This document shows positions 1 to 64,000 of a stretch of 64,000 bases of DNA, one piece after another. The stretch lies in NCBI RefSeq assembly GCF_026241755.1, contig NZ_JAPJDA010000004.1, positions 107,143 to 171,142 on the forward strand. Reading direction: 5' to 3'. A program made the position numbers and the translations under genes. Under the pieces are notes generated by a model. The model had not been told where the DNA came from and did not search any database. It was given only the letters and a program-made list of their open reading frames with translations. How positions within the stretch are numbered: position 1 is the first letter of the stretch; the number at the start of each line of letters is the position of its first letter. This stretch comes from Salinimicrobium profundisediminis (GTDB lineage: Bacteria; Bacteroidota; Bacteroidia; Flavobacteriales; Flavobacteriaceae).

Positions 1-136
1 ATTAATATACAAAAACTTCAGGGAGCTTTTAGTAAGGAATTGTTAAACCTTGTGACGTTTGGGATTAAGCAGAAGCGAATAAGATCTTTATTTAAATTAT
101 CCCTATTTTGCAGTAGCTAAACCTGCTTTTCTTAGA

Positions 137-2431
137 ATGGAAGATATTTATATCGTAATGCTGGTCGCCTTATTTGCCCTTGCAGTGACCGACCTGGTTG
201 TTGGAGTGAGTAACGATGCAATTAACTTCTTAAGTTCGGCTATTGGATCACGGGCATTTCCCATGAAAACCATTCTTATCGTGGCAAGTGTGGGCGTTGG
301 AGTGGGGGCTATTTTTTCAAGCGGGATAATGGAGGTAGCGCGTAAGGGTATCTTCATGCCCGGGCAGTTCTATTTCGAAGAGATCATGATCATTTTTATG
401 GCAGTAATGATCACCGATGTGCTACTGCTCGATTTTTTCAATTCCCTTGGGTTACCTACCTCCACTACAGTATCTATAGTGTTCGAACTTTTGGGTGCTG
501 CAGTAAGTGTGGCAGTGATCAAGATCTATAACGGTTCCGGAAATTACGGTGAGATTTTCAGCTACATAAATACCTCTAAAGCGACCGAGATTATCATGGG
601 CATTCTTATGGCGGTGGTCATTGCTTTTCTCATAGGGGCTATAGTGCAATATCTTTCGCGCTTAATTTTTTCTTTTCAATTCGAAAAAAAAATTAAGTAC
701 GCAGGTGCCATTTTTGGAGGGGTATCGCTTACTGCCATCCTCTACTTCATTTTACTGAAGGGTTTAAAATCTGTGACGTTTATTTCACAGGATTTTCTGA
801 GCTATCTTGACAATAATACGCTGGTTATTCTGGGAGCAGGGCTGGTGATATTCACTTTGATATCACAGCTTTTAATGAGTTTGTTCAAAACTCATATTTT
901 AAAGTTCATCATCCTTATTGGAACCTTTTCTCTTGCCCTGGCTTTTGCCGGGAATGATCTGGTGAATTTTATAGGGGTGCCCATCGCGGCCTGGCAGTCT
1001 TTTGAATTGTGGCAGGCCGCGTATGCTGCCTCAGGCACTTTGCCGTCGCAGTTTTTAATGAGTGATTTACAGGGGGAGGTCTCAACCCCTGCTTTTCTCT
1101 TGCTCGGGGCGGGAGGGGTGATGGTTATTACTCTATGGTTTTCCCGCAAAGCCCGTAATGTTGTTGAAACAGGAGTTAACCTCTCCCGACAGGGTGAAGT
1201 GACCGAAAGATTTGATCCTAATTTTCTTTCCCGCGCAATTGTTCGGTATTCAGTATTACTCGGCAATGCGATTGGAGCTATTACCCCGAAAGCCGTAAGT
1301 CAAAAAATTGATGAAAAATTTCAGAAACCCGGTGCCTTTACACGTGATTCTGAAGAAACACCGGCATTTGACCTGGTACGTGCCTCGGTAAATCTTGTGG
1401 TGGCGAGTATTTTGATCTCCATAGGAACGAGTCTTAAACTGCCACTTTCCACTACCTATGTGACCTTCATGGTAGCTATGGGGACTTCGCTGGCCGACCG
1501 GGCCTGGGATAGGGAAAGTGCTGTATATCGCGTAGCCGGCGTAGTGAATGTTGTTGGTGGCTGGTTTGTAACCGCACTAGTGGCTTTTTCGGCTGCCGCT
1601 ATTTTTGCCGCTATTATTTACTTCGGAGGGATTATAGCCATTACCATTCTTATTATTCTGGCCATCTTCAGTATTGCCCGCAGCTTTGTGCTTCACGCCC
1701 GAAAGGAGAAGGAGAAAAAGCGGAAAAAGCCTTTCAGAAGAAATGATATCAGCACCATTAATGATATTGTGGTAGAGAGCTCTAAAAACATTTCCAGTAT
1801 TGTATGTGGTGTAAATCAAATGTTCTCAAAGACGGTCAAGAACCTTGGTTACTACGATAAGAGCAAGCTTAAAAAGAATAAAAAGTCTATTAAGAAACTG
1901 GAATCCGAAATTGACGAACTCAAACGGAATGTTTTCTATTTCATCAAAAGTATTGAGGAAACTTCTCTTGATTCAAACCGCTTTTATATCCTTATTCTCG
2001 ATTATCTGCAGGATATCGTGCAGTCTATTGGCTACATCACCAGGAACAGTTACAACCATGTGAATAACAACCACAAGAATCTCAAGTTTAATCAAATTCG
2101 GGATCTCAAAAGGGTAGACGATAAGATGCAGGCTTTATTTGACGAGATTGAAGACATTTTTGCACATCGTGATTTTGCTCGTATTGATGTGGTGCTGGCA
2201 GGTAAACAGGCTTTGCTTAGCGATGTTGGAGAACTTATCGAGAAACAGATCAAAAGGATAAGGACTACTGAAAGCAGCCCGAGAAATTCTGAACTTTACT
2301 TCGGATTATTGCTTGAAACACGTGACCTCATTACTTCAACAATGAACTTGCTGGAGCTTTACCGCGAATTCAATATTGCTGTGGAAGCGACCATGTTCTC
2401 CACCGGTCTGCCACAAAAAGAACAGGACTAA
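137..2431 (+). CDS. PiT-family inorganic phosphate transporter with C-terminal cytosolic domain
   Basis: Inner-membrane permease predicted to import inorganic phosphate coupled to a cation. Both inverted halves of the PiT family are visible: GVSNDAIN at residues 23-30 followed by GLPTSTT at 105-111, then AGNDLVNF near 270 followed by LPLSTT near 434. About ten hydrophobic segments fill residues 1-530. After a basic stretch (near 535-550) a soluble helical region of about 200 residues follows that resembles a PhoU-like helical domain; this extension makes the protein (764 aa) longer than minimal PiT proteins (about 400-500 aa). The ATG at 137 directly precedes a hydrophobic segment. It is convergent with the Nfu gene. 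Ion and substrate specificity (phosphate versus sulfate) is inferred from the family only. Confidence 0.9.
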   Translation: MEDIYIVMLVALFALAVTDLVVGVSNDAINFLSSAIGSRAFPMKTILIVASVGVGVGAIFSSGIMEVARKGIFMPGQFYFEEIMIIFMAVMITDVLLLDFFNSLGLPTSTTVSIVFELLGAAVSVAVIKIYNGSGNYGEIFSYINTSKATEIIMGILMAVVIAFLIGAIVQYLSRLIFSFQFEKKIKYAGAIFGGVSLTAILYFILLKGLKSVTFISQDFLSYLDNNTLVILGAGLVIFTLISQLLMSLFKTHILKFIILIGTFSLALAFAGNDLVNFIGVPIAAWQSFELWQAAYAASGTLPSQFLMSDLQGEVSTPAFLLLGAGGVMVITLWFSRKARNVVETGVNLSRQGEVTERFDPNFLSRAIVRYSVLLGNAIGAITPKAVSQKIDEKFQKPGAFTRDSEETPAFDLVRASVNLVVASILISIGTSLKLPLSTTYVTFMVAMGTSLADRAWDRESAVYRVAGVVNVVGGWFVTALVAFSAAAIFAAIIYFGGIIAITILIILAIFSIARSFVLHARKEKEKKRKKPFRRNDISTINDIVVESSKNISSIVCGVNQMFSKTVKNLGYYDKSKLKKNKKSIKKLESEIDELKRNVFYFIKSIEETSLDSNRFYILILDYLQDIVQSIGYITRNSYNHVNNNHKNLKFNQIRDLKRVDDKMQALFDEIEDIFAHRDFARIDVVLAGKQALLSDVGELIEKQIKRIRTTESSPRNSELYFGLLLETRDLITSTMNLLELYREFNIAVEATMFSTGLPQKEQD

Positions 2432-2463
2432 AAAACACCATTTTTGAGTGTCCTTTAGTCCTG
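2423..2463 (+). terminator. hairpin overlapping the stop codon of the phosphate transporter
   Basis: Perfect 10-bp arms CAGGACTAAA (2423-2432) and TTTAGTCCTG (2454-2463) with an inner ACAC/GTGT pairing. The left arm contains the TAA stop. No strong T-tract follows, so it may be a terminator or an mRNA 3' stabilising structure between the convergent genes. A second small hairpin (CAGGAAG/CTTCCTG) lies at about 2473-2493. Confidence 0.5.
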
Positions 2464-2505
2464 TTAATATAATGCAGGAAGTTTGCGCTTCCTGATATTT
2501 TCTAA

Positions 2506-3414
2506 TTATCCATTAATGGCTTCCACACGATCTACCCTGCCCTGTAGAATGTCTTTTAGCATTGTCTCAATACCGTTCTTAAGAGTCATTGTAGAAGAGG
2601 GGCAACCGCTACAGGCTCCCTGAAGGATCACTTTTACAAGTTTCTGCTGTTCGTCGTAACTATCAAATAGAATATTACCACCGTCACTGGCTACAGCCGG
2701 CTTGATGTACTCATCCAGAATAGCAACAATTTCTTTTGAAGTATCATCGAGTTCAACCTTTTTTATAGGGGCTTTTCCTTCAGATTTAACTGCAGAAGGT
2801 TGTTCGCTGTCCTCAATCAATACTTCTTTTCCCTGTTCCAGGTACTCTCTCATGTATTCCCTGAGTTCCTGTGTGATCTCTTCCCATTCAGCAATATCAT
2901 ATTTCATGATGGAGAGGTAGTTCTCATCAATAAAAACTTCTTTAACGAAAGGAAAGTGGAATAAAGCCTTTGCTAAAGGAGCATTTTTGGCCTCGTCTAT
3001 GTTTTTGAACTCCACACTCTGAAGCACCAGTTTCTTATTTGAAACAAACTTCATAACCGTAGGGTTAGGCGTGCTTTCGGCGTATATAGTGACGGGTACT
3101 TTTTTAATTTCCTCTTGTGGAGGGGTTACTGCAGTCCCGCCATTGTTGAGGTAGGTTTCAATTTGTTCAGAGATTTCCTGTTGCACATCTTTCCAGTGTA
3201 CAATGTTGTACTTTTCAATAGCTACAAAATTTTGAGCTATGTATACCTTTTTTACGAAAGGAAGATGGAATAGCTGCTGGGCTAAAGGAGAGCGCCCGGC
3301 CTCTTCAATATTATTGAATTCGAAGTTCTCATGTTTGGTCAAAAATACATTTGCCTCAAACTTGACTATTGTTGGCCTGGTGGTAGGCTGAATATCTATG
3401 GTGATGTTTTTCAT
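2506..3414 (-). CDS. Nfu/NifU-family Fe-S cluster scaffold with duplicated N-domain
   Basis: Cytosolic protein predicted to assemble or carry iron-sulfur clusters to client proteins. The C-terminal 75 residues are a NifU-type domain with the cluster-binding CSGC pair at residues 268 and 271. In front of it are two related Nfu N-terminal domains, residues about 1-95 and 105-195: each has a phrase of the type 'PT(I/V)(V/M)KF', then 'PLA(Q/K)xLFHxPFVKxV' and ends near a 'W(K/E)(D/E)' helix. A charged linker (about 195-225) joins them to the NifU domain. Ordinary Nfu proteins have one N-domain and about 190-200 residues; this one has 302. The ATG at 3414 starts a normal N-domain. Client range is unknown. 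Confidence 0.88.
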   Translation of the reverse strand: MKNITIDIQPTTRPTIVKFEANVFLTKHENFEFNNIEEAGRSPLAQQLFHLPFVKKVYIAQNFVAIEKYNIVHWKDVQQEISEQIETYLNNGGTAVTPPQEEIKKVPVTIYAESTPNPTVMKFVSNKKLVLQSVEFKNIDEAKNAPLAKALFHFPFVKEVFIDENYLSIMKYDIAEWEEITQELREYMREYLEQGKEVLIEDSEQPSAVKSEGKAPIKKVELDDTSKEIVAILDEYIKPAVASDGGNILFDSYDEQQKLVKVILQGACSGCPSSTMTLKNGIETMLKDILQGRVDRVEAING

Positions 3415-3485
3415 GTCGAAATTTTTGCAAAATTACAATTTTCTGCCCGTTTTACATCGCTTATTTAGAACGATTCAATGTGCTT

Positions 3486-4274
3486 TTAAAAATCGAGGTA
3501 ATTGACTTTGAAAGAATTTAAAGGCGCGGGAATAATTTCAGCTAGAATTTCTGGGTCTCCATTGGTGAAAAATTCCGGAATTTGCTGTTGTTCGCTAGTG
3601 AGCAGATCAAGGCTTTGAAGAACAACCCGGGTTTGTTTGGCAACGGCCATCCCCGAATCTATGATCTGCACGTGCGGAGGGAGTATTTTTTTGAGGGTGG
3701 GAATTAAATAAGGGTAATGGCTACAGCCCAGCACCAAATAATCTATGCCGGCTTGTATCATGGGTTCGAGGAGCTCTGTAAGCATATCATGAACCACACG
3801 GGCATCTTTTTGTCCCTGTTCTATTTTTTCTACCAGGCCTTTTCCCACCACTTCAACAATCTTGTTGTCTTTTGAATAAAGATCTGATGCCCTGGCAAAA
3901 AGGTTGCTGGAGAGGGTGCCTTTTGTGGCGAGAATACCAATGCATTTGGCGCGGGTTTGCAAGGCAGCTGGCTTTATTGCGGGTTCAATCCCAATGAACG
4001 GAATGTTATATGATGTTCTTAAATGGGTGATGGCATTTGTGGTAGCCGTGTTACAGGCCACTACAATTATTTTCGCTCCCATTTCGAGCAGCTTTTCGGT
4101 ATTCTTAATGCTTAGCCTTACAATTTCTTCAGAAGATTTTTCTCCGTAAGGAGCATTAAAACTGTCGGCTAAATAAATGGTGTGTTCCAGGGGGAGCAGG
4201 TGATGGATCTCTTTCCAGATGGAGGTGCCGCCCACACCCGAATCAAATATACCTACTGGTTTGTCTTTGCTCAT
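3486..4274 (-). CDS. murI: glutamate racemase
   Basis: Cofactor-independent racemase that makes D-glutamate for peptidoglycan. The expected signatures are present: GIFDSGVGG near the start (D11, S12), VVACNTATTN with the first catalytic cysteine C74, and LGCSHYP with the second catalytic cysteine C184. At 262 aa it has the usual family length. It is the last gene of the minus-strand envelope cluster, but a strong terminator-like hairpin lies between it and the upstream ompH gene, so it probably has its own promoter or depends on read-through. The start ATG at 4274 is the only one compatible with the conserved N-terminus. Confidence 0.96.
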   Translation of the reverse strand: MSKDKPVGIFDSGVGGTSIWKEIHHLLPLEHTIYLADSFNAPYGEKSSEEIVRLSIKNTEKLLEMGAKIIVVACNTATTNAITHLRTSYNIPFIGIEPAIKPAALQTRAKCIGILATKGTLSSNLFARASDLYSKDNKIVEVVGKGLVEKIEQGQKDARVVHDMLTELLEPMIQAGIDYLVLGCSHYPYLIPTLKKILPPHVQIIDSGMAVAKQTRVVLQSLDLLTSEQQQIPEFFTNGDPEILAEIIPAPLNSFKVNYLDF

Positions 4275-4286
4275 TCCTGTAAAAAT

Positions 4287-4317
4287 AAAAACTGCGCATC
4301 AATGATGCGCAGTTTTT
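4287..4317 (-). terminator. intrinsic terminator between ompH and murI
   Basis: Perfect 10-bp arms ACTGCGCATC/GATGCGCAGT (4291-4300 and 4304-4313) with a 3-nt loop and A/T tracts on both sides. On the minus strand it follows the ompH gene by about 20 nt... it is positioned downstream of murI's start only in map order: transcription from ompH (stop at 4338) meets it before reaching murI (start at 4274). Confidence 0.8.
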
Positions 4318-4337
4318 AGAAAATATTTTGGCGGAAA

Positions 4338-4847
4338 TTAAATCCCAAGTTCTTTCTTAACATCAGGCATTAGATCATAACCATCAGCCATAAGAAGACC
4401 TGTTCCGGTAGTAGAGTCTAATACATAATCATATCCTTTAGCGCGGGCTACTTTTTGAATTGTAGTACGTGCTTTTTCAAATACAGGCTTAAGAAGCTCT
4501 ACTTCTTTTTGACGAAGATCCTGCTCGGCAGTTTGACGGTACTCACCAATAGATCTTTGTGTTTGTTGAAGTTCTAAAGCTCTTTTTTGGTTTTCTTCAT
4601 CTGTCTTTGTTTGAGCTTCAGATTCATATCTTTTCATTGTGCCTTGGGCTTCAGTAACCATCTCTTTAATTTGAGTATCGTAAGTTTTCTGAAGTTTTTC
4701 CAATTGGTTCATTGCAGCTTTATAACCTGGCATCTGTTCAATCAATTCTTGTGAAGCGATATGCGCCACTTTTGATTGTGCGTTTGCAAAAGAAGTTGCT
4801 CCAAAGATTAAAGCTACAGCTATTAGAAGGGTCTTGAATTGTTTCAT
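4338..4847 (-). CDS. periplasmic OmpH/Skp-family chaperone (shorter paralogue)
   Basis: Predicted periplasmic holdase that keeps unfolded outer membrane proteins soluble on their way to the BAM complex. A signal peptide with a cleavage site after the FANA stretch (about residue 23) is followed by an OmpH domain: a small beta part, a long helical coiled-coil arm rich in Glu, Gln and Lys (about 45-120), and the final 'YDYVLDS' beta segment. Length 169 aa matches Skp (about 160). It directly follows a second, longer ompH paralogue and bamA on the same strand, which supports a shared role in outer membrane protein assembly. Confidence 0.9.
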   Translation of the reverse strand: MKQFKTLLIAVALIFGATSFANAQSKVAHIASQELIEQMPGYKAAMNQLEKLQKTYDTQIKEMVTEAQGTMKRYESEAQTKTDEENQKRALELQQTQRSIGEYRQTAEQDLRQKEVELLKPVFEKARTTIQKVARAKGYDYVLDSTTGTGLLMADGYDLMPDVKKELGI

Positions 4848-4901
4848 GTTTAAAATTGATTATTTAATTGTTGAATTATTTGTTGTACTATTATTGGCTT
4901 A

Positions 4902-5711
4902 CTAGTTGTTCCTGATTTCTTCTCTCGCTTTTGCTATAGAATCTTTTTTCCTTTGACGTTCTTTGAGAATGGCCTCCCTGCGTCTTTCGGCTTCTTCCTT
5001 TTTGGCATTGCGAATAGAATCTCTTTCTTGTCGTCTCTTTTCAAGAAGTGCTTCTCTTTCCTGCTTTCTCTCCTGTTGCAATTGCTCTCTTTCTGAAAGC
5101 ACTGCGTCTTCTTCAACAGTCTTTGCCTCCTGTCTTATTAGTTCTCTTTTCTCCTGTCGTGTTTCCAGTTCTTTTCTGTTAGAGGCCCTGGTAATACTTC
5201 TTAATACCTGGTCACTCACATCAAGCCGGTCTGCAGCAAAAAGAGTAACTACATCTGCCGATTTATCAAAGATAAGATCATAATTCCGGTTCTTGGCAAT
5301 TTCCTGTACTGCTACAAAAACCTGGTCCTGTACCGGCTTTACCAGTTGGAGTTTTTGAGTAATAAAATCTCCATTGGGGCCAAATCTCTTTTGTTGATAA
5401 TCCAGAATTTTTTTCTCTTCAAACTTTATCTCGTCTTCACGGTCTTTGATCAACTCATTGGTCAAAAGTGGCCTTTCATTAGCGAGATCCTGTTTCATCT
5501 TGTCAACCCTTTGCAACTCGGTCTCGATCTCGGTCTTCCACTGCTGTACTTTCTTTTCAAGTTGGGCAGAGGCTTCCTGGTATTCGGGAACGTTTTGAAG
5601 GATGTATTCCATATCTACATAACCAATTCTCACTGTTTGCTGTGCCTGCACAACAAAACCCGAAACGAGTAAAAAAGTTAGTGTTATAAGAATGGATTTT
5701 TTCATAATCAA
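4902..5711 (-). CDS. periplasmic OmpH/Skp-family chaperone (longer paralogue, charged tail)
   Basis: Second Skp-like chaperone next to bamA. Signal peptide of about 25 residues ending at VQAQQ, then an OmpH domain (VRIGYVDMEYIL, coiled-coil arm, YDLIFDKSADV) to about residue 170. Unlike the neighbouring paralogue it carries about 100 further residues of highly charged Glu/Arg/Lys-rich helix that repeat phrases like 'RR(E/Q)ER' and 'KDSI', predicted to form a long coiled coil or to bind nucleic acid, lipid or polyanions non-specifically. Two in-frame ATGs (5711 and 5705) are possible; MKKSIL at 5705 is the more typical signal-peptide start. Spaced 27 nt after bamA. Confidence 0.88.
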   Translation of the reverse strand: MIMKKSILITLTFLLVSGFVVQAQQTVRIGYVDMEYILQNVPEYQEASAQLEKKVQQWKTEIETELQRVDKMKQDLANERPLLTNELIKDREDEIKFEEKKILDYQQKRFGPNGDFITQKLQLVKPVQDQVFVAVQEIAKNRNYDLIFDKSADVVTLFAADRLDVSDQVLRSITRASNRKELETRQEKRELIRQEAKTVEEDAVLSEREQLQQERKQEREALLEKRRQERDSIRNAKKEEAERRREAILKERQRKKDSIAKAREEIRNN

Positions 5712-5738
5712 GGGGTATATAGAAAATACCGTGCCAAA

Positions 5739-8381
5739 TTAAAACTGCTGTCCAATTATAAAGTGGGTCTCCCAACCGTTAGCCTGGGTCTCTCCCGGAA
5801 GTGGGTCAAAGCCATATCCAAAGTCTATTCCTAACAATCCGAAGGCCGGCATGAATATCCTGATCCCTGCACCTGCCGAACGATTGATCTGGAAAGGGTT
5901 GTAATCTTTGAAATCATCAAAAGATGCTCCGGCTTCCAGGAAGGTAAGCCCATAAATGGACGCTGTTGGTTTTAATGTAATTGGGTATCTTAATTCAAGG
6001 GAATATTTGTTGTAAATAGTTGCCCCGTCATTATCTGTAGCGCTGCTCATTACGCCGCGGTCAACCGGGATGAGAGACTGGTTAGGATATCCTCTAAGTG
6101 CAATGGCTTCACGGCCATCCATACTATAGGTGCCCATTCCATCTCCACCAAGGTAGAACCTTTCAAAAGGTGGAATACCACGGTCATTATTGTAAGCTCC
6201 AAGGAAACCGTATTCGGCGTGGGTTCTTAAAACTAATTTTTCATAGATGTTGGTATACCATGTACCGTTGAATTTGATCTTGTAAAATTCTAACCATTTA
6301 TATTTCTCCTGGTCTATTTTTCCCTGATCTGGTACAGGATCTTCTCCGTCTCTTAATGGTCTTCCCTGCCTGTTTATAAGGACTCCGTTTTCATTTTGAA
6401 GCTGATATTCTTTTTGATCTCCAAGATTTGCATAATCAATGTCGTTAAACAAAGAATAAGGAGGAGTAAGCTTGGCTATAATTTCAAATTTTGAGCCTCC
6501 CATAGGGAAAATAGGGTTGCTGAAGGTGTTGTCTCTTGTAAGGCCAAGGGTGAGGGAGAAGTTATTGGAATAACCATCTCCAAAAGTAAAGAGCCCTGTG
6601 TTGTAGTTGCTCAGGTTGTAGTGTTGAAAAGCAACTGCAGTAGAAAGTACAAAAAAGTCATCGGGTACAGTTAGCCTTCTTGCAAGACCTAAAGTGATCC
6701 CTGAAATAGAGAACTTTCTGTCTTTATCGGCTTCACGGTTTCTGTAGTCGTAAAAATACTGTTCAGTGTGCTGCAGGGAAGTAGAAAGCCTTACGGGTTT
6801 CTTTCCGCCCCACCATGGTTCAGAGAAAGAAAGGCTGTAGGTTTGATAATATGTACTGGCCTGTGCACGTAGAGAAAGTGTTTGTCCATCTCCCATAGGT
6901 AATGGTTTGTAGGCATCTTTATCAAAAAGTCCGCTTAGGGAAAAGTTGTTGAAAGAGAGCCCAAGGGTTCCTACAAAGCCTCCGCCACCATATCCTCCCT
7001 GTAGTTCTATCTGGCTGGCTCCTGCTTCCACAACAGAATACTCAAGGTCTACAGTTCCGCTGTTCTGGTCTACCTCTTTAAAATCGGGGGTAAGATTTTC
7101 AGCATCAAAGAATCCTAGCTGTCCAAGTTCCCGCACTGTTCTTACAACAGCTTCTTTGCTGTACTTGTGGCCGGGTTTGGTTCGCATCTCTCTATAGATT
7201 ACGTGATCTTTTGTCTTATCATTTCCAATTACGGTAATTTCATCAAAGTAGGCGACTTTACCTTCTCTAATTCTTATCTCAAAATCTATAGTGTCGTTGT
7301 AAACTCTAACTTCTACCGGGTTAATATTTGAGAACAGGTACCCGTTATTTTGATACAGGTTGGTAAGGTCGTTTGCGTCAGGTTTTGTGTTATCGGCAAT
7401 CTGCTTTTCAAGAAGAACACCGTTGTATACATCTCCCTTGCTTATTCCAAGCCTTCTTCGCAATTCCTGATCACTGTAAACTGAATTCCCAACAAATTCA
7501 ATATCACCAAAGTAGTAACGGTTTCCTTCTTCAAGGTTAATGTTTAGTGTAACGTCGTTCTCATCTACGTGAATTAAACTATCAGAAACAATTCGCGCAT
7601 CGCGGTAACCTCTTTCTTTATAGATGCTCAATATTTTCTGCTTGTCGGCTTCATATTCTTCCGGAATAAATTTTGAGCGTTTCCAGAACCTAAGGAATTT
7701 TTGCTCCTTGGTTTTCTTCATAGCGCGTTTAAGGCGGGCATCAGAAAAAGCTTCATTTCCGGAAATTTCTATGTCTTCAATTTTTACTCTTTCTCCCTTG
7801 TCAACATTAACAACCAGGTTTACGGTATTGCGGTTAAGTGTGTCTTCTACGGGAACTGTGTTCATAACTACTTTTGTATTGAGGAATCCTTCCTCTTTAA
7901 AAGTGTTTTGAATGTAGTTCTTGGTGGTGGTCAAAAGGTTTTCTGTAACCTTGGTGCCTTTATTAAGCTTATTTTCTTTTATAAACTCTTCCTGTTTCTT
8001 TTTCTTAATACCCTGAATCCTCACATTGGCAAGGGCAGGTACTTCCTGGATTTCCAGTTCAAGGTCGGCAACGTTGCCGTCAATATTGGTCACATAGATA
8101 TTAACATCGCTGAAGGATCCAACATCCCATAATTTTTTAAGGACTTTACTAATACGGTCTCCGGGAATAAATATCTTTTCACCTTTTTTGAGTCCGGTAT
8201 ATGCAATAATGGTCTGTTCGTTAAAGGATACATTCCCTGTAACTTCTATCTCACCTATTGTGTACTCCTGGCCGTTTGCAAGTGGCAGATCCTGTGCTGC
8301 TGAAGTAAAATTAAATAAGAGGCCAAGGGCCAAAAGTGCTAATGTAGATTTTGTTTTTAAGGCACTAACTAAGTTGCTCAC
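5739..8381 (-). CDS. bamA: outer membrane protein assembly factor BamA
   Basis: Outer membrane Omp85 protein that folds and inserts beta-barrel proteins. After a signal peptide (cleavage near TSAAQD) there are about five POTRA repeats to residue about 490, recognisable by repeated 'I(x)EI(x)G(N)' starts such as GEIEVTGN, EDIEISGN, GDIEFVGN and DEITVIGN, then a surface-antigen barrel ending in a C-terminal Phe (IIGQQF), the usual BamA-recognised ending. The GTG at 8381 places the signal peptide at the N-terminus and overlaps the 3' end of uppS by 17 nt; the open frame extends further upstream to 8489, but those residues are inside uppS and do not look like a secretion signal. Part of the nadK-porG-uppS-bamA-ompH operon. 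Confidence 0.93.
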   Translation of the reverse strand: MSNLVSALKTKSTLALLALGLLFNFTSAAQDLPLANGQEYTIGEIEVTGNVSFNEQTIIAYTGLKKGEKIFIPGDRISKVLKKLWDVGSFSDVNIYVTNIDGNVADLELEIQEVPALANVRIQGIKKKKQEEFIKENKLNKGTKVTENLLTTTKNYIQNTFKEEGFLNTKVVMNTVPVEDTLNRNTVNLVVNVDKGERVKIEDIEISGNEAFSDARLKRAMKKTKEQKFLRFWKRSKFIPEEYEADKQKILSIYKERGYRDARIVSDSLIHVDENDVTLNINLEEGNRYYFGDIEFVGNSVYSDQELRRRLGISKGDVYNGVLLEKQIADNTKPDANDLTNLYQNNGYLFSNINPVEVRVYNDTIDFEIRIREGKVAYFDEITVIGNDKTKDHVIYREMRTKPGHKYSKEAVVRTVRELGQLGFFDAENLTPDFKEVDQNSGTVDLEYSVVEAGASQIELQGGYGGGGFVGTLGLSFNNFSLSGLFDKDAYKPLPMGDGQTLSLRAQASTYYQTYSLSFSEPWWGGKKPVRLSTSLQHTEQYFYDYRNREADKDRKFSISGITLGLARRLTVPDDFFVLSTAVAFQHYNLSNYNTGLFTFGDGYSNNFSLTLGLTRDNTFSNPIFPMGGSKFEIIAKLTPPYSLFNDIDYANLGDQKEYQLQNENGVLINRQGRPLRDGEDPVPDQGKIDQEKYKWLEFYKIKFNGTWYTNIYEKLVLRTHAEYGFLGAYNNDRGIPPFERFYLGGDGMGTYSMDGREAIALRGYPNQSLIPVDRGVMSSATDNDGATIYNKYSLELRYPITLKPTASIYGLTFLEAGASFDDFKDYNPFQINRSAGAGIRIFMPAFGLLGIDFGYGFDPLPGETQANGWETHFIIGQQF

Positions 8382-9105
8382 TTGTTTTTCCAAATCTTCG
8401 TTCTCTATTTTGATAATTATAAATGGCTTCAAACAGGTCATCTCTCCTGTAATCTGGCCAAAGTATTTCTGAAAAATATAATTCGGCATAAGCGATTTGC
8501 CACAAAAGGAAATTGCTTATGCGTTGTTCTCCGCTTGTTCTTATTACCAGATCAACATCTGGAAGGTTGCGGGTGTAAAGATGCTTATTTATAACCGATT
8601 CATCAATATCTTTAGAGAAAATCTCGCCTGCAGATACTTTTTCGGAAATTTCTTTCACCATAGAGGTAAGCTCTTCCCGCGAACCATAACTAAGGGCCAG
8701 CGTGAGGATCATTTTCTTGTTACCTGATGTTTTTTCAATGACCTCCTGTAGCTCTCTATGGGCTTTAGTGGGTAAATTGTCAAGGCAGCCTATGGCGTTG
8801 AGGGAGATGTCGTTGTCCTGAAGTGTCTTAATCTCTTTCTTAAGAGAGGAGACCAGCAGCTTCATAAGCGTATCTACTTCAATTTTTGGCCTGTTCCAGT
8901 TTTCAGTAGAAAAAGCATACAGGGTGAGGTTTTTTACGCCAATTTCGGCACAGCCTTCCACTACTTCCCTAACGGCCTTGGTACCTTTTTCATGACCCTT
9001 AACACGCATTAACCCCTGCTTTTTTGCCCACCTGCCGTTGCCATCCATAATAATGGCAATGTGTTGGGGTAATTTTGAAGGATCAATATTTTCTTTAAAG
9101 TTCAT
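8365..9105 (-). CDS. uppS: undecaprenyl diphosphate synthase (cis-prenyltransferase)
   Basis: Cytosolic enzyme that elongates farnesyl diphosphate with isopentenyl diphosphate to C55 undecaprenyl diphosphate, the lipid carrier for peptidoglycan and O-antigen. It has the IIMDGNGRWA signature with catalytic D21, YAFSTENW, and the C-terminal LVIRTSGEQRISNFLLWQ and 'YAELYF' blocks that bind substrate. The ATG at 9105 gives 246 aa, typical for the family, with the catalytic Asp at the expected distance; a longer frame upstream lies within the preceding gene. It starts 1 nt after the porG-like stop and overlaps the bamA start, so the three are translationally coupled. Confidence 0.95.
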   Translation of the reverse strand: MNFKENIDPSKLPQHIAIIMDGNGRWAKKQGLMRVKGHEKGTKAVREVVEGCAEIGVKNLTLYAFSTENWNRPKIEVDTLMKLLVSSLKKEIKTLQDNDISLNAIGCLDNLPTKAHRELQEVIEKTSGNKKMILTLALSYGSREELTSMVKEISEKVSAGEIFSKDIDESVINKHLYTRNLPDVDLVIRTSGEQRISNFLLWQIAYAELYFSEILWPDYRRDDLFEAIYNYQNRERRFGKTSEQLS

Positions 9106-9106
9106 A

Positions 9107-9823
9107 TTAATATTTGTTGAAGCAACCCGACCCTCTTCCGAAATTAAATGTGAAGTAGATGCCCGTAAACACATACCAGTCGGTGGTGTTTCGGTTTCCA
9201 AAATCGTACAGCCGATAATCGCTTTCTACTTCAGATGGTTGGCTGCCGTCCAGGTTATCGGTGAATGTGTAGCGGGCGCCTATTTCTATTCCCGCAGAAA
9301 GAAAATTGGTAAGCGTTTGTTTGTACCCCATCACAATAGGCAGGGAGAACTCCCAGTTATTTCCTGCTTCCTGCAGCTCATTTAGTGCCGGGTTTGTATA
9401 TGCTTCGTTCTTTAGCATAAAATGTTTGGCAAAATAGTAGCTAATGCCGGTGTAAAGATAAGGAGTTGATTGGTATGTATTAGAATGCAGGTCCCAATTC
9501 CAGAAAGTAAATTCAATTCCCAACGAGGCTTCGGCAATATTATTGGAAAAAGAATAGCCTCTGTCATTTCGGCGGCCTTCATTAGACAGGGCGTCATCGG
9601 CTTCGAGCTGGGCATAAAGTAAAGAAAACCTAAAAGAGTGCCGGTCGCTGCGGTTCCATTTTACAAGCCCTCCAAAAACCGGGGCATTAGGATTGATATA
9701 GGTAGTATTACCCACGTCCCCAATATAATTTGCGCCTCCTATAAAAGGGCCCACTTCAAAATTTTGGGAATATGTTTGGATGCCGAAAAGCCCAATCAAA
9801 ACCATTACAATAAGATACCTCAT
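9107..9823 (-). CDS. PorG-like outer membrane protein (DUF6089-type)
   Basis: Predicted outer membrane beta-barrel. A short signal peptide (about 19 residues ending YSQN) precedes a run of alternating amphipathic strands with many Tyr, Asn and Gly residues (VGPFIGGANYIGDVG; VFTGIYFTFNFG near the end). In Porphyromonas the related PorG belongs to the type IX secretion outer membrane assembly together with PorK/N; in flavobacteria this family sits just upstream of uppS/bamA, as here. Given that the window also contains gldKLMN, a link to type IX secretion is plausible but inferred. A stop immediately before the uppS ATG indicates coupling. Confidence 0.75.
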   Translation of the reverse strand: MRYLIVMVLIGLFGIQTYSQNFEVGPFIGGANYIGDVGNTTYINPNAPVFGGLVKWNRSDRHSFRFSLLYAQLEADDALSNEGRRNDRGYSFSNNIAEASLGIEFTFWNWDLHSNTYQSTPYLYTGISYYFAKHFMLKNEAYTNPALNELQEAGNNWEFSLPIVMGYKQTLTNFLSAGIEIGARYTFTDNLDGSQPSEVESDYRLYDFGNRNTTDWYVFTGIYFTFNFGRGSGCFNKY

Positions 9824-9926
9824 AGGTCTTCAAAAGTCTGCAAATATAACAATATTGTTTGCCCCACAAATAACAGGTATGGGTTTGTGCCTTAGCAATA
9901 ACAGTTTAAAGTAGGTTTTATTGTTT

Positions 9927-10811
9927 TTAATTACGCTTATCTTCTCCCCAAAGTAGTTTTTTCCGAAGGGTTTTTAAGAAGGTGTCACTGGTAAATTCGA
10001 CTATCTTGATCTTAAAGGGGGCTTTTTTTATGGTAACTGTAGTGTTGTTTTTTAAGGTAGCTAATCTTGAATCCATTGAGACCAGGTAATCATCGGCCCG
10101 TCCCGAAACTCTCAGGGTTATCCTGGTATTGTCTTTTATCACCAGCGGGCGGGCATTTAGGTTATGTGGGGCAATAGGGGTGATCACCAGTGCTTTTGTG
10201 GCTGGGGTAATCACCGGGCCGCCACAACTCAGGGAGTAGCCGGTAGAGCCGGTGGGGGTAGAAACTATCAATCCGTCGGCCCAGTAGGCAGTAAGGGGTT
10301 CATCATCAAGCCAGGTATCTATCGTGATCATAGATGTACTGTTCTTCCGGCTAACGGCTATTTCGTTGAGCGCAAAATTATTCCCTCGCAGTTCTTCCAC
10401 TTCAGGATCGGTGATGATACACAGCAGGGAGCGTTGCGAAATTTTATATTCCTCTTTAATTAGTCTGGAGATGGTTGTGCGAATTTCTTCTTTGTGAACA
10501 GTAGCCAAAAATCCAAGCCTTCCGGTGTTGATGCCCATAATAGGGATATCAAGATCCCGTACAAAATTGATAGATTGAAGTATCGTGCCGTCTCCACCCA
10601 CACTTATAAAGATATCGTACGAATTATCCAGCGCTTTAAAGGTTTTAAAATGCTGAAAATTCTTCTTTATCTCATTGTTTTCATCAATAAGCCTCAGGAA
10701 GTTTTCTTCTATTGCAACTTCAATATTTTCAGAATCAAGTACATTGAGAAGTTCTTCAATGTAAATGCCCGAATTAGCGTGATAGAATTGTCCATATATT
10801 GCAGCCTTCAT
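9927..10811 (-). CDS. nadK: NAD kinase
   Basis: Phosphorylates NAD to NADP in the cytosol. The diagnostic VGGDGT motif is at residues 71-76, followed by GINTGRLGFLA, the 'WADGLIVSTPTGSTGYSLS' substrate-binding block and GGPVITP. Length 294 aa is standard. It is separated by only 2 nt from the preceding CBS-domain gene and lies in the conserved flavobacterial block CBS-nadK-porG-uppS-bamA. Start ATG at 10811 gives the normal MKAAIYGQ-type N-terminus. Confidence 0.95.
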   Translation of the reverse strand: MKAAIYGQFYHANSGIYIEELLNVLDSENIEVAIEENFLRLIDENNEIKKNFQHFKTFKALDNSYDIFISVGGDGTILQSINFVRDLDIPIMGINTGRLGFLATVHKEEIRTTISRLIKEEYKISQRSLLCIITDPEVEELRGNNFALNEIAVSRKNSTSMITIDTWLDDEPLTAYWADGLIVSTPTGSTGYSLSCGGPVITPATKALVITPIAPHNLNARPLVIKDNTRITLRVSGRADDYLVSMDSRLATLKNNTTVTIKKAPFKIKIVEFTSDTFLKTLRKKLLWGEDKRN

Positions 10812-10813
10812 CT

Positions 10814-11470
10814 CTAGATATTTAAATATTTATCCAGATAACGCGAACGGTCCTGCAGGTTAGAAGAAAAAGAATCTTCGGGATGTTGAGAAATTACCTC
10901 ATAGCCATATCTTCTAAAGGTTTGAAAAATGGCATTTAAAGGGACGCTTCCAGTTTTAAGCGTAATTTGAGTACGGTCATTTTCTGTACCCGAAACAAAT
11001 GCTCCTAACACATGGGTGCCATTTGATTCTACAATTTGACATATTTCACTAAAGGAGTAGTCTTTAATACCTTTTTCAACCACTATTATGCTACCGGGAT
11101 TGTTCAGAAAAGGAGATTCTGTGAATAAATTCATGATGTCCTGAAGTTCGAGATATCCTAAAAACTGGTTGTTCTCATCTAAAACAGGCATTAAGTTGGC
11201 GTCATTTTTTGAAAAATTGTGCAACACATCTATCCAGTTGTCTGTATCTCTAACAAAAAATCCTTCCAGGGCATATTGAACTTCTTCAACTGGTTGCTGT
11301 GGTTCAAAGATCCTGGCGTCGGCTACGGGAATGCTGCCCATATAGATATCTCCCTGCAATACGGGTAAATGAGAGTAGGCGGATACATCAAAAATTTTCA
11401 GCACCTCAGATATTGGGGTGTGAAACTGCGGAATTTTAATTTCATTAAGAATATATGGCTGAATGTTCAT
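10814..11470 (-). CDS. CBS-domain protein
   Basis: Small cytosolic protein with a tandem pair of CBS motifs that normally bind adenine nucleotides: SHLPVLQGD(I)YMGSIP near residues 28-42 and ANLMPVLDENNQFLGYLELQDI near 95-120. The last 90 residues form a small alpha/beta domain (GSIIVVEKGIKDYSFSEI... TLKTG) that resembles an ACT-like fold. No enzymatic domain is attached, so it is likely a regulator or sensor; its place in front of nadK would fit a nucleotide sensing role, but that is inference. I chose ATG at 11470 (MNIQPY) rather than the in-frame ATG at 11500, because related proteins begin at this point and the extra ten residues are basic and unconserved in character. Confidence 0.82.
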   Translation of the reverse strand: MNIQPYILNEIKIPQFHTPISEVLKIFDVSAYSHLPVLQGDIYMGSIPVADARIFEPQQPVEEVQYALEGFFVRDTDNWIDVLHNFSKNDANLMPVLDENNQFLGYLELQDIMNLFTESPFLNNPGSIIVVEKGIKDYSFSEICQIVESNGTHVLGAFVSGTENDRTQITLKTGSVPLNAIFQTFRRYGYEVISQHPEDSFSSNLQDRSRYLDKYLNI

Positions 11471-11531
11471 TACCCGGGGCTTTTTCTGCAAATTAATCAA
11501 AATAAAGTATTTCTTTGCTTATTCAACTTTG

Positions 11532-11539
11532 TATTTTTG
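11532..11539 (+). promoter_or_regulatory. candidate -7 box for pdxJ
   Basis: TATTTTTG matches the Bacteroidota TAnnTTTG consensus, 20 nt in front of the pdxJ ATG; no clear TTTG box sits at the ideal spacing, so the promoter is moderately supported. Confidence 0.4.
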
Positions 11540-11558
11540 TTGAAAACAGGTGCCAAAA

Positions 11559-12275
11559 ATGACAAAATTAAGCGTTAATATAAATAAGATTGCAACTCTT
11601 CGAAACAGTCGGGGAGGAGATGTTCCTAACCTTGTACAGGTGGCAAAAGATGTCCAGCGGTTTGGAGGACAGGGAATCACCGTACATCCACGGCCCGATG
11701 AGCGCCATATAAGATACCAGGACGTGTTTGATCTTAAGTCGGTGGTTTCTACGGAATTTAATATTGAAGGAAATCCCGTTCAGAAGTTTATGGATCTTGT
11801 GCTAAAAGTGAAGCCCGAGCAGGTTACCCTTGTTCCAGATGCCGAAGAAGCCATAACTTCAAATGCAGGTTGGGATACCATAAAACATCGCGATTATTTA
11901 AAGGAGATCATTTCAGAATTTAAAAGTAACGGCATTCGCACGTCCATTTTTGTAGACCCCGACCCAGAGATGGTGAAAGGCGCTGTAGAAACTGGTACCG
12001 ATCGCATTGAACTTTACACTGAAGAATATGCAAGGCAGTTCGCTAAAGGCAATAAAGACGGGGTAAAGCCTTATAAATTGTGTGCCGAAACGGCCATAGA
12101 TCTCGGCCTGGGGATAAATGCAGGGCATGATCTTTCTCTGAGTAATGTTGAATACTTTCAGAAGAATGTTCCGGGGCTGCTGGAGGTGTCTATAGGTCAC
12201 GCTTTGATAGCCGAATCTCTGTACCAGGGAATGGAGTATGTTATTAATCAATATTTAAGTTTGTTAAGAAGCTAA
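11559..12275 (+). CDS. pdxJ: pyridoxine 5'-phosphate synthase
   Basis: Condenses 3-amino-2-oxopropyl phosphate with 1-deoxyxylulose 5-phosphate in the DXP-dependent pathway to vitamin B6. Family phrases are clear: LSVNINKIATLRNSRGG at the N-terminus, GITVHPRPDERHI, ELYTEEYA, and the C-terminal NAGHDLSLSN and EVSIGHALI blocks. The ATG at 11559 gives 238 aa; a GTG nine bases upstream is possible but would add only three residues. The stop overlaps the ATG of the next gene (TAATG), so the two are probably cotranslated. Confidence 0.96.
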   Translation: MTKLSVNINKIATLRNSRGGDVPNLVQVAKDVQRFGGQGITVHPRPDERHIRYQDVFDLKSVVSTEFNIEGNPVQKFMDLVLKVKPEQVTLVPDAEEAITSNAGWDTIKHRDYLKEIISEFKSNGIRTSIFVDPDPEMVKGAVETGTDRIELYTEEYARQFAKGNKDGVKPYKLCAETAIDLGLGINAGHDLSLSNVEYFQKNVPGLLEVSIGHALIAESLYQGMEYVINQYLSLLRS

Positions 12276-13042
12276 TGAAACTACATTCTACAATTCTGGG
12301 AGAGGGGCAACCCATATTGATCCTTCACGGATTTTTGGGCATGAGCGATAACTGGAAGACCCTTGGGAATGAATTTTCGGAGGCAGGTTTCCAGGTTCAT
12401 CTCATTGATCAAAGAAACCACGGTCGTAGCCCCCACAGTGAGGTTTTTAATTATACCGAACTGGCTAAAGACGTCAAAGAATACATTGAAAACTACAGCC
12501 TCAAAAATGTCATTTTAATAGGACATTCTATGGGGGGGAAATCGGCCATGACAGCTGCGGCGCTTTTTCCGCACCTCATTGATAAGTTGGTGGTGGTAGA
12601 CATAGCGCCAAAATATTATGCGCCTCACCATCAGCAAATCCTGGAGGGGTTAAAAGCTGTAGACGATGCCACACTCAACTCACGGGGAGATGCAGATGAG
12701 GTGCTTGCCAAACACGTGCCTGAAAAGGCCGTAAGAATGTTTTTGCTGAAAAACCTGTACTGGAAGCAAAAAGAAAGACTTGGCTTAAGGCTTAATCTGG
12801 AGGTGCTTACAAAAGAAATTGAAGAGCTGGGGCAAAGCCTGCCCAACGATTATACTTTTACAAAACCCACCCTGTTTATTAAAGGGGAGAGATCAAATTA
12901 TATTACTTCAGAAGACGAGGGGCTCATAAAAAAGCATTTTCCCAATGCTACGCTCTCGGTAATTTCACGCGCAGGACACTGGGTGCACGCTGAGAATAAG
13001 AAAGAATTTTATGAGCAGGTCATGAAATTTCTCTCAATTTAG
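12275..13042 (+). CDS. alpha/beta-fold hydrolase (YbfF-like esterase)
   Basis: Cytosolic serine hydrolase of 255 aa. Visible elements are the oxyanion-hole HGF at 18-20, GHSMGG with nucleophile Ser85, and the C-terminal catalytic His in RAGHWVHAE; the acid is probably the Asp in 'FIKGERSNYI' region or a nearby residue and is not certain. The DQRNHGRS phrase is typical of the YbfF/ABHD11-like acyl-esterase group. Translationally coupled to pdxJ (TAATG overlap). Natural substrate is not known. Confidence 0.85.
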   Translation: MKLHSTILGEGQPILILHGFLGMSDNWKTLGNEFSEAGFQVHLIDQRNHGRSPHSEVFNYTELAKDVKEYIENYSLKNVILIGHSMGGKSAMTAAALFPHLIDKLVVVDIAPKYYAPHHQQILEGLKAVDDATLNSRGDADEVLAKHVPEKAVRMFLLKNLYWKQKERLGLRLNLEVLTKEIEELGQSLPNDYTFTKPTLFIKGERSNYITSEDEGLIKKHFPNATLSVISRAGHWVHAENKKEFYEQVMKFLSI

Positions 13043-13083
13043 AAGCTAATTTATTATGCACGCGTAATAAATTGAGGTTTTTC

Positions 13084-13113
13084 TTGCCTTATATGCAATT
13101 TATGCTATTTTTG
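13084..13113 (+). promoter_or_regulatory. candidate promoter of the FadL-type porin
   Basis: TTG at 13084-13086, 19-bp spacer, TATTTTTG at 13106-13113: a good match to the Bacteroidota -33/-7 pattern, leaving a leader of about 30 nt before the ATG at 13148. Confidence 0.5.
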
Positions 13114-13147
13114 AGCATTGATCCTTTATTAATCTACACACATTATT

Positions 13148-14407
13148 ATGAGAAAAGTATTATTGTCAATGGTATTTGCGCTTGCAGGTGCTATAACTTA
13201 TGCCGGAGGTTACCGTGTTGGGGTGCAGGGGCAGCGAGCGCTGGCCATGGGACACACGGGAGTTGCCGTTGTTAACAGTGCCGAGTTGGGATTCTTTAAC
13301 CCTGCGGGACTGGTTTATCTTGAAAACCGACTAACTGTTTCTGCAGGGGTGAGTGCGGTTTTTTCTGAAGTTGCATGGCAAAACGAAGACACAGGAGAGA
13401 GTGCGCGTACCGATAACCCTGCCGGAACACCGTTTTACTTCAATGCTTCTTATAAACTGAATGAAAATCTTGCGGTGGGCCTAAGTGTATACACTCCTTA
13501 TGGAAGTACCGTGAAATGGGAAGATGACTGGGCAGGTTCTCACCTGGTGAACAATATTGAGCTGCAGGCAATTTACATCCAGCCGCTTATTTCTTATAAA
13601 GTTGCCGATTTCTTAAGTGTTGGGGGAGGTCCAATCTTTGTTACCGGTTCAGTGAACTTTAACCGAAACCTGAGTAGAACTCTTACCGATATTGATGGTA
13701 ACAGGTCAAATGTAACCATTGATGCTTCAGGAGTTAACGAATGGGGATGGTCTGCCAGTGCTCTTTTCACAGCAACCGAAGATTTCAGAATAGGAATCAA
13801 TTACCGTTCAGAAATCATTATGAATGCTGAAGACGGGGATGCCGATTTTGAAAATATTCCCAATACTCCTTTAGCACCTTTTAGCGATACTACTTTTGAT
13901 GCGCAGTTGCCATTGCCAGCAGAGCTTACAGTAGGGCTGTCTTATCAACTTAACGAAAAATGGTTACTTGCTTTCGATTATAACAGGACTTTCTGGGGTG
14001 TTTATGAATCTCTGGATATTGAATTTGCAAATCCTGCCCTTGGGGTATCAGAGAATCCACGTGCTTATGAAGATTCAAACACATGGAGATTTGGAGCGCA
14101 GTACGAAGCTACAGATAAGTTGACCCTGCGTGCAGGTTATTACTTTGATGAATCTCCAGTTCAGGAAGGTTATTTTGCTCCCGAAACTCCCCGTAATGAT
14201 TCCATGGGTTTTACAGCAGGTCTTTCACTTGATGTTACTTCAAGACTGGCTATAGATGCATCTTTCGCTTATATAAGATTTGATGAAGTTGATGCGGTCT
14301 ATAATCCAAACCCACAAGATTTCCCCGATTATGAGGGTGTCCCATTTGGAGGTACTTATAAATCTGTAGCCTTTATTCCAGGGATTGGAGTAACTTATAA
14401 AATGTAA
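13148..14407 (+). CDS. FadL/OmpP1/TodX-family outer membrane transporter
   Basis: Predicted outer membrane beta-barrel for uptake of hydrophobic compounds such as long-chain fatty acids. A signal peptide (about 19 residues, ending ITYAGG) is followed by the FadL-type hatch region with QGQRALAMGHTGVA and the 'NPAGLVYLE' phrase, then amphipathic strands to the C-terminal 'GIGVTYKM'. Length 419 aa is in family range. It lies 15 nt before an SGNH esterase lipoprotein on the same strand, so the pair could hydrolyse and import lipid substrates; this coupling is inferred. The ATG at 13148 was preferred because it starts a proper signal peptide. Confidence 0.88.
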   Translation: MRKVLLSMVFALAGAITYAGGYRVGVQGQRALAMGHTGVAVVNSAELGFFNPAGLVYLENRLTVSAGVSAVFSEVAWQNEDTGESARTDNPAGTPFYFNASYKLNENLAVGLSVYTPYGSTVKWEDDWAGSHLVNNIELQAIYIQPLISYKVADFLSVGGGPIFVTGSVNFNRNLSRTLTDIDGNRSNVTIDASGVNEWGWSASALFTATEDFRIGINYRSEIIMNAEDGDADFENIPNTPLAPFSDTTFDAQLPLPAELTVGLSYQLNEKWLLAFDYNRTFWGVYESLDIEFANPALGVSENPRAYEDSNTWRFGAQYEATDKLTLRAGYYFDESPVQEGYFAPETPRNDSMGFTAGLSLDVTSRLAIDASFAYIRFDEVDAVYNPNPQDFPDYEGVPFGGTYKSVAFIPGIGVTYKM

Positions 14408-14422
14408 TAAAAGAATTAGAAT

Positions 14423-15976
14423 ATGAGAAATTATATAAAATACATCGGAATCCTGGCGCTGGGAATGGTTGCATGTGAACCTGAATTTGATAATCCCGTA
14501 GACGAGCAGGATGCGTATAGTAATGGAGAAGCCGATTTCTCCAACTACGTGGCTTTAGGAAACTCGCTAACTGCCGGATATGCAGATAACGCACTCTATA
14601 TCACCGGGCAGCAGAATTCTTATCCAAACATCCTGGCACAGCAGTTCGCTAAAGTGCAGGAAACCCAGGAATTCAGAATTCCTTACATGGCCGATAATGC
14701 AGGTGGTTTACTGGCAGGAGACCAGCAAATTACCAGTAACAGGCTTGTGCTTGAGACTCTTTTTAATGAAGAGGGGGAGCCTGTACAAACCCCTAAAGTT
14801 TATACCGGAATGGCGCCTACCACGAATGTTTTAAACAAATTAACAGGGCCTTTCAATAATATGGGAGTTCCCGGAGCCAGAAGTTACCATTTATTGGCAC
14901 CTGGGTATGGGAATCCTGCCGGGCTAATGGCCGATCCTGCAACTGCAAATCCATACTTTGTGCGTTTTGCTTCTTCTCCTGAAGCTTCTGTTCTTGAAGA
15001 TGCTGTGGCTCAACAGCCTACTTTCTTCAGCTTATGGATTGGGAATAATGATGTGTTAGGATACGCAACCACAGGGGGTTTAAATGAAGCGAGTATAACA
15101 GACCCGGCGATGTTCACCGGGGCATATACGCAACTTGTAAATGGATTAGTTCAATCTGGAGCAGAAGAAGGGGTTTTAATCAATATCCCCGATGTAACCG
15201 ATGTGCCGTTTTTTACCACTATTCCTAATAATGCTTTAGTGCTTAGTGCTGAACAGGCTGCCAATCTTACCGGGTTTTTCCAGGCTGTGGCCGGGATTTT
15301 CACCCAGGTTCTAATGCAACAGCAAGTGCCGCAGGAGCAGGCAGCGCAAATCGCTTCTCAATATGCACTTACTTTTAGTGAGGGGCCAAATAGATTCGTT
15401 ATTGATGTTCCCGAAACTCAGACTAATCCTCTTGGGTTTAGACAAATGACTGAAGAAGAATTGTTGCTTTTCACTATAGATCGTACTGCCATTCCAACTC
15501 AGGGATATGGTTCTGCAGCGGTAGGTCCAGAAGTGATGCAGGTTTTAGGTATACTTCAGCAGGGAGGTCAGCCAACACCAGAGCAGGCTCAGTTGGTTTT
15601 GGAGGCTGTAAATGGTATTGATGATAAAGATGCTCTTGATATTCAGGAAATCCAGAACATTAGAAATGCCACAGCTAAGTATAACGAAACTATTCTAGCT
15701 CTTGCCCAGGCAAATGGGTTGGCTCATGTAGATGCTGCCGCTTTGCTTAACAAGGTAGCAACTACGGGAATTTCTTTTGATGAAGGCACTGTGACATCAA
15801 CCTTTGGTAGTGGTGGTGCTTTCTCTCTTGATGGGATCCACCTTACGCCCCGTGGATACGCTTTAGTAGCCAACAAAATTATTGAAGAGATCAACAAAAC
15901 CTATAATTCTGAAGTTCCCACCGTGAATATTGGAAACTACGGAACCGTAACTCCGAGTAATGATGTGGGTAATTAA
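14423..15976 (+). CDS. SGNH/GDSL-family hydrolase, lipoprotein
   Basis: Secreted esterase or lipase anchored as a lipoprotein: the N-terminus ends in GMVAC with lipidated Cys18. The SGNH blocks are visible: GNSLTAG with nucleophile Ser48, a GVPGARS glycine block near 152, WIGNND (Gly207, Asn209) and DGIHLTPRG with the catalytic pair Asp470/His473. At 517 aa it is larger than minimal SGNH enzymes because of long insertions between blocks. Located directly behind a FadL-type porin gene, it may act on lipids or acylated sugars at the cell surface. The substrate cannot be told from sequence. Confidence 0.87.
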   Translation: MRNYIKYIGILALGMVACEPEFDNPVDEQDAYSNGEADFSNYVALGNSLTAGYADNALYITGQQNSYPNILAQQFAKVQETQEFRIPYMADNAGGLLAGDQQITSNRLVLETLFNEEGEPVQTPKVYTGMAPTTNVLNKLTGPFNNMGVPGARSYHLLAPGYGNPAGLMADPATANPYFVRFASSPEASVLEDAVAQQPTFFSLWIGNNDVLGYATTGGLNEASITDPAMFTGAYTQLVNGLVQSGAEEGVLINIPDVTDVPFFTTIPNNALVLSAEQAANLTGFFQAVAGIFTQVLMQQQVPQEQAAQIASQYALTFSEGPNRFVIDVPETQTNPLGFRQMTEEELLLFTIDRTAIPTQGYGSAAVGPEVMQVLGILQQGGQPTPEQAQLVLEAVNGIDDKDALDIQEIQNIRNATAKYNETILALAQANGLAHVDAAALLNKVATTGISFDEGTVTSTFGSGGAFSLDGIHLTPRGYALVANKIIEEINKTYNSEVPTVNIGNYGTVTPSNDVGN

Positions 15977-16003
15977 TTCCCACCTTCTTTAAAAATGTAT
16001 TAA

Positions 16004-16029
16004 AACGTCGGGCTGGTCCCGGCGTTTTT
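16004..16029 (+). terminator. intrinsic terminator after the SGNH esterase gene
   Basis: AACGTCGGG (16004-16012) pairs with CCCGGCGTT (16018-16026) with one G-T pair, followed by a T-tract to 16029. It closes the porin/esterase unit. Confidence 0.8.
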
Positions 16030-16066
16030 CGTTCAAAGTAGTATCTTAGTGTTAAATTCAAAACCT

Positions 16067-16408
16067 ATGACCTTTCTTTTAAGAATCCTCCTCACCGCTG
16101 TAGTAGTGGTGTTTCTTGCAAATTTTCTTCCGGGTGTAACAGTTACAGGATACGTGACGGCTATAGTTGTGGCCCTGGTCCTGGCGCTGCTTAATTTTAT
16201 AGTGAAACCCGTCCTGGTGCTTCTCACACTTCCTGTTACCCTGCTTACCTTTGGCCTTTTTCTTATAGTGATCAATGCCATTATCATCCTTTTGGTAGAT
16301 GCTTTTGTAAGCGGATTCCAGGTGAGCGGATTTTGGATTGCAGTGCTCTTTAGTATCTTGCTGTCAATTATTCAATCAATCTTTTTCTCAATTGCCGAAA
16401 GGAAATAA
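16067..16408 (+). CDS. small four-helix membrane protein (phage holin 4 superfamily-like)
   Basis: Protein of 113 aa made of four hydrophobic segments separated by short turns, with the phrases 'FLPGVTVTGY', 'NFIVKPVLVLLTLPVTLLTFGLFL' region and 'INAIIILLVD' typical of the holin-superfamily-4/YvlD-like family of chromosomally encoded inner membrane proteins. Despite the family name there is nothing phage-related around it. The ATG at 16067 follows a GTG at 16049 that is also in frame; the ATG starts right at the first membrane segment. Function is unknown; relatives in other bacteria are tied to envelope stress. Confidence 0.75.
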   Translation: MTFLLRILLTAVVVVFLANFLPGVTVTGYVTAIVVALVLALLNFIVKPVLVLLTLPVTLLTFGLFLIVINAIIILLVDAFVSGFQVSGFWIAVLFSILLSIIQSIFFSIAERK

Positions 16409-16436
16409 AGCCTTCTGAATTTCAGCTTTTTGAAAC

Positions 16437-16467
16437 TTTGCTTGCTCTTAAAAAAGTTGTACTTTTG
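16437..16467 (+). promoter_or_regulatory. promoter of tig
   Basis: TTTG (16437-16440), 19-bp spacer, TACTTTTG (16460-16467): full match to the Bacteroidota housekeeping pattern TTTG/TAnnTTTG, 26 nt before the tig start. Confidence 0.7.
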
Positions 16468-16493
16468 CAAACCAATTTTTATAAGCGCTTATA

Positions 16494-17807
16494 ATGAATA
16501 TAACGAGAGAGAACATTGACGAACTTAATGCAGTCCTCAAGGTTGATATAGCCAAAGAAGACTATAGCGGCAAAGTTGAAAAAGTCCTGAAAGACTACCG
16601 TAAAAATGCAAATATTCCTGGCTTCCGTAAAGGGCATGTGCCTATGGGGATGGTGAAGAAGCAATACGGGAAGGCAGTTTTGGTAGATGAGGTAAACAAG
16701 CTGCTTCAGGATGCCCTTAACAAATATCTTACTGAAGAAAAACTGGATGTTCTTGGAAATCCGCTTCCAAAGGAGCAGGAAAACTTTGACTGGGATAGCG
16801 ACAACTATACCTTCGAGTTTGAACTGGGCCTTTCTCCACAGTTTGAGGTGAGCCTTGACAACGAGAAGCCAATTACTCATTATAACATTGTTGCCGGTGA
16901 CGAGATGATCGATAACCAGGTAAAAACTCTTCAGAAGCAATATGGAAAACTTGTTTCTAAAGAATCTGCCGAAGAAGGCGACCAGCTTTCCGGTACCTTT
17001 AAAAATGAGGCTGAAGGAATAGAGAACAAAACTACTTTACCTCTTGAAAAGGTCAAAAATAAGGAGCCTTTCCTTGGTGCAAAAGCAGGTGATACTGTAA
17101 AAGTGAGCACTAAAGGCCTTTTTGAAGATGACCATCAATTGATGGATTTCCTTGAGGTTGAGCATGACAAAGCGCATGGGCTTGATGTTGAGGTAGAATT
17201 TCACGTAGAGGAAGTAAACACTCAGGAGCTTGCAGATTTAGATCAGGAGTTGTTTGATAAGCTCTTTGGCGAAGGGGAAGTAACTTCGGTAACCGAACTA
17301 AAAGAGAAGATCAAAGAAGATGCGGCCAAACAATTTGAGCAGCAAAGCGATCAGCAATTGCTGAATGATGTTACTGAAATGCTGATCGAAAACACTCAGT
17401 TCGACCTTCCGAAGGAATTTCTTCAGAAGTGGATCCAGACTGCAGGAGAAAAAGAACTTTCAGCTGAAGAGGCGCAAGAGGAGTACGAAAAAAGCGAAAA
17501 AGGATTAAGGTTCCAGTTGATTGAAGGTAAATTGATCCAGGATAATAATCTTGAAGTGAAGTTTGAAGACCTTAAAGCTTTCGCTAAAGAAAGGATCAAA
17601 GAACAAATGGCGCAGTTTGGCCAAATGAACCCTGAAGAAAAGGAACTTGACGATATCGCGGCCCGAATCCTTTCCCGTCAGGATGAAGTAAAACGCCTTT
17701 CTGAGCAGTTAATGAACCAAAAACTACTTTCCCTTTACAAGGAAAAGGTGAATCTTGAGGAGAAAGAAGTGACATACGAAGAATTTGTTAAAGAAGTTTA
17801 CGAATAG
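16494..17807 (+). CDS. tig: trigger factor (ribosome-associated chaperone)
   Basis: Chaperone that binds the ribosome exit site and shields nascent chains. The ribosome-binding N-domain carries the conserved 'IPGFRKGHVP' loop at about residues 41-50 (equivalent of the GFRxGK signature). The middle region holds a PPIase-like domain that is divergent and the last 200 residues form the Glu/Lys-rich helical C-domain arms. Length 437 aa fits the family. Followed by a terminator and then clpP and clpX, the tig-clpP-clpX order seen in many bacteria. Confidence 0.93.
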   Translation: MNITRENIDELNAVLKVDIAKEDYSGKVEKVLKDYRKNANIPGFRKGHVPMGMVKKQYGKAVLVDEVNKLLQDALNKYLTEEKLDVLGNPLPKEQENFDWDSDNYTFEFELGLSPQFEVSLDNEKPITHYNIVAGDEMIDNQVKTLQKQYGKLVSKESAEEGDQLSGTFKNEAEGIENKTTLPLEKVKNKEPFLGAKAGDTVKVSTKGLFEDDHQLMDFLEVEHDKAHGLDVEVEFHVEEVNTQELADLDQELFDKLFGEGEVTSVTELKEKIKEDAAKQFEQQSDQQLLNDVTEMLIENTQFDLPKEFLQKWIQTAGEKELSAEEAQEEYEKSEKGLRFQLIEGKLIQDNNLEVKFEDLKAFAKERIKEQMAQFGQMNPEEKELDDIAARILSRQDEVKRLSEQLMNQKLLSLYKEKVNLEEKEVTYEEFVKEVYE

Positions 17808-17839
17808 AACTTTTCTTAATTAATACTTATATCTTTAAG

Positions 17840-17873
17840 GGCGTTAGACCAAGTGCGGGATAACGCCTTTTTT
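17840..17873 (+). terminator. intrinsic terminator between tig and clpP
   Basis: GGCGTTA (17840-17846) pairs with TAACGCC (17861-17867), followed by six T residues. It separates tig from clpPX transcription. Confidence 0.75.
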
Positions 17874-17933
17874 GGCAACTAAGAGAGAGGTGTTAACCTC
17901 TTTGTTTAACCCCAACAAAACGACATAAATTCA

Positions 17934-18611
17934 ATGGATTACGGAAAAGAATTTGAGAAATACGCCACCCAGCATCACGGGATTAACAGTAACTATTACA
18001 ATAAAATAATAAGCAGCATGTACCCGCAGGGTATGACGCCAAACATTATTGAAGAGAGGCAGATGAACATTGCTATTTTTGATGTTTTCTCCCGTTTAAT
18101 GATGGATCGTATTATCTTTCTTGGTACGGGTATTAGCGACCAGGTAGCCAATATTATTCAGGCGCAATTGCTGTTCCTGGAGAGTACAGACTCTTCAAAA
18201 GACATTCAAATCTACATCAATTCCCCGGGAGGTAGTGTTTATGCCGGCCTTGGTATTTATGATACCATGCAGTTCATTAAGCCCGATGTAGCTACAATTT
18301 GTACAGGAATGGCTGCCTCAATGGGCGCGGTGCTTTTATGTGCAGGTGAAAAAGGAAAAAGAAGTGGTTTACCACATTCTCGTGTTATGATTCACCAGCC
18401 TCTTGGAGGAGCCCAGGGCCAGGCCAGTGATATTGAGATCACCGCACGTGAGATCTTAATCCTTAAAAAGGAGCTTTATGATATCATTGCCAAGCATTCA
18501 GGTCAAACTTATGAGAAGATCCATGAAGATAGTGATCGCGATTACTGGATGAAAGCAGATAAAGCTTTAGAATATGGAATGATTGATGAGATTCTAACAA
18601 GGGATAAATAA
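17934..18611 (+). CDS. clpP: ATP-dependent Clp protease proteolytic subunit
   Basis: Serine peptidase forming the tetradecameric chamber that works with ClpX. Catalytic Ser129 sits in GMAASMGA and catalytic His154 in [13 protein letters not shown]; the Asp lies in the '[10 protein letters not shown]' segment. '[11 protein letters not shown]' near 96-105 forms the oxyanion hole. Length 225 aa with an N-terminal propeptide of about 30 residues that resembles other Bacteroidota ClpPs. clpX follows after 48 nt on the same strand, indicating a clpPX operon. Confidence 0.97.
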
Positions 18612-18659
18612 TCTCTTTAAAGAATACTGAAGACCTTTAATGGTTAGAAGAAAAAATTT

Positions 18660-19892
18660 ATGGCAAAAGAAGAACTAGAATGTTCCTTCTGCGGAAGGAA
18701 AAAACCTGAAACCAACCTGCTTATCGCCGGGCTTGACGCTCATATTTGCGACCGGTGTATTGAGCAGGCCCATGGGATCGTTATAGAAGAATCAAAGCAA
18801 GACAGCTCGGGTGAGCTTTCATCTGAACTAAAACTAAGAAAACCCAAAGCGATTAAAGGCTTTTTGGATCAATACGTAATTGGGCAGGAACACACTAAAA
18901 AAGTGCTTTCTGTAGCAGTTTATAACCACTACAAAAGGTTGTTGCAGCCAGCCAATAATGACGATATCGAGATCCAAAAGAGTAATATCATCATGGTAGG
19001 GGAAACCGGAACCGGTAAGACCTTAATGGCAAAGACCATTGCCAAGATGCTTAACGTGCCGCTGGCCATTGTAGATGCAACTGTATTGACCGAAGCCGGT
19101 TACGTGGGGGAAGATGTTGAAAGTATTCTTACCCGCTTATTGCAGGCAGCCGATTATAATCTTGAAAAAGCACAGCACGGTATCGTGTTCATTGATGAGA
19201 TAGACAAGATTGCCCGCAAAAGCGATAACCCTTCAATTACCCGCGATGTTTCGGGAGAAGGGGTACAGCAGGCTTTGCTTAAGTTGCTTGAAGGAACTAC
19301 AGTGAACGTGCCGCCAAAAGGAGGCCGTAAACACCCCGATCAAAAGTTTATCGAGGTAGATACCGAAAATATCCTCTTTGTTACCGGAGGGGCTTTTGAT
19401 GGTATTGAGAAGAACATCAGCAAGCGCCTTAACATGCAGGCGGTTGGGTTTAGCGCATCAAAGAATGATGAGGCTATAGAGCGTGAGAACCTGTTGAAGT
19501 ACATTATCCCTAAAGACCTTAAAGATTTTGGGTTGATTCCCGAGATCATTGGGCGTCTTCCGGTACTTACACACATGAACCCGCTAGACCGCAAAACGCT
19601 GAGGTCTATACTTACCCAGCCTAAAAATGCCATTATCAAGCAGTATCAAAAACTGTTTGAAATGGATGATATCGAATTCAGTATAACCGATGAGGCGCTC
19701 GATTTTATTGTGGAAAAAGCTATAGAATACAAGCTTGGAGCCCGTGGGTTGAGGTCGCTTTGTGAAGCCATACTTACCGATGCCATGTTTGAAATGCCCG
19801 AAGGTACCTCGAACCAGCTGGTGGTTGATAAAGAATATGCCGAAGAGAAACTCGACAAATCGGGTATTAAGAGGCTTAAGGCGGTTTCATAG
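18660..19892 (+). CDS. clpX: ATP-dependent Clp protease ATP-binding subunit ClpX
   Basis: AAA+ unfoldase that recognises and feeds substrates to ClpP. N-terminal zinc-binding domain with Cys8, Cys11, Cys30 and Cys33; Walker A GETGTGKT near residues 118-125; Walker B IVFIDEID; sensor and 'GAR-GLR' arginine segment near the C-terminus ([14 protein letters not shown]). 410 aa is normal. In operon with clpP and ended by a strong terminator. Confidence 0.97.
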
Positions 19893-19920
19893 CATAAAAA
19901 AAATTGGACATAAAGTTAGA

Positions 19921-19946
19921 AGCCACGCAGCCTGCGTGGCTTTTTT
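19921..19946 (+). terminator. intrinsic terminator of clpX
   Basis: AGCCACGCAG/CCTGCGTGGCT forms a GC-rich hairpin at 19921-19941 followed by a run of T. Confidence 0.88.
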
Positions 19947-20053
19947 GTTTCCCACAAACTTTTTCCTGCTCCTAATTTTGGAAAATTTTAATATAACAAT
20001 ACAAATATTCCAGTAAATTAGTTAAGATGTAATGTTTTGTAAATCAGTTTAAA

Positions 20054-20494
20054 ATGGAAAAATTAAACCCCTACTTAACTTTTCCCGGTAATTGCGAAGA
20101 AGCCTTCAACTTCTATAAATCAGTGTTTGGAGGCGATTTTTCGTACATAGGAAGGTTTCGGGATATCCCTTCAGAAGAAGGTTTGTCTATCCCCGAAGAT
20201 AGAATGAACAAGATTATGCACATCGTCCTGCCCCTGGGCGAAAAATGCCTGCTTATGGGCAGCGACTGCGATGATGGCTGGTGCCCCGATGTAGTGGTGG
20301 GCAACAACGTCTCGCTCTCCATTAATACCGAGACCAAAGAACAGGCCGATCAGCTTTTTGAAAGCCTTTGCAGTGAAGGTAAAATCACCATGCAAATTGG
20401 CGATGTTTTCTGGGGAAGCTACTACGGAATGTGTACAGATAAATTCGGTGTAACCTGGATCATTAATTATTCCAAGCCCGAAGGCAACACGTAA
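20054..20494 (+). CDS. VOC-family (PhnB/YjdN-like) protein
   Basis: Protein of 146 aa with the vicinal oxygen chelate fold typical of the PhnB/YjdN-like group: 'LNPYLTFPGNCEEAFNFYKSVFGG' region at the start, 'HIVLPLGEKCLLMGSD' in the middle and 'WGSYYGMCTDKFGVTWIINY' at the end. Members are usually of unknown activity and often lack a clear metal triad. The next gene starts 1 nt later, so it forms a small operon with an AHSA1-type protein and a DinB-like protein. That trio often occurs together as stress or detoxification genes, but no substrate can be assigned. Confidence 0.85.
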   Translation: MEKLNPYLTFPGNCEEAFNFYKSVFGGDFSYIGRFRDIPSEEGLSIPEDRMNKIMHIVLPLGEKCLLMGSDCDDGWCPDVVVGNNVSLSINTETKEQADQLFESLCSEGKITMQIGDVFWGSYYGMCTDKFGVTWIINYSKPEGNT

Positions 20495-20495
20495 A

Positions 20496-20948
20496 ATGGA
20501 AGCTCTCGAAATAAAGGCGAACATACAGATCGCCCGATCACAACGCTGGGTTTTTGATGCCATCACAGAACCCGAAAAAATGTCTTCCTACTTCATTTCT
20601 CACGCCTCCGGAAGAATGGAGGAGGGGCAGACTGTGCTCTGGACTTTCAGCGAGGCGCCAGATAGTTTTCCTGTCAGGATACTAAAGGTAAAGCCTCCCA
20701 AAAATGTCATTTTTGAGTGGGATGGAGCCGAAGGTTATAAAACTACAGTAGAAATTGTGCTTGAGAAAATCTCTGATAATCAAACCCTGGTAAAGCTCAC
20801 AGAAGGAAAGATGGAAGCCAATGAAGCGGGCATAAAATGGTATGGTGAGAATTCGGGAGGTTGGATGAATTTTCTGGATTGCCTTAAAGCCTATACCGAA
20901 TACGGCATCAACCTTCGAAAAGGAGCTTTTGATTATATGAAAAAGTGA
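20496..20948 (+). CDS. SRPBCC/AHSA1-type START-like domain protein
   Basis: 150-aa protein with the helix-grip fold of the AHSA1 family. Visible landmarks are the opening 'ANIQIARSQRWVFDAITEPEKMSSYF', the central 'GQTVLWTF' and 'VIFEWDG' strands, and the closing long helix starting GGWMNFLDCLKAYTEYG. Such domains bind a hydrophobic ligand in a deep cavity; no catalytic residue is evident. Cotranscribed with the VOC-family gene one base upstream. Confidence 0.85.
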   Translation: MEALEIKANIQIARSQRWVFDAITEPEKMSSYFISHASGRMEEGQTVLWTFSEAPDSFPVRILKVKPPKNVIFEWDGAEGYKTTVEIVLEKISDNQTLVKLTEGKMEANEAGIKWYGENSGGWMNFLDCLKAYTEYGINLRKGAFDYMKK

Positions 20949-20973
20949 GATCAGGTTCTTTAATTCTAAAGGA

Positions 20974-21543
20974 ATGAAAACAACATCTTCCTATTTAATA
21001 AATGATCTCATGCAGCGTACAGAAGCAAATTTAAGATTGGCTCTGGAGCTACAGAAGTCGGCCGAAGAAGATCTTAATCACAGGCCTGCGGCAGGAGCCT
21101 GGAGTGCTTTGGAATGTATTGAACATCTCAATTTCTACGGAAATTATTATGTTCCTGAAATCGGGAAACAAATTGATGCTTCTCCATATCCTGCAGTTGA
21201 ATCCTTCAAAAGTGGCCTTTTAGGGAACTATTTTGCAAAAAGTATGCTGCCGGAAGGAGCAAAGAAAATGAAGACCCTTAAGAACTCAAACCCTTTTAGG
21301 AAGCAGCTGGACAAGAAAGAGGTGATGAATAAATTCATAGAACATCAGCAAAAATTACTTCAGCTGCTCAAAAAGGCTAAAAAAGTGAACCTCTCCCGCA
21401 CCAAAACCGGAATAAGTATCTCAAATTTTATAAAATTAAGATTGGGAGATACTTTTAGGGTAGTGATCTATCACAATCAAAGACACCTGCTTCAGGCTAA
21501 ACGGGCATTGGATTCAATTGACAATTCTTCCGTAGAAAAGTAA
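20974..21543 (+). CDS. DinB-family four-helix-bundle protein
   Basis: 189-aa protein of the DinB/YfiT-like metalloenzyme superfamily. The typical metal-binding histidines are suggested by 'WSALECIEHLNFYG' (His near 50) and by 'VVIYHNQRHLLQAK' (two His near 168-172), matching the usual three-His arrangement of DinB-like thiol transferases. It is the third gene of the VOC-AHSA1-DinB run. The transferred group or thiol cofactor is unknown. A perfect 35-bp palindrome begins 4 nt after its stop. Confidence 0.8.
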   Translation: MKTTSSYLINDLMQRTEANLRLALELQKSAEEDLNHRPAAGAWSALECIEHLNFYGNYYVPEIGKQIDASPYPAVESFKSGLLGNYFAKSMLPEGAKKMKTLKNSNPFRKQLDKKEVMNKFIEHQQKLLQLLKKAKKVNLSRTKTGISISNFIKLRLGDTFRVVIYHNQRHLLQAKRALDSIDNSSVEK

Positions 21544-21546
21544 AAA

Positions 21547-21581
21547 ATAAGGTTCCAAAAATGCCATTTTTGGAACCTTAT
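21547..21581. terminator. perfect 35-bp palindrome between convergent genes
   Basis: Left arm 21547-21563 and right arm 21565-21581 are exact 17-bp complements around a single central C, with core AAAAATG-C-CATTTTT. Lying between a plus-strand and a minus-strand gene, it most likely works as a two-way terminator. Confidence 0.7.
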
Positions 21582-21615
21582 CTAGATAAGTCTTCAGCAG
21601 AAACTTTTCTAAAAG

Positions 21616-22284
21616 TTAAAATTTATATCCTACAGAGACCTGGAAACCTGAATTTTTTATCTTTTCCAGTTCTCCTTCAAAATCTTCCAAAATTTCTTCG
21701 TTATAGTTGCTAATATCCGAAAGTCCGAAGTGATATCTTGCCTGGAGAAAAAGATGATTTTGTAATTCATAGCCAAAACCAACATTTAGACCAAGAGATG
21801 CCTTTTTAAAAGTGTCTTTAATATCTTCTTCACCTGATTTATTTACCTGTGATTCTCCTGGAAATTTAGAGGTTAGATCATATTCACTATTGGCACTAAC
21901 AAGATAGCCAACCTGTGGGCCCGCATGTAAGGAAAATGCGGGGAAAACATAATAATTCATTATAACCGGTAGATTGATATATCCCAGTTTTATCTTTTGG
22001 TCTATAGAAAATGAAGCCTCTCCAATACTATAGGTGAATTCTGCCCGTGCACCTTCTAGGGAGTAAAGTAATTCAGGTTGCAGGGAAAAAGTGGGGGACA
22101 GGCGGACTTCAGCTATTAAACCGGCATGAAATCCCGGAAGATAATTTTTTTCACCATTTTGGTACCCGGATAGGGTTGAATAATTTCCTCCAACTTTAAT
22201 TCCGTAATCTACATTTTGTGCCAGGGTTGCAGAAATGGCTGTGAAGATCAATACCACAGCTAAGAATAATTGTTTTGTTTTCAT
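21616..22284 (-). CDS. outer membrane beta-barrel protein (PorT/OMP_b-brl_2-like)
   Basis: 222-aa secreted protein with a signal peptide ending near TLAQN and then about eight amphipathic strands: 'DYGIKVGGNYSTLSG', 'FHAGLIAEVRL', 'FSLQPELLYS', 'INLPVIMNYYV', 'FSLHAGPQVGYLVSA', 'ASLGLNVGFGYEL', 'LFLQARYHFGLSDI' and a final 'FQVSVGYKF' with a C-terminal Phe. This is the outer membrane barrel pattern of the PorT family. Monocistronic on the minus strand; role not known. Confidence 0.8.
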   Translation of the reverse strand: MKTKQLFLAVVLIFTAISATLAQNVDYGIKVGGNYSTLSGYQNGEKNYLPGFHAGLIAEVRLSPTFSLQPELLYSLEGARAEFTYSIGEASFSIDQKIKLGYINLPVIMNYYVFPAFSLHAGPQVGYLVSANSEYDLTSKFPGESQVNKSGEEDIKDTFKKASLGLNVGFGYELQNHLFLQARYHFGLSDISNYNEEILEDFEGELEKIKNSGFQVSVGYKF

Positions 22285-22375
22285 TAGGGTGAGTTGAAGT
22301 TAGTTGTTGCTTAGGGTTGCTGAATGAACATCTAATAGACTATAAACCAAATGTTTTGTTACAGGAATCTCTAAA

Positions 22376-22405
22376 ATAAAAAACCCGCTTCAGCAATGAA
22401 GCGGG
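22376..22405 (-). terminator. intrinsic terminator downstream of groEL
   Basis: CCCGCTTCA (22384-22392) pairs with TGAAGCGGG (22397-22405) around GCAA; on the minus strand it is followed by a T-rich tract. It also has T residues on the other side and may act in both directions. Confidence 0.8.
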
Positions 22406-22478
22406 ATTTTCTATTAAAATCAAAATTAAGATTTCAGAAGAAGATCTAACTTCTCACTTCTAAAATCTAATATGTATT

Positions 22479-24149
<1,671 letters not shown>

Positions 24150-24219
24150 TTAGTTTGTTGATTCTAAAAAATAGTTGAGGTGAAGAACCGCCATAAACAG
24201 CGGCTATTACTTCAGGGTT

Positions 24220-24495
24220 TTATACTATAGCAAGAATATCATCCTCTCTCATGATAAGGTAATCTTTACCTTCCAGTTTGAGTTCGGTACCTGCGTATTT
24301 TCCATAAAGTACACTGTCACCAACCTTAACGGTCATGTCGTGGTCTTTTTTACCGCCACCTACGGCTACTACGGTACCTTTTTGTGGTTTCTCCTTTGCG
24401 GTTTCGGGAATGTAAATACCTGATGCAGTTTGAGTTTCGGCTGCGGCAGGCTCAACAAGTACTCTGTCTGAAAGAGGTTTAATGTTTAGTGCCAT
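24220..24495 (-). CDS. groS: co-chaperonin GroES (Hsp10)
   Basis: Heptameric lid of the GroEL chamber. 91 aa with '[12 protein letters not shown]' at the start, the mobile loop '[19 protein letters not shown]' and '[15 protein letters not shown]', ending '[11 protein letters not shown]'. Upstream of groEL in the same operon. A TACATTTG sequence lies only a few nt before the ATG on the minus strand, so the true promoter is probably further upstream; no CIRCE-type operator was seen. Confidence 0.97.
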
Positions 24496-24583
24496 TTTTC
24501 AAATGTATTTTAGTTAATGAATTCTTTGTTTGAATAGCCTAAGAGACGAAAATTGTGCCACTTGAAAAATGCTGACAAAAGCC

Positions 24584-24617
24584 AAAAAAAAAATGCCAGC
24601 TTGTCATAAGCCGGCAT
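24584..24617 (-). terminator. intrinsic terminator downstream of secG
   Basis: ATGCCAGCTT pairs with AAGCCGGCAT (24593-24602 with 24608-24617, one mismatch) and on the minus strand runs into a ten-base T-tract (24584-24593). Confidence 0.85.
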
Positions 24618-24643
24618 TTGTATAAGTGTAAATATCGTCGTTT

Positions 24644-24982
24644 CTAGTTCTGCTCTGCAGGAGTAGTTACAGGAGCTTCAACAGGTGCAGGAACGTTAGT
24701 TTCTACTTCAGGTTCTCCACCCATGATCTTAGATTCTCCAACTCCGTTGCCATCCATAATAGTTACATTAGAAAGCAGGATAAGCACAAGAAGAAGGGTT
24801 GCAAGCGTCCAGGTACTTTTATCCAAAAAATCTGATGTTTTCTGAACTCCACCAATCTGGTTTGCGCCACCGCCAAAAGCCGAAGATAACCCGCCGCCTT
24901 TAGGGTTTTGAACCATGATTACTACTACCAGCAAGAACGCTACTATAATGATTAGCGTTAAAAAGATTGTAAATGTGCTCAT
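24644..24982 (-). CDS. secG: preprotein translocase subunit SecG
   Basis: Small SecYEG subunit in the inner membrane. Two hydrophobic helices (about residues 5-24 and 57-75) flank the family loop 'VQNPKGGGLSSAFGGG...IGGVQKTSDFLDKSTW'. The C-terminal 30 residues are acidic and proline-rich, longer than in E. coli but common in Bacteroidota. It is the last gene of a minus-strand run with the TPR-like protein, LptE-like lipoprotein and sigma-54 regulator. Confidence 0.95.
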   Translation of the reverse strand: MSTFTIFLTLIIIVAFLLVVVIMVQNPKGGGLSSAFGGGANQIGGVQKTSDFLDKSTWTLATLLLVLILLSNVTIMDGNGVGESKIMGGEPEVETNVPAPVEAPVTTPAEQN

Positions 24983-24987
24983 TATGC

Positions 24988-25836
24988 TTAACTATTATTT
25001 TCCTGTAATTTTTCGATTGCCCGAATTTGGTCTGCAAAGAAACCACTTTTTTCCGGATTTTTCAAAATTAAAATTTTATATGCCTGGATGGCTTTTTTGT
25101 AGTTTTTCTGTTCGAGGTAAACCCGCGCTAAAGTCTCTGTCATAAGGGCTTCGGGCGCTGCAAGACTGTCTTCGGCAAGGTTGACTTTTTTTGCCGTTTT
25201 TGAAGGGGTAATCCTCGGGTTTTTAGAAATGAATTCTTCAATAAGTTCAAACTTCCGGCTCTTTTCTTCCTGTTCTTCCGAAGATAATTCTTCCCGTTCT
25301 ACAGGTTTTGCTGAAGCCAGTTTTAACCATTCTGAAAATGAGTGATTTTCACTGCGGTTAAAGGAAAGGGGTTTGCCTGTTTCCAGTGTATCTTCTTCTT
25401 CTGAAGGCTGAGTTGTTTGTTCTCTTTTCTGAAACAAACCCGGGTCAAATACGCGGGCAGATTCCTGAGATTTCATTTTCAGTGCCTTGTCAAGCGTCAG
25501 GTTTTCATCCTCTTTTTCAACTTTTGTTGCTGCCTTATCTTCAAGTTGCTTTTGTTGCTGCTCCTGTTTCTTGATAGATTCGGCAATTTCATTTTGATTG
25601 AATTCCCTTGAAGTAATGAAATCAAACAGCACTCCTCTGTCTGTAGTGTGAGCGGCAGTTACCTTAAGTTCTTTGTTGTAGTGCAGGCTGTTCGCGTTTT
25701 TTAATCCTTTAAGTCGCACGGCACGGGCCGCCTGGAAGTAAGGGTATTTTCGCAAAATCTCGTGCAGCGCTTTTGTCTGCTCAAATGAAATGGCAGCAGG
25801 GTCTTTAAGAATCGATATTACTTCATCCTGTTTCAT
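24988..25836 (-). CDS. TPR-like protein of unknown function
   Basis: 282-aa soluble protein with no signal peptide. The N-terminal 70 residues hold a helical segment ('SFEQTKALHEILRKYPYFQAARAVRLKGLK') that looks like a divergent TPR; residues about 85-215 are low-complexity and rich in Glu, Gln and Lys; the C-terminus returns to a clear TPR-like pair 'LARVYLEQKNYKKAIQAYKILILKNPEKS'. Proteins of this layout sit between lptE and secG in many flavobacteria. Overlaps the LptE-like gene by 1 nt (stop/start), so they are translationally coupled. I cannot assign a function. Confidence 0.8.
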   Translation of the reverse strand: MKQDEVISILKDPAAISFEQTKALHEILRKYPYFQAARAVRLKGLKNANSLHYNKELKVTAAHTTDRGVLFDFITSREFNQNEIAESIKKQEQQQKQLEDKAATKVEKEDENLTLDKALKMKSQESARVFDPGLFQKREQTTQPSEEEDTLETGKPLSFNRSENHSFSEWLKLASAKPVEREELSSEEQEEKSRKFELIEEFISKNPRITPSKTAKKVNLAEDSLAAPEALMTETLARVYLEQKNYKKAIQAYKILILKNPEKSGFFADQIRAIEKLQENNS

Positions 25837-26342
25837 TACCAGTTTGCCAAGGTAGCATTAAAAATATCCTGAGTGATGCGGGTAAAGATCTCTTCAAGTG
25901 CTGTTGCCAGCACCGGCCCAATAAGTTGTGCACTGGCAGGATAATCATAGTAGAACGAGAAACGCCTGTCTAAAATATCCTTTTCGGGATCCAAGGTGTT
26001 ATAAAACCTAAGATTTACCACAATGGTGAGGCGGTTTTGTGCGGCAGTACTTTGAGCCGTGGCACTCATGGGTGCAACATAGTAATCTATAATCTCCCCT
26101 TCATAGACCAGGTCTCCATTTTCATTGGTGAGGCTCAAATTCGTCTGACTCTGAATAAGATCCTGAAGCTGAAGCGTGAATGTACGGTCAATACCCGGCT
26201 CCACAATTGCTGCGGCGTTCTGAAAATAATTAACCTGAAAGGTTTGCGCATTCCCCACATCGGCTCCCGAAAATGAATAAATGCCACAGGATGACAGGCT
26301 GAAGGAAAGCATTAAAAGAAGCAACAACTGTATTTTTTTCAT
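25836..26342 (-). CDS. LptE-like outer membrane lipoprotein
   Basis: 168-aa lipoprotein: signal sequence ending LSSCG with lipidated Cys19. The mature part has 'GIYSFSGADV', an alternating strand/helix pattern and the closing phrase 'ALEEIFTRITQDIFNATLANW', which match the LptE family that plugs the LptD lipopolysaccharide translocon. The flavobacterial gene order regulator-lptE-TPR-secG supports this. I give moderate certainty because LptE proteins are poorly conserved. Confidence 0.75.
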   Translation of the reverse strand: MKKIQLLLLLMLSFSLSSCGIYSFSGADVGNAQTFQVNYFQNAAAIVEPGIDRTFTLQLQDLIQSQTNLSLTNENGDLVYEGEIIDYYVAPMSATAQSTAAQNRLTIVVNLRFYNTLDPEKDILDRRFSFYYDYPASAQLIGPVLATALEEIFTRITQDIFNATLANW

Positions 26343-26370
26343 AAACTATGGGGTGTCAAAAATGGCTTTT

Positions 26371-27627
26371 TTAGAGGTCGTATTGTTTGATCTTTCTGTA
26401 CAGGGTGCGTTCACTTATTCCCAGTTCTTCGGCGGCTGCCTTTCGTTTTCCGTTGTGGCGCTCCAGGGATTTCTTGATGAGTTCTAGCTCTTTATCCTGA
26501 AGGGAAAGTGTCTCTTCTTCCTCGATTTCTTCGGCAAAGTAATATTTATCCTGTTTATCTGAAGGATTTTGCTGCGGAATTTGGAGTACTTCGAGTTCCT
26601 CGTCGGTTATTTCTTCGGGAATAACGTCTTCTTCGTCATTATTTCCGTAGATTTTGTTGATTAGGCCTTCGTTTTCTTCTTTCACATTCTTATGACTGTC
26701 ATTTTCCATAAGCTCTAACGTGAGCTTTTTGAGGTCATTAAGATCGCTTTTCATGTCAAAAAGCACTTTGTAGAGAATTTCCCGCTCATTGCTAAAGTCG
26801 CTTTCTTTCTTCTTTTCTTCAATTACTGCCGGTAGGTTGCTGCCGTAACCGGGAAGATATTCTTTTAATTTTTGGGCGTCTATACTTCTTTCCTGTTCTA
26901 AAACTGAAATTTGCTCGGCGAGGTTTCTTAGCTGCCTCACGTTTCCATTCCACGAATACTTTTGCAGCAGGCTAATGGCATCGTCTTCAAGCCGAATGGT
27001 GGGCATTTTGTACTTCAAAGCAAAATCGGCTGCAAATTTCCTGAAGAGCAGGTGGATGTCTTCTTTGCGTTCGCGCAACGGTGGCAGGTAGATCTCTACG
27101 GTACTTAACCTGTAGTAAAGGTCTTCCCTGAATTTTTCTTTTTTAATAGCATCGGCCATATTGAGGTTGGTGGCAGCGACAATACGTACATTGGTCTTTT
27201 GCACTTTTGAAGATCCTACCTTGATGAATTCGCCATTTTCGAGCACACGCAGAAGCCGTACCTGCGTGGTTAGTGGTAGTTCACCAACTTCATCCAGGAA
27301 AATAGTTCCGCCGTCGGCCACTTCAAAATATCCGCTTCGCGTTTGAGTGGCACCTGTAAAAGCTCCTTTTTCATGCCCAAAGAGTTCGCTGTCAATAGTA
27401 CCTTCTGGGATGGCACCACAGTTTACGGCAATATATTTGCCGTGTTTGCGGTGAGAGAGCGCATGGATGATCTTGGGGATACTTTCCTTTCCCACTCCGC
27501 TTTCCCCGGTTACCAGTACAGAAATGTCTGTTGGCGCCACCTGCATGGCTTTTTCTACTGCCCTGTTTAATTTCTGGTCGTTTCCTAAAATGCCGAAACG
27601 CTGTTTTATTGCCTGAATACTTTCCAT
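26371..27627 (-). CDS. sigma-54-interacting AAA+ transcriptional regulator (Fis-type HTH)
   Basis: Bacterial enhancer-binding protein that would activate RNA polymerase with sigma-54. Walker A GESGVGKE is at 41-48, the sigma-54 contacting GAFTGA loop at 88-93 and Walker B GGTIFLDE at 106-113. A long acidic linker (about 265-370) leads to a C-terminal Fis-type HTH ('KRKAAAEELGISERTLYRKI'). There is no receiver or other input domain at the N-terminus, so activity must be set by the linker, a partner or expression level. The ATG at 27627 lies directly beside a GC-rich palindrome that could fold in the mRNA leader. Confidence 0.9.
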   Translation of the reverse strand: MESIQAIKQRFGILGNDQKLNRAVEKAMQVAPTDISVLVTGESGVGKESIPKIIHALSHRKHGKYIAVNCGAIPEGTIDSELFGHEKGAFTGATQTRSGYFEVADGGTIFLDEVGELPLTTQVRLLRVLENGEFIKVGSSKVQKTNVRIVAATNLNMADAIKKEKFREDLYYRLSTVEIYLPPLRERKEDIHLLFRKFAADFALKYKMPTIRLEDDAISLLQKYSWNGNVRQLRNLAEQISVLEQERSIDAQKLKEYLPGYGSNLPAVIEEKKKESDFSNEREILYKVLFDMKSDLNDLKKLTLELMENDSHKNVKEENEGLINKIYGNNDEEDVIPEEITDEELEVLQIPQQNPSDKQDKYYFAEEIEEEETLSLQDKELELIKKSLERHNGKRKAAAEELGISERTLYRKIKQYDL

Positions 27628-27650
27628 GCCCCCTAGCCCCCAATGGGGGT
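27628..27650. repeat. REP-like palindrome, copy A
   Basis: The sequence reads GCCCCCTAGCCCCCAATGGGGG plus T-type core: GCCCCCT, then CCCCC and GGGGG around a 3-base loop. It abuts the start codon of the sigma-54 regulator (27625-27627). An inverted copy lies at 27735-27756. Confidence 0.65.
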
Positions 27651-27734
27651 ATTTGTTTGTTTAATTGAACCTGATTCTGGTATGCTCTTCATTTCAATTA
27701 GTTTAAAAAAAGAAATCTTTAAGACCTCTCCTAC

Positions 27735-27756
27735 ACCCCCTTCGGGGGCAGGGGGC
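27735..27756. repeat. REP-like palindrome, copy B (inverted)
   Basis: CCCCC-TTC-GGGGG followed by CAGGGGGC is the reverse complement layout of copy A (GCCCCCT-G-CCCCC-GAA-GGGGGT when read on the minus strand). It ends exactly at the miaB stop codon (27757-27759). Together with copy A it forms an inverted pair with an 84-bp spacer. Confidence 0.65.
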
Positions 27757-29202
27757 TTAATTATTCTCGCTATACCCAACCGCTTCTCCTATTAAGGTGG
27801 CGCTGGTACAGTCGTTTATCTTCACGTTTACAAAATCTCCAATCTTATACTGCTCTTTTGGGAAAACTGCCACTGTGTTTTGTGTGGTTCTGCCACTCCA
27901 GTGAGCATCAGATTTTTTAGATTCTTTTTCTATCAACACCTCTACTGTTTTGCCAACAAACTGGCGGGTTCTAAAGTGGCTGTGTTGTTGTTGCAGGTTT
28001 ACAATTTCTGTAAGTCTTCTTTTCTTAACCTCTTCAGGAATATCGTCTTCCAGTTTCCTGGCTGCCATGGTTCCGGGTCTTTCAGAATAAGCGAACATGA
28101 ATCCGAAGTCATATTTCACATATTCCATAAGAGATAGTGTATCCTTGTGATCTTCTTCAGTTTCTGTAGGGAATCCGGTGATCATATCCTGGGAGATAGC
28201 ACAATCGGGCATTAGTTTCCTAATGTTGTCAATTAACTCAAAGTATTCTTCGCGGGTGTGCAGCCTGTTCATGGCTTTGAGAATCCTGTCGCTACCGCTT
28301 TGAACCGGCAGGTGGATGTATTTGCAAATATTCGGGTATTTCGCCATAGCTTCAATCACATCAAGCGTCATATCCTGCGGATTTGAAGTAGAGAACCTAA
28401 TCCTCATTTTTGGATGTGCTTCGGCCACCATCCTTAAAAGGGCAGCGAAATTGGTAGCGGTAGCCTTTTGCATTTCCGAAGCATTTTTAAAGTCCTTTTT
28501 GAGTCCGCCGCCATACCATAAATAGCTGTCAACGTTCTGTCCCAAAAGTGTGATTTCCTTAAAGCCTTTTTCAGCAAGGTCATTCACCTCTTCCAGAATA
28601 CTTTGCGGGTCACGGCTGCGTTCTCTTCCGCGGGTAAACGGTACTACACAAAACGTACACATATTGTCGCAGCCCCGCGTGATAGAAACAAAGGCCGAAA
28701 CGCCGTTGCTCTGAAGTCGCACGGGAGAAATATCTCCATAAGTTTCATCTTTAGAGAGGATCACATTCACCGCATTGCGACCTTCCTCAACTTCATTGAT
28801 TAGGTTTGGCAGGTCTTTGTAGGCATCGGGCCCCACCACAAGGTCAACAATCTTTTCTTCTTCCAGGAACTGGGCTTTAAGGCGTTCGGCCATGCAGCCA
28901 AGCACGCCCACCTTCATCCCCGGGTTGATCTTTTTTACCGCATTGTATTTTTCAAGTCGCTTGCGTACTGTTTGTTCTGCTTTATCTCTAATTGAGCAGG
29001 TGTTAATAAGAACCAGGTCGGCTTCCTCGAGATTTTGAGTAGTGTCAAAGCCTTCTTTAGCAAGAATGGATGCTACGATCTCACTGTCGCTAAAGTTCAT
29101 TTGGCAGCCGTAGCTCTCAATCATCAGCTTTTTCCCGTTACCCGTTTTGGGCTCCATTACCAATGTATTTCCCTGCTGCTTTTCGTCTATAATCTTCTCC
29201 AT
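27757..29202 (-). CDS. miaB: tRNA-2-methylthio-N6-dimethylallyladenosine synthase
   Basis: Radical-SAM methylthiotransferase that adds a methylthio group to i6A37 of tRNAs reading UNN codons. The N-terminal MTTase domain has Cys33 (SYGCQMN) and Cys69 (NTCS) plus a third cysteine (LGCMAERL) for the auxiliary Fe-S cluster; the radical SAM cluster motif is in '[22 protein letters not shown]'; a C-terminal TRAM domain ends the protein. 481 aa is slightly long because of an N-terminal extension of about 25 residues; an internal ATG (MEPKTG, residue 16) is an alternative start. Confidence 0.95.
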
Positions 29203-29573
29203 AATTCAAAAAAATGCCATGAGGCAATTGAACGGGCAAAGATACAGTTTTAGTTGGTATGTGACAAAGTGACAGGAGGAAAATCTGGAAGGCTTCTTCG
29301 GAAGAAGTAGAGCTAAAAGGTACACTCAAATACTGAAGCTTCAAAAATGGCATTTTTGAAAGGTATTTTTCAGTTTTACATGATCTCTATATAATATGAC
29401 TGAAGTTTAAGTTTCTTCCTGTAACATTCAGAATATATTACAGCCGAAGGTGGGTTGTACATTTTAAGTTAATTGCCAAATTGTTCTTTTAGGGCAGGTT
29501 TGGGCGATAAAAATTTCCGGTTTGCAGTCATATTTAAAAATTCCCATACTTTTGCAAAACAAAAAAAGATACT
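29203..29573. promoter_or_regulatory. divergent intergenic region between miaB and topA with palindromes
   Basis: 371 bp without a gene. It holds CTTCTTC-G-GAAGAAG (29293-29307), TTCAAAAATG-G-CATTTTTGAA (29340-29360, same core as the palindrome at 21547-21581) and the topA promoter at its right end. Both palindromes lie nearer the miaB side, where they could control the divergent transcript. Confidence 0.5.
29521..29554 (+). promoter_or_regulatory. promoter of topA
   Basis: TTTG (29521-29524) and TACTTTTG (29547-29554) separated by 22 bp, about 20 nt before the topA ATG; spacing is slightly longer than ideal. Confidence 0.55.
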
Positions 29574-32117
29574 ATGGCAAAGAATTTAGTGATTGTAGAG
29601 TCCCCCGCAAAGGCTAAAACCATCGAAAAATTTCTTGGAAAAGATTACACTGTTGCCTCGAGTTTTGGTCATATTGCCGACTTGCCTTCCAAAGAGCTGG
29701 GTGTGGATACCGAGGGTGATTTTACTCCTAAATATATAGTATCTAAAGATAAGAAAGACGTTGTTAAGAAACTTAAGAGCTTAGCAAAGAGTGCAGATAT
29801 GGTATGGCTGGCGAGTGATGAGGACCGGGAGGGAGAAGCTATTGCATGGCACCTGGCCGAGGAGCTGGATCTTGATAAAGCCAAAACCAAAAGGATCGTT
29901 TTTCACGAGATCACAAAATCGGCTATTCTAAAAGCTATTGAAAACCCTAGAGGGATCAATTATAACCTTGTAAATGCCCAGCAGGCGCGCAGGGTTCTTG
30001 ACAGGCTTGTGGGTTATGAGCTCTCGCCGGTGCTTTGGAGAAAAGTAAAAGGAGGTCTTTCAGCAGGAAGGGTGCAAAGTGTTTCGGTGAGGTTAATTGT
30101 AGAGAGAGAGCGGGAAATTCAGGGTTTTATTCCTGAAGCTTCTTTTAGAATAGATGCCGAATTCACCAACGAAGATGGCAAATCTTTCAAAGCCAAACTC
30201 CCCAAAAATTTTGATACCAAGGCTGAAGCTGAGCAGTTTCTTTCAGACAATCTGGGAGCTAATTTTAAGGTGGCCGATCTTACGACCAAACCTGCTAAAA
30301 AATCACCTGCACCACCATTTACAACGTCAACACTTCAGCAGGAAGCTGCCCGTAAATTATATTTTTCAGTAAGTAAGACCATGACCATGGCGCAGCGTCT
30401 CTATGAGGCGGGGCATATTACTTATATGAGAACCGATAGCGTAAATCTTTCTGATGATGCAAGAAAAGGTGCTAAAAAAGAGATTTTAGACGCCTATGGT
30501 GAAAAGTACAGTAAGACACGCCAGTTTAAAGGAAAGACCAAAGGGGCGCAGGAAGCTCACGAGGCAATACGACCAACAAATTTTGCAGCACACAGCGTAC
30601 AGGCCGATCGCGATGAACAGCGCCTGTATGAATTGATCTGGAAACGTGCCATAGCTTCCCAAATGAGTGAAGCCGAACTGGAGAGAACTAATGTAAAGAT
30701 TGAAGCCGATAAACACGATAAGCAGTTCACTGCCAATGGAGAAGTTCTAAAATTTGACGGGTTCCTGAAAGTTTATCTGGAAGGTCGCGACGAAGAGGAT
30801 GAAGAATTGCAAGAACAGGAAGGAATGCTACCTGCATTAAGGGTAAACGAAAATCTGAAAAATAACTATATCACGGCCACCGAAAGGTTTACGCGGCCAC
30901 CTTACCGCTATACTGAAGCTTCATTGGTAAAGAAACTGGAAGAGCTGGGAATTGGACGCCCGTCTACCTACGCACCTACAATTTCTACCATTCAAAACCG
31001 GAATTATATCGAGAAAGGATCGGTTGACGGAGTAGAGCGTGATTATGTGCAGTTTACTCTAAAGGCTGAAAAAATAAACGAAAAGAAGCTTACAGAAACT
31101 GTAGGTAGTGATAAAGGAAAACTGGTGCCAACCGATGTTGGGATGGTAGTGAACGATTTTCTTGTCACTCATTTTTCAAGCATTCTGGATTACAATTTCA
31201 CCGCCAAGGTAGAGCAGGATTTTGATGATATAGCTGAAGGGAATGAGGAGTGGACCAAGATGATGAAAGACTTCTACAGCGATTTTCATCCTAATGTGCT
31301 TGACGTTGCCCAAAATGCCGAAAGGGAAGTGGGCGAAAGAATTTTGGGGGAAGATCCTGTTACAGGAAAGCCGGTAAGCGTTCGACTCGGTAAATTTGGA
31401 CCTATGGTGCAAATGGGTTCTGTTGAAGATGAGGAGAAACCGAAATTTGCCAGTCTTTCACCAGATCAAACCCTTGATTCTGTCACTTTTGAAGAGGCGA
31501 TGGAATTGTTTAAGCTTCCGAAGGAACTTGGGGAATATGAAGGAGAAAAAGTGGAGGTAAATAACGGTCGCTTTGGACCTTATGTGCGATATGGGAAAAA
31601 ATTCGTCTCTCTTGAGAAAGGGGAAGATCCTATTGAGGTAACCATGGAGCGGGCGCTGGAATTGATCAAAGAAAAAGAAAAGGCCGATGCGCCTATCTAT
31701 GAATATAAAGACCTGCCCGTGCAAAAAGGAGTGGGGCGTTTTGGACCTTTCCTTAAGTGGAACGATATGTTCATCAACGTGAATAAAAAATACGATTTTG
31801 ATAATCTTTCCGCAGAAGATATAGAGGAACTTATTGAAGATAAGATCAGGAAAGAGCGGGAGAAGGTGATTCACAATTGGGAAGATGAAGGAATAAAGGT
31901 AGAAAAGGCAAGATGGGGGCGTTCTAATATTGTGAAAGGAAAGACTAAAATTGAGCTGCCCAAGACTGTAGATGCAACAAAATTAACGCTTGAAGAGGTA
32001 AAGGGTATACTGGAGAAAAAAGCTCCTAAAAAGAAAACTGCTAAAAAGTCTACCGGCACTAAAAAGACTGCAGCTAAGAAAACCACCAGTAAAAAAACTG
32101 TCTCCAAAAAGAAGTAA
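29574..32117 (+). CDS. topA: DNA topoisomerase I (type IA)
   Basis: Relaxes negative supercoils by cutting one strand. The Toprim domain starts 'LVIVESPAKAKTIEKFL' and includes the acidic triad region 'SDEDREGEAIAWHL'; the catalytic tyrosine is Tyr284 in YMRTDSVNLS. After about residue 580 there are three repeats of the topoisomerase C-terminal type (KFGPMV, RFGPYV, RFGPFL) instead of four-Cys zinc fingers, and the last 35 residues are a Lys/Thr/Ala-rich tail that likely helps DNA binding. 847 aa is in the Bacteroidota range. Followed within 4 nt by an arginase-fold gene. Confidence 0.97.
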   Translation: MAKNLVIVESPAKAKTIEKFLGKDYTVASSFGHIADLPSKELGVDTEGDFTPKYIVSKDKKDVVKKLKSLAKSADMVWLASDEDREGEAIAWHLAEELDLDKAKTKRIVFHEITKSAILKAIENPRGINYNLVNAQQARRVLDRLVGYELSPVLWRKVKGGLSAGRVQSVSVRLIVEREREIQGFIPEASFRIDAEFTNEDGKSFKAKLPKNFDTKAEAEQFLSDNLGANFKVADLTTKPAKKSPAPPFTTSTLQQEAARKLYFSVSKTMTMAQRLYEAGHITYMRTDSVNLSDDARKGAKKEILDAYGEKYSKTRQFKGKTKGAQEAHEAIRPTNFAAHSVQADRDEQRLYELIWKRAIASQMSEAELERTNVKIEADKHDKQFTANGEVLKFDGFLKVYLEGRDEEDEELQEQEGMLPALRVNENLKNNYITATERFTRPPYRYTEASLVKKLEELGIGRPSTYAPTISTIQNRNYIEKGSVDGVERDYVQFTLKAEKINEKKLTETVGSDKGKLVPTDVGMVVNDFLVTHFSSILDYNFTAKVEQDFDDIAEGNEEWTKMMKDFYSDFHPNVLDVAQNAEREVGERILGEDPVTGKPVSVRLGKFGPMVQMGSVEDEEKPKFASLSPDQTLDSVTFEEAMELFKLPKELGEYEGEKVEVNNGRFGPYVRYGKKFVSLEKGEDPIEVTMERALELIKEKEKADAPIYEYKDLPVQKGVGRFGPFLKWNDMFINVNKKYDFDNLSAEDIEELIEDKIRKEREKVIHNWEDEGIKVEKARWGRSNIVKGKTKIELPKTVDATKLTLEEVKGILEKKAPKKKTAKKSTGTKKTAAKKTTSKKTVSKKK

Positions 32118-32120
32118 TTT

Positions 32121-33272
32121 ATGGAATTCGATTTTCTTACGCCGGTGAAGGAGGAGCTCGTAACTGCGGGTAACAGTTTGGGGGCATCCATTCGGATTCA
32201 TCTTGAAAATAAAGCTTTTCCTGACCTTGAGGGCATTAAAATTGCCTTTTTTGGAGTCCTGGAAGATCGTTTGGATGAAGACCCTACCGGTGAGCCGTTT
32301 GATTTTGATAATGTTAGAAGAGAGTTTTACAATTTATACGCGGGTAACTGGAATCTGCCAGTGGCCGATTTAGGGGATATCCAAAAAGGGGATTCTGAAG
32401 AAGATACTTTTTTTGCAGTTCAATCTGTGGTGAACTACTGTCTTAAAAATGGCATTATTCCGGTGCTTCTTGGAGGAAGCCAAGATCTGCTTTATGCGCA
32501 GTACCGGGCTTATGACGGGGTGGAGCAGATGGTGAACCTGGTGAACATCGATTCCAGGTTTGACCTTGGAGATGCCGATAAACCAATAAGTAACCATTCT
32601 TATGTAGGGAAGATGGTAGTGACTAAACCCTACAATCTCTTCAATTATTCTAACCTGGGTTATCAAACTTACTTCAATTCGCAGGATGAGATTGAGTTGA
32701 TGGAGAGGTTATTCTTTGATGCAATAAGACTGGGGGAAGTGTCGGCTGATATTACTGCAATTGAGCCGGTGATGCGAGACGCCAACCTGGTGGGGCTTGA
32801 TTTGGGTGCGATTAGTGCAGGTGCGCTTGGTAACTACAGGCTTCGATCTTCTAACGGTTTTGACGGGAAAGAGATTTGTGCTTTGGCGCGGTATGCAGGC
32901 ATTAGTGATAAAGTGTCTTCATTTGGTATATTTGAATATACTTCCCAGCTTAATTTTCCTGCTTCAAACATGTTGGTGGCTCAAATACTGTGGTATTTTA
33001 TTGAGGGGGTGAATTTTAGGAAAAATGAAAATACTATTTCCTCTAAAAAGGAGTTTATAAGATACCAGGTTCCAATTGACGATGAGATCCTGGTTTTTTA
33101 TAAGAGTCCGGTAAGCGGTCGCTGGTGGATAGAAATTCCATTTATTTCACCTGCAAATAATAAACTTAAGAGGCATACGTTATTACCTTGCACGCAAGGA
33201 GATTACCTCGACGCCTGTAATCAAATCATCCCCGAGAGGTGGTATAAAACAAAAAGGAAAAACGAAATTTAA
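32121..33272 (+). CDS. arginase/formimidoylglutamase-fold protein lacking canonical metal ligands
   Basis: 383-aa protein with the overall arrangement of ureohydrolases (arginase, agmatinase, formimidoylglutamase) but poor at the manganese sites: the first motif, normally GGDHS, reads GGSQD; the second, normally DxHxD, reads NIDSRFD; and the third, normally SxDxDxxDP, reads GLDLGAISAG. So the binuclear Mn site is probably absent or changed. It starts 4 nt after topA and lies just before gldK, an order seen in relatives, which hints at a non-catalytic role in that context, but this is inference. Automatic tools would likely label it formimidoylglutamase; I would not. Confidence 0.75.
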   Translation: MEFDFLTPVKEELVTAGNSLGASIRIHLENKAFPDLEGIKIAFFGVLEDRLDEDPTGEPFDFDNVRREFYNLYAGNWNLPVADLGDIQKGDSEEDTFFAVQSVVNYCLKNGIIPVLLGGSQDLLYAQYRAYDGVEQMVNLVNIDSRFDLGDADKPISNHSYVGKMVVTKPYNLFNYSNLGYQTYFNSQDEIELMERLFFDAIRLGEVSADITAIEPVMRDANLVGLDLGAISAGALGNYRLRSSNGFDGKEICALARYAGISDKVSSFGIFEYTSQLNFPASNMLVAQILWYFIEGVNFRKNENTISSKKEFIRYQVPIDDEILVFYKSPVSGRWWIEIPFISPANNKLKRHTLLPCTQGDYLDACNQIIPERWYKTKRKNEI

Positions 33273-33367
33273 ATGATATAAACATTTGTAGCTTCTGCAT
33301 TTTAACTAAATAAATTGTTTATTAGAAAATAAATAAATAGGTTTACTGCCTTGGAGCTATTATGTCC

Positions 33368-33375
33368 TAACTTTG
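33368..33375 (+). promoter_or_regulatory. candidate -7 box for gldK
   Basis: TAACTTTG matches TAnnTTTG and lies 9 nt before the gldK ATG (33385), so the transcript would have almost no leader. The -33 region is weak. Confidence 0.4.
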
Positions 33376-33384
33376 AGAGATATT

Positions 33385-34740
33385 ATGAGGAAATTTTTTT
33401 CGCTTATTGCTGTAATTTCTGTTTTGGCCTCGTGTGGTCGCAGTGATCAAGGGCAATTGGTTGGTGCGCAGGGAAAGAAATGGCATCCCGAAAAACCGTT
33501 GGGGATGACGTTAATTCCTGGTGGTGCATTCATCATGGGTAAAAGTGATGATGATATTGCCGGATTGAACAATGCTCCGCCAAAAACTGTTACTGTTCGT
33601 TCTTTTTATATGGATGAAACCGAAATTACCAATGCGGAATACCGCCAGTTTGTGAATTGGGTAAAAGATTCGGTTACCAGAATGAAACTTGCCATTTTTG
33701 CCGAAGAGATTGGTGAAACCCCCGGTACAGGAGGGATTGGTGAATTTGCTTTTGCCGATAGCGAGGAGGCCGATATGACTCCCTATGAACAGTACATGTA
33801 TAATAACTACTACAGTCTTGGAGATTATGAAGGCAGAAAGATCAATAAGGATGTAGATCTTATTTGGGATACCAGAGACTACCCCGATGAATATTATGCT
33901 GAGGTGATGGACACCCTATATATTCCTATCGAAGAAGCATACAATGGCCAGCGTTCTTTTGATGTGAATCATCTTAAATTTCGCTACACCTGGATGGACG
34001 TAAGTTCGGCAGCAAGAGCAGAGCCGGGTAAGCGTGCCGATTTTATTGAAACTGAAGAAATTCAAATCTATCCAGATACTACTGTTTGGATCAAAGATTT
34101 TAACTATTCCTATAATGAGCCCATGCACAACGATTATTTTTGGCATGATGCTTATAGCGATTATCCTGTGGTGGGGGTTTCCTGGAAACAGGCACGTGCT
34201 TTTGCACAATGGAGAACCCTGTATCACAACTCTTACAGGAAATCAAAAGGAGAGCACAATGTGAACTCTTATCGTTTACCTACAGAGGCCGAATGGGAAT
34301 ATGCAGCCCGGGGTGGCCTTGAGTCTGCTACTTATCCGTGGGGTGGGCCTTATACCAAGAACGACCGCGGTTGTTTTATGGCTAACTTTAAACCATTAAG
34401 AGGAGATTATGCAGCCGATCAGGCTTTGTACACCGTTGAGGCTAAATCTTATGAGCCTAATGATTACGGATTGTATAATATGGCTGGTAATGTTGCCGAG
34501 TGGGTTTTCTCATCGTATGATCCTGCATCTTATGAGTATTCTTCATCTATGAACCCGTCGGTTAATGATGAGTCTAACATGAAGAAAGTAGTTCGTGGAG
34601 GATCATGGAAAGATGTAGCTTATTTTCTTCAGGTGAGTTCCCGTGACTATGAATACGCAGATTCTGCCCGTAGTTACATCGGCTTTAGAACGGTACAGGA
34701 TTATTTGGGTACAGATCTTACCCTGAATCAAACAAGATAA
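33385..34740 (+). CDS. gldK: gliding motility / type IX secretion lipoprotein GldK
   Basis: Outer membrane lipoprotein of the type IX secretion ring (PorK orthologue). Lipobox LASC with Cys17, then an FGE-sulfatase-like fold: 'TLIPGGAFIMGKSDDD', 'FYMDETEITNAEYRQFV', 'YPVVGVSWKQARAFAQW', 'YRLPTEAEWEYAARGG' and 'NVAEWVFSSYDP... VVRGGSW'. The formylglycine-generating cysteines are not needed in this subgroup. I chose ATG at 33385 over an in-frame TTG at 33373 because it gives a normal lipoprotein signal. First gene of gldKLMN. Confidence 0.95.
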   Translation: MRKFFSLIAVISVLASCGRSDQGQLVGAQGKKWHPEKPLGMTLIPGGAFIMGKSDDDIAGLNNAPPKTVTVRSFYMDETEITNAEYRQFVNWVKDSVTRMKLAIFAEEIGETPGTGGIGEFAFADSEEADMTPYEQYMYNNYYSLGDYEGRKINKDVDLIWDTRDYPDEYYAEVMDTLYIPIEEAYNGQRSFDVNHLKFRYTWMDVSSAARAEPGKRADFIETEEIQIYPDTTVWIKDFNYSYNEPMHNDYFWHDAYSDYPVVGVSWKQARAFAQWRTLYHNSYRKSKGEHNVNSYRLPTEAEWEYAARGGLESATYPWGGPYTKNDRGCFMANFKPLRGDYAADQALYTVEAKSYEPNDYGLYNMAGNVAEWVFSSYDPASYEYSSSMNPSVNDESNMKKVVRGGSWKDVAYFLQVSSRDYEYADSARSYIGFRTVQDYLGTDLTLNQTR

Positions 34741-34793
34741 AAATCCCTATTTCACAAATAACCTATTAAAAAAGAACTAAATTTTTATTTATC

Positions 34794-35438
34794 ATGGCAC
34801 AATCAAAGTCGAGTAAGAAATTAATGAATATGGTGTATGGTCTGGGTGCTTCTGTAGTTATTCTCGGGGCACTATTTAAAATCATGCACTGGCCTTTTGG
34901 TAACTTAATGCTTATCATTGGTCTTATTGTAGAAGCAATTGTTTTTGCTGTTTCTGCATTTGAACCGGTAGATGACGAAGTAGACTGGTCTCTGGTTTAT
35001 CCCGAACTGGCTGGTGGTACACCGGCAACCCGAAATAACCAGGCATTGGTGAGCAACGAAGAGACTGAAGGGATGTTATCTAAAAAACTTGACAATATTT
35101 TACGTGAGGCTAAGATCGATGCCAATTTGATGAGCAGCCTTGGGGATAGTATTAGAAACTTTGAAGGTGCCGCAAAAAATATTACTCCTACAGTAGATGC
35201 CATGGCTTCTCAAAAGAAGTACAGCGAAGAAATGAGCCTGGCTGCAAATCAACTGGAGTCATTGAACAATATTTATAAAGTACAGGTAGAGTCTGCTTCA
35301 CGCCAGGCAGAAGTGAATGATGCAGTAGCCGAAAACGCTGACAGGTTAAATAAGCAAATGGAGTCTTTGGCTACCAACCTTTCTTCTCTAAACAATGTTT
35401 ACGGAGGAATGCTTTCTGCTATGCACGTCAAGGCTTAA
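34794..35438 (+). CDS. gldL: gliding motility / type IX secretion motor protein GldL
   Basis: Inner membrane protein that with GldM forms the proton-driven motor of type IX secretion and gliding. Two N-terminal membrane helices (about residues 14-36 and 38-57) contain the conserved 'KIMHWPFGNLMLIIGLIVE' segment with the buried Glu implicated in proton movement; the rest is a helical cytosolic part rich in coiled coil (EMSLAANQLESLNNIYKVQVE). 214 aa is normal. Confidence 0.95.
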   Translation: MAQSKSSKKLMNMVYGLGASVVILGALFKIMHWPFGNLMLIIGLIVEAIVFAVSAFEPVDDEVDWSLVYPELAGGTPATRNNQALVSNEETEGMLSKKLDNILREAKIDANLMSSLGDSIRNFEGAAKNITPTVDAMASQKKYSEEMSLAANQLESLNNIYKVQVESASRQAEVNDAVAENADRLNKQMESLATNLSSLNNVYGGMLSAMHVKA

Positions 35439-35490
35439 CAGGAAGCTTTTTGCCCTAAAAAAAATTAAAAGAACAAACTAAAATTAGAGA

Positions 35491-37035
35491 ATGGCGTCTG
35501 GAAAACAAACCCCAAGACAGAAGATGATTAACCTGATGTATCTGGTTTTCATCGCAATGATGGCTCTAAATATGTCCAAAGAAGTACTTACTGCCTTTGG
35601 AATGATTAACGAAAGTTTAGCCGAATCAAATGCCTCTGTTACTGAAAGAAATGCCGCTGCAATTGCAGGATTGGCAACAAAAGCTCAAGAACAACCGGCC
35701 AAGTATGTTCCGTTGCAGGAAAAGGCGGAACAAATTCATACCTTAACTGGTAACTTTACCACATACATTGATAACCTCAAGGAAAAAGCGCTTGAAGATA
35801 TTGAAGGAGATGAGCGTGAAGACTATGAGGCAATGGATCAGTCTGCAAAACTTGATGAATATCTTTTCTCAAGCGGGCAGCCAAGTGAAGCAGGAAAGGA
35901 ATTTCTTGCCGAAATAGAGAAATACCGTGAAGGTGTTGCAAATGTATTAGGAGAAGATTTTTCTCAAATAGCTGCTGAAGTTAGAAGAGAATTTAGCACA
36001 GAGCCTGTTGTAGATGGTGAAGGTGTGAAACGCCCATGGTTATCTTATAACTTTGAAGGATTTCCGCTAATTGCATCTATTACAAAGCTTACTCAAATGC
36101 AAGGCGATGCAAAGTCGGCAGAGAATGATGCGCTTTCAGCTATGCTTTCGGGCCAGCTTCAAAGTGATGTTTCTTTGACTAACTATGAAGCTATAGTTAT
36201 TCCCGACAAAACGGCATTCTTTAGTGGAGAGCAGTTCTCCGGAAAAGTGGTTTTAGGAAGAGTAGATCCCTCTTTGCGTTTTGAGAATGTTGTGATCAAC
36301 GGTAACAAAGTGGCTTCTACACAAGCCGGCCAGGTGCAGCTTAAATTCCCAGCCGGGAATGTAGGTGAGCAAAAAATTACCGGGCAACTTCAGTTTAAAG
36401 AAGGGGATTCTATTGTAGAAATTCCGGTGACCAGCTCATATAGTGTTATTCCAAAACCTAATTCCGCAGTAATTTCTGCCGATAAGATGAACGTGGTTTA
36501 CCGTGGGGTTGCAAACCCTATGACCATCTCTATACCAGGAGTGGGTAACGTATCGGCTAATGCACCGGGGCTAAGGTCTACAGGTGGAGCCGGTAATTAC
36601 ATTATGGACGTTACTACGCTCCAGGCTCGTGAAGTGACCATTAATGTAAGTGGTGAACTTCCGGGAGGAGAAAAAGTAAGCGACAGCAAAACATTTAGAG
36701 TACGCGATATACCAAGACCTGTTGGAACTGTAAGAGGGGAAGACGGAACAGTAAGAATGCAGCGTCAAAACCTTGAAATTTCAACCATTGGAGCAGCTCT
36801 GCCCGATTTTGAATTTGATGTTGATCTAAGGGTAACCGGATTCAAATTCCGTGTACCGGGTCAGCCAACTATTCAGGTGAGAGGACAAAAGCTTGACCAG
36901 AGTGCTATTGGAGCGCTAAGAAGAGCAGGCAGAGGCGAGACTATCCAGATCTTTGATGTGGAAGCTCAACTTGCCGGAAGCTCAGGGTATAAGCTAAAAC
37001 AAGTATCTCCGGTACTGGTTGAATTAACAAATTAA
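35491..37035 (+). CDS. gldM: gliding motility / type IX secretion motor protein GldM
   Basis: Single-pass inner membrane protein with a large periplasmic part, the rotor or shaft partner of GldL. It begins with the typical 'GKQTPRQKMINLMYLVFIAMMALNMSKEVLTAFG', with one membrane helix at about residues 16-34, then four periplasmic domains, ending in 'VSPVLVELTN'. 514 aa fits the family. Spaced 52 nt after gldL and 11 nt before gldN. Confidence 0.96.
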   Translation: MASGKQTPRQKMINLMYLVFIAMMALNMSKEVLTAFGMINESLAESNASVTERNAAAIAGLATKAQEQPAKYVPLQEKAEQIHTLTGNFTTYIDNLKEKALEDIEGDEREDYEAMDQSAKLDEYLFSSGQPSEAGKEFLAEIEKYREGVANVLGEDFSQIAAEVRREFSTEPVVDGEGVKRPWLSYNFEGFPLIASITKLTQMQGDAKSAENDALSAMLSGQLQSDVSLTNYEAIVIPDKTAFFSGEQFSGKVVLGRVDPSLRFENVVINGNKVASTQAGQVQLKFPAGNVGEQKITGQLQFKEGDSIVEIPVTSSYSVIPKPNSAVISADKMNVVYRGVANPMTISIPGVGNVSANAPGLRSTGGAGNYIMDVTTLQAREVTINVSGELPGGEKVSDSKTFRVRDIPRPVGTVRGEDGTVRMQRQNLEISTIGAALPDFEFDVDLRVTGFKFRVPGQPTIQVRGQKLDQSAIGALRRAGRGETIQIFDVEAQLAGSSGYKLKQVSPVLVELTN

Positions 37036-37046
37036 ATCATTAGAAC

Positions 37047-37940
37047 ATGAACTGGAACCAATTATTGTTAGGATTATGTGGATTGCTCGTTTCGGTGACC
37101 TCTTTTGGCCAAAGTAATCTTCTTAATGCCAAAAGTCCCGACGAAATAGGAGGCCCTACCAAGGCAGAGCTTACCTATGGAAAGAACGATCCTTTGGAGT
37201 ATGGATATGTTGATGACAGGGATGTACTTTGGGCAAAAACCACCTGGGAGATCATAGATCTCGATGAAAGAGTGAATTTCCCTTTGTATTATCCTATAGA
37301 TACTAACCAGATTGGGGGTTCAAGACGCTCTCTTTACGACGTGTTGGTAGCCGGTATTAAAAGCGGAAAGATTAAAAATATCTATGCCGACTCTTACTTT
37401 AATGATAAGCGTACCCTGAATGACATACAGGCGGCGTTGTCTAAAGTTGATACAACCGATCTTGGTATCGAGCAATACAATGCCGGGGAAGAGATTGATC
37501 CACAATTTATAAGCCGAAGAGATATTTCTTCAGCCGATATTGCTGAATATCACATTCGCGGGTACTGGTATTTTGACAAGCGCCAGGCAGAGCTTAAGTA
37601 CAGGCTTTTGGCCATTGCACCGGTTGCACCTGATGTAAACTTTATTGATGAGGGAGGTGCATCTGCATTGGTAGAGCTTTTTTGGGTATGGTTTCCCGGG
37701 GCAAGAGAAGTGTTGAACGATGCTTATGCTTATAACCCCGATAATACCTCAAATCCGGTATCCTTTGATCACTTGCTCAACGCTCGAAGGTTCAATGCGG
37801 TGATTTATGCTGAAGATAATGTACAAGGCAACCGCCAGGTTGATGATTATATAAGTAACAATGCCTTTATGCAGCTACTGGAGTCTGAAAGGATCAAGGA
37901 GCAAATAAGGAATTTTGAACAGGATATGTGGAATTACTAA
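37047..37940 (+). CDS. gldN: gliding motility / type IX secretion protein GldN
   Basis: Periplasmic protein that with GldK makes the outer membrane-linked ring of type IX secretion (PorN orthologue). Signal peptide ending TSFGQ, then 'VDDRDVLWAKTTWEIIDLDERVNFPLYYPID' and 'SLYDVLVAGIKSGKI', both characteristic. 297 aa. Last gene of the cluster, closed by a terminator. Confidence 0.95.
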   Translation: MNWNQLLLGLCGLLVSVTSFGQSNLLNAKSPDEIGGPTKAELTYGKNDPLEYGYVDDRDVLWAKTTWEIIDLDERVNFPLYYPIDTNQIGGSRRSLYDVLVAGIKSGKIKNIYADSYFNDKRTLNDIQAALSKVDTTDLGIEQYNAGEEIDPQFISRRDISSADIAEYHIRGYWYFDKRQAELKYRLLAIAPVAPDVNFIDEGGASALVELFWVWFPGAREVLNDAYAYNPDNTSNPVSFDHLLNARRFNAVIYAEDNVQGNRQVDDYISNNAFMQLLESERIKEQIRNFEQDMWNY

Positions 37941-37963
37941 ACTGTTCGCATGAATGAATTTAT

Positions 37964-37996
37964 AACGCCTTTTCTTCCCCGAAAAGGCGTTTTTTT
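37964..37996 (+). terminator. intrinsic terminator of gldKLMN
   Basis: AACGCCTTTTC (37964-37974) pairs exactly with GAAAAGGCGTT (37981-37991), then T residues to 37996. Confidence 0.9.
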
Positions 37997-38001
37997 ATAT
38001 C

Positions 38002-38009
38002 TAATTTTG
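38002..38009 (+). promoter_or_regulatory. candidate -7 box of the FAD oxidoreductase gene
   Basis: TAATTTTG, 4 nt before the ATG at 38014 and immediately after the gldN terminator. If used, transcription would start at or within the start codon, giving a leaderless mRNA. Confidence 0.4.
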
Positions 38010-38013
38010 TAAC

Positions 38014-39072
38014 ATGAAAGACTATATTATTGTTGGGGCAGGCCTTAGTGGAACCTGCCTTGCATACAGGCTCGAAAAAGCCGGAAAATCCTTTGTTGTT
38101 TTTGATGATGACAGCCAGGAAGCCTCAAAAGTGGCCGGCGGATTCATGAATCCTGTTATCCTGAAGCGCTTCACCCTGGCCTGGAAGGCCGATGAGCAAC
38201 TGGAAAAAGCATACACGTTCTATAAAGATATGGAAGCGCACCTCAAAAAGACCTTTTTAGGCCCTCTGGAGGTCTACAGGCGGTTTTCATCTATAGAAGA
38301 GCAGAACAACTGGTTTGCAGCAGCCGATAAGCCTAAAATCGCTCCTTTTCTCGATACAAAACTTGTTGCTTCGGTCAATAAACATATTCCGGGGAAATTT
38401 TCTTTCGGAAAAGTATTGAAAACCTCCCGAATTGATCCGCGTTACCTTCTGGAATCCTATTCTGAACACCTTCAGGAGAAGGGCTGGCTTGTACAGGAAA
38501 CTTTTGATCATGATGCACTGCAATTAACCACTTCGGGTGTGCAGTACAAAAACATAGGTGCCAAAAAAGTCATTTTTTGCGAAGGTTTTGGGATTCAGAA
38601 GAATTCCTATTTCAGTTATCTTCCGTTAAGAGGAAATAAAGGGGAATATATCATTATAAAAGCACCCGGGCTCGACCTGGAAGTAGGCGTAAAATCTTCG
38701 ATCTTTATTTTTCCGGCAGGAGGAGATCACTACGCCGTGGGGGCAACCTACAGCAATACCGATAAAACTCCCGAACCTACACAGGCCGCCAGGGAAGAGC
38801 TGGTTGAAAAACTGAAGGATCTCATTAAAACCGATTTTGAAGTGGTAGATCAGGTTGCGGGCTTGCGACCTTCTACGATAGACCGCAGACCCATGGTGGG
38901 GCAGCACCCGGACCACAAAAATCTCTATACATGCAATGGTTTTGGAAGCCGCGGAATCTTAATAGCTCCATCAATTTCTGAAGAACTTATAGATTTCATT
39001 GAGGAAGGTAAAGAACTGGATCCAGAGATTGACATCTCCAGGTTTACCCGAAAGTGGTATAAAAAAGCTTAG
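38014..39072 (+). CDS. FAD-dependent oxidoreductase (DAO family)
   Basis: 352-aa flavoenzyme with an N-terminal dinucleotide-binding motif (IIVGAGLSGTCLAYRLEKAG, with GxGxxG at residues 7-12) and the DAO fold: 'VAGGFMNPVILKRF', 'LPLRGNKGEYIII', 'VAGLRPSTIDRRPMVG' and the C-terminal FAD-contacting 'CNGFGSRGILIAPSISE'. It resembles glycine/D-amino-acid oxidase type enzymes and the oxidase half of MnmC, but without a methyltransferase domain; substrate cannot be set. Its 3' end overlaps the convergent DUF983 gene by 4 bp. Confidence 0.82.
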   Translation: MKDYIIVGAGLSGTCLAYRLEKAGKSFVVFDDDSQEASKVAGGFMNPVILKRFTLAWKADEQLEKAYTFYKDMEAHLKKTFLGPLEVYRRFSSIEEQNNWFAAADKPKIAPFLDTKLVASVNKHIPGKFSFGKVLKTSRIDPRYLLESYSEHLQEKGWLVQETFDHDALQLTTSGVQYKNIGAKKVIFCEGFGIQKNSYFSYLPLRGNKGEYIIIKAPGLDLEVGVKSSIFIFPAGGDHYAVGATYSNTDKTPEPTQAAREELVEKLKDLIKTDFEVVDQVAGLRPSTIDRRPMVGQHPDHKNLYTCNGFGSRGILIAPSISEELIDFIEEGKELDPEIDISRFTRKWYKKA

Positions 39073-39455
39073 CTTTTTGCCTTTTTTGGATCGTAACTAA
39101 AAAAGAAATTGACCCAGATATTTCTACTCCATCGCACTATGACCGGCAGGAATATGATCAGCGTAGCCACAATAATGATAAAGGTGGGCAGCAGGGGCAG
39201 GCTTAAAAAGAAGTAAGAAATCACAAAAGCGGCGGTGGCGAAGGCGATTCCCACCGCATAGCTCACGTACATGGCGCCAAAGAAAAAAGAAGGTTCCATT
39301 TTATATTTGGTGCCACAGTTTGAACAGCGATCGTGCATGGCAAACAGCTTTGAGATCTTGTAAGGGTTATCTTCCTTATACATACTCTCTTCCTGGCAAA
39401 CGGGGCAGGTACCTGTGAAAATGCTGTACAGTTTATTTCCTTTTAATGAGTTCAT
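39069..39455 (-). CDS. DUF983 zinc-ribbon membrane protein
   Basis: 128-aa protein with a zinc-ribbon-like N-terminus (Cys17, Cys20 in CPVC; Cys44, Cys47 in CSNC) and two to three C-terminal membrane helices starting about residue 57 (FGAMYVSYAVGIAFATAAF). Function is unknown. It overlaps the 3' end of the convergent FAD oxidoreductase gene. Confidence 0.85.
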   Translation of the reverse strand: MNSLKGNKLYSIFTGTCPVCQEESMYKEDNPYKISKLFAMHDRCSNCGTKYKMEPSFFFGAMYVSYAVGIAFATAAFVISYFFLSLPLLPTFIIIVATLIIFLPVIVRWSRNIWVNFFFSYDPKKAKS

Positions 39456-39674
39456 AAGCTTCGGTAAGAGTTACAAATTTACGGATCTTTCGGCTAAAGA
39501 ATAAGTCTTCAGGAAGGTTTTCCGCAGAATGAAAATAGGGTGTGTGAAAGCCTTCTTCCGAAGTAATAATGGCAAAACTTTTGAGCCTAACTGGTTTTTA
39601 ATTAGCTATATCAATCTGCAGCCTATTTTTTTACCCTGAAAAAATGAGCATCTTTGCAGAAATTTTGAAGAGGA

Positions 39675-41585
39675 ATGTTGAATATACATAATTTATCGGT
39701 CTCCTTTGGCGGAGAATATTTGTTTGAAGAGATCACCTTTAGGCTTGGTGGCGGTGACAGAGTGGGGCTAATAGGTAAAAACGGGGCCGGAAAATCTACC
39801 ATGCTCAAGATCCTCTCGGGCGAAATGGAACCCGATACGGGCCAAATTGCATCTGACAAGGATTTAAAAATAGGTTTTCTTAAGCAGGATATAGACTTTG
39901 TAGAAGGGCGTACGGTTCTTGAAGAGTCTTATGAAGCTTTTGAAGAGATCAAGAAGCAGGAGAAACAGCTCGAAGAGATCAACACCCAGCTTGCTGAGCG
40001 TACCGATTATGAAAGTGAGGAGTACCATCAACTAATGGTAGATCTCAATGATGTGCAGCATCAATACGAGATTCACGGGGGTTACAACTACCAGGGGGAG
40101 ACAGAGCGTATTCTTCAGGGGCTCGGTTTTAAACGTGATGATTTTAACAAACTTACCGATACCTTCTCGGGAGGATGGAGAATGCGGATTGAGCTGGCAA
40201 AACTGCTGCTTCAGCAAAACGATATTCTTCTATTGGATGAGCCTACCAACCACCTGGATATTGAATCTATTATCTGGCTGGAAGGGTTTCTTAACAACTA
40301 TCCCGGAGCTGTGGTGATCGTGTCTCACGATAAGATGTTTCTCGACAATGTGACCAACAGAACCATTGAGATCTCCCTTGGAAGGATTTACGACTTTAAT
40401 AAACCATATTCAAAATACCTTGTTCTTCGGAAGGAATTGAGGGAGCAGCAGCTGGCTTCTCAAAAGAACCAGGAGAAACAAATTCAGCAGACCGAAAAGC
40501 TGATTGAGAAATTCAGGGCCAAAGCTTCAAAAGCAAGTATGGCACAATCTCTCATTAAAAAGCTTGACAAAGTAGACCGTATTGAAGTAGATGAGGACGA
40601 TAATTCGGTAATGAATTTGAAGTTTCCGGTTTCTGTGGTGCCGGGTAAGGTGGTTATTGAAGCTGATCATATCACTAAAAGTTACGGGCATAAAAATGTG
40701 CTGAAGGATATTGACCTCTTGATTGAACGTGATTCAAAAACTGCATTTGTAGGGCAAAACGGGCAGGGTAAATCTACGCTGGCAAAGATCATTGTGGGCG
40801 AGCTGGACTATAAAGGCGAGCTTAAACTGGGGCATAACGTACAAATAGGATATTTTGCTCAAAATCAGGCAGAGTATTTAGACGGTTCAAAGACTGTTCT
40901 GGATACTATGATAGATGCGGCCAACGAGAAGAACAGGTCAAAGGTGAGGGATATACTTGGGTCTTTTCTTTTTCGGGGCGATGAAGTCGATAAATATGTA
41001 AGAGTGCTTTCGGGAGGCGAGAGAAACCGTTTGGCTCTGGCCAAAATGTTGCTACAACCTTTTAATGTGCTGGTAATGGATGAGCCTACCAACCACCTTG
41101 ATATTAAATCCAAGAACGTTTTAAAAGACGCTCTAAAGAGCTTTGAAGGTACATTGATCCTGGTGTCTCACGACAGGGATTTTCTTCAGGGGCTCACCAA
41201 TAAAGTTTATGAATTTAAAGATCATAAAATAAAACAGTACCTGGGAGATATAGATTACTACCTGGAGCAGCGAAAGTTGGTAGATATGCGTGAGGTGGAG
41301 AAACGCGATGTACAAAAACAGGCACCAAAAGAAAGCAGCAATAAAGACTCTTACCAGAATCAAAAAAAGCTAAAATCCCTTAATAACAAGCTAAGCAATA
41401 TAGAAGCTAAGATCACCAAACTTGAAAGGGAAATAAAGGAGAAGGACCTTGAACTGGCTAACAACTATGAGAAGGCCATGGCGCGTCCCGATTTTTTCAA
41501 GAATTACCAGTTTAAAAAGAAGGAGCTTGAAAAAGCCATGAAGGAGTGGGAGCAGGTACAGGAAGAGCTTGAAAAGGTAAGTTAG
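39675..41585 (+). CDS. ABC-F family ATPase (ribosome-associated, EttA/Uup-like)
   Basis: Cytosolic protein with two ABC ATPase domains and no membrane part. Walker A sites are GKNGAGKST (34-42) and GQNGQGKST; signature segments are FSGGWRMR and LSGGERNR; both DEPTNHLD Walker B phrases are present. The linker between domains is a helical P-site-tRNA-interaction-like stretch and the C-terminus has a coiled coil rich in Lys and Glu (KKLKSLNNKLSNIEAKI). ABC-F proteins act on ribosomes in translation or antibiotic protection; this one looks like a housekeeping YkpA/Uup type. 636 aa. Confidence 0.92.
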   Translation: MLNIHNLSVSFGGEYLFEEITFRLGGGDRVGLIGKNGAGKSTMLKILSGEMEPDTGQIASDKDLKIGFLKQDIDFVEGRTVLEESYEAFEEIKKQEKQLEEINTQLAERTDYESEEYHQLMVDLNDVQHQYEIHGGYNYQGETERILQGLGFKRDDFNKLTDTFSGGWRMRIELAKLLLQQNDILLLDEPTNHLDIESIIWLEGFLNNYPGAVVIVSHDKMFLDNVTNRTIEISLGRIYDFNKPYSKYLVLRKELREQQLASQKNQEKQIQQTEKLIEKFRAKASKASMAQSLIKKLDKVDRIEVDEDDNSVMNLKFPVSVVPGKVVIEADHITKSYGHKNVLKDIDLLIERDSKTAFVGQNGQGKSTLAKIIVGELDYKGELKLGHNVQIGYFAQNQAEYLDGSKTVLDTMIDAANEKNRSKVRDILGSFLFRGDEVDKYVRVLSGGERNRLALAKMLLQPFNVLVMDEPTNHLDIKSKNVLKDALKSFEGTLILVSHDRDFLQGLTNKVYEFKDHKIKQYLGDIDYYLEQRKLVDMREVEKRDVQKQAPKESSNKDSYQNQKKLKSLNNKLSNIEAKITKLEREIKEKDLELANNYEKAMARPDFFKNYQFKKKELEKAMKEWEQVQEELEKVS

Positions 41586-41587
41586 CC

Positions 41588-41770
41588 ATGTATGAACATT
41601 TCTTTCAATGCCCCTACTGTTGGGAAGAGATCTCTATGTTGCTGGATACTTCTGTAAAGAGGCAGCGGTATATTGAAGATTGTGAGATTTGTTGCAATCC
41701 TATAGAGATATCTGTGAGATTCCAGTCAGGCGAGCTGCAGGAATTTGAAGTCAGTAGTATAGAGCAATAG
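41588..41770 (+). CDS. CPXCG-motif cysteine-rich small protein
   Basis: 60-aa protein with two Cys pairs: CPYC at residues 8-11 and CEIC at 32-35, plus an adjacent Cys36. This is the pattern of the CPXCG family of small putative zinc-binding proteins. It follows the ABC-F gene by 2 nt and is probably cotranscribed. No function known. Confidence 0.82.
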   Translation: MYEHFFQCPYCWEEISMLLDTSVKRQRYIEDCEICCNPIEISVRFQSGELQEFEVSSIEQ

Positions 41771-41851
41771 ATAATCAGGTTGTTATATATGATTTCCCTT
41801 TTTTCTTAGGAGATTTTCACTAAATTAGAGAATAAAATCCTTTTGAATTGT

Positions 41852-42205
41852 ATGGTATCAACTTTTGAATTAGCTGAAAATGTAGTGGGAATAATAATAG
41901 ATACGGATCTGGATGAGGAGCTTATTGAAAATGTGCAGGCTAAAATTCTGGATAAAATAGAAGTTCATGAGGAGATTAGTATCTTTTTTGAGATCAAGAG
42001 AGGTAGCAAATTAGGTTTTAAAGCTTTTTTAGAACAAATGACTTTTAACCTGAACCACACGAGAAGTTTCAGGAAGATTGCAGTGGTATCAGACCTTGAT
42101 TGGCTGAGGAACAGCATGTTTATCAAAGACCTTATTATGCCTACTGATATCAAAAGTTTTACAAATGAGGAGCGGTTGACAGCCCTTGCCTGGATCTCTG
42201 AATAA
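41852..42205 (+). CDS. SpoIIAA-like (STAS-type) protein
   Basis: 117-aa protein with the fold suggested by 'VGIIIDTDLDEELIENVQAKI', 'ISIFFEIKRG', 'IAVVSDLDWLRN' and 'ALAWISE' at the end, matching the SpoIIAA-like group of unknown function. The ATG at 41852 is used; an in-frame TTG at 41843 would add three residues. Last chromosomal gene before the tRNA-fMet and integrated element. Confidence 0.72.
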   Translation: MVSTFELAENVVGIIIDTDLDEELIENVQAKILDKIEVHEEISIFFEIKRGSKLGFKAFLEQMTFNLNHTRSFRKIAVVSDLDWLRNSMFIKDLIMPTDIKSFTNEERLTALAWISE

Positions 42206-42220
42206 TTTTTTATTTTTTTC

Positions 42221-42251
42221 TTTGGTAAAGTAGAAATCGGTTGTATATTTG
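42221..42251 (+). promoter_or_regulatory. promoter of tRNA-fMet
   Basis: TTTG (42221-42224), 19-bp spacer, TATATTTG (42244-42251): a perfect Bacteroidota promoter 12 nt upstream of the tRNA. It lies outside the element and is unaffected by integration. Confidence 0.8.
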
Positions 42252-42262
42252 CAGTCCAATAT

Positions 42263-43953
<1,691 letters not shown>

Positions 43954-43971
43954 TCTATTAATGTTAAAATA

Positions 43972-44133
43972 TTAATCTAAAATATCCAGAATCATTCTGG
44001 CTAAGGTGATTGCATCATCTATGATAGCTTCACCTTCTTCGTCGGTCACCTCCTTGTACTTTTCAATTTTACGTAGTTCAGATAGTGACAACCTGTGATG
44101 TTCACAGACATCATCGTTATGTGGTCTAGACAT
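43972..44133 (-). CDS. 53-residue helical protein upstream of the integrase
   Basis: Small ORF starting MSRPHNDDVCEHHRLSLSEL and ending LARMILDILD, 18 nt upstream of the integrase on the same strand. It looks like a single amphipathic helix pair rich in Asp, Glu, His and Leu. Its position suggests a helper of the recombinase, for example a directionality factor, or a translational leader, but nothing in the sequence proves this. I do not recognise a family. Confidence 0.55.
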   Translation of the reverse strand: MSRPHNDDVCEHHRLSLSELRKIEKYKEVTDEEGEAIIDDAITLARMILDILD

Positions 44134-44240
44134 CCCGATTCTCTCCGCTTTGGTCTCTCCATTTACTTTTTACGAGGCGGAGGGAGAAATCCCTTCTAAG
44201 AGGGTTATTCCTTTATAGTCTACTCATAAGGTTAAGACTT

Positions 44241-44279
44241 ATCGACCTGGGTCGATGTCGATAATCATAGATGGCCATC
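44241..44279. promoter_or_regulatory. nested palindrome cluster upstream of the integrase genes
   Basis: Within the 358-bp gene-free stretch 44134-44491: ATCGACC-TG-GGTCGAT (44241-44256, 7-bp arms around a 2-base centre), overlapping a wider TATCGAC/GTCGATA pair (44240-44246 and 44257-44263), then the 10-bp palindrome GATGGCCATC (44270-44279). This looks like a protein-binding site for a dimeric regulator or recombinase. The rest of the stretch is AT-rich with nothing else recognisable except the terminator at 44439-44466. Confidence 0.5.
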
Positions 44280-44438
44280 GAGATTAACTGAAGACAAAAT
44301 TACCACACATTAAGGAAGGAGACAAGGATAAAAATGAAATATTATTAAAAAATATCCTTGTTGAATGAATTAACTTGAATAATAATGTTTTTAAAATGAA
44401 TTATAGTCATTTATTTATGACTTGTATTCTTAGGGATT

Positions 44439-44466
44439 AAAAAAGCCTCAACGTAGATGGTGAGGC
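44439..44466 (-). terminator. terminator of the HUH-like gene
   Basis: GCCTCA (44445-44450) pairs with TGAGGC (44461-44466); on the minus strand it is followed by a T-tract (44439-44444). Confidence 0.65.
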
Positions 44467-44491
44467 TGTTCTGATTGGTTTCATTCAGGAG

Positions 44492-45106
44492 TTAAAACAA
44501 ATAATCCCAGGAAGTTCCTTTCAATCCTTCTTTAGTAATATAGAATAGACCTGCTTCTATTGGGGTGTATTCTTCCAGGGAAACTCTATCCCACTTAAAA
44601 TGCTCTTCAATAAATTGGTTAACGTGGTTAACCTTTTGGGGACTACAATTGATAACAAAATGATTATGATTCCCACCACGAATATCATAGGATTCTGTGG
44701 TAAAGAATAACTTCAAATCTGAATCCTCCAGGTCACTCTTTAATTGGTTATACAACTTAACCATTTTGTTATAGCAGGTATCCTTAGTACAATCTGTTCG
44801 GTAGGATACAGTACCGAAGATTACCCAGTCCATGTACCATAACTTGGCGGCTAAGGAATTCTTATCTCTTGCCAGGTAAATTATCTTTTGAAGGTTTTGT
44901 ATTTTCTCATCCTTTTCCTGGTCTGACTTTATCATTAAACCCAGGTCAAAGTATTTTAAATGAGTTTCAGGTATATCTTTCCTTTGCTTCTTACCCACCA
45001 CCTTCCTCTCATTACCGAGTTCTGGATACTCGTTGTAAAATCTATAGAGCTTACTGAGACTAATCTTTGTCAGTTCTATAAATTCTTCTTTTCTGTAGTA
45101 TTTCAT
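44492..45106 (-). CDS. putative HUH-type Rep/relaxase-like nuclease with N-terminal HTH
   Basis: 204-aa protein. Residues 1-50 look like a helix-turn-helix segment (YYRKEEFIELTKISLSKLYRF). The remainder has the order of motifs of Rep-type HUH endonucleases: a strand FGTVSY near 95, the metal-binding H-x-H (His147, His149 in GNHNHFVIN) and a Tyr-x-x-Lys active site (Tyr189, Lys192 in FYITKEG) 40 residues later. Such enzymes nick one strand and join its 5' end to Tyr for rolling-circle replication or conjugative transfer. It sits next to a GC-rich structured block. The assignment comes only from motif order and spacing. Confidence 0.6.
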   Translation of the reverse strand: MKYYRKEEFIELTKISLSKLYRFYNEYPELGNERKVVGKKQRKDIPETHLKYFDLGLMIKSDQEKDEKIQNLQKIIYLARDKNSLAAKLWYMDWVIFGTVSYRTDCTKDTCYNKMVKLYNQLKSDLEDSDLKLFFTTESYDIRGGNHNHFVINCSPQKVNHVNQFIEEHFKWDRVSLEEYTPIEAGLFYITKEGLKGTSWDYLF

Positions 45107-45671
45107 TTCTTTTACTTCTTTTATTAGTTATATATAAAGGAGATATAAAGGGGTTTTCCCCTTAATCTCTTCCTATAAATATGTCAGAAATGCTATTTGT
45201 AAAGGGTGCAATAGATTTTTTATAAATTATTTTTACTGTGTCAATTTTGACATAGGTATACATAATTATCACCAAATTCCTAGTGGAACATTGAAGGCTA
45301 GACCACCATAGTAATACGGGGGTGGGTCCGTTACCAGGGAGGACGGGGGATACACCAAACGCTTCCCAGGTCCCCCTGTGTTTTGAGAGGGAAGCTTTGG
45401 AGGCCTTATCATTTTTTAAGGATTTATCTCCTTTAACATTTGCTCCAAAGCTCTGGTAACTCTGAGCTAATAGCAACCCAGAAGTCCAAATGTCAGTTAT
45501 GATATCTCACTTGATACTGTCTTATATGGCTCTAAAAGACCCTATAAAATGGTGATAATCGCCATTATGTGGTTATTAAATGCTCCAGGGTTTTACGGAA
45601 AACCACAGTTGGGAAGAGCTATACTTTTCCTATATTTAACAAATTATTATTAAATATCGAACCATTAATAT
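45107..45671. other. 565-bp gene-free region with GC-rich structured block; candidate origin
   Basis: Between the HUH-like gene and hsdM. The interior (about 45300-45400) is clearly richer in G and C than its surroundings and contains paired arms CCAAACGCTTCCC / GGGAAGCTTTGG (45355-45367 with 45389-45400, one bulge) plus AGCTC/GAGCT (45449-45468). A minus-strand open frame spans 45162-45476 (104 codons) but has atypical composition and I do not count it as a gene. A nick/origin site for the neighbouring nuclease is a reasonable hypothesis. Confidence 0.45.
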
Positions 45672-47246
45672 ATGGCCAAGAAAACTAAGGCTAAGAAACA
45701 GAAGAGTATAGAAGAATCCCTTTGGGATAGTGCTAATGCCCTAAGGGGAACCGTTGAATCTTCTGAATATAAACACGTGGTGTTGGGACTTATCTTCTTG
45801 AAGTTCGCCAGCGATAAATTTGAGAACCGAAAGCAGGAACTCATTGAGGAGGGTAAAGAGAAGTTTGTGGAAATGACGGAATTCTACACTATGAAGAACG
45901 TATTCTATCTACCCTCAGAATCCCGCTGGAGTTATATTAAAAATAATAGTAAACAGGATGATATAGCCATTAAGATTGACACTGCCTTATTTACCATAGA
46001 AAAGAACAACCCATCCCTAAAAGGTGCGCTACCTGATAACTATTTCTCCCGTCTAAATATGGATGTGAGTAAGCTAAGCTCCCTAATTGATACCATTAAT
46101 AATATCGATACTCAAAAAGACAATTCTGAAGATATTGTTGGGCGGGTTTATGAATATTTCCTGGCAAAGTTTGCTTTAAAGGAAGGTAAAGGTAAAGGGG
46201 AATTTTATTCCCCAAAGAGTATTGTTAACCTCATTACTGAGATGATTGAGCCATACCAAGGGAAGATATATGACCCTGCAGCAGGAAGTGGTGGTATGTT
46301 CGTACAATCCATAAAGTTTATTGAAGCTCATCACGGGGATAAGAAGGAGGTGAGTATCTATGGTCAGGAATATACTTCAACCACCTATAAGCTGGCTAAG
46401 ATGAACCTGGCAATTCGTGGTATCTCTGCTAATTTGGGTGATGTCCCTGCCGATACGTTTGCCCGTGACCAGCATCCAGACCTTAAGGCTGACTTCATTA
46501 TGGCTAACCCACCCTTTAATCAAAAGAAGTGGCGTGGCGAAGATGAGTTAATTGATGACCCACGATGGGCTGGTTATGAAGTGCCACCTGTAAGTAATGC
46601 TAACTACGCCTGGATTCTTAATATGGTTTCTAAGCTATCACATAATGGTGTAGCTGGCTTTATTTTGGCAAATGGTGCTATATCTGGTGGGGGTGAAGAG
46701 TATAAGATTAGAAAGAAATTAATTGAAAACTGCTTGGTGGAGGCAATTTTGATTTTACCAATGAAAATGTTTTATACCACCGACATTAGTGTCACCCTAT
46801 GGATATTAAATAACAATAAAACCAAACGGACGGTAGACAAAGGCGATACGCAAAGACATTACCGTAACCGTAGGGATGAAATTCTCTTTATGGACCTTCG
46901 CAAACGGGGAGTGCCATTTGAAAAGAAGTACATTCAATTCTCTAATGATGATATTAAAGATATTACTGATACCTACCATTCTTGGCAGGAAACCCGCTGC
47001 GAAATTGAATATGAAGATGTGCCTGAATTCTGTTATTCTGCTCATATTGAAGAGGTAAGAAAAAAGGATTATTCCCTGGTGCCCAGCAAATATATCGAGT
47101 TCATCAATAGAGATGAGAATATTGATTTTGAGGAGAAAATGATTGAACTTAAAACTGAATTTTCGGATTTGCTATCTCAAGAACAAGAATCAAAAAAGCA
47201 ATTATTAAAGGTTTTTAAAGAACTTGGTTATGAAATCGAGTTATAA
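45672..47246 (+). CDS. hsdM: Type I restriction-modification system, methyltransferase subunit HsdM
   Basis: Adenine-N6 DNA methyltransferase of a Type I system. The SAM-binding motif I is DPAAGSGG (201-208) and the catalytic motif IV is NPPF (279-282). The N-terminal helical domain starts KKQKSIEESLWDSANALRGTVESSEYK, which is the standard HsdM_N opening. 524 aa is typical. First gene of a plus-strand run hsdM-hsdS-hsdR and three more genes. Confidence 0.96.
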   Translation: MAKKTKAKKQKSIEESLWDSANALRGTVESSEYKHVVLGLIFLKFASDKFENRKQELIEEGKEKFVEMTEFYTMKNVFYLPSESRWSYIKNNSKQDDIAIKIDTALFTIEKNNPSLKGALPDNYFSRLNMDVSKLSSLIDTINNIDTQKDNSEDIVGRVYEYFLAKFALKEGKGKGEFYSPKSIVNLITEMIEPYQGKIYDPAAGSGGMFVQSIKFIEAHHGDKKEVSIYGQEYTSTTYKLAKMNLAIRGISANLGDVPADTFARDQHPDLKADFIMANPPFNQKKWRGEDELIDDPRWAGYEVPPVSNANYAWILNMVSKLSHNGVAGFILANGAISGGGEEYKIRKKLIENCLVEAILILPMKMFYTTDISVTLWILNNNKTKRTVDKGDTQRHYRNRRDEILFMDLRKRGVPFEKKYIQFSNDDIKDITDTYHSWQETRCEIEYEDVPEFCYSAHIEEVRKKDYSLVPSKYIEFINRDENIDFEEKMIELKTEFSDLLSQEQESKKQLLKVFKELGYEIEL

Positions 47247-48501
47247 AACATTAGGGGAATATATCCGTCAGGTTAAAGTAAGAAACAGTGATTTAAGTAT
47301 TACCGAACCTATGGGTATAAATATTTCCAAGTTCTTTATGCCCTCCGTAGCTAATACTAAAGGTACTGACCTTTCCAAATATAGAGTGGTGAAAAATGGA
47401 CAATTTGCCTACAATCCGATGCACGTTGGTAGGGATGAAGTACTTCCCATAGCTTTACTGAAAGGGAAGACTAAAATTATTGTTTCTCCCGCTTATGTGG
47501 TATTTGAAATTATTGATAAAAAGGCCTTACTGTCTGAATATCTGATGATGTGGTTTAGACGAAAGGATTTTGACCGCAATGCTTGGTTTACCACGGACAA
47601 TAGTGTTCGTGGAGGGTTTAGTTGGGAATCCCTTTGCGAGTTGAAATTACCCATCCCATCCCCCTCAATACAGCAGGAAATCGTTGATGAATATAACACG
47701 GTGGTGAATCGTATTAAATTAAATGAAGAGCTAAACACAAAACTTGAAGAAACAGCCCAAACCCTATACAATTATTGGTTTGTAGATTTTGAGTTTCCCA
47801 TCTCTAGGGAATATGCTCAATCTATTGGTAAACCAGAATTAGAAGGAAAACCTTATAAATCTAGTGGTGGGGAAATGGTTTTTAGTGAGGAGTTAGACAA
47901 GGAAATTCCGTCTAAGTGGGAGGCAGAAGAATTCCTTCAATTATTCAAGTTGAGCGGTGGTGGTACACCAAGTACTAAAAACGAAAACTATTGGAATGGT
48001 GAAATTCCCTTTTTTACCCCTAAGGATGTTGGTAACTACACGTATAGTTTTAAAACTTTGAAAAATATTTCTGAATTGGGATTTAGAAAAAGTAGTACTA
48101 GAATCTATCCAAAAAACACCACTTTTATTACTGCACGTGGTACAGTTGGGGCAATATCTATTGCGGGATGTAAAATGGCAATGAATCAAAGTTGTTATGC
48201 AGTGACTGGAAATTATCCCTTTTTCACGCATCAAACGTCAATAGATTGCGTGAACCAGATTAAAAAAGAAGTAGTAGGTGCAGTTTTTAATGCATTAGTT
48301 ACAAAAGACTTTAATGGTAAGTTTGAAGTTAAACCGTCGGAGGAGGTACTTGACAAATTTGAAAATATTGCCAGGCCATTGTATGCCTGGATGTTATCTA
48401 TAGCACTAGAGAATGCGAAAAATGAACTTTTGAAAGATTTGCTGCTTGCTCAAATATCTTCATTAACATTGGAAATTCAAGAGCAGACTTTAACTCCTTA
48501 A
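47230..48501 (+). CDS. hsdS: Type I restriction-modification system, specificity subunit HsdS
   Basis: DNA recognition subunit with two target-recognition domains and conserved helices between them (YNTVVNRIKLNEELNTKLEETAQTLYNYWFVDFEFP). The second TRD opens with SKWEAEEFLQLFKLSGGGTPS-type text. The ATG at 47230 overlaps the end of hsdM by 17 nt; an in-frame TTG at 47224 is less likely. 423 aa. Recognised sequence cannot be predicted. Confidence 0.93.
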   Translation: MKSSYKTLGEYIRQVKVRNSDLSITEPMGINISKFFMPSVANTKGTDLSKYRVVKNGQFAYNPMHVGRDEVLPIALLKGKTKIIVSPAYVVFEIIDKKALLSEYLMMWFRRKDFDRNAWFTTDNSVRGGFSWESLCELKLPIPSPSIQQEIVDEYNTVVNRIKLNEELNTKLEETAQTLYNYWFVDFEFPISREYAQSIGKPELEGKPYKSSGGEMVFSEELDKEIPSKWEAEEFLQLFKLSGGGTPSTKNENYWNGEIPFFTPKDVGNYTYSFKTLKNISELGFRKSSTRIYPKNTTFITARGTVGAISIAGCKMAMNQSCYAVTGNYPFFTHQTSIDCVNQIKKEVVGAVFNALVTKDFNGKFEVKPSEEVLDKFENIARPLYAWMLSIALENAKNELLKDLLLAQISSLTLEIQEQTLTP

Positions 48502-48505
48502 CTTA

Positions 48506-51500
48506 ATGAAATTCACTGAAGAAAAGCTGGAACAAGCAATTATAACTCATCTTGAAGAAGAAATGTATACCTATGTTTCAGGGAAAACTATACTTCGGGA
48601 AGAATCCGAGGTGTTGTTAAAGGGTGACTTAAGTGAGTTTCTTTTCAGTCAGTATAGAGATTATGGTATTACCCAGAATGAGGTAGAGTCGGTTATTCGT
48701 AAGTTGGAGACTTACCCAGCTTCAGATTTATATGAATCCAACAAGGCTATTTCCAGGTTAATCAGTGATGGGTTTTTACTTAAACGGGAGGACCGTAATA
48801 AGAAAGACCTTTATATTCAACTTATAGATTATTCCCGCAGCGATAAAAACATTTATAAGATAGTTAATCAGCTAGAGATTGTTGGCTATCATAAACGAAT
48901 CCCCGATGGGATTATTTACGTTAATGGTATTCCGTTGGTGGTTTTTGAATTTAAAACTGCTATCCAGGAAAATACCACCGTATACAATGCGTTCACTCAG
49001 TTAACGATTCGGTATCGTAGAGATATCCCAGAGTTATTTAAGTATAACGCTTTTTGTATTATCAGTGATGGTGTAAATACCCGTGCGGGTTCCTTCTTTG
49101 CTGGTTATGAATACTTCTATTCCTGGAGGAAGATTGAACCAGAAGACAAACGGGAAGTAGATGGTATTAATTCCCTCTACACAATGGTAAAGGGGATGCT
49201 CAACCGTGACCGTCTTAGGGATGTGGTTCATAACTTTATTTACTTACCCGACTCTTCAAAGAAAGATGAAAAAATAGTATGTAGATACCCACAATATTAC
49301 GCTGCCCGTAAGTTATTTGATAAAATCAAAGAGCACCAGAAACCAGAAGGTGATGGTAAGGGTGGAACCTATTTCGGTGCCACTGGTTGTGGTAAAAGCT
49401 TTACGATGTTATTTCTTACTAGGTTATTGATGAAGTCGGTTTATTTCTCCAGCCCGACCATTATCCTAATTACCGACCGTACCGATTTAGATGACCAGCT
49501 ATCGGAGCAGTTCACCAGTGCTAAACTATATGTAGGGGATAATGAGATTAAGAGTGTCGAAAGCAGGGACAAATTAAAGGAACTGCTAAAAGGCAGAAAT
49601 AGTGGCGGGGTATTCCTTACTACCATTCACAAGTTTACGGAAGATACTGACTTACTTACCGAACGTACGAACGTTATTTGTATAAGTGATGAAGCTCACC
49701 GTTCCCAGATTAACCTGGACCAAAAGATTAAGATTACCAAAGATGGGGTGAAAAAAACCTATGGTTTCGCCAAATATCTTCACGACTCCTTACCCAATGC
49801 AACCTATGTTGGTTTTACTGGAACTCCAGTTGATGCTACTTTAGATGTGTTCGGTGATGTAGTAGACTCTTACACAATGACCGAAAGTGAAAAGGATGGT
49901 ATCACCAAGAAGATAATTTATGAAGGGAGAGCAGCTAAAGTTATACTCGATAACCGTAAACTGGAGGAAATTGAGGAATACTATGCTCGTGTAGCTGAAG
50001 ATGGTGCAAATGAATATCAGGTAGAGGAAAGTAAGAAACAAATGGCCAATATGAATGCCATTTTAGGGGACCCTCACCGCCTTAAAGCCATCGCTGAAGA
50101 CTTTGTCTATCACTATGAGAAAAGAGTCGCTGAAGGAGCTACAGTGAAGGGAAAAGCGATGTTTGTAGCTTCAAGTAGACCAATAGCGTATCACCTATAT
50201 AAAGAGATAACAGAGTTAAGACCCAATTGGGCTGAAGAAAGAAAGCATGAACCAGGTGCCGAACTTACCGATAAAGATAAACGGGAGCTAAAACCAACGA
50301 AGATGATTGAGATGGTTATGACCCGTGGTAAAGATGACCATCAGGAAATGTATGAGGCCCTTGGGACCAAAGAAGACCGTAAGGAACTCGACAGGCAGTT
50401 TAAGAATGAAAAATCCAACTTCAAAATAGCCATTGTGGTCGATATGTGGCTAACTGGGTTTGATGTTCCTTTCCTGGATTCTATTTACATTGATAAGCCG
50501 CTTCAAAAGCATAATCTCATTCAAACAATTTCTAGGGTCAACCGAAATTATAAGGGTAAAGAAAAAGGTTTGGTGGTTGATTACATCGGTATTAAAAAAC
50601 AAATGAACCTGGCTCTGAAGCAATATTCAGCCATAGACCGTGATAAGTTTGAAGACATTGACCAAAGCATAATAGTTGTGAAGGATAACCTCAACTTGTT
50701 ATCCAAAATCTTCTATAGGTTTGATTCCAGGGGTTACTTTATGGGTACTTCTGCTGAGCAACTGGAGTGTCTTAACCAGGCAGTGGAATTTGTTCAACTT
50801 ACTCAAGACCTGGAAAGACGGTTTATTAATATCGTAAAACGGTTGAAGGCAGCTTATGATATTTGTTGTGCCAGTGATGAATTTGGCACCAAAGAACGTG
50901 ATGAAATACATTTCTATCTTGCTATTAAATCTATAGTCCATAAGCTTACAAGAGCCGATGCACCTGATACCGCTCAAATGAATACAAAAGTTCGGGAGAT
51001 GATTCAGGAAGCCCTGGATAGTGATGGGGTAGAAGAGATATACGCAATGGGTGAAAAGGACCAGGTAAATATTTTTGATGAAGATTACCTGGCAAAAGTG
51101 GAGAAGATTAAACTCCCTAACACCAGGATAAAATTACTTCAGAAGTTACTCAAGAAGGCTATTGATGATTTTGGTAAGGTGAACAAAGCCCAGGGAGTCG
51201 ATTTCTCAAACAAGTTCAAAACATTGGTGGACCGATATAATGAACGCAAAGAAGATGATGTACTAAGAAGTGAAGTCCTGGATGAATTTACTGATGAAAT
51301 TTTAGCTCTATATAATGCCCTGAGGGAGGAGCAGCAATCCTACAAAGGTTTGGATATAGATTTCGAGGAAAAAGCCTTCTACGATATCCTAAAATCCCTT
51401 GCGCACAAATATGACTTCAAGTATCCTGAAGCTAAATTAATAACTCTCTCTAAAGCGGTCAAAGATGTTGTGGATGACCTCACCAAGTACACCGACTGGA

Positions 51501-51646
51501 GCAAACGGGCCGATATAAAAGCAGAACTGAAAGTTGACCTTATTATGTTACTTGCCGAACATGATTACCCGCCCGTCGACCGTGACGAAGTGTACCAGGA
51601 AATCTTTGAGCAAGCGGAGAATTTTAAGAAACAAAGAAGTTTTTAA
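48506..51646 (+). CDS. hsdR: Type I restriction-modification system, restriction subunit HsdR
   Basis: ATP-driven translocase and endonuclease. The PD-(D/E)xK nuclease has Asp134 and EFK at 148-150. The SF2 motor has Walker A GATGCGKS from residue 291, a DEAH box from residue 395 (CISDEAHRSQ), GFTGTPV, and the motif VI-like 'QTISRVNRNYKGKEKG'. 1046 aa matches the family. Starts 4 nt after hsdS. Intact active sites suggest a working enzyme. Confidence 0.95.
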   Translation: MKFTEEKLEQAIITHLEEEMYTYVSGKTILREESEVLLKGDLSEFLFSQYRDYGITQNEVESVIRKLETYPASDLYESNKAISRLISDGFLLKREDRNKKDLYIQLIDYSRSDKNIYKIVNQLEIVGYHKRIPDGIIYVNGIPLVVFEFKTAIQENTTVYNAFTQLTIRYRRDIPELFKYNAFCIISDGVNTRAGSFFAGYEYFYSWRKIEPEDKREVDGINSLYTMVKGMLNRDRLRDVVHNFIYLPDSSKKDEKIVCRYPQYYAARKLFDKIKEHQKPEGDGKGGTYFGATGCGKSFTMLFLTRLLMKSVYFSSPTIILITDRTDLDDQLSEQFTSAKLYVGDNEIKSVESRDKLKELLKGRNSGGVFLTTIHKFTEDTDLLTERTNVICISDEAHRSQINLDQKIKITKDGVKKTYGFAKYLHDSLPNATYVGFTGTPVDATLDVFGDVVDSYTMTESEKDGITKKIIYEGRAAKVILDNRKLEEIEEYYARVAEDGANEYQVEESKKQMANMNAILGDPHRLKAIAEDFVYHYEKRVAEGATVKGKAMFVASSRPIAYHLYKEITELRPNWAEERKHEPGAELTDKDKRELKPTKMIEMVMTRGKDDHQEMYEALGTKEDRKELDRQFKNEKSNFKIAIVVDMWLTGFDVPFLDSIYIDKPLQKHNLIQTISRVNRNYKGKEKGLVVDYIGIKKQMNLALKQYSAIDRDKFEDIDQSIIVVKDNLNLLSKIFYRFDSRGYFMGTSAEQLECLNQAVEFVQLTQDLERRFINIVKRLKAAYDICCASDEFGTKERDEIHFYLAIKSIVHKLTRADAPDTAQMNTKVREMIQEALDSDGVEEIYAMGEKDQVNIFDEDYLAKVEKIKLPNTRIKLLQKLLKKAIDDFGKVNKAQGVDFSNKFKTLVDRYNERKEDDVLRSEVLDEFTDEILALYNALREEQQSYKGLDIDFEEKAFYDILKSLAHKYDFKYPEAKLITLSKAVKDVVDDLTKYTDWSKRADIKAELKVDLIMLLAEHDYPPVDRDEVYQEIFEQAENFKKQRSF

Positions 51647-51647
51647 A

Positions 51648-52403
51648 ATGAAAACAGAGAAGGCTAGCATCACCGATTTGGAAATTTTTAATTCCCGCTG
51701 GGGATATGAGCAAGGAGTTAAATTCTGTTTGGATAACGGGAGAGAAGATTATTTCCAAATTGAAAAGATATTTGAGGCTTCTGGAATAGCACCTAATGAG
51801 TTAGAAGTGCTCATAGGAAGTGAAGTGATTATTTCAATTGATGATAAGAATAATATTAATGTGGATAAATATCTCTTGGCTGTAAGCGATTTAATTCAGT
51901 TTAGAAAAGAGAATAAATCCTTAATGAAGGAAATTCATAAAGTTAGGTATGAGGATAGAAATGGTTCCACAAGAGTGATTCTGGAGACCTCGGAAAGAAG
52001 TTTTGATATTGCGATAGCCCCGCTCACTATTCAAAGTTGTCTCGGAAAAGATGAGTTTTTGGCTTTAGAAGGTAGCTTTATTAATCCACAATTTTTTGGA
52101 GTGGGAGATAAAATAGGAAAGTATACCTGTAAATATAATGAGACCACCATTAAAGAATTGAACTTAAGATATGGTATTGGTTTTCAGGAAAAGGTTAACC
52201 GAATAAGAAAGACTATTGCTCATACCCGTGAGCAGGAGGAGAATATTGAGGGGAATTCCAAAAGTAATTATGACGACTTTAACCATACCGAAAGTTATGA
52301 TAAATATGGGGGGCCTGGAGATGGTTATGGTGGGAATTTATCAGATGATTTCATTGATGATGCTTTAGGGGGAGAACCCGATGCTTACTGGAATATTGAT
52401 TAA
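51648..52403 (+). CDS. unrecognised protein directly following hsdR, with acidic/Gly tail
   Basis: 251-aa soluble protein starting 1 nt after the hsdR stop, so very likely translated from the same mRNA. No family recognised. The centre looks alpha/beta (KVRYEDRNGSTRVILETS...). The last 45 residues are of different composition, rich in Asp, Gly, Tyr and Ser, and end SDDFIDDALGGEPDAYWNID, which resembles a linear motif or disordered tail. The internal ATG at 51648 was chosen; the frame is open further upstream inside hsdR, but that part duplicates hsdR coding DNA. Confidence 0.7.
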   Translation: MKTEKASITDLEIFNSRWGYEQGVKFCLDNGREDYFQIEKIFEASGIAPNELEVLIGSEVIISIDDKNNINVDKYLLAVSDLIQFRKENKSLMKEIHKVRYEDRNGSTRVILETSERSFDIAIAPLTIQSCLGKDEFLALEGSFINPQFFGVGDKIGKYTCKYNETTIKELNLRYGIGFQEKVNRIRKTIAHTREQEENIEGNSKSNYDDFNHTESYDKYGGPGDGYGGNLSDDFIDDALGGEPDAYWNID

Positions 52404-52436
52404 GGTGAAAGCATTAGTAAACTTAATGACATTGTT

Positions 52437-52973
52437 ATGACTAAAGAAATGTTTTCTGAAGAAGACAAAATCGAAATAAGAAATCTATATAACCAAAGAG
52501 CTATCATAAGAAACCAGTATGATGTTTTTGAAAAATTGAAGAATGAATTTCAAAAATTTAAAGCAGACTATAAAAAGCTCTATGAAAGTAAAGTGAAAAT
52601 TGAAACCAGTCAAAAATTACTAAAGAAGAGAATGGAAGCTGAGATGTTTGAAAGTAAGGCTCTATTAACATCAATGGTGAAGACCTGGAATGATGATATG
52701 GAGTTTCATTTTCAGAAATACAATTATGAGAAACTAAATGACTTCCTCTTAATTCAACCCATATATAGAAAAATAGGGTTGAATCGGGTAACACCAGAGT
52801 TTGCCAGGGAAACAAAAAAAGAGGCCAAGTCCCAGCAAATTGTTTTTTTACAAGGAGATATGCGTTATGGCTATGGTAGTGTGCAGACCACGAATTATTA
52901 TCCCGTTCAATGGTTGAAAGATAATTACTATAACATTTATGAACGCACAGACAAAAAGGTCTGGGGTTTTTAA
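52437..52973 (+). CDS. unrecognised coiled-coil protein in the restriction operon
   Basis: 178-aa protein. Residues about 10-85 are Lys/Glu-rich and would form a long coiled coil (RNQYDVFEKLKNEFQKFKADYKKL). The remainder is mixed, with Tyr-rich text (RYGYGSVQTTNYYPVQW, KDNYYNIYERTDKKVWGF). It lies 33 nt after the preceding gene and 56 nt before the RelA/SpoT-domain gene. No function known. Confidence 0.65.
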   Translation: MTKEMFSEEDKIEIRNLYNQRAIIRNQYDVFEKLKNEFQKFKADYKKLYESKVKIETSQKLLKKRMEAEMFESKALLTSMVKTWNDDMEFHFQKYNYEKLNDFLLIQPIYRKIGLNRVTPEFARETKKEAKSQQIVFLQGDMRYGYGSVQTTNYYPVQWLKDNYYNIYERTDKKVWGF

Positions 52974-53029
52974 AGGATTAAGGTTAGCCCCAATTGGGAA
53001 GTCTAGGAATTAAAAGCGATTCAATAATT

Positions 53030-54100
53030 GTGAAAAAAAGAAAGTATTCAAATAATGAAGTAAAAGAAGCAGGGAAGATTTTAGTTTCACCACATTCTTA
53101 TAGTAATCAAGAAATTCTTTATGCTCGAAATATTCTTACCTATTGGCGGACTATTCATGCGGGTCCTATTAATACTTTTCAAGCCACTTTAAGAGATAAA
53201 ATTTATAGACTTGGTTATAAAAATGTGGTTATTGCCCAGAGACTGAAACGTGCAGTTTCAATCGTTTCGAAGCTCAATAGGTTTTCAAATATGAAGCTTT
53301 CAACTATGCAGGATATCGCTGGTTTAAGAGCAATCGTTAATAATGTAAATCAAGTAAGAAAGGTAGAAAAGAGTTATCGTGAAAGCACTTTTACCCATAT
53401 CTTAAAGGATGAAAAAGATTATATTAAAGAACCAGCATATTCGGGTTATAGAGGGATACACCTTATATATCAATATGTCAATCCTAATAAACCTGAATCG
53501 GATGGGCTAAGAATAGAAGTTCAAATAAGGTCCAAATTACAACATACCTGGGCTACTGCTGTTGAAACAATGGGTACCTTTTTGGATTATTCACTTAAGT
53601 CCAGTCAAGGTCCCGTTAATTGGTTAGAATACTTTTCTTTAGTTAGTGCAGGGTTTGCCATACTGGAGGATTGCCCTCTCCCCAGTCAACATGTTGGAAG
53701 GTCTGAAAAAGATATCTTCAAAGATATAGTGGATGAAAGTAATAAGTTAAGAGTTGAAGAAAAATTAAGGGGTTTTTCAGTGGCTGCAGACCATATTTTT
53801 GCTAAAAGCACTAATAGTAAGTATAATTTAATAACTCTAAATTTGGAAAAAAGGGTGGTTAATGTAAAAAGTTATTCTGCTAGATATTTGGAGCAAGCTA
53901 ATACTGATTATACAAAAATTGAAAGCGAAATTTCAGATGGTGCACCTCTGCAATGTGTTTTAGTTTCAACAAATAAAATTGATTCTCTTCGTAAAGCATA
54001 TCCAAGTTATTTTTTAGATACGCAGGAATTTCTGAAAAAGTTAAATCTTATACATGCGAAGCTAAGGAGACTTGAGTCATCCAAAGTTGTTCAAAGTTAG
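53030..54100 (+). CDS. RelA/SpoT-domain protein (alarmone synthetase-like), stand-alone
   Basis: 356-aa protein with a single RelA/SpoT synthetase domain and no HD hydrolase, TGS or ACT domain. Synthetase landmarks are 'MQDIAGLRAIV' (Asp95), 'SGYRGIHLIYQY' and 'IEVQIRSKLQHTWA' (Glu163 of the ExQ motif), so the acidic catalytic residues are kept. A C-terminal helical region of about 170 residues follows. Many such proteins are found in defence islands, where they make (p)ppNpp or modify tRNA when phage is sensed. The start is taken as GTG 53030 (MKKRKYSNNEV after initiation); TTG at 52994 is an alternative adding 12 residues. Confidence 0.82.
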   Translation: MKKRKYSNNEVKEAGKILVSPHSYSNQEILYARNILTYWRTIHAGPINTFQATLRDKIYRLGYKNVVIAQRLKRAVSIVSKLNRFSNMKLSTMQDIAGLRAIVNNVNQVRKVEKSYRESTFTHILKDEKDYIKEPAYSGYRGIHLIYQYVNPNKPESDGLRIEVQIRSKLQHTWATAVETMGTFLDYSLKSSQGPVNWLEYFSLVSAGFAILEDCPLPSQHVGRSEKDIFKDIVDESNKLRVEEKLRGFSVAADHIFAKSTNSKYNLITLNLEKRVVNVKSYSARYLEQANTDYTKIESEISDGAPLQCVLVSTNKIDSLRKAYPSYFLDTQEFLKKLNLIHAKLRRLESSKVVQS

Positions 54101-54186
54101 CTTATACCCATTTACCGATATGGTTGGATTAGTCTATTATGACAGTTTTGCTGGCCTTATTTCTGTTCAAAAATAACCACCCTAAA

Positions 54187-54218
54187 TTTGTACATTATAA
54201 ATAGATGACCTATATTTG
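54187..54218 (+). promoter_or_regulatory. promoter of the resolvase gene
   Basis: TTTG (54187-54190), 20-bp spacer, TATATTTG (54211-54218), ending 17 nt before the resolvase ATG. The TGACCTATATTTG context (54206-54218) recurs at 55297-55309. Confidence 0.7.
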
Positions 54219-54235
54219 GTGGAAATCTTTTCACC

Positions 54236-54841
54236 ATGAAAAAAGCCCGTTACAATCGAATTTCAAGTCCTAACCAAAATTTAGAGCGTCAACTTAAAAG
54301 AAATCATCCAGATGAGATGATTTTTAGTGATGTTGTTAGCGGGTCCGTTGCTTTCAACGAAAGAGAAAAGGGCCAGGAACTGATGAACGCTATTGAGAAT
54401 GGAACTGTCGATTTTGTTTCAGTGGCTGCCGTGGACCGCCTGGGCCGAAATCTCTATGATGTATTAACCACCTTGGAGTATTTTACCACTAATGATGTGG
54501 TCCTTAGGGTAGACAACTTAGGTATTGAATCGATGGTTGACGGTAAGCCAAACCAGGTATTCAAACTAATCGTATCGGTTCTCGGTAACGTTGCTGAAAT
54601 GGAACGTGCTAATTTACGTGAACGTCAGCTTGAAGGTATTGCAATTGCAAAGGCTAAAGGAGTTTATAAGGGACGTGAAAAAGGTACTTGTATGAATGAA
54701 ACTGAGTTCCTGGAAAAATATAAACACGTGGTAAAAGAGACAAAGAATCACCCAGACCTTTCAATTCGTAAATTGGCTAAGTTAACTAGTGTTAGTGTCG
54801 GTACAGTGCAAAGGGTGAAAAAAATAATGGTGGAATCATAG
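54236..54841 (+). CDS. small serine recombinase (resolvase/invertase family)
   Basis: 201-aa protein with catalytic Ser10 in NRISSPNQN, the domain phrase 'AAVDRLGRNLYDVL' and a C-terminal helix-turn-helix (SIRKLAKLTSVSVGTVQRVKKI). This is the layout of Tn3-type resolvases and DNA invertases. No inverted segment or transposase is obvious nearby, so its role could be multimer resolution of an excised or replicating form of the element. It has its own promoter and ends 19 nt from a convergent gene. Confidence 0.88.
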   Translation: MKKARYNRISSPNQNLERQLKRNHPDEMIFSDVVSGSVAFNEREKGQELMNAIENGTVDFVSVAAVDRLGRNLYDVLTTLEYFTTNDVVLRVDNLGIESMVDGKPNQVFKLIVSVLGNVAEMERANLRERQLEGIAIAKAKGVYKGREKGTCMNETEFLEKYKHVVKETKNHPDLSIRKLAKLTSVSVGTVQRVKKIMVES

Positions 54842-54860
54842 TCCACCATTATTAAATTTA

Positions 54861-55205
54861 TTAGGCAGCATCTTTTGAAGTTTTACTGTCGATTATATCG
54901 ACCATAGCTGAGACTGTGGTTAAATGAATTGTTTCCATTTGGTCTTTCAGATGTACGGGTTTTTCCAGTTCACTCATCTTTATAACCATTGCATGTAGTA
55001 AATCTGCTACATCCTTCAGGGATGACCATTCCTCACAAGCTATTAAGATTGGCCAATGCCAAACATCATTATTTCTAAATTTACGAATAAGGAGGATATC
55101 TTCTTGAAGTATCACTTTAGTTGGTCCATTTATCGGACGCCCAATTATTCCTATTTCTTTAATCGACCAGATGCCGAATGGTTCTAAGTTGTTTATATCA
55201 ATCAT
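54861..55205 (-). CDS. unrecognised 114-aa protein, convergent with the resolvase
   Basis: Soluble protein beginning MIDINNLEPFGIWSIKEIG and ending DIIDSKTSKDAA. It has a mixed beta start and a helical second half (SLKDVADLLHAMVIKMSELEK). No signal peptide or motif recognised. Composition is like the other element genes. I judge it real because of its length, standard ATG and clean separation from neighbours, but the function is unknown. Confidence 0.55.
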   Translation of the reverse strand: MIDINNLEPFGIWSIKEIGIIGRPINGPTKVILQEDILLIRKFRNNDVWHWPILIACEEWSSLKDVADLLHAMVIKMSELEKPVHLKDQMETIHLTTVSAMVDIIDSKTSKDAA

Positions 55206-55296
55206 ATTTTATTTTTTGCAAAATTACCATTAATGAACGATATAAACAATGAATTTGGTGTAATAATATACAAATTAATGAGAATTCACTAATAAG

Positions 55297-55309
55297 TGAC
55301 CTATATTTG
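55297..55309 (+). promoter_or_regulatory. second copy of TGACCTATATTTG
   Basis: Same 13-base string as at 54206-54218 but without a clear TTTG upstream. The stretch 55206-55495 (290 bp) has no gene; this element is a candidate promoter or operator for a long leader in front of the 55496 gene. Confidence 0.4.
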
Positions 55310-55465
55310 TGAGTTTTATTCTTACAAGTCTGGCTGCAAAGAGGAATAAAAGGGAAGGCTATTATAAAATCCTTAACTAAATAATGGTGGTAAATTGAAA
55401 TATTCTATTTAAATTTCAAATCCCAATCAGCAGTTCCCTACCTGCTTATGGTGCAAAAATTGTTA

Positions 55466-55473
55466 TACATTTG
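55466..55473 (+). promoter_or_regulatory. candidate -7 box of the small acidic gene and protease
   Basis: TACATTTG fits TAnnTTTG, 22 nt before the ATG at 55496; the -33 element is weak. Confidence 0.4.
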
Positions 55474-55495
55474 CAGCTTCAAAAAAAATCGTAAA

Positions 55496-55687
55496 ATGAG
55501 TGAGACTAAAAATAAATCGGATTTATTTCTTAATGATTATGAGGAAATAATGAAAACCTCGGAAAGGACAACTATTGTTGAAGAACAATGGTCTGAGGAG
55601 GGTGATTATTTTCAAAAGTTTTCCTTGTATGAAGACTATACTCCTGTAAAAACCTCTGGAAGTACTATATTAAATACACAGATTTAG
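55496..55687 (+). CDS. small acidic protein preceding the protease
   Basis: 63-aa protein, rich in Glu, Asp, Ser and Thr, starting MSETKNKSDLFLND and ending SGSTILNTQI. Its stop is 1 nt before the ATG of the SDH-type protease, so the pair is translationally coupled. A small acidic partner suggests an adaptor, inhibitor or substrate of the protease. No family recognised. Confidence 0.55.
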   Translation: MSETKNKSDLFLNDYEEIMKTSERTTIVEEQWSEEGDYFQKFSLYEDYTPVKTSGSTILNTQI

Positions 55688-55688
55688 T

Positions 55689-56603
55689 ATGCCCAATTGG
55701 AATGAGGTAATAGCCGAAATTCACCAAACACGGCAACTTCACCCAGACCATAATCCATTAGATTTAGTCCGTAGAAAGTACCTTAAACAGGTATCTGAGA
55801 TAACGGGTCGTAATACCATAGCTTATTATTCAGGTTGGTTGCAAAAACCTACAGCACGTGATACCGCAGTTAATGATAAGGACAAATCTGGTCTGATGTT
55901 AACCATTCATAGGCTGGATAAGAGTAAAGGTCTAGATTTAATACTGCACACTCCTGGTGGTGATATTGCCGCTACCGAGTCCTTAGTTGATTACCTATAC
56001 TCCATGTTTGGTAAAAACATCAGAGTAATAGTTCCTCAAATTTCTATGTCGGCTGGAACTATGATTGCGCTTTCTTCTAGCGAGATTATTATGGGGAAAC
56101 ATTCTAATTTAGGACCTATTGACCCTCAGATGGGTGGACTTGCATGCCAGGCAGTTATTAACGAATTTAAACAGGCCAAGGAAGATATTAGAAAAAACCC
56201 ACATGCTGCCGCACTGTGGCAAGTAATAATCAGTAAATATCATCCAACCTTTTTAGGAGCTTGTCAACAAGCCATTGAATGGTCTGAAAAGATGGTATCA
56301 AAATGGCTGGAAGAAAATATGTGCGCTGACGACACCTCTATAGTTGAAAATATTCTTAAGACCTTTGCCGACCACAAGAAGCAAAAATCACATGCTCGAC
56401 ATATATCCAAGAGAGAATGTGAAGAAATAGGTCTTAAAATAGGCTCCTTAGAGGATAATCAGGACCTTCAGGATGCAGTATTGACCACTCACCACGCATT
56501 TATGCATACTTTTTCACATACCGCTTCGGTCAAAATTATTGAAAACCATAATGGTGTTGCGTATGTAGAAAATTCTGTCCCTCAGCCGCCGCAACCACAA
56601 TAA
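55689..56603 (+). CDS. SDH/SppA-like ClpP-fold serine protease (serine dehydrogenase proteinase family)
   Basis: 304-aa protein with a ClpP/crotonase fold. 'LILHTPGGDIAATES' near 84-98 forms the oxyanion hole and 'ISMSAGTMIALSSS' carries nucleophile Ser121; a partner Lys/His cannot be fixed but the following 'GPIDPQMGG' is a family phrase. The C-terminal third is helical and ends in a Pro/Gln-rich tail (QPPQPQ). No signal peptide, so it acts in the cytosol. Related SDH-type proteases occur in bacterial defence neighbourhoods. It is the last gene in the element before attR. Confidence 0.8.
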   Translation: MPNWNEVIAEIHQTRQLHPDHNPLDLVRRKYLKQVSEITGRNTIAYYSGWLQKPTARDTAVNDKDKSGLMLTIHRLDKSKGLDLILHTPGGDIAATESLVDYLYSMFGKNIRVIVPQISMSAGTMIALSSSEIIMGKHSNLGPIDPQMGGLACQAVINEFKQAKEDIRKNPHAAALWQVIISKYHPTFLGACQQAIEWSEKMVSKWLEENMCADDTSIVENILKTFADHKKQKSHARHISKRECEEIGLKIGSLEDNQDLQDAVLTTHHAFMHTFSHTASVKIIENHNGVAYVENSVPQPPQPQ

Positions 56604-56690
56604 AAATTTTGGTACGACACTAGTGTATTGTTTCGTGTAACCCAGCTACTGCACTTAAATCTTGCATGAATTGATTCGATATTCCAATTT

Positions 56691-56702
56691 TTCCCGCTAC
56701 TA
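56691..56702. repeat. right attachment core (attR)
   Basis: TTCCCGCTACTA, identical to 42327-42338. Upstream bases here (CGATATTCCAATTT) diverge from the tRNA, as expected of the element's own end. Confidence 0.7.
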
Positions 56703-56710
56703 GCAAAGAC

Positions 56711-56744
56711 AAGGCTTCACAGAAATGTGAAGCCTTTCTTTTTT
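56711..56744 (+). terminator. orphan terminator, probably the original tRNA-fMet terminator
   Basis: Exact 10-bp arms AAGGCTTCAC/GTGAAGCCTT (56711-56720 and 56727-56736) followed by a T-tract. It lies 9 nt from attR, where the tRNA 3' end would be in an empty site. Confidence 0.7.
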
Positions 56745-56762
56745 GCCATGGGTACAGAATAG

Positions 56763-57086
56763 GTACAGAATAGGGAGAATGAATTATTTGAAGAGAGTCA
56801 GCTTCAAATAACTAATAGTGATGGGGAAGCTGTTGTGTTCGATTATGAAACAGATCGAAATGTAGTGAATGTACTATTGGGCTGGGTGTCAAAATCTGAT
56901 GTGTATATAGTCACAATTGGAGATGAAATAACTTTTAATTTTGCCTTTACTCTGAAGAAATCGAGTAGTGGAGGTTGCACTTCAACAAAACTTACTGAAT
57001 TGGAAATGAGCGGTGCCACTTATGAAACCAGTGAGACGAGTGACGTTACCACTATATTTGTTAGTGCTGGAGGTAGTCAATACTAG
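56763..57086 (+). pseudogene. 5'-truncated gene remnant flanking the element
   Basis: Open frame of about 107 codons that begins without a plausible signal or start (a GTG at 56835 is internal). It opens VQNRENELFEESQLQITNSDGEAV and ends TIFVSAGGSQY. It resembles the mature part of a small secreted or lipoprotein that has lost its leader. Two adjacent copies of GGTACAGAATA (56751-56761 and 56762-56772) lie right at the truncation point. A real shorter gene from the GTG cannot be excluded. Confidence 0.5.
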
Positions 57087-57271
57087 TAGTGTAAGAGGTT
57101 TTAATGGGAACCAGGACTTCTATGAAATCAATTGTTTTTTCTGCTTTTTTAGCCCTTAAATAAGCCACTCAAAAGAATGATTTGTTTGTTTAGTGAACGT
57201 GAACCTTTTTTACGTCTTGTTTGTTCTCAAAAAAGATTTTACCCGATGGAATTTCTTGGGGAAGTTGAGGT

Positions 57272-57937
57272 TTAGTTGTTAGGCGGAAAAATGGAATTCA
57301 TTTTTAGATCTGAATAATGAATCCTTTCTCCCTTCCAGAGCAGCACTTTTTCTTCCTCATCTGTGGGAAATTCGGGGTCAATGTGTTTGTCTATGACCGC
57401 AGAGTTTTCGTTTGTGATTACCCAAAAGGTAGCAATGTCACCATTGGTCCCGGTTTTAATCCATATGTATTGGTGCCACTGGTTCTTTTTTGAATCGAAT
57501 TCCAGGTGGAGTGCAATTTCTTTTTCTTCCAGGGGAATATCAAATGCCGAAGGGTTGTGTGGCTTTAAAGTGCCAAGGTCGCTAAACTTCCCTTTTTGAT
57601 CCAGCTGTAAATTTTCCTTCCCCGAATAGTTGAAAATGACATTTCTCCTGAGTTTTAAATTGGGGATTGGATCCTGGCCATTGAGAGAAATAAGAACTGT
57701 AGCTACAGCCGCTTTTAACTTAGAGACCACAGTAGCCTGCGGATAGCTGTAGATGCCTCGGGAAGTCAATTCTTCCGAAAGTTGCTGATTCTTCTTCTCA
57801 AGGATTTCTATTTCTGCAAGGCGTTCTTCCAGCAGTTCTTCGTTTTTAAGTTTTTCCTTATTCATTCCTAAAAAGAAGGATGCTGCTGCCACTGCAAGTA
57901 AAGCAAGTGCCCAAATAAGATCTGAATTTATCTTCAT
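57272..57937 (-). CDS. uncharacterised membrane-anchored protein
   Basis: 221-aa protein with one N-terminal membrane helix (LIWALALLAVAAASFFLGM, residues about 8-26), then a charged coiled coil (about 30-60) and a beta-rich soluble domain facing the periplasm or cell surface (WHQYIWIKTGTNGDIATFWVI). No family recognised. Chromosomal composition. Confidence 0.6.
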   Translation of the reverse strand: MKINSDLIWALALLAVAAASFFLGMNKEKLKNEELLEERLAEIEILEKKNQQLSEELTSRGIYSYPQATVVSKLKAAVATVLISLNGQDPIPNLKLRRNVIFNYSGKENLQLDQKGKFSDLGTLKPHNPSAFDIPLEEKEIALHLEFDSKKNQWHQYIWIKTGTNGDIATFWVITNENSAVIDKHIDPEFPTDEEEKVLLWKGERIHYSDLKMNSIFPPNN

Positions 57938-58202
57938 TAACTATCAAGGGATTTTGATGCAATATAAGATTATCCCTTAAACTACCCTTAATCTAAGGCT
58001 TTTAGAAAACAGGAAAATAAATATTGCTGCTTCAGTACCACTTCAGCAGCAATACAAAGCCCGGTAAATATTAGGAAGTTCCTTCAGAAGAAAGATGTAG
58101 ATGCTCCTCCTTTTTTTCCGAAGAAAAGGGCAATAGAGAAATTTTATATAAGAGGTGTCCGTCTCTGGCACTCAATTTGCTTTCAAATAGGAAAACCTGT
58201 AT
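57938..58202. other. gene-free stretch with a 9-bp hairpin
   Basis: TATTGCTGC/GCAGCAATA (58022-58030 with 58046-58054) forms a hairpin with a 15-nt loop. The rest is A/T-rich with no other supported feature. Confidence 0.4.
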
Positions 58203-58328
58203 ATGTCAAAAAGGGATCTCATAAAGCTTTTCAATAACTCTAATGTGAGGTTTATCGCTTTATTCCTTTTTGCGGCAGTGGCGGGTATTTTTCTTATTCT
58301 TTCCCTCAACCAGTTGTGGTCTCTATAA
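58203..58328 (+). CDS. 41-residue single-helix membrane protein
   Basis: MSKRDLIKLFNNSN... followed by a hydrophobic helix (about residues 17-35) and end NQLWSL. The basic N-terminus suggests an N-in orientation. ATG with an A/G-rich upstream stretch. It faces the convergent gamma-carbonic anhydrase gene 7 nt away. Function unknown. Confidence 0.5.
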   Translation: MSKRDLIKLFNNSNVRFIALFLFAAVAGIFLILSLNQLWSL

Positions 58329-58335
58329 GCTGTAT

Positions 58336-58860
58336 CTATTCCACAGGTTTTCCATTGAACCAGGTGCTGTACATGATGTAATTAGCAGCGGTTTTTTTCA
58401 GGTTAGCTATTTGAGCTTCAGATAATTTTTTCACCTTTTTTGCAGGGATTCCGGCGTAGATGTGTCCGGCTTCACATACTGTTTTTTCGAGCACAACTGC
58501 TCCTGCCGCAATTATGCAGCCTTCCTCAACTACGGCATCGTCCATCACAATAGCTCCCATTCCAACCAATGCCCTGTCTTTGATGTGGCAGCCGTGAACT
58601 ATTGCCCTGTGTCCAATCGACACATCGTTTCCTATAGTTGTTGCTGCTTTTTTATAGGTGCAGTGAATAACAGCCCCATCCTGGATATTGGTTCTGTCTC
58701 CAATGTGAATTGAGTTGACGTCCCCTCTTATTACGGCAGTGAACCAAACTGAACAATCCCTGCCTAAAATGACATCTCCAACTATGGTCGCATTTTCAGC
58801 AATAAAACAGTTTTCGCCTATTTGGGGTCTTTTTTCTTCTACGGGTAAGATAAGTGGCAT
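58336..58860 (-). CDS. gamma-carbonic anhydrase-like hexapeptide-repeat protein
   Basis: 174-aa left-handed beta-helix protein of the YrdA/PaaY group. Repeats of the [LIV]-G-x-x-x-x type run through the middle (VGDVILGRDCSVWF, IGDRTNIQDGAVIHC, VSIGHRAIVHGCHI). The three metal-binding His are in DGAVIHC and IGHRAIVHGCH. A C-terminal helix ends it. It probably binds zinc or iron; whether it hydrates CO2 or has another role is open. Confidence 0.88.
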   Translation of the reverse strand: MPLILPVEEKRPQIGENCFIAENATIVGDVILGRDCSVWFTAVIRGDVNSIHIGDRTNIQDGAVIHCTYKKAATTIGNDVSIGHRAIVHGCHIKDRALVGMGAIVMDDAVVEEGCIIAAGAVVLEKTVCEAGHIYAGIPAKKVKKLSEAQIANLKKTAANYIMYSTWFNGKPVE

Positions 58861-58996
58861 AACAAATATTTAGTACGATAAAGTTACAAAACACGCGGGG
58901 TTTATCTGCTGACTGGCCATAATTTTACGCTCTTTTCATCAGGGTTGATTTGAAAAATAAATTTTACTATCTTCTGTTTCCTTGAACCAGAGAATT

Positions 58997-59623
58997 ATGG
59001 AAGAGAACATTCCTGATAATAAGTACAATGTGGTTTTGCGCCTGCCGGTGAGAATTGATTACCAGGTGCTGGAAAACTATCTGCAAAAGAAACTACAGGG
59101 AAAAATCCTTAGTAAGGGAAAAGCCGATGGTGAAACCTCCGATCATGCCAGAATTCGCAACATTAACCTGCGAAAGAGCCATTTAGAAGATTTTGACCTG
59201 GCTGTGCATGTACAGCTAAGCCTTCTCACCACATTATTCAAAAATAAAGAGATCACCGCCGTTGCCCATCTTTCTATTCAATTTCGGGAAGCAGAGCAGG
59301 AGGTGCTTATCAGTCATTTTAAGGTAGAAGGAGAAAATGATGGGTGGTTTGTGAACAGGCTGGTAGAGGCACTTATCAATACTTTTTTGTATTCTAAGAT
59401 CAAATCGAAGATGAAGTTTGATATTCGGCCTGTTGTTAAAGTGCAACTTGAAAAAATAAATAACAAGTTGGCCGATTCGCTAGAACTTACCGATGGGATT
59501 AATGTCACCGGAAAAATAAACGAATTCCGGATTCAGGAAATTATAGCAGGCCAGAGAAAATTACTGGTTTCTGTGAGTATCCTGGGGAGCAACGTGCTTA
59601 ACGTTGAAAATATTGACTTTTAA
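58997..59623 (+). CDS. DUF4403-like lipid-binding-type protein
   Basis: 208-aa protein without an obvious signal peptide, beginning with 'NKYNVVLRLPVRIDYQVLENYLQKKLQG', a TULIP-like opening, and with 'GWFVNRLVEALINTFLYSKIKSKM' and a final 'VSILGSNVLNVENIDF'. These fit the DUF4403 group, but it is shorter than the 450-residue members, so it may be a single-domain version. The ATG at 58997 is used; TTG at 58982 would add five residues. Confidence 0.65.
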   Translation: MEENIPDNKYNVVLRLPVRIDYQVLENYLQKKLQGKILSKGKADGETSDHARIRNINLRKSHLEDFDLAVHVQLSLLTTLFKNKEITAVAHLSIQFREAEQEVLISHFKVEGENDGWFVNRLVEALINTFLYSKIKSKMKFDIRPVVKVQLEKINNKLADSLELTDGINVTGKINEFRIQEIIAGQRKLLVSVSILGSNVLNVENIDF

Positions 59624-59633
59624 AATAAAAAAG

Positions 59634-59672
59634 AGGTTCCCAAAATACCTTTTTTGGATACTATGGGAACCT
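59634..59672. terminator. bidirectional terminator between convergent genes
   Basis: AGGTTCCCA (59634-59642) and TGGGAACCT (59664-59672), with an A-tract on the left and a T-tract on the right, serve both flanking genes. The AGGTTCC/GGAACCT arms also occur in the palindrome at 21547-21581. Confidence 0.7.
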
Positions 59673-59711
59673 TTGTTTTTGCTAAAGCTTCAGTGTAGCC
59701 CTATACTGTGG

Positions 59712-60206
59712 TTACATCTCCTGGCTGTTGCTGTCAATAAGATTCTTCCGAATTTCATCGTGCTTGTTCATCATTTCTTCATGCTCACTCCTCATGCTGC
59801 TGTGCTCATCCATCATAGTTTGGTGCACTTCTTTCATTTTAGAGATCTGCGCTTTCATTTCTGAACTGCTCAAATTTCCGAAGTTATCCTTTAATTCGCG
59901 GTGTCCCTCCATATATTCTTTATGCCCGGCTAAAAGTCCTTCGTGTTTCTTGATGATTACCTCATTCTGGGCCATTTGATCATAATAGGTAGAATCGGAT
60001 ACCTGCATGGTGTCCAGCTGTTGCATAAGGTCCTGGTGATTTTGCTTCATCCTTTCGTGGGTAGATTGAAATTCTGAATGTACCTGCGCAATGCTGTCAT
60101 TCTGGGCCATTAACTCATCAAATTCTTTTGAAAGGTTCTCTTTTTCATTATCTCCACATGAAGCCATAAGCGCCATGCTAAAGATTAAAATCACAAATTT
60201 TTTCAT
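59712..60206 (-). CDS. helical lipoprotein of unknown function
   Basis: 164-aa lipoprotein: signal ending LMASCG with lipidated Cys17. The mature part is almost entirely helical, rich in His, Met, Gln, Glu and Lys (EHEEMMNKHDEIRKN, MQLDSTYYDQMAQNEV), like a coiled-coil. The many His/Met suggest possible metal binding, but no motif is established. Probably on the periplasmic face of the outer membrane. Confidence 0.7.
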   Translation of the reverse strand: MKKFVILIFSMALMASCGDNEKENLSKEFDELMAQNDSIAQVHSEFQSTHERMKQNHQDLMQQLDTMQVSDSTYYDQMAQNEVIIKKHEGLLAGHKEYMEGHRELKDNFGNLSSSEMKAQISKMKEVHQTMMDEHSSMRSEHEEMMNKHDEIRKNLIDSNSQEM

Positions 60207-60376
60207 TATTTTCTAATTTTGTGGGTTAGTACCTTTAAAAATACAAAAGATAGGATTTACTTCTTGTAATTATCTGTTAAAAGGGAGGTTGGGTAAATAT
60301 GTTGAGAAAAAATTATCTTCTAAATTATAAGAGCCGGTTCAAGTTTTTGCCACTGGTTGCCTGCCTTATAATTGAG

Positions 60377-60384
60377 TATCTTTG
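60377..60384 (+). promoter_or_regulatory. candidate -7 box of era
   Basis: TATCTTTG 17 nt before the era ATG, with a TTG-containing region (60357-60359) 17 bp upstream. Confidence 0.45.
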
Positions 60385-60401
60385 CAAAGAAAAATTGAAT
60401 T

Positions 60402-61292
60402 ATGGCACATAAAGCAGGATTTGTAAATATTATAGGAAACCCAAATGTGGGTAAGTCTACTCTAATGAACGCCTTTGTGGGTGAAAAACTGAGTATTATT
60501 ACCTCCAAGGCACAAACTACACGACACCGTATTTTGGGAATAGTGAATGGAGAAGACTTCCAGGTGATTCTTAGTGATACGCCGGGGATCATTAAACCGG
60601 CTTACCAGTTACAGGAATCGATGATGGATTTTGTGAAGTCGGCTTTTGAAGATGCCGATGTCCTGGTGTACATGGTTGAGATAGGCGAAAAGGAATTAAA
60701 AGATGAAGCCTTTTTCAACAAGATCATCAATTCTGAAATACCTGTTTTATTACTTCTGAATAAGATCGACAAATCCAATCAGGCTGAACTGGAAGAACAG
60801 GTGCAGCTTTGGAAGGAAAAAGTTCCCAATGCCGAAATTTACCCTGTATCTGCACTTCAGGGATTCAATGTTGCCGAAGTATTTAATCGCATAGTAGAAT
60901 TCCTTCCCGAATCTCCTGCTTTTTACCCTAAAGACACCCTTACCGATAAGCCCGAGCGTTTCTTTGTGAACGAAATCATCCGCGAAAAGATTCTGATGCA
61001 CTACAAAAAGGAAATTCCTTATAGTGTAGAGATCGATACCGAAGAATTCTTTGAAGAAGAAGAGATCATTCGCATGCGTAGCATTATCATGGTAGAGCGG
61101 GAAACTCAAAAAGGGATCATTATTGGCCATAAAGGCGCAGCTTTAAAAAGAGTGGGCGTAGAGGCCCGTAAAGACCTTGAAAAATTCTTTGGAAAGCAGG
61201 TGCACCTTGAGCTGTATGTGAAAGTGAATAAAAACTGGCGAAGCGATATAAAACAGTTGCGACGCTTTGGCTACTCTGGAGACAAGAAGTAA
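60402..61292 (+). CDS. era: GTPase Era
   Basis: Ribosome biogenesis GTPase acting on the 16S rRNA 3' end. G1 is GNPNVGKST, G3 is SDTPGI, G4 is NKID, and a C-terminal KH domain is present (GIIIGHKGAALKRVGVEARKDLEKFF). 296 aa is standard. Followed 157 nt later by der; both are 30S/50S assembly GTPases. Confidence 0.97.
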   Translation: MAHKAGFVNIIGNPNVGKSTLMNAFVGEKLSIITSKAQTTRHRILGIVNGEDFQVILSDTPGIIKPAYQLQESMMDFVKSAFEDADVLVYMVEIGEKELKDEAFFNKIINSEIPVLLLLNKIDKSNQAELEEQVQLWKEKVPNAEIYPVSALQGFNVAEVFNRIVEFLPESPAFYPKDTLTDKPERFFVNEIIREKILMHYKKEIPYSVEIDTEEFFEEEEIIRMRSIIMVERETQKGIIIGHKGAALKRVGVEARKDLEKFFGKQVHLELYVKVNKNWRSDIKQLRRFGYSGDKK

Positions 61293-61416
61293 TTCTGCCT
61301 TTTTTGACAGGTTAATTTTTTCAGGTGGAGGGGCAATCATTTATCAAAGGATTTTCCTCTCTGTAATTCCTGAAAATTAGGCAGCTGTAAGTACAGAGCA
61401 TTTGTTTTAAATCCCC

Positions 61417-61424
61417 TAATTTTG
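61417..61424 (+). promoter_or_regulatory. candidate -7 box of der
   Basis: TAATTTTG, 25 nt before the der ATG; no ideal -33 element. Confidence 0.4.
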
Positions 61425-61449
61425 CACTCTTATTTAAGAGAATATATTT

Positions 61450-62754
61450 ATGAGCAGTATTGTAGCTATTGTAGGACGACCTAACGTTGGGAAATCTACC
61501 TTTTTTAACCGGTTGATCCAGCGCCGGGAAGCCATTGTAGATTCGGTAAGTGGAGTGACCAGAGACCGGCATTATGGAAAAACCGACTGGAATGGCCGCA
61601 ATTTCTCTGTAATCGATACCGGCGGATATGTGCTGGGAAGCGATGACGTTTTTGAAGCCGAGATTGATAAGCAGGTAGAACTTGCTATTGGTGAAGCCGA
61701 TGCCATTATTTTTATGGTAGATGTTGAGACCGGCGTCACACCTATGGATGAAGACGTGGCACAATTGCTTCGGAAGGTGAACAAACCTGTATTTCTTGCC
61801 GTAAATAAAGTAGATAATTCCAAACGGCTTGAAAATGCTGTAGAATTTTACGCTCTTGGACTTGGGGAGTATTTTCCTATTGCCAGTACCAATGGTAGTG
61901 GTACAGGAGAATTACTTGATGCTCTTGTTGATGCCCTGCCCGAAGATACCCGCCCCGAAGAAGCCGAGTTACCCCGATTTGCAGTGGTGGGAAGGCCCAA
62001 TGCCGGGAAATCTTCGTTTATAAATGCCCTTATTGGAGAAGATCGTTATATAGTAACCGATATCGCCGGAACTACACGCGACTCTATTGATACAAAGTAC
62101 AACCGCTTCGGATTTGAATTTAACCTGGTTGATACCGCCGGGATACGCCGCAAATCTAAAGTGAAGGAAGATCTTGAATTTTATTCGGTAATGCGCTCGG
62201 TTCGGGCTATTGAACACTGTGATGTGTGCTTAATAGTCATGGATGCTACCCGTGGTTTTGACGGGCAGGTGCAAAATATTTTCTGGCTTGCGCAGCGCAA
62301 CCGTAAAGGTATCGTGATCCTGGTAAACAAATGGGATCTTCTGGAAAAGGAGACCAATACCATGAAAGAATACGAGGCCAATATTCGCCGCGAAATGGAA
62401 CCTTTTACCGATGTGCCAATCGTCTTTATGTCGGTACTCACTAAACAGCGAATCTTTAAGGCCATAGAAACTGCAGTTGAGGTCTATAATAACCGAAGCA
62501 AAAAGATCAAGACTAGTGAGCTTAACGAGATAATGTTGCCTATAATAGAATCATATCCGCCGCCAGCCTATAAAGGCAAGTATGTGAAAATAAAATTCTG
62601 TATGCAGCTGCCTACGCCACAGCCCCAGTTTGCTTTTTTCTGCAATCTTCCGCAGTATGTGAAAGATCCGTACAAAAGGTTTTTGGAAAATAAATTGCGG
62701 GAGAAATTTGATTTCAACGGTGTGCCGGTATCGGTGTACTTCAGGAAAAAATAG
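61450..62754 (+). CDS. der: GTPase Der (EngA), tandem G domains
   Basis: 50S ribosome assembly GTPase. Two G domains are present: GRPNVGKST near residue 8 with VDTGGY-type G3 'IDTGGYV', and GRPNAGKSS with '[14 protein letters not shown]' in the second half. A C-terminal KH-like domain ends '[11 protein letters not shown]'. 434 aa matches the family. Confidence 0.97.
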
Positions 62755-62842
62755 TACGTGATGTAACTTTTGCCCTTTTTGGGAGTCCAATAAATGCTGT
62801 TACCTAAAGTAGCAGCATTTAATATTTAAGACCTCCCTTATA

Positions 62843-64000
62843 ATGAAGCATTTTTTCTTCCTATGCCTGCTCCTAATCTCTTCAGGAGCAATGGCTCAAC
62901 AATTCTCTATCTCGGGTAAAATTGTAGATGCAGAAACTCAACTCCCTTTAGAATCGGCTACACTATTTGTTGAAAAGGTGCAGGACAGTAGCCTTGTTTC
63001 CTACACTATTTCTAATAAAGCAGGAGAATTTGTAATTGAAGGTTCCGGGAAAATGGATAGTTTAAGGTTAGTGGGCACGTACAACGGCTACGATCCGCTT
63101 ACCCGATTAATAATCCTGGAGCAGCCAAATATAGATTTGGGACAGCTAAAAATGCAGGTGGCCAACAACATGCTGGGAGAGGTTACCGTAGTTTCTCAAA
63201 GAGCTCCTGTCACTATAAAGTCAGACACCCTTGAGTTTAATGCAGGTTCCTTTAATACCAGGCAGGATGCTAACCTTGAGGAAGTAATGAAAAAGCTTCC
63301 GGGGGTCGAAGTAGATGCCCAGGGAAATATTACCGTCAATGGGAAACCTGTTTCCCGTATCCTCGTAAACGGAAAAGAATTCTTCGGAAATGATCCCAAG
63401 ATTGCCACTAAAAACCTTCCGAAGGAGATTATAGATAAAATACAGGTTGTCGATACCAAGACCAAATCTGAAGAATTCACGGGCAAAGCAGGAAACCCCG
63501 ATGATAAGACCATCAACGTAACCATTAAAGAAGATAAGAACAAAGGATATTTCGCACGTGCAACTGTAGGTGGGGGAACAGATGACAGATACGAGTTAAG
63601 TGGCATTGGGAATTATTTTAAGGACGATATGAGGTTAAGTGTGCTTGCCAGCTCCAATAATATTAACTCTTCGGGTTTTTCTTTTGATGAGGTCTTTGAC
63701 ATGATGGGGGGCAGGGCGCGCAGCGTCTCCTTTAATCGTAACGGTAGCTTCAGCATTAACGGGAATAGTTTTGGCGGCAGCGGTGGTATCACCAAAAGTG
63801 AGACTGCCGGCTTCAATTTCACTAACGACTGGGATAAAAAATATGAACTGACTGCCGATTATTTCTTCGGGAAAAATGACACCGAAACCTATTCAGTGGT
63901 AGAGCGGGAGACTTTTCTTCCCAATAGTACTTTTTTCACTAATTCTGAATCTTCAGGAAACATGGTTAATGAAAGTCACCGGGCAAACCTGGCTTTTGAG
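62843..64000 (+). CDS. outer membrane beta-barrel protein with carboxypeptidase-like N-domain (partial, runs off window)
   Basis: 386 codons are in the window; the 3' end lies beyond. Signal peptide ending GAMAQQ, then a carboxypeptidase-regulatory-like domain (ISGKIVDAETQLPLESATLFV), a plug-like domain (LPGVEVDAQGNITVNGKPV...KEFFGNDPKIATKNLP) and the beginning of a barrel (YFARATVGGGTDDRYELSG). It is a TonB-dependent-transporter-like protein of the OMP_b-brl_3 type; substrate unknown. ATG at 62843. Confidence 0.85.
   Translation, partial: MKHFFFLCLLLISSGAMAQQFSISGKIVDAETQLPLESATLFVEKVQDSSLVSYTISNKAGEFVIEGSGKMDSLRLVGTYNGYDPLTRLIILEQPNIDLGQLKMQVANNMLGEVTVVSQRAPVTIKSDTLEFNAGSFNTRQDANLEEVMKKLPGVEVDAQGNITVNGKPVSRILVNGKEFFGNDPKIATKNLPKEIIDKIQVVDTKTKSEEFTGKAGNPDDKTINVTIKEDKNKGYFARATVGGGTDDRYELSGIGNYFKDDMRLSVLASSNNINSSGFSFDEVFDMMGGRARSVSFNRNGSFSINGNSFGGSGGITKSETAGFNFTNDWDKKYELTADYFFGKNDTETYSVVERETFLPNSTFFTNSESSGNMVNESHRANLAFE

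Follow-up and report, generated by a model that had tools for sequence, protein, structure and literature searches.

Introduction

To our knowledge, few restriction-modification (RM) systems are joined to a suicide enzyme, the examples being those with PrrC and DarTG2. DarTG2 acts by ADP-ribosylation of DNA. EcoprrI is described as a type IC RM system combined with PrrC, a tRNA-Lys anticodon nuclease (PMC3874165), and the RptR-RMS-DarTG2 island of enteropathogenic E. coli as a toxin-antitoxin system inside a type I RM locus (PMC12255303). CapRel-SJ46 is reported to modify tRNA (PMC9712102) and to sense phage proteins unaided; its R79 and R116 are ATP-stacking arginines, Y155 is the G-loop tyrosine and Y352/Y355 form a self-inhibiting YXXY motif (PMC9712102, PMC11578894).

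Here we describe a type I RM operon of Salinimicrobium profundisediminis that ends in a CapRel-family gene, found in a window of 64,000 nt (the whole stretch of DNA that was analysed). Like EcoprrI with its PrrC, this type I operon would encode a tRNA-damaging suicide enzyme, although the toxin is unrelated and the present row has two extra genes. Like RptR-RMS-DarTG2 it places a toxin-antitoxin inside type I RM genes, but the DarTG2 toxin differs and the available part of PMC12255303 mentions no tail protein of the kind described below (gene 4). With CapRel-SJ46 and CapRel-Ebc the last gene shares whole-length homology, the catalytic residues and the YXXY self-inhibition motif; unlike them, it closes an RM operon and is preceded there by two extra genes. 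At most of the CapRel-like loci examined, RM genes are absent from the immediate neighbourhood.

Results

Six same-strand genes follow one another in the order hsdM, hsdS, hsdR, gene 4, gene 5 and a RelA/SpoT-domain gene (Table 1), with gaps of 1, 33 and 56 nt behind hsdR, gene 4 and gene 5. Recomputed ORF coordinates bear out the unbroken row and the gaps given in the initial annotation, and its description of the row as terminator-free stands with one caveat, a weak 5-pair stem and T run where gene 5 ends (52948-52963). Sites of this kind number 18 against 8.4 expected in shuffles, some of them falling within hsdS and hsdR. The longest stem overlaps the 3′ end of the small serine recombinase gene, which follows the CapRel gene. 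The −7 promoter consensus of Bacteroidota is TANNTTTG. No such box occurs on the plus strand between 51071 and 53793, in a scan of low sensitivity, given that the 1.6 kb preceding hsdM likewise yielded no box.

HsdM, HsdS and HsdR, each with its domains, are encoded in a single operon-like row, as in a type I RM system; HsdM scored 171.7 against the TIGR00497 equivalog, under the cut-off of 242.75, and hsdS starts at a TTG with an alternative ATG at 47230. Genes 4 to 6 gave no match to PrrC, as a gene of the hsd operon, in three profile libraries. The row sits on a 14-kb island (42339-56702) at tRNA-Met, with a 12-bp direct repeat, and the empty insertion site is present in a sister genome.

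Table 1. Features of the island and its insertion site, in window coordinates.
Feature	Position	Strand	Remarks
tRNA-Met (CAT)	42263-42336	+	insertion site
attL, 12 bp	42327-42338		TTCCCGCTACTA
Large serine recombinase	42295-43953	-	552 aa; C-terminus overlaps tRNA
204-aa protein	44492-45106	-	
hsdM	45672-47246	+	type I methylase; PF02384 5e-100, PF12161
hsdS	47224-48501	+	specificity subunit; PF01420, two matched stretches
hsdR	48506-51646	+	restriction subunit; REase_I 1258 bits
Gene 4	51648-52403	+	251 aa; predicted two OB-like domains and disordered C-terminal tail
C-terminal tail module of gene 4	52296-52403	+	sequence YDKYGGPGDGYGGNLSDDFIDDALGGEPDAYWNID and stop
Gene 5	52437-52973	+	178 aa; predicted long helical hairpin and small C-terminal part
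Stretch replaced in Gillisia (exchangeable slot)	52957-54086	+	ends as blastn draws them
CapRel-family fused toxSAS toxin-antitoxin	53030-54100	+	356 aa; PADLOC PDC-S33
Small serine recombinase (resolvase)	54236-54841	+	201 aa
Terminator-like stem-loop	54823-54853	.	12 pairs, longest stem on row
SDH/ClpP-like serine protease	55689-56603	+	PF01972 9.6e-20
attR	56691-56702	.	second TTCCCGCTACTA copy

A Gillisia MAG carries a sister island at the same tRNA, which keeps hsdM (88% identity), hsdS (44%), hsdR (86%), gene 4 (43%), gene 5 (65%) and the resolvase (78%). The large serine recombinase has a 65% identical Gillisia protein in the same place, and the 204-aa protein has a Gillisia counterpart (41% identical), which itself gives a weak Rep ORF2/G2P match (8e-6, just under the cut-off). 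The gene 4-5 block lies directly behind hsdR in both islands (gaps of 1 and 10 nt). DNA similarity between the islands ends at 52956 and resumes at 54087 (blastn), and the last gene of the Gillisia row encodes a protein of 416 aa that has two hydrophobic stretches and does not significantly resemble CapRel. Since genes 4 and 5 are retained while CapRel is replaced, the last gene is an exchangeable part and genes 4 and 5 travel with hsd. The final place in the row probably accommodates interchangeable anti-phage weapons.

The last gene of the window's row is a member of the CapRel family of fused toxin-antitoxins by sequence, matching 7ztb/9erv (PDB) over its whole length (hmmsearch, 2.5e-58). 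It starts at a GTG, and an upstream TTG at 52994 would give 368 aa. R71, R100 and Y140 (356-aa numbering) align with CapRel-SJ46 R79, R116 and Y155 of the toxSYNTH domain, and Y324-P-S-Y327 stands at the place of Y352/Y355 in the putative C-terminal pseudo-zinc-finger antitoxin domain. These residues are invariant in 26 aligned sequences including the window's, except the first tyrosine of YPSY, which is conserved in at least 90%. The toxin is predicted to stop protein synthesis. The stand-alone RelA/SpoT domain first assigned to this gene is present (PF04607), but an antitoxin-like domain follows it at the C-terminus.

Residues 1 to about 195 of gene 4 are predicted to form two OB-like domains followed by a disordered tail (structure model, pLDDT 76). 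A fold search of this model against PDB and viral models gave weak, mixed matches only, including domains of DNA ligases, PrgE, HIN-200 and Teb1, which we take to be OB folds. SSB-type proteins combine an OB fold with a disordered acidic tail whose tip is DDIPF. Gene 4 resembles them in its predicted OB-like fold, Gly-rich linker and acidic conserved C-terminal end; it differs in having two predicted OB-like domains, a DAYWNID tip and a tail that many other folds also bear. The sole match of gene 4 in viral contigs was the tail of one other protein. For gene 5, whose structure model is of low confidence, viral contigs gave none.

DAYWNID-type tails end otherwise different Bacteroidota proteins (WG repeats, ExoX-like, phosphoribosyltransferase, LRR). 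Tail-bearing genes often adjoin retron-type RTs or vWA-like proteins, where the RT, WYL and vWA-like labels come from clustering with one scanned member per cluster, the vWA match is below the Pfam cut-off (E 0.008) and a second vWA-like cluster (C21) was assigned by eye. Among 91 distinct sequences, position −10 is Gly in 86 and position −8 is Pro in 82, with all four codons used at each; because codons vary freely at conserved residues, the tail is not supported as a DNA-level element such as a recombination site. For eight of 93 tails the open frame, counted from the preceding stop, is shorter than 40 codons, one of them being cut by the locus end; these are broken genes or chance. The window's own genome holds one tail (search allowing up to 2 mismatches), and the only exact tail in 395 sampled genomes of the phylum is the window's own. 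Plasmid and phage records gave no match at E 0.01 (tblastn, one 44-aa tail), the stretch between tail gene and RT gave no Rfam match at 10 loci (gathering scores), and neither DAYWNID nor YWNID turned up in the text of 5.39 million open papers.

Discussion

Restriction and CapRel may be coupled. Our main reading, to which we give a probability of roughly 0.4, is that a type I RM operon on a tRNA-Met island, together with genes 4 and 5, carries a CapRel that would likely stop translation once restriction fails, the last gene being likely one of several interchangeable effectors. Toxins encoded within type I operons have precedents in PrrC and DarTG2. HsdRMS would cut unmodified phage DNA first. 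Gene 4 could then bind DNA or DNA ends through its two predicted OB folds, its docking tail would hand the signal on, and gene 5 would provide the bridge to the effector. The YXXY motif would keep CapRel shut; on opening, the enzyme would pyrophosphorylate tRNA, by analogy with CapRel-SJ46 bound to phage protein. This is close to the initial annotation, which proposed a defence operon of RM genes linked to a shut-down enzyme. A defence-type operon with a likely shut-down enzyme is supported, and both middle genes stay with hsd in the Gillisia island. The middle genes had been suggested as sensor or brake; CapRel has a brake of its own.

The island may instead simply gather defence genes, with CapRel an independent system behind the RM operon and uncoupled from it, which we regard as possible though doubtful. 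The relatives of CapRel mostly stand alone, with RM linkage at 2 of 5 genome loci and at none of 8 plasmid loci. This weakens a strict coupling and favours such plain accretion, as do the unaided detection of phage proteins reported for CapRel-SJ46 (PMC9712102, PMC11578894), the clean replacement of the last gene in Gillisia, and the place behind hsdR, which is variable in this RM family (among 29 other hsdR loci that were fetched, 8 show the start of a same-strand ORF no more than 100 nt further on, at least 150 aa long and not resembling genes 4-6). However, exchange of a single gene while its neighbours, genes 4-5 and the resolvase, stay in place exceeds random accretion, and in genome G057 a second CapRel-like gene (PDC-S33, 1.6e-55) is embedded between hsdS and hsdR of the same RM family. 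Unlinked occurrence among relatives, which the initial annotation named as refuting its operon, is found for the last gene, mostly unlinked to RM and replaced in Gillisia. It is not found for genes 4 and 5 in Gillisia, the sole other close readable locus; the 8 kb of L081, a distant relative of gene 4, are however free of hsd genes.

That genes 4 and 5 are accessory controls of the restriction enzyme, perhaps restraining HsdR or detecting its translocation of DNA, with an unrelated last gene, seems improbable to us. Their position right behind hsdR in both islands and their persistence when the effector changes would fit, but neither gene occurs downstream (about 1.5 kb read) of 26 other hsdR relatives (57-72% identity), so the enzyme family seemingly does not need adjacent copies. 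Least credible by far is a stand-alone alarmone synthetase that halts growth through (p)ppGpp. The RelA/SpoT domain led to that first label, which we abandon: the CapRel match spans the full length including the antitoxin domain, while other solved structures (YjbM, YwaC, RelA) match the synthetase part only; the score against the NCBIfam GTP diphosphokinase NF053588, the model used for small alarmone synthetases of the YjbM/YwaC type, is 55.9 bits for a curated cut-off of 320; and CapRel-SJ46 acts on tRNA (PMC9712102).

Returning to the coupled reading, the DAYWNID tail could be a phylum-wide disordered docking tag that plugs interchangeable sensor domains into one common acceptor across Bacteroidota defence operons (retron-type RT with WYL, vWA-like, type I RM) and here links restriction to a swappable suicide effector, an idea we consider rather unlikely. 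The two rows, each with its own last gene, are a natural experiment, setting the exchangeable part apart from the candidate connector genes. A working connector would allow restriction to be coupled to a variety of kill switches, and the tail on unlike proteins may offer a testable handle on partner sharing among Bacteroidota defence operons.

Gene content of the island

The initial annotation had placed six genes in a row on a single strand, and this was borne out, with gaps of 1, 33 and 56 nt separating the last four. Family profile searches identify hsdM, hsdS and hsdR as type I restriction subunits. Searches of Pfam, PADLOC and NCBIfam gave nothing for gene 4 and only sub-threshold matches for gene 5. 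Upstream of the row, a tRNA-Met gene is overlapped by that of a large serine recombinase. Because the 12-bp TTCCCGCTACTA at the tRNA 3′ end recurs (Table) and the site is uninterrupted in a genome of the same genus (G770), we place the row on an island of about 14.4 kb. None of three same-genus genomes searched has an hsdR relative at E <= 1e-150. An SDH/ClpP-like serine protease gene lies towards the island's right end; we saw no counterpart of it among the Gillisia ORFs listed.

Table. Features of the island and of two related loci, with identity to the counterpart on Gillisia contig L057
Feature	Positions	Strand	Identity
Island	42339-56702		
Large serine recombinase	42295-43953	-	65%
204-aa protein (207 aa in Gillisia)			41%
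hsdM	45672-47246	+	88%
hsdS	47224-48501	+	44%
hsdR	48506-51646	+	86%
Gene 4	51648-52403	+	43%
Gene 4 C-terminal tail	52296-52403	+	
Gene 5	52437-52973	+	65%
CapRel gene	53030-54100	+	
Resolvase (small serine recombinase)	54236-54841		78%
SDH/ClpP-like serine protease	55689-56603		
Second copy of 12-bp repeat	56691-56702		
Gillisia island, two proteins after resolvase	L099:11062-13078		
Genome G057; five genes between hsdS and hsdR: CapRel-like, AriA/OLD-like ATPase, 334-aa unknown, DUF6998, PD-(D/E)XK (PDC-S26)	L109:1610-13362		

The last gene is of the CapRel type

The last gene, initially called alarmone synthetase-like, does contain a RelA/SpoT domain (PF04607) and matches the PADLOC candidate family PDC-S33 (6e-116), but a profile of 26 sequences, its own among them, aligns along its full length with PDB chains 7ztb and 9erv (2.5e-58), making it CapRel-type instead. 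From the occurrence of these codes in CapRel papers, we take both chains to be CapRel-SJ46. Homologues at E <= 0.001 number 6241 among 7997 candidates scored. Each code appears once, in one of two CapRel papers (PMC9712102, PMC11578894). According to these papers, ATP is stacked by R79 and R116, Y155 is the G-loop tyrosine on which protection depends, and the YXXY tyrosines of the pseudo-zinc-finger, Y352 and Y355, keep the active site closed as long as no phage protein is bound (PMC9712102, PMC11578894). Since R71, R100, Y140 and Y324-P-S-Y327 (356-aa numbering) align with these residues, the last gene bears the sequence features of a putative auto-inhibited, tRNA-modifying toxin.

One gene is exchanged in a sister island

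A Gillisia MAG contig (L057) that surfaced through a scan for the gene 4 tail carries an insertion at the same tRNA-Met. Between hsdM and the resolvase a single gene is exchanged: a 416-aa protein replaces CapRel between gene 5 and the resolvase, and DNA similarity is lost 17 nt short of the gene 5 end and sets in again over the final 14 nt of the CapRel gene. The 416-aa protein has no confident family (top PADLOC match DruC, E 4.5e-4) and is hydrophobic over two stretches, around residues 281 and 317. Gene content 3′ of the resolvase differs between the islands; two further Gillisia proteins there (197 and 476 aa) have no Pfam match above cut-off. In both islands the gene next downstream of the exchanged one encodes the resolvase, which might drive the exchange. 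As the Gillisia der gene is only 76% identical to the window's (vs 88% for same-genus G622), the Gillisia host is not a near copy.

CapRel is rarely linked to restriction genes

PDC-S33 matches at 1e-30 occur in 4/395 genomes of the phylum and CapRel matches at 1e-40 in 2/397 of the family, the window's included in both. Five CapRel loci were obtained (the window's, G057, G383, G026 and G618), two of them in type I operons. At the second, in G057, hsdS and hsdR of the same restriction family (hsdM 77%, hsdR 65% identical) flank a 446-aa relative, which is 32% identical over 209 residues; the 14-18 kb covered at the other three contain no hsd gene. CapRel matches occur in 100 plasmid records; eight loci examined from the 25 matches listed lack both an hsd annotation within 6 kb and any similarity by tblastn to the window's Hsd proteins. 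Relatives of hsdR occur in 35/397 family genomes, the window's included; among 30 loci fetched (flanks about 1.5 kb; two of the remaining 29 stop at hsdR), genes 4-5 or CapRel are found only at the window's. The gene order holds elsewhere in part: genes 4 and 5 stay behind hsd in Gillisia, but CapRel mostly lies away from restriction genes. CapRel is a stand-alone system that is genuinely, if uncommonly, linked to restriction genes.

A shared C-terminal tail

Searching with gene 4 found 14 proteins, itself included, all ending in [DE]AYWNID (one copy each). Eight match mainly through the tail, five over residues 206-251 only and three from residue 136, 164 or 177 on. DAYWNID-stop occurs in 88 stretches in 84,980 genomes, with about 0.7 expected by our arithmetic for equal base use, and in viral contigs (n = 2). 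By record title, 77 of the 80 matches listed are Bacteroidota; the others are Lachnospiraceae, Pseudobutyrivibrio and Clostridiales MAGs. Conservation extends upstream of the seven residues that the search imposed, to I at -16 (81/91 distinct sequences), G at -10 (86/91) and P at -8 (82/91), with free codon choice. When the motif was sought without its stop in six tail genomes, a stop codon followed 7/7 sites. Some tail ORFs are the tail alone (about 44 aa), and sizes go up to 976 aa; 8/93 are below 40 codons and may be broken genes or chance. In 55 tail proteins scanned (the window's, 47 from loci and 7 from the gene 4 search, leaving out short and some cut ones) we found WG repeats (23), ExoX-like domains (6), phosphoribosyltransferases (4) and LRRs (2).

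Clustering of neighbours at 90 tail loci gave retron-type reverse transcriptase (RT) at 22, WYL at 22, both at 15, vWA-like genes at 14 and no counted set at 45. RT is the next same-strand gene for 16/93 tails (13 at 211-348 nt downstream), and a vWA-like gene follows 11/93 within 1-43 nt. In Maribellus luteus, genes for GmrSD-like and HsdR proteins come after that of a tail protein, and an hsdM-like gene (26%) lies on the same strand at a distance of about 7 kb. At six loci (L006, L018, L060, L066, L083, L100) a WYL regulator is followed by a tail protein (with WG repeats, or just the tail), a gene-free stretch of about 300-350 nt, and RT, the one member scanned being RT-Protease_XI/RT-TIR_XII-like in PADLOC; this would seem to be a retron family whose partner protein carries the tail. 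At eight others (L007, L012, L017, L021, L033, L055, L062, L072), lone 44-45 aa tail peptides lie 10-43 nt 5′ of vWA-like genes, and at seven of these loci there is also a gene that clusters with a TPR plus retropepsin-like protease.

Interpretation

Most likely the cassette works in layers: restriction would act first, and an exchangeable effector would then arrest translation. Genes 4 and 5 may sense the outcome of restriction, to judge from their position just after hsdR, the OB folds predicted and a tail of docking type. The Gillisia exchange is the strongest result for such an effector slot, on a basis of two islands. The main rival, only a little less likely, is that the genes are plain cargo. 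Toxins encoded within type I operons have been described for EcoprrI/PrrC (PMC3874165) and DarTG2 (PMC12255303). Among the matches listed in open-access text we found no report of CapRel in such an operon, and no mention of the DAYWNID tail in open-access text, including passages of PMC7159879. The CapRel row extends this known class of operon in a new form; the tail may represent something beyond such an extension.
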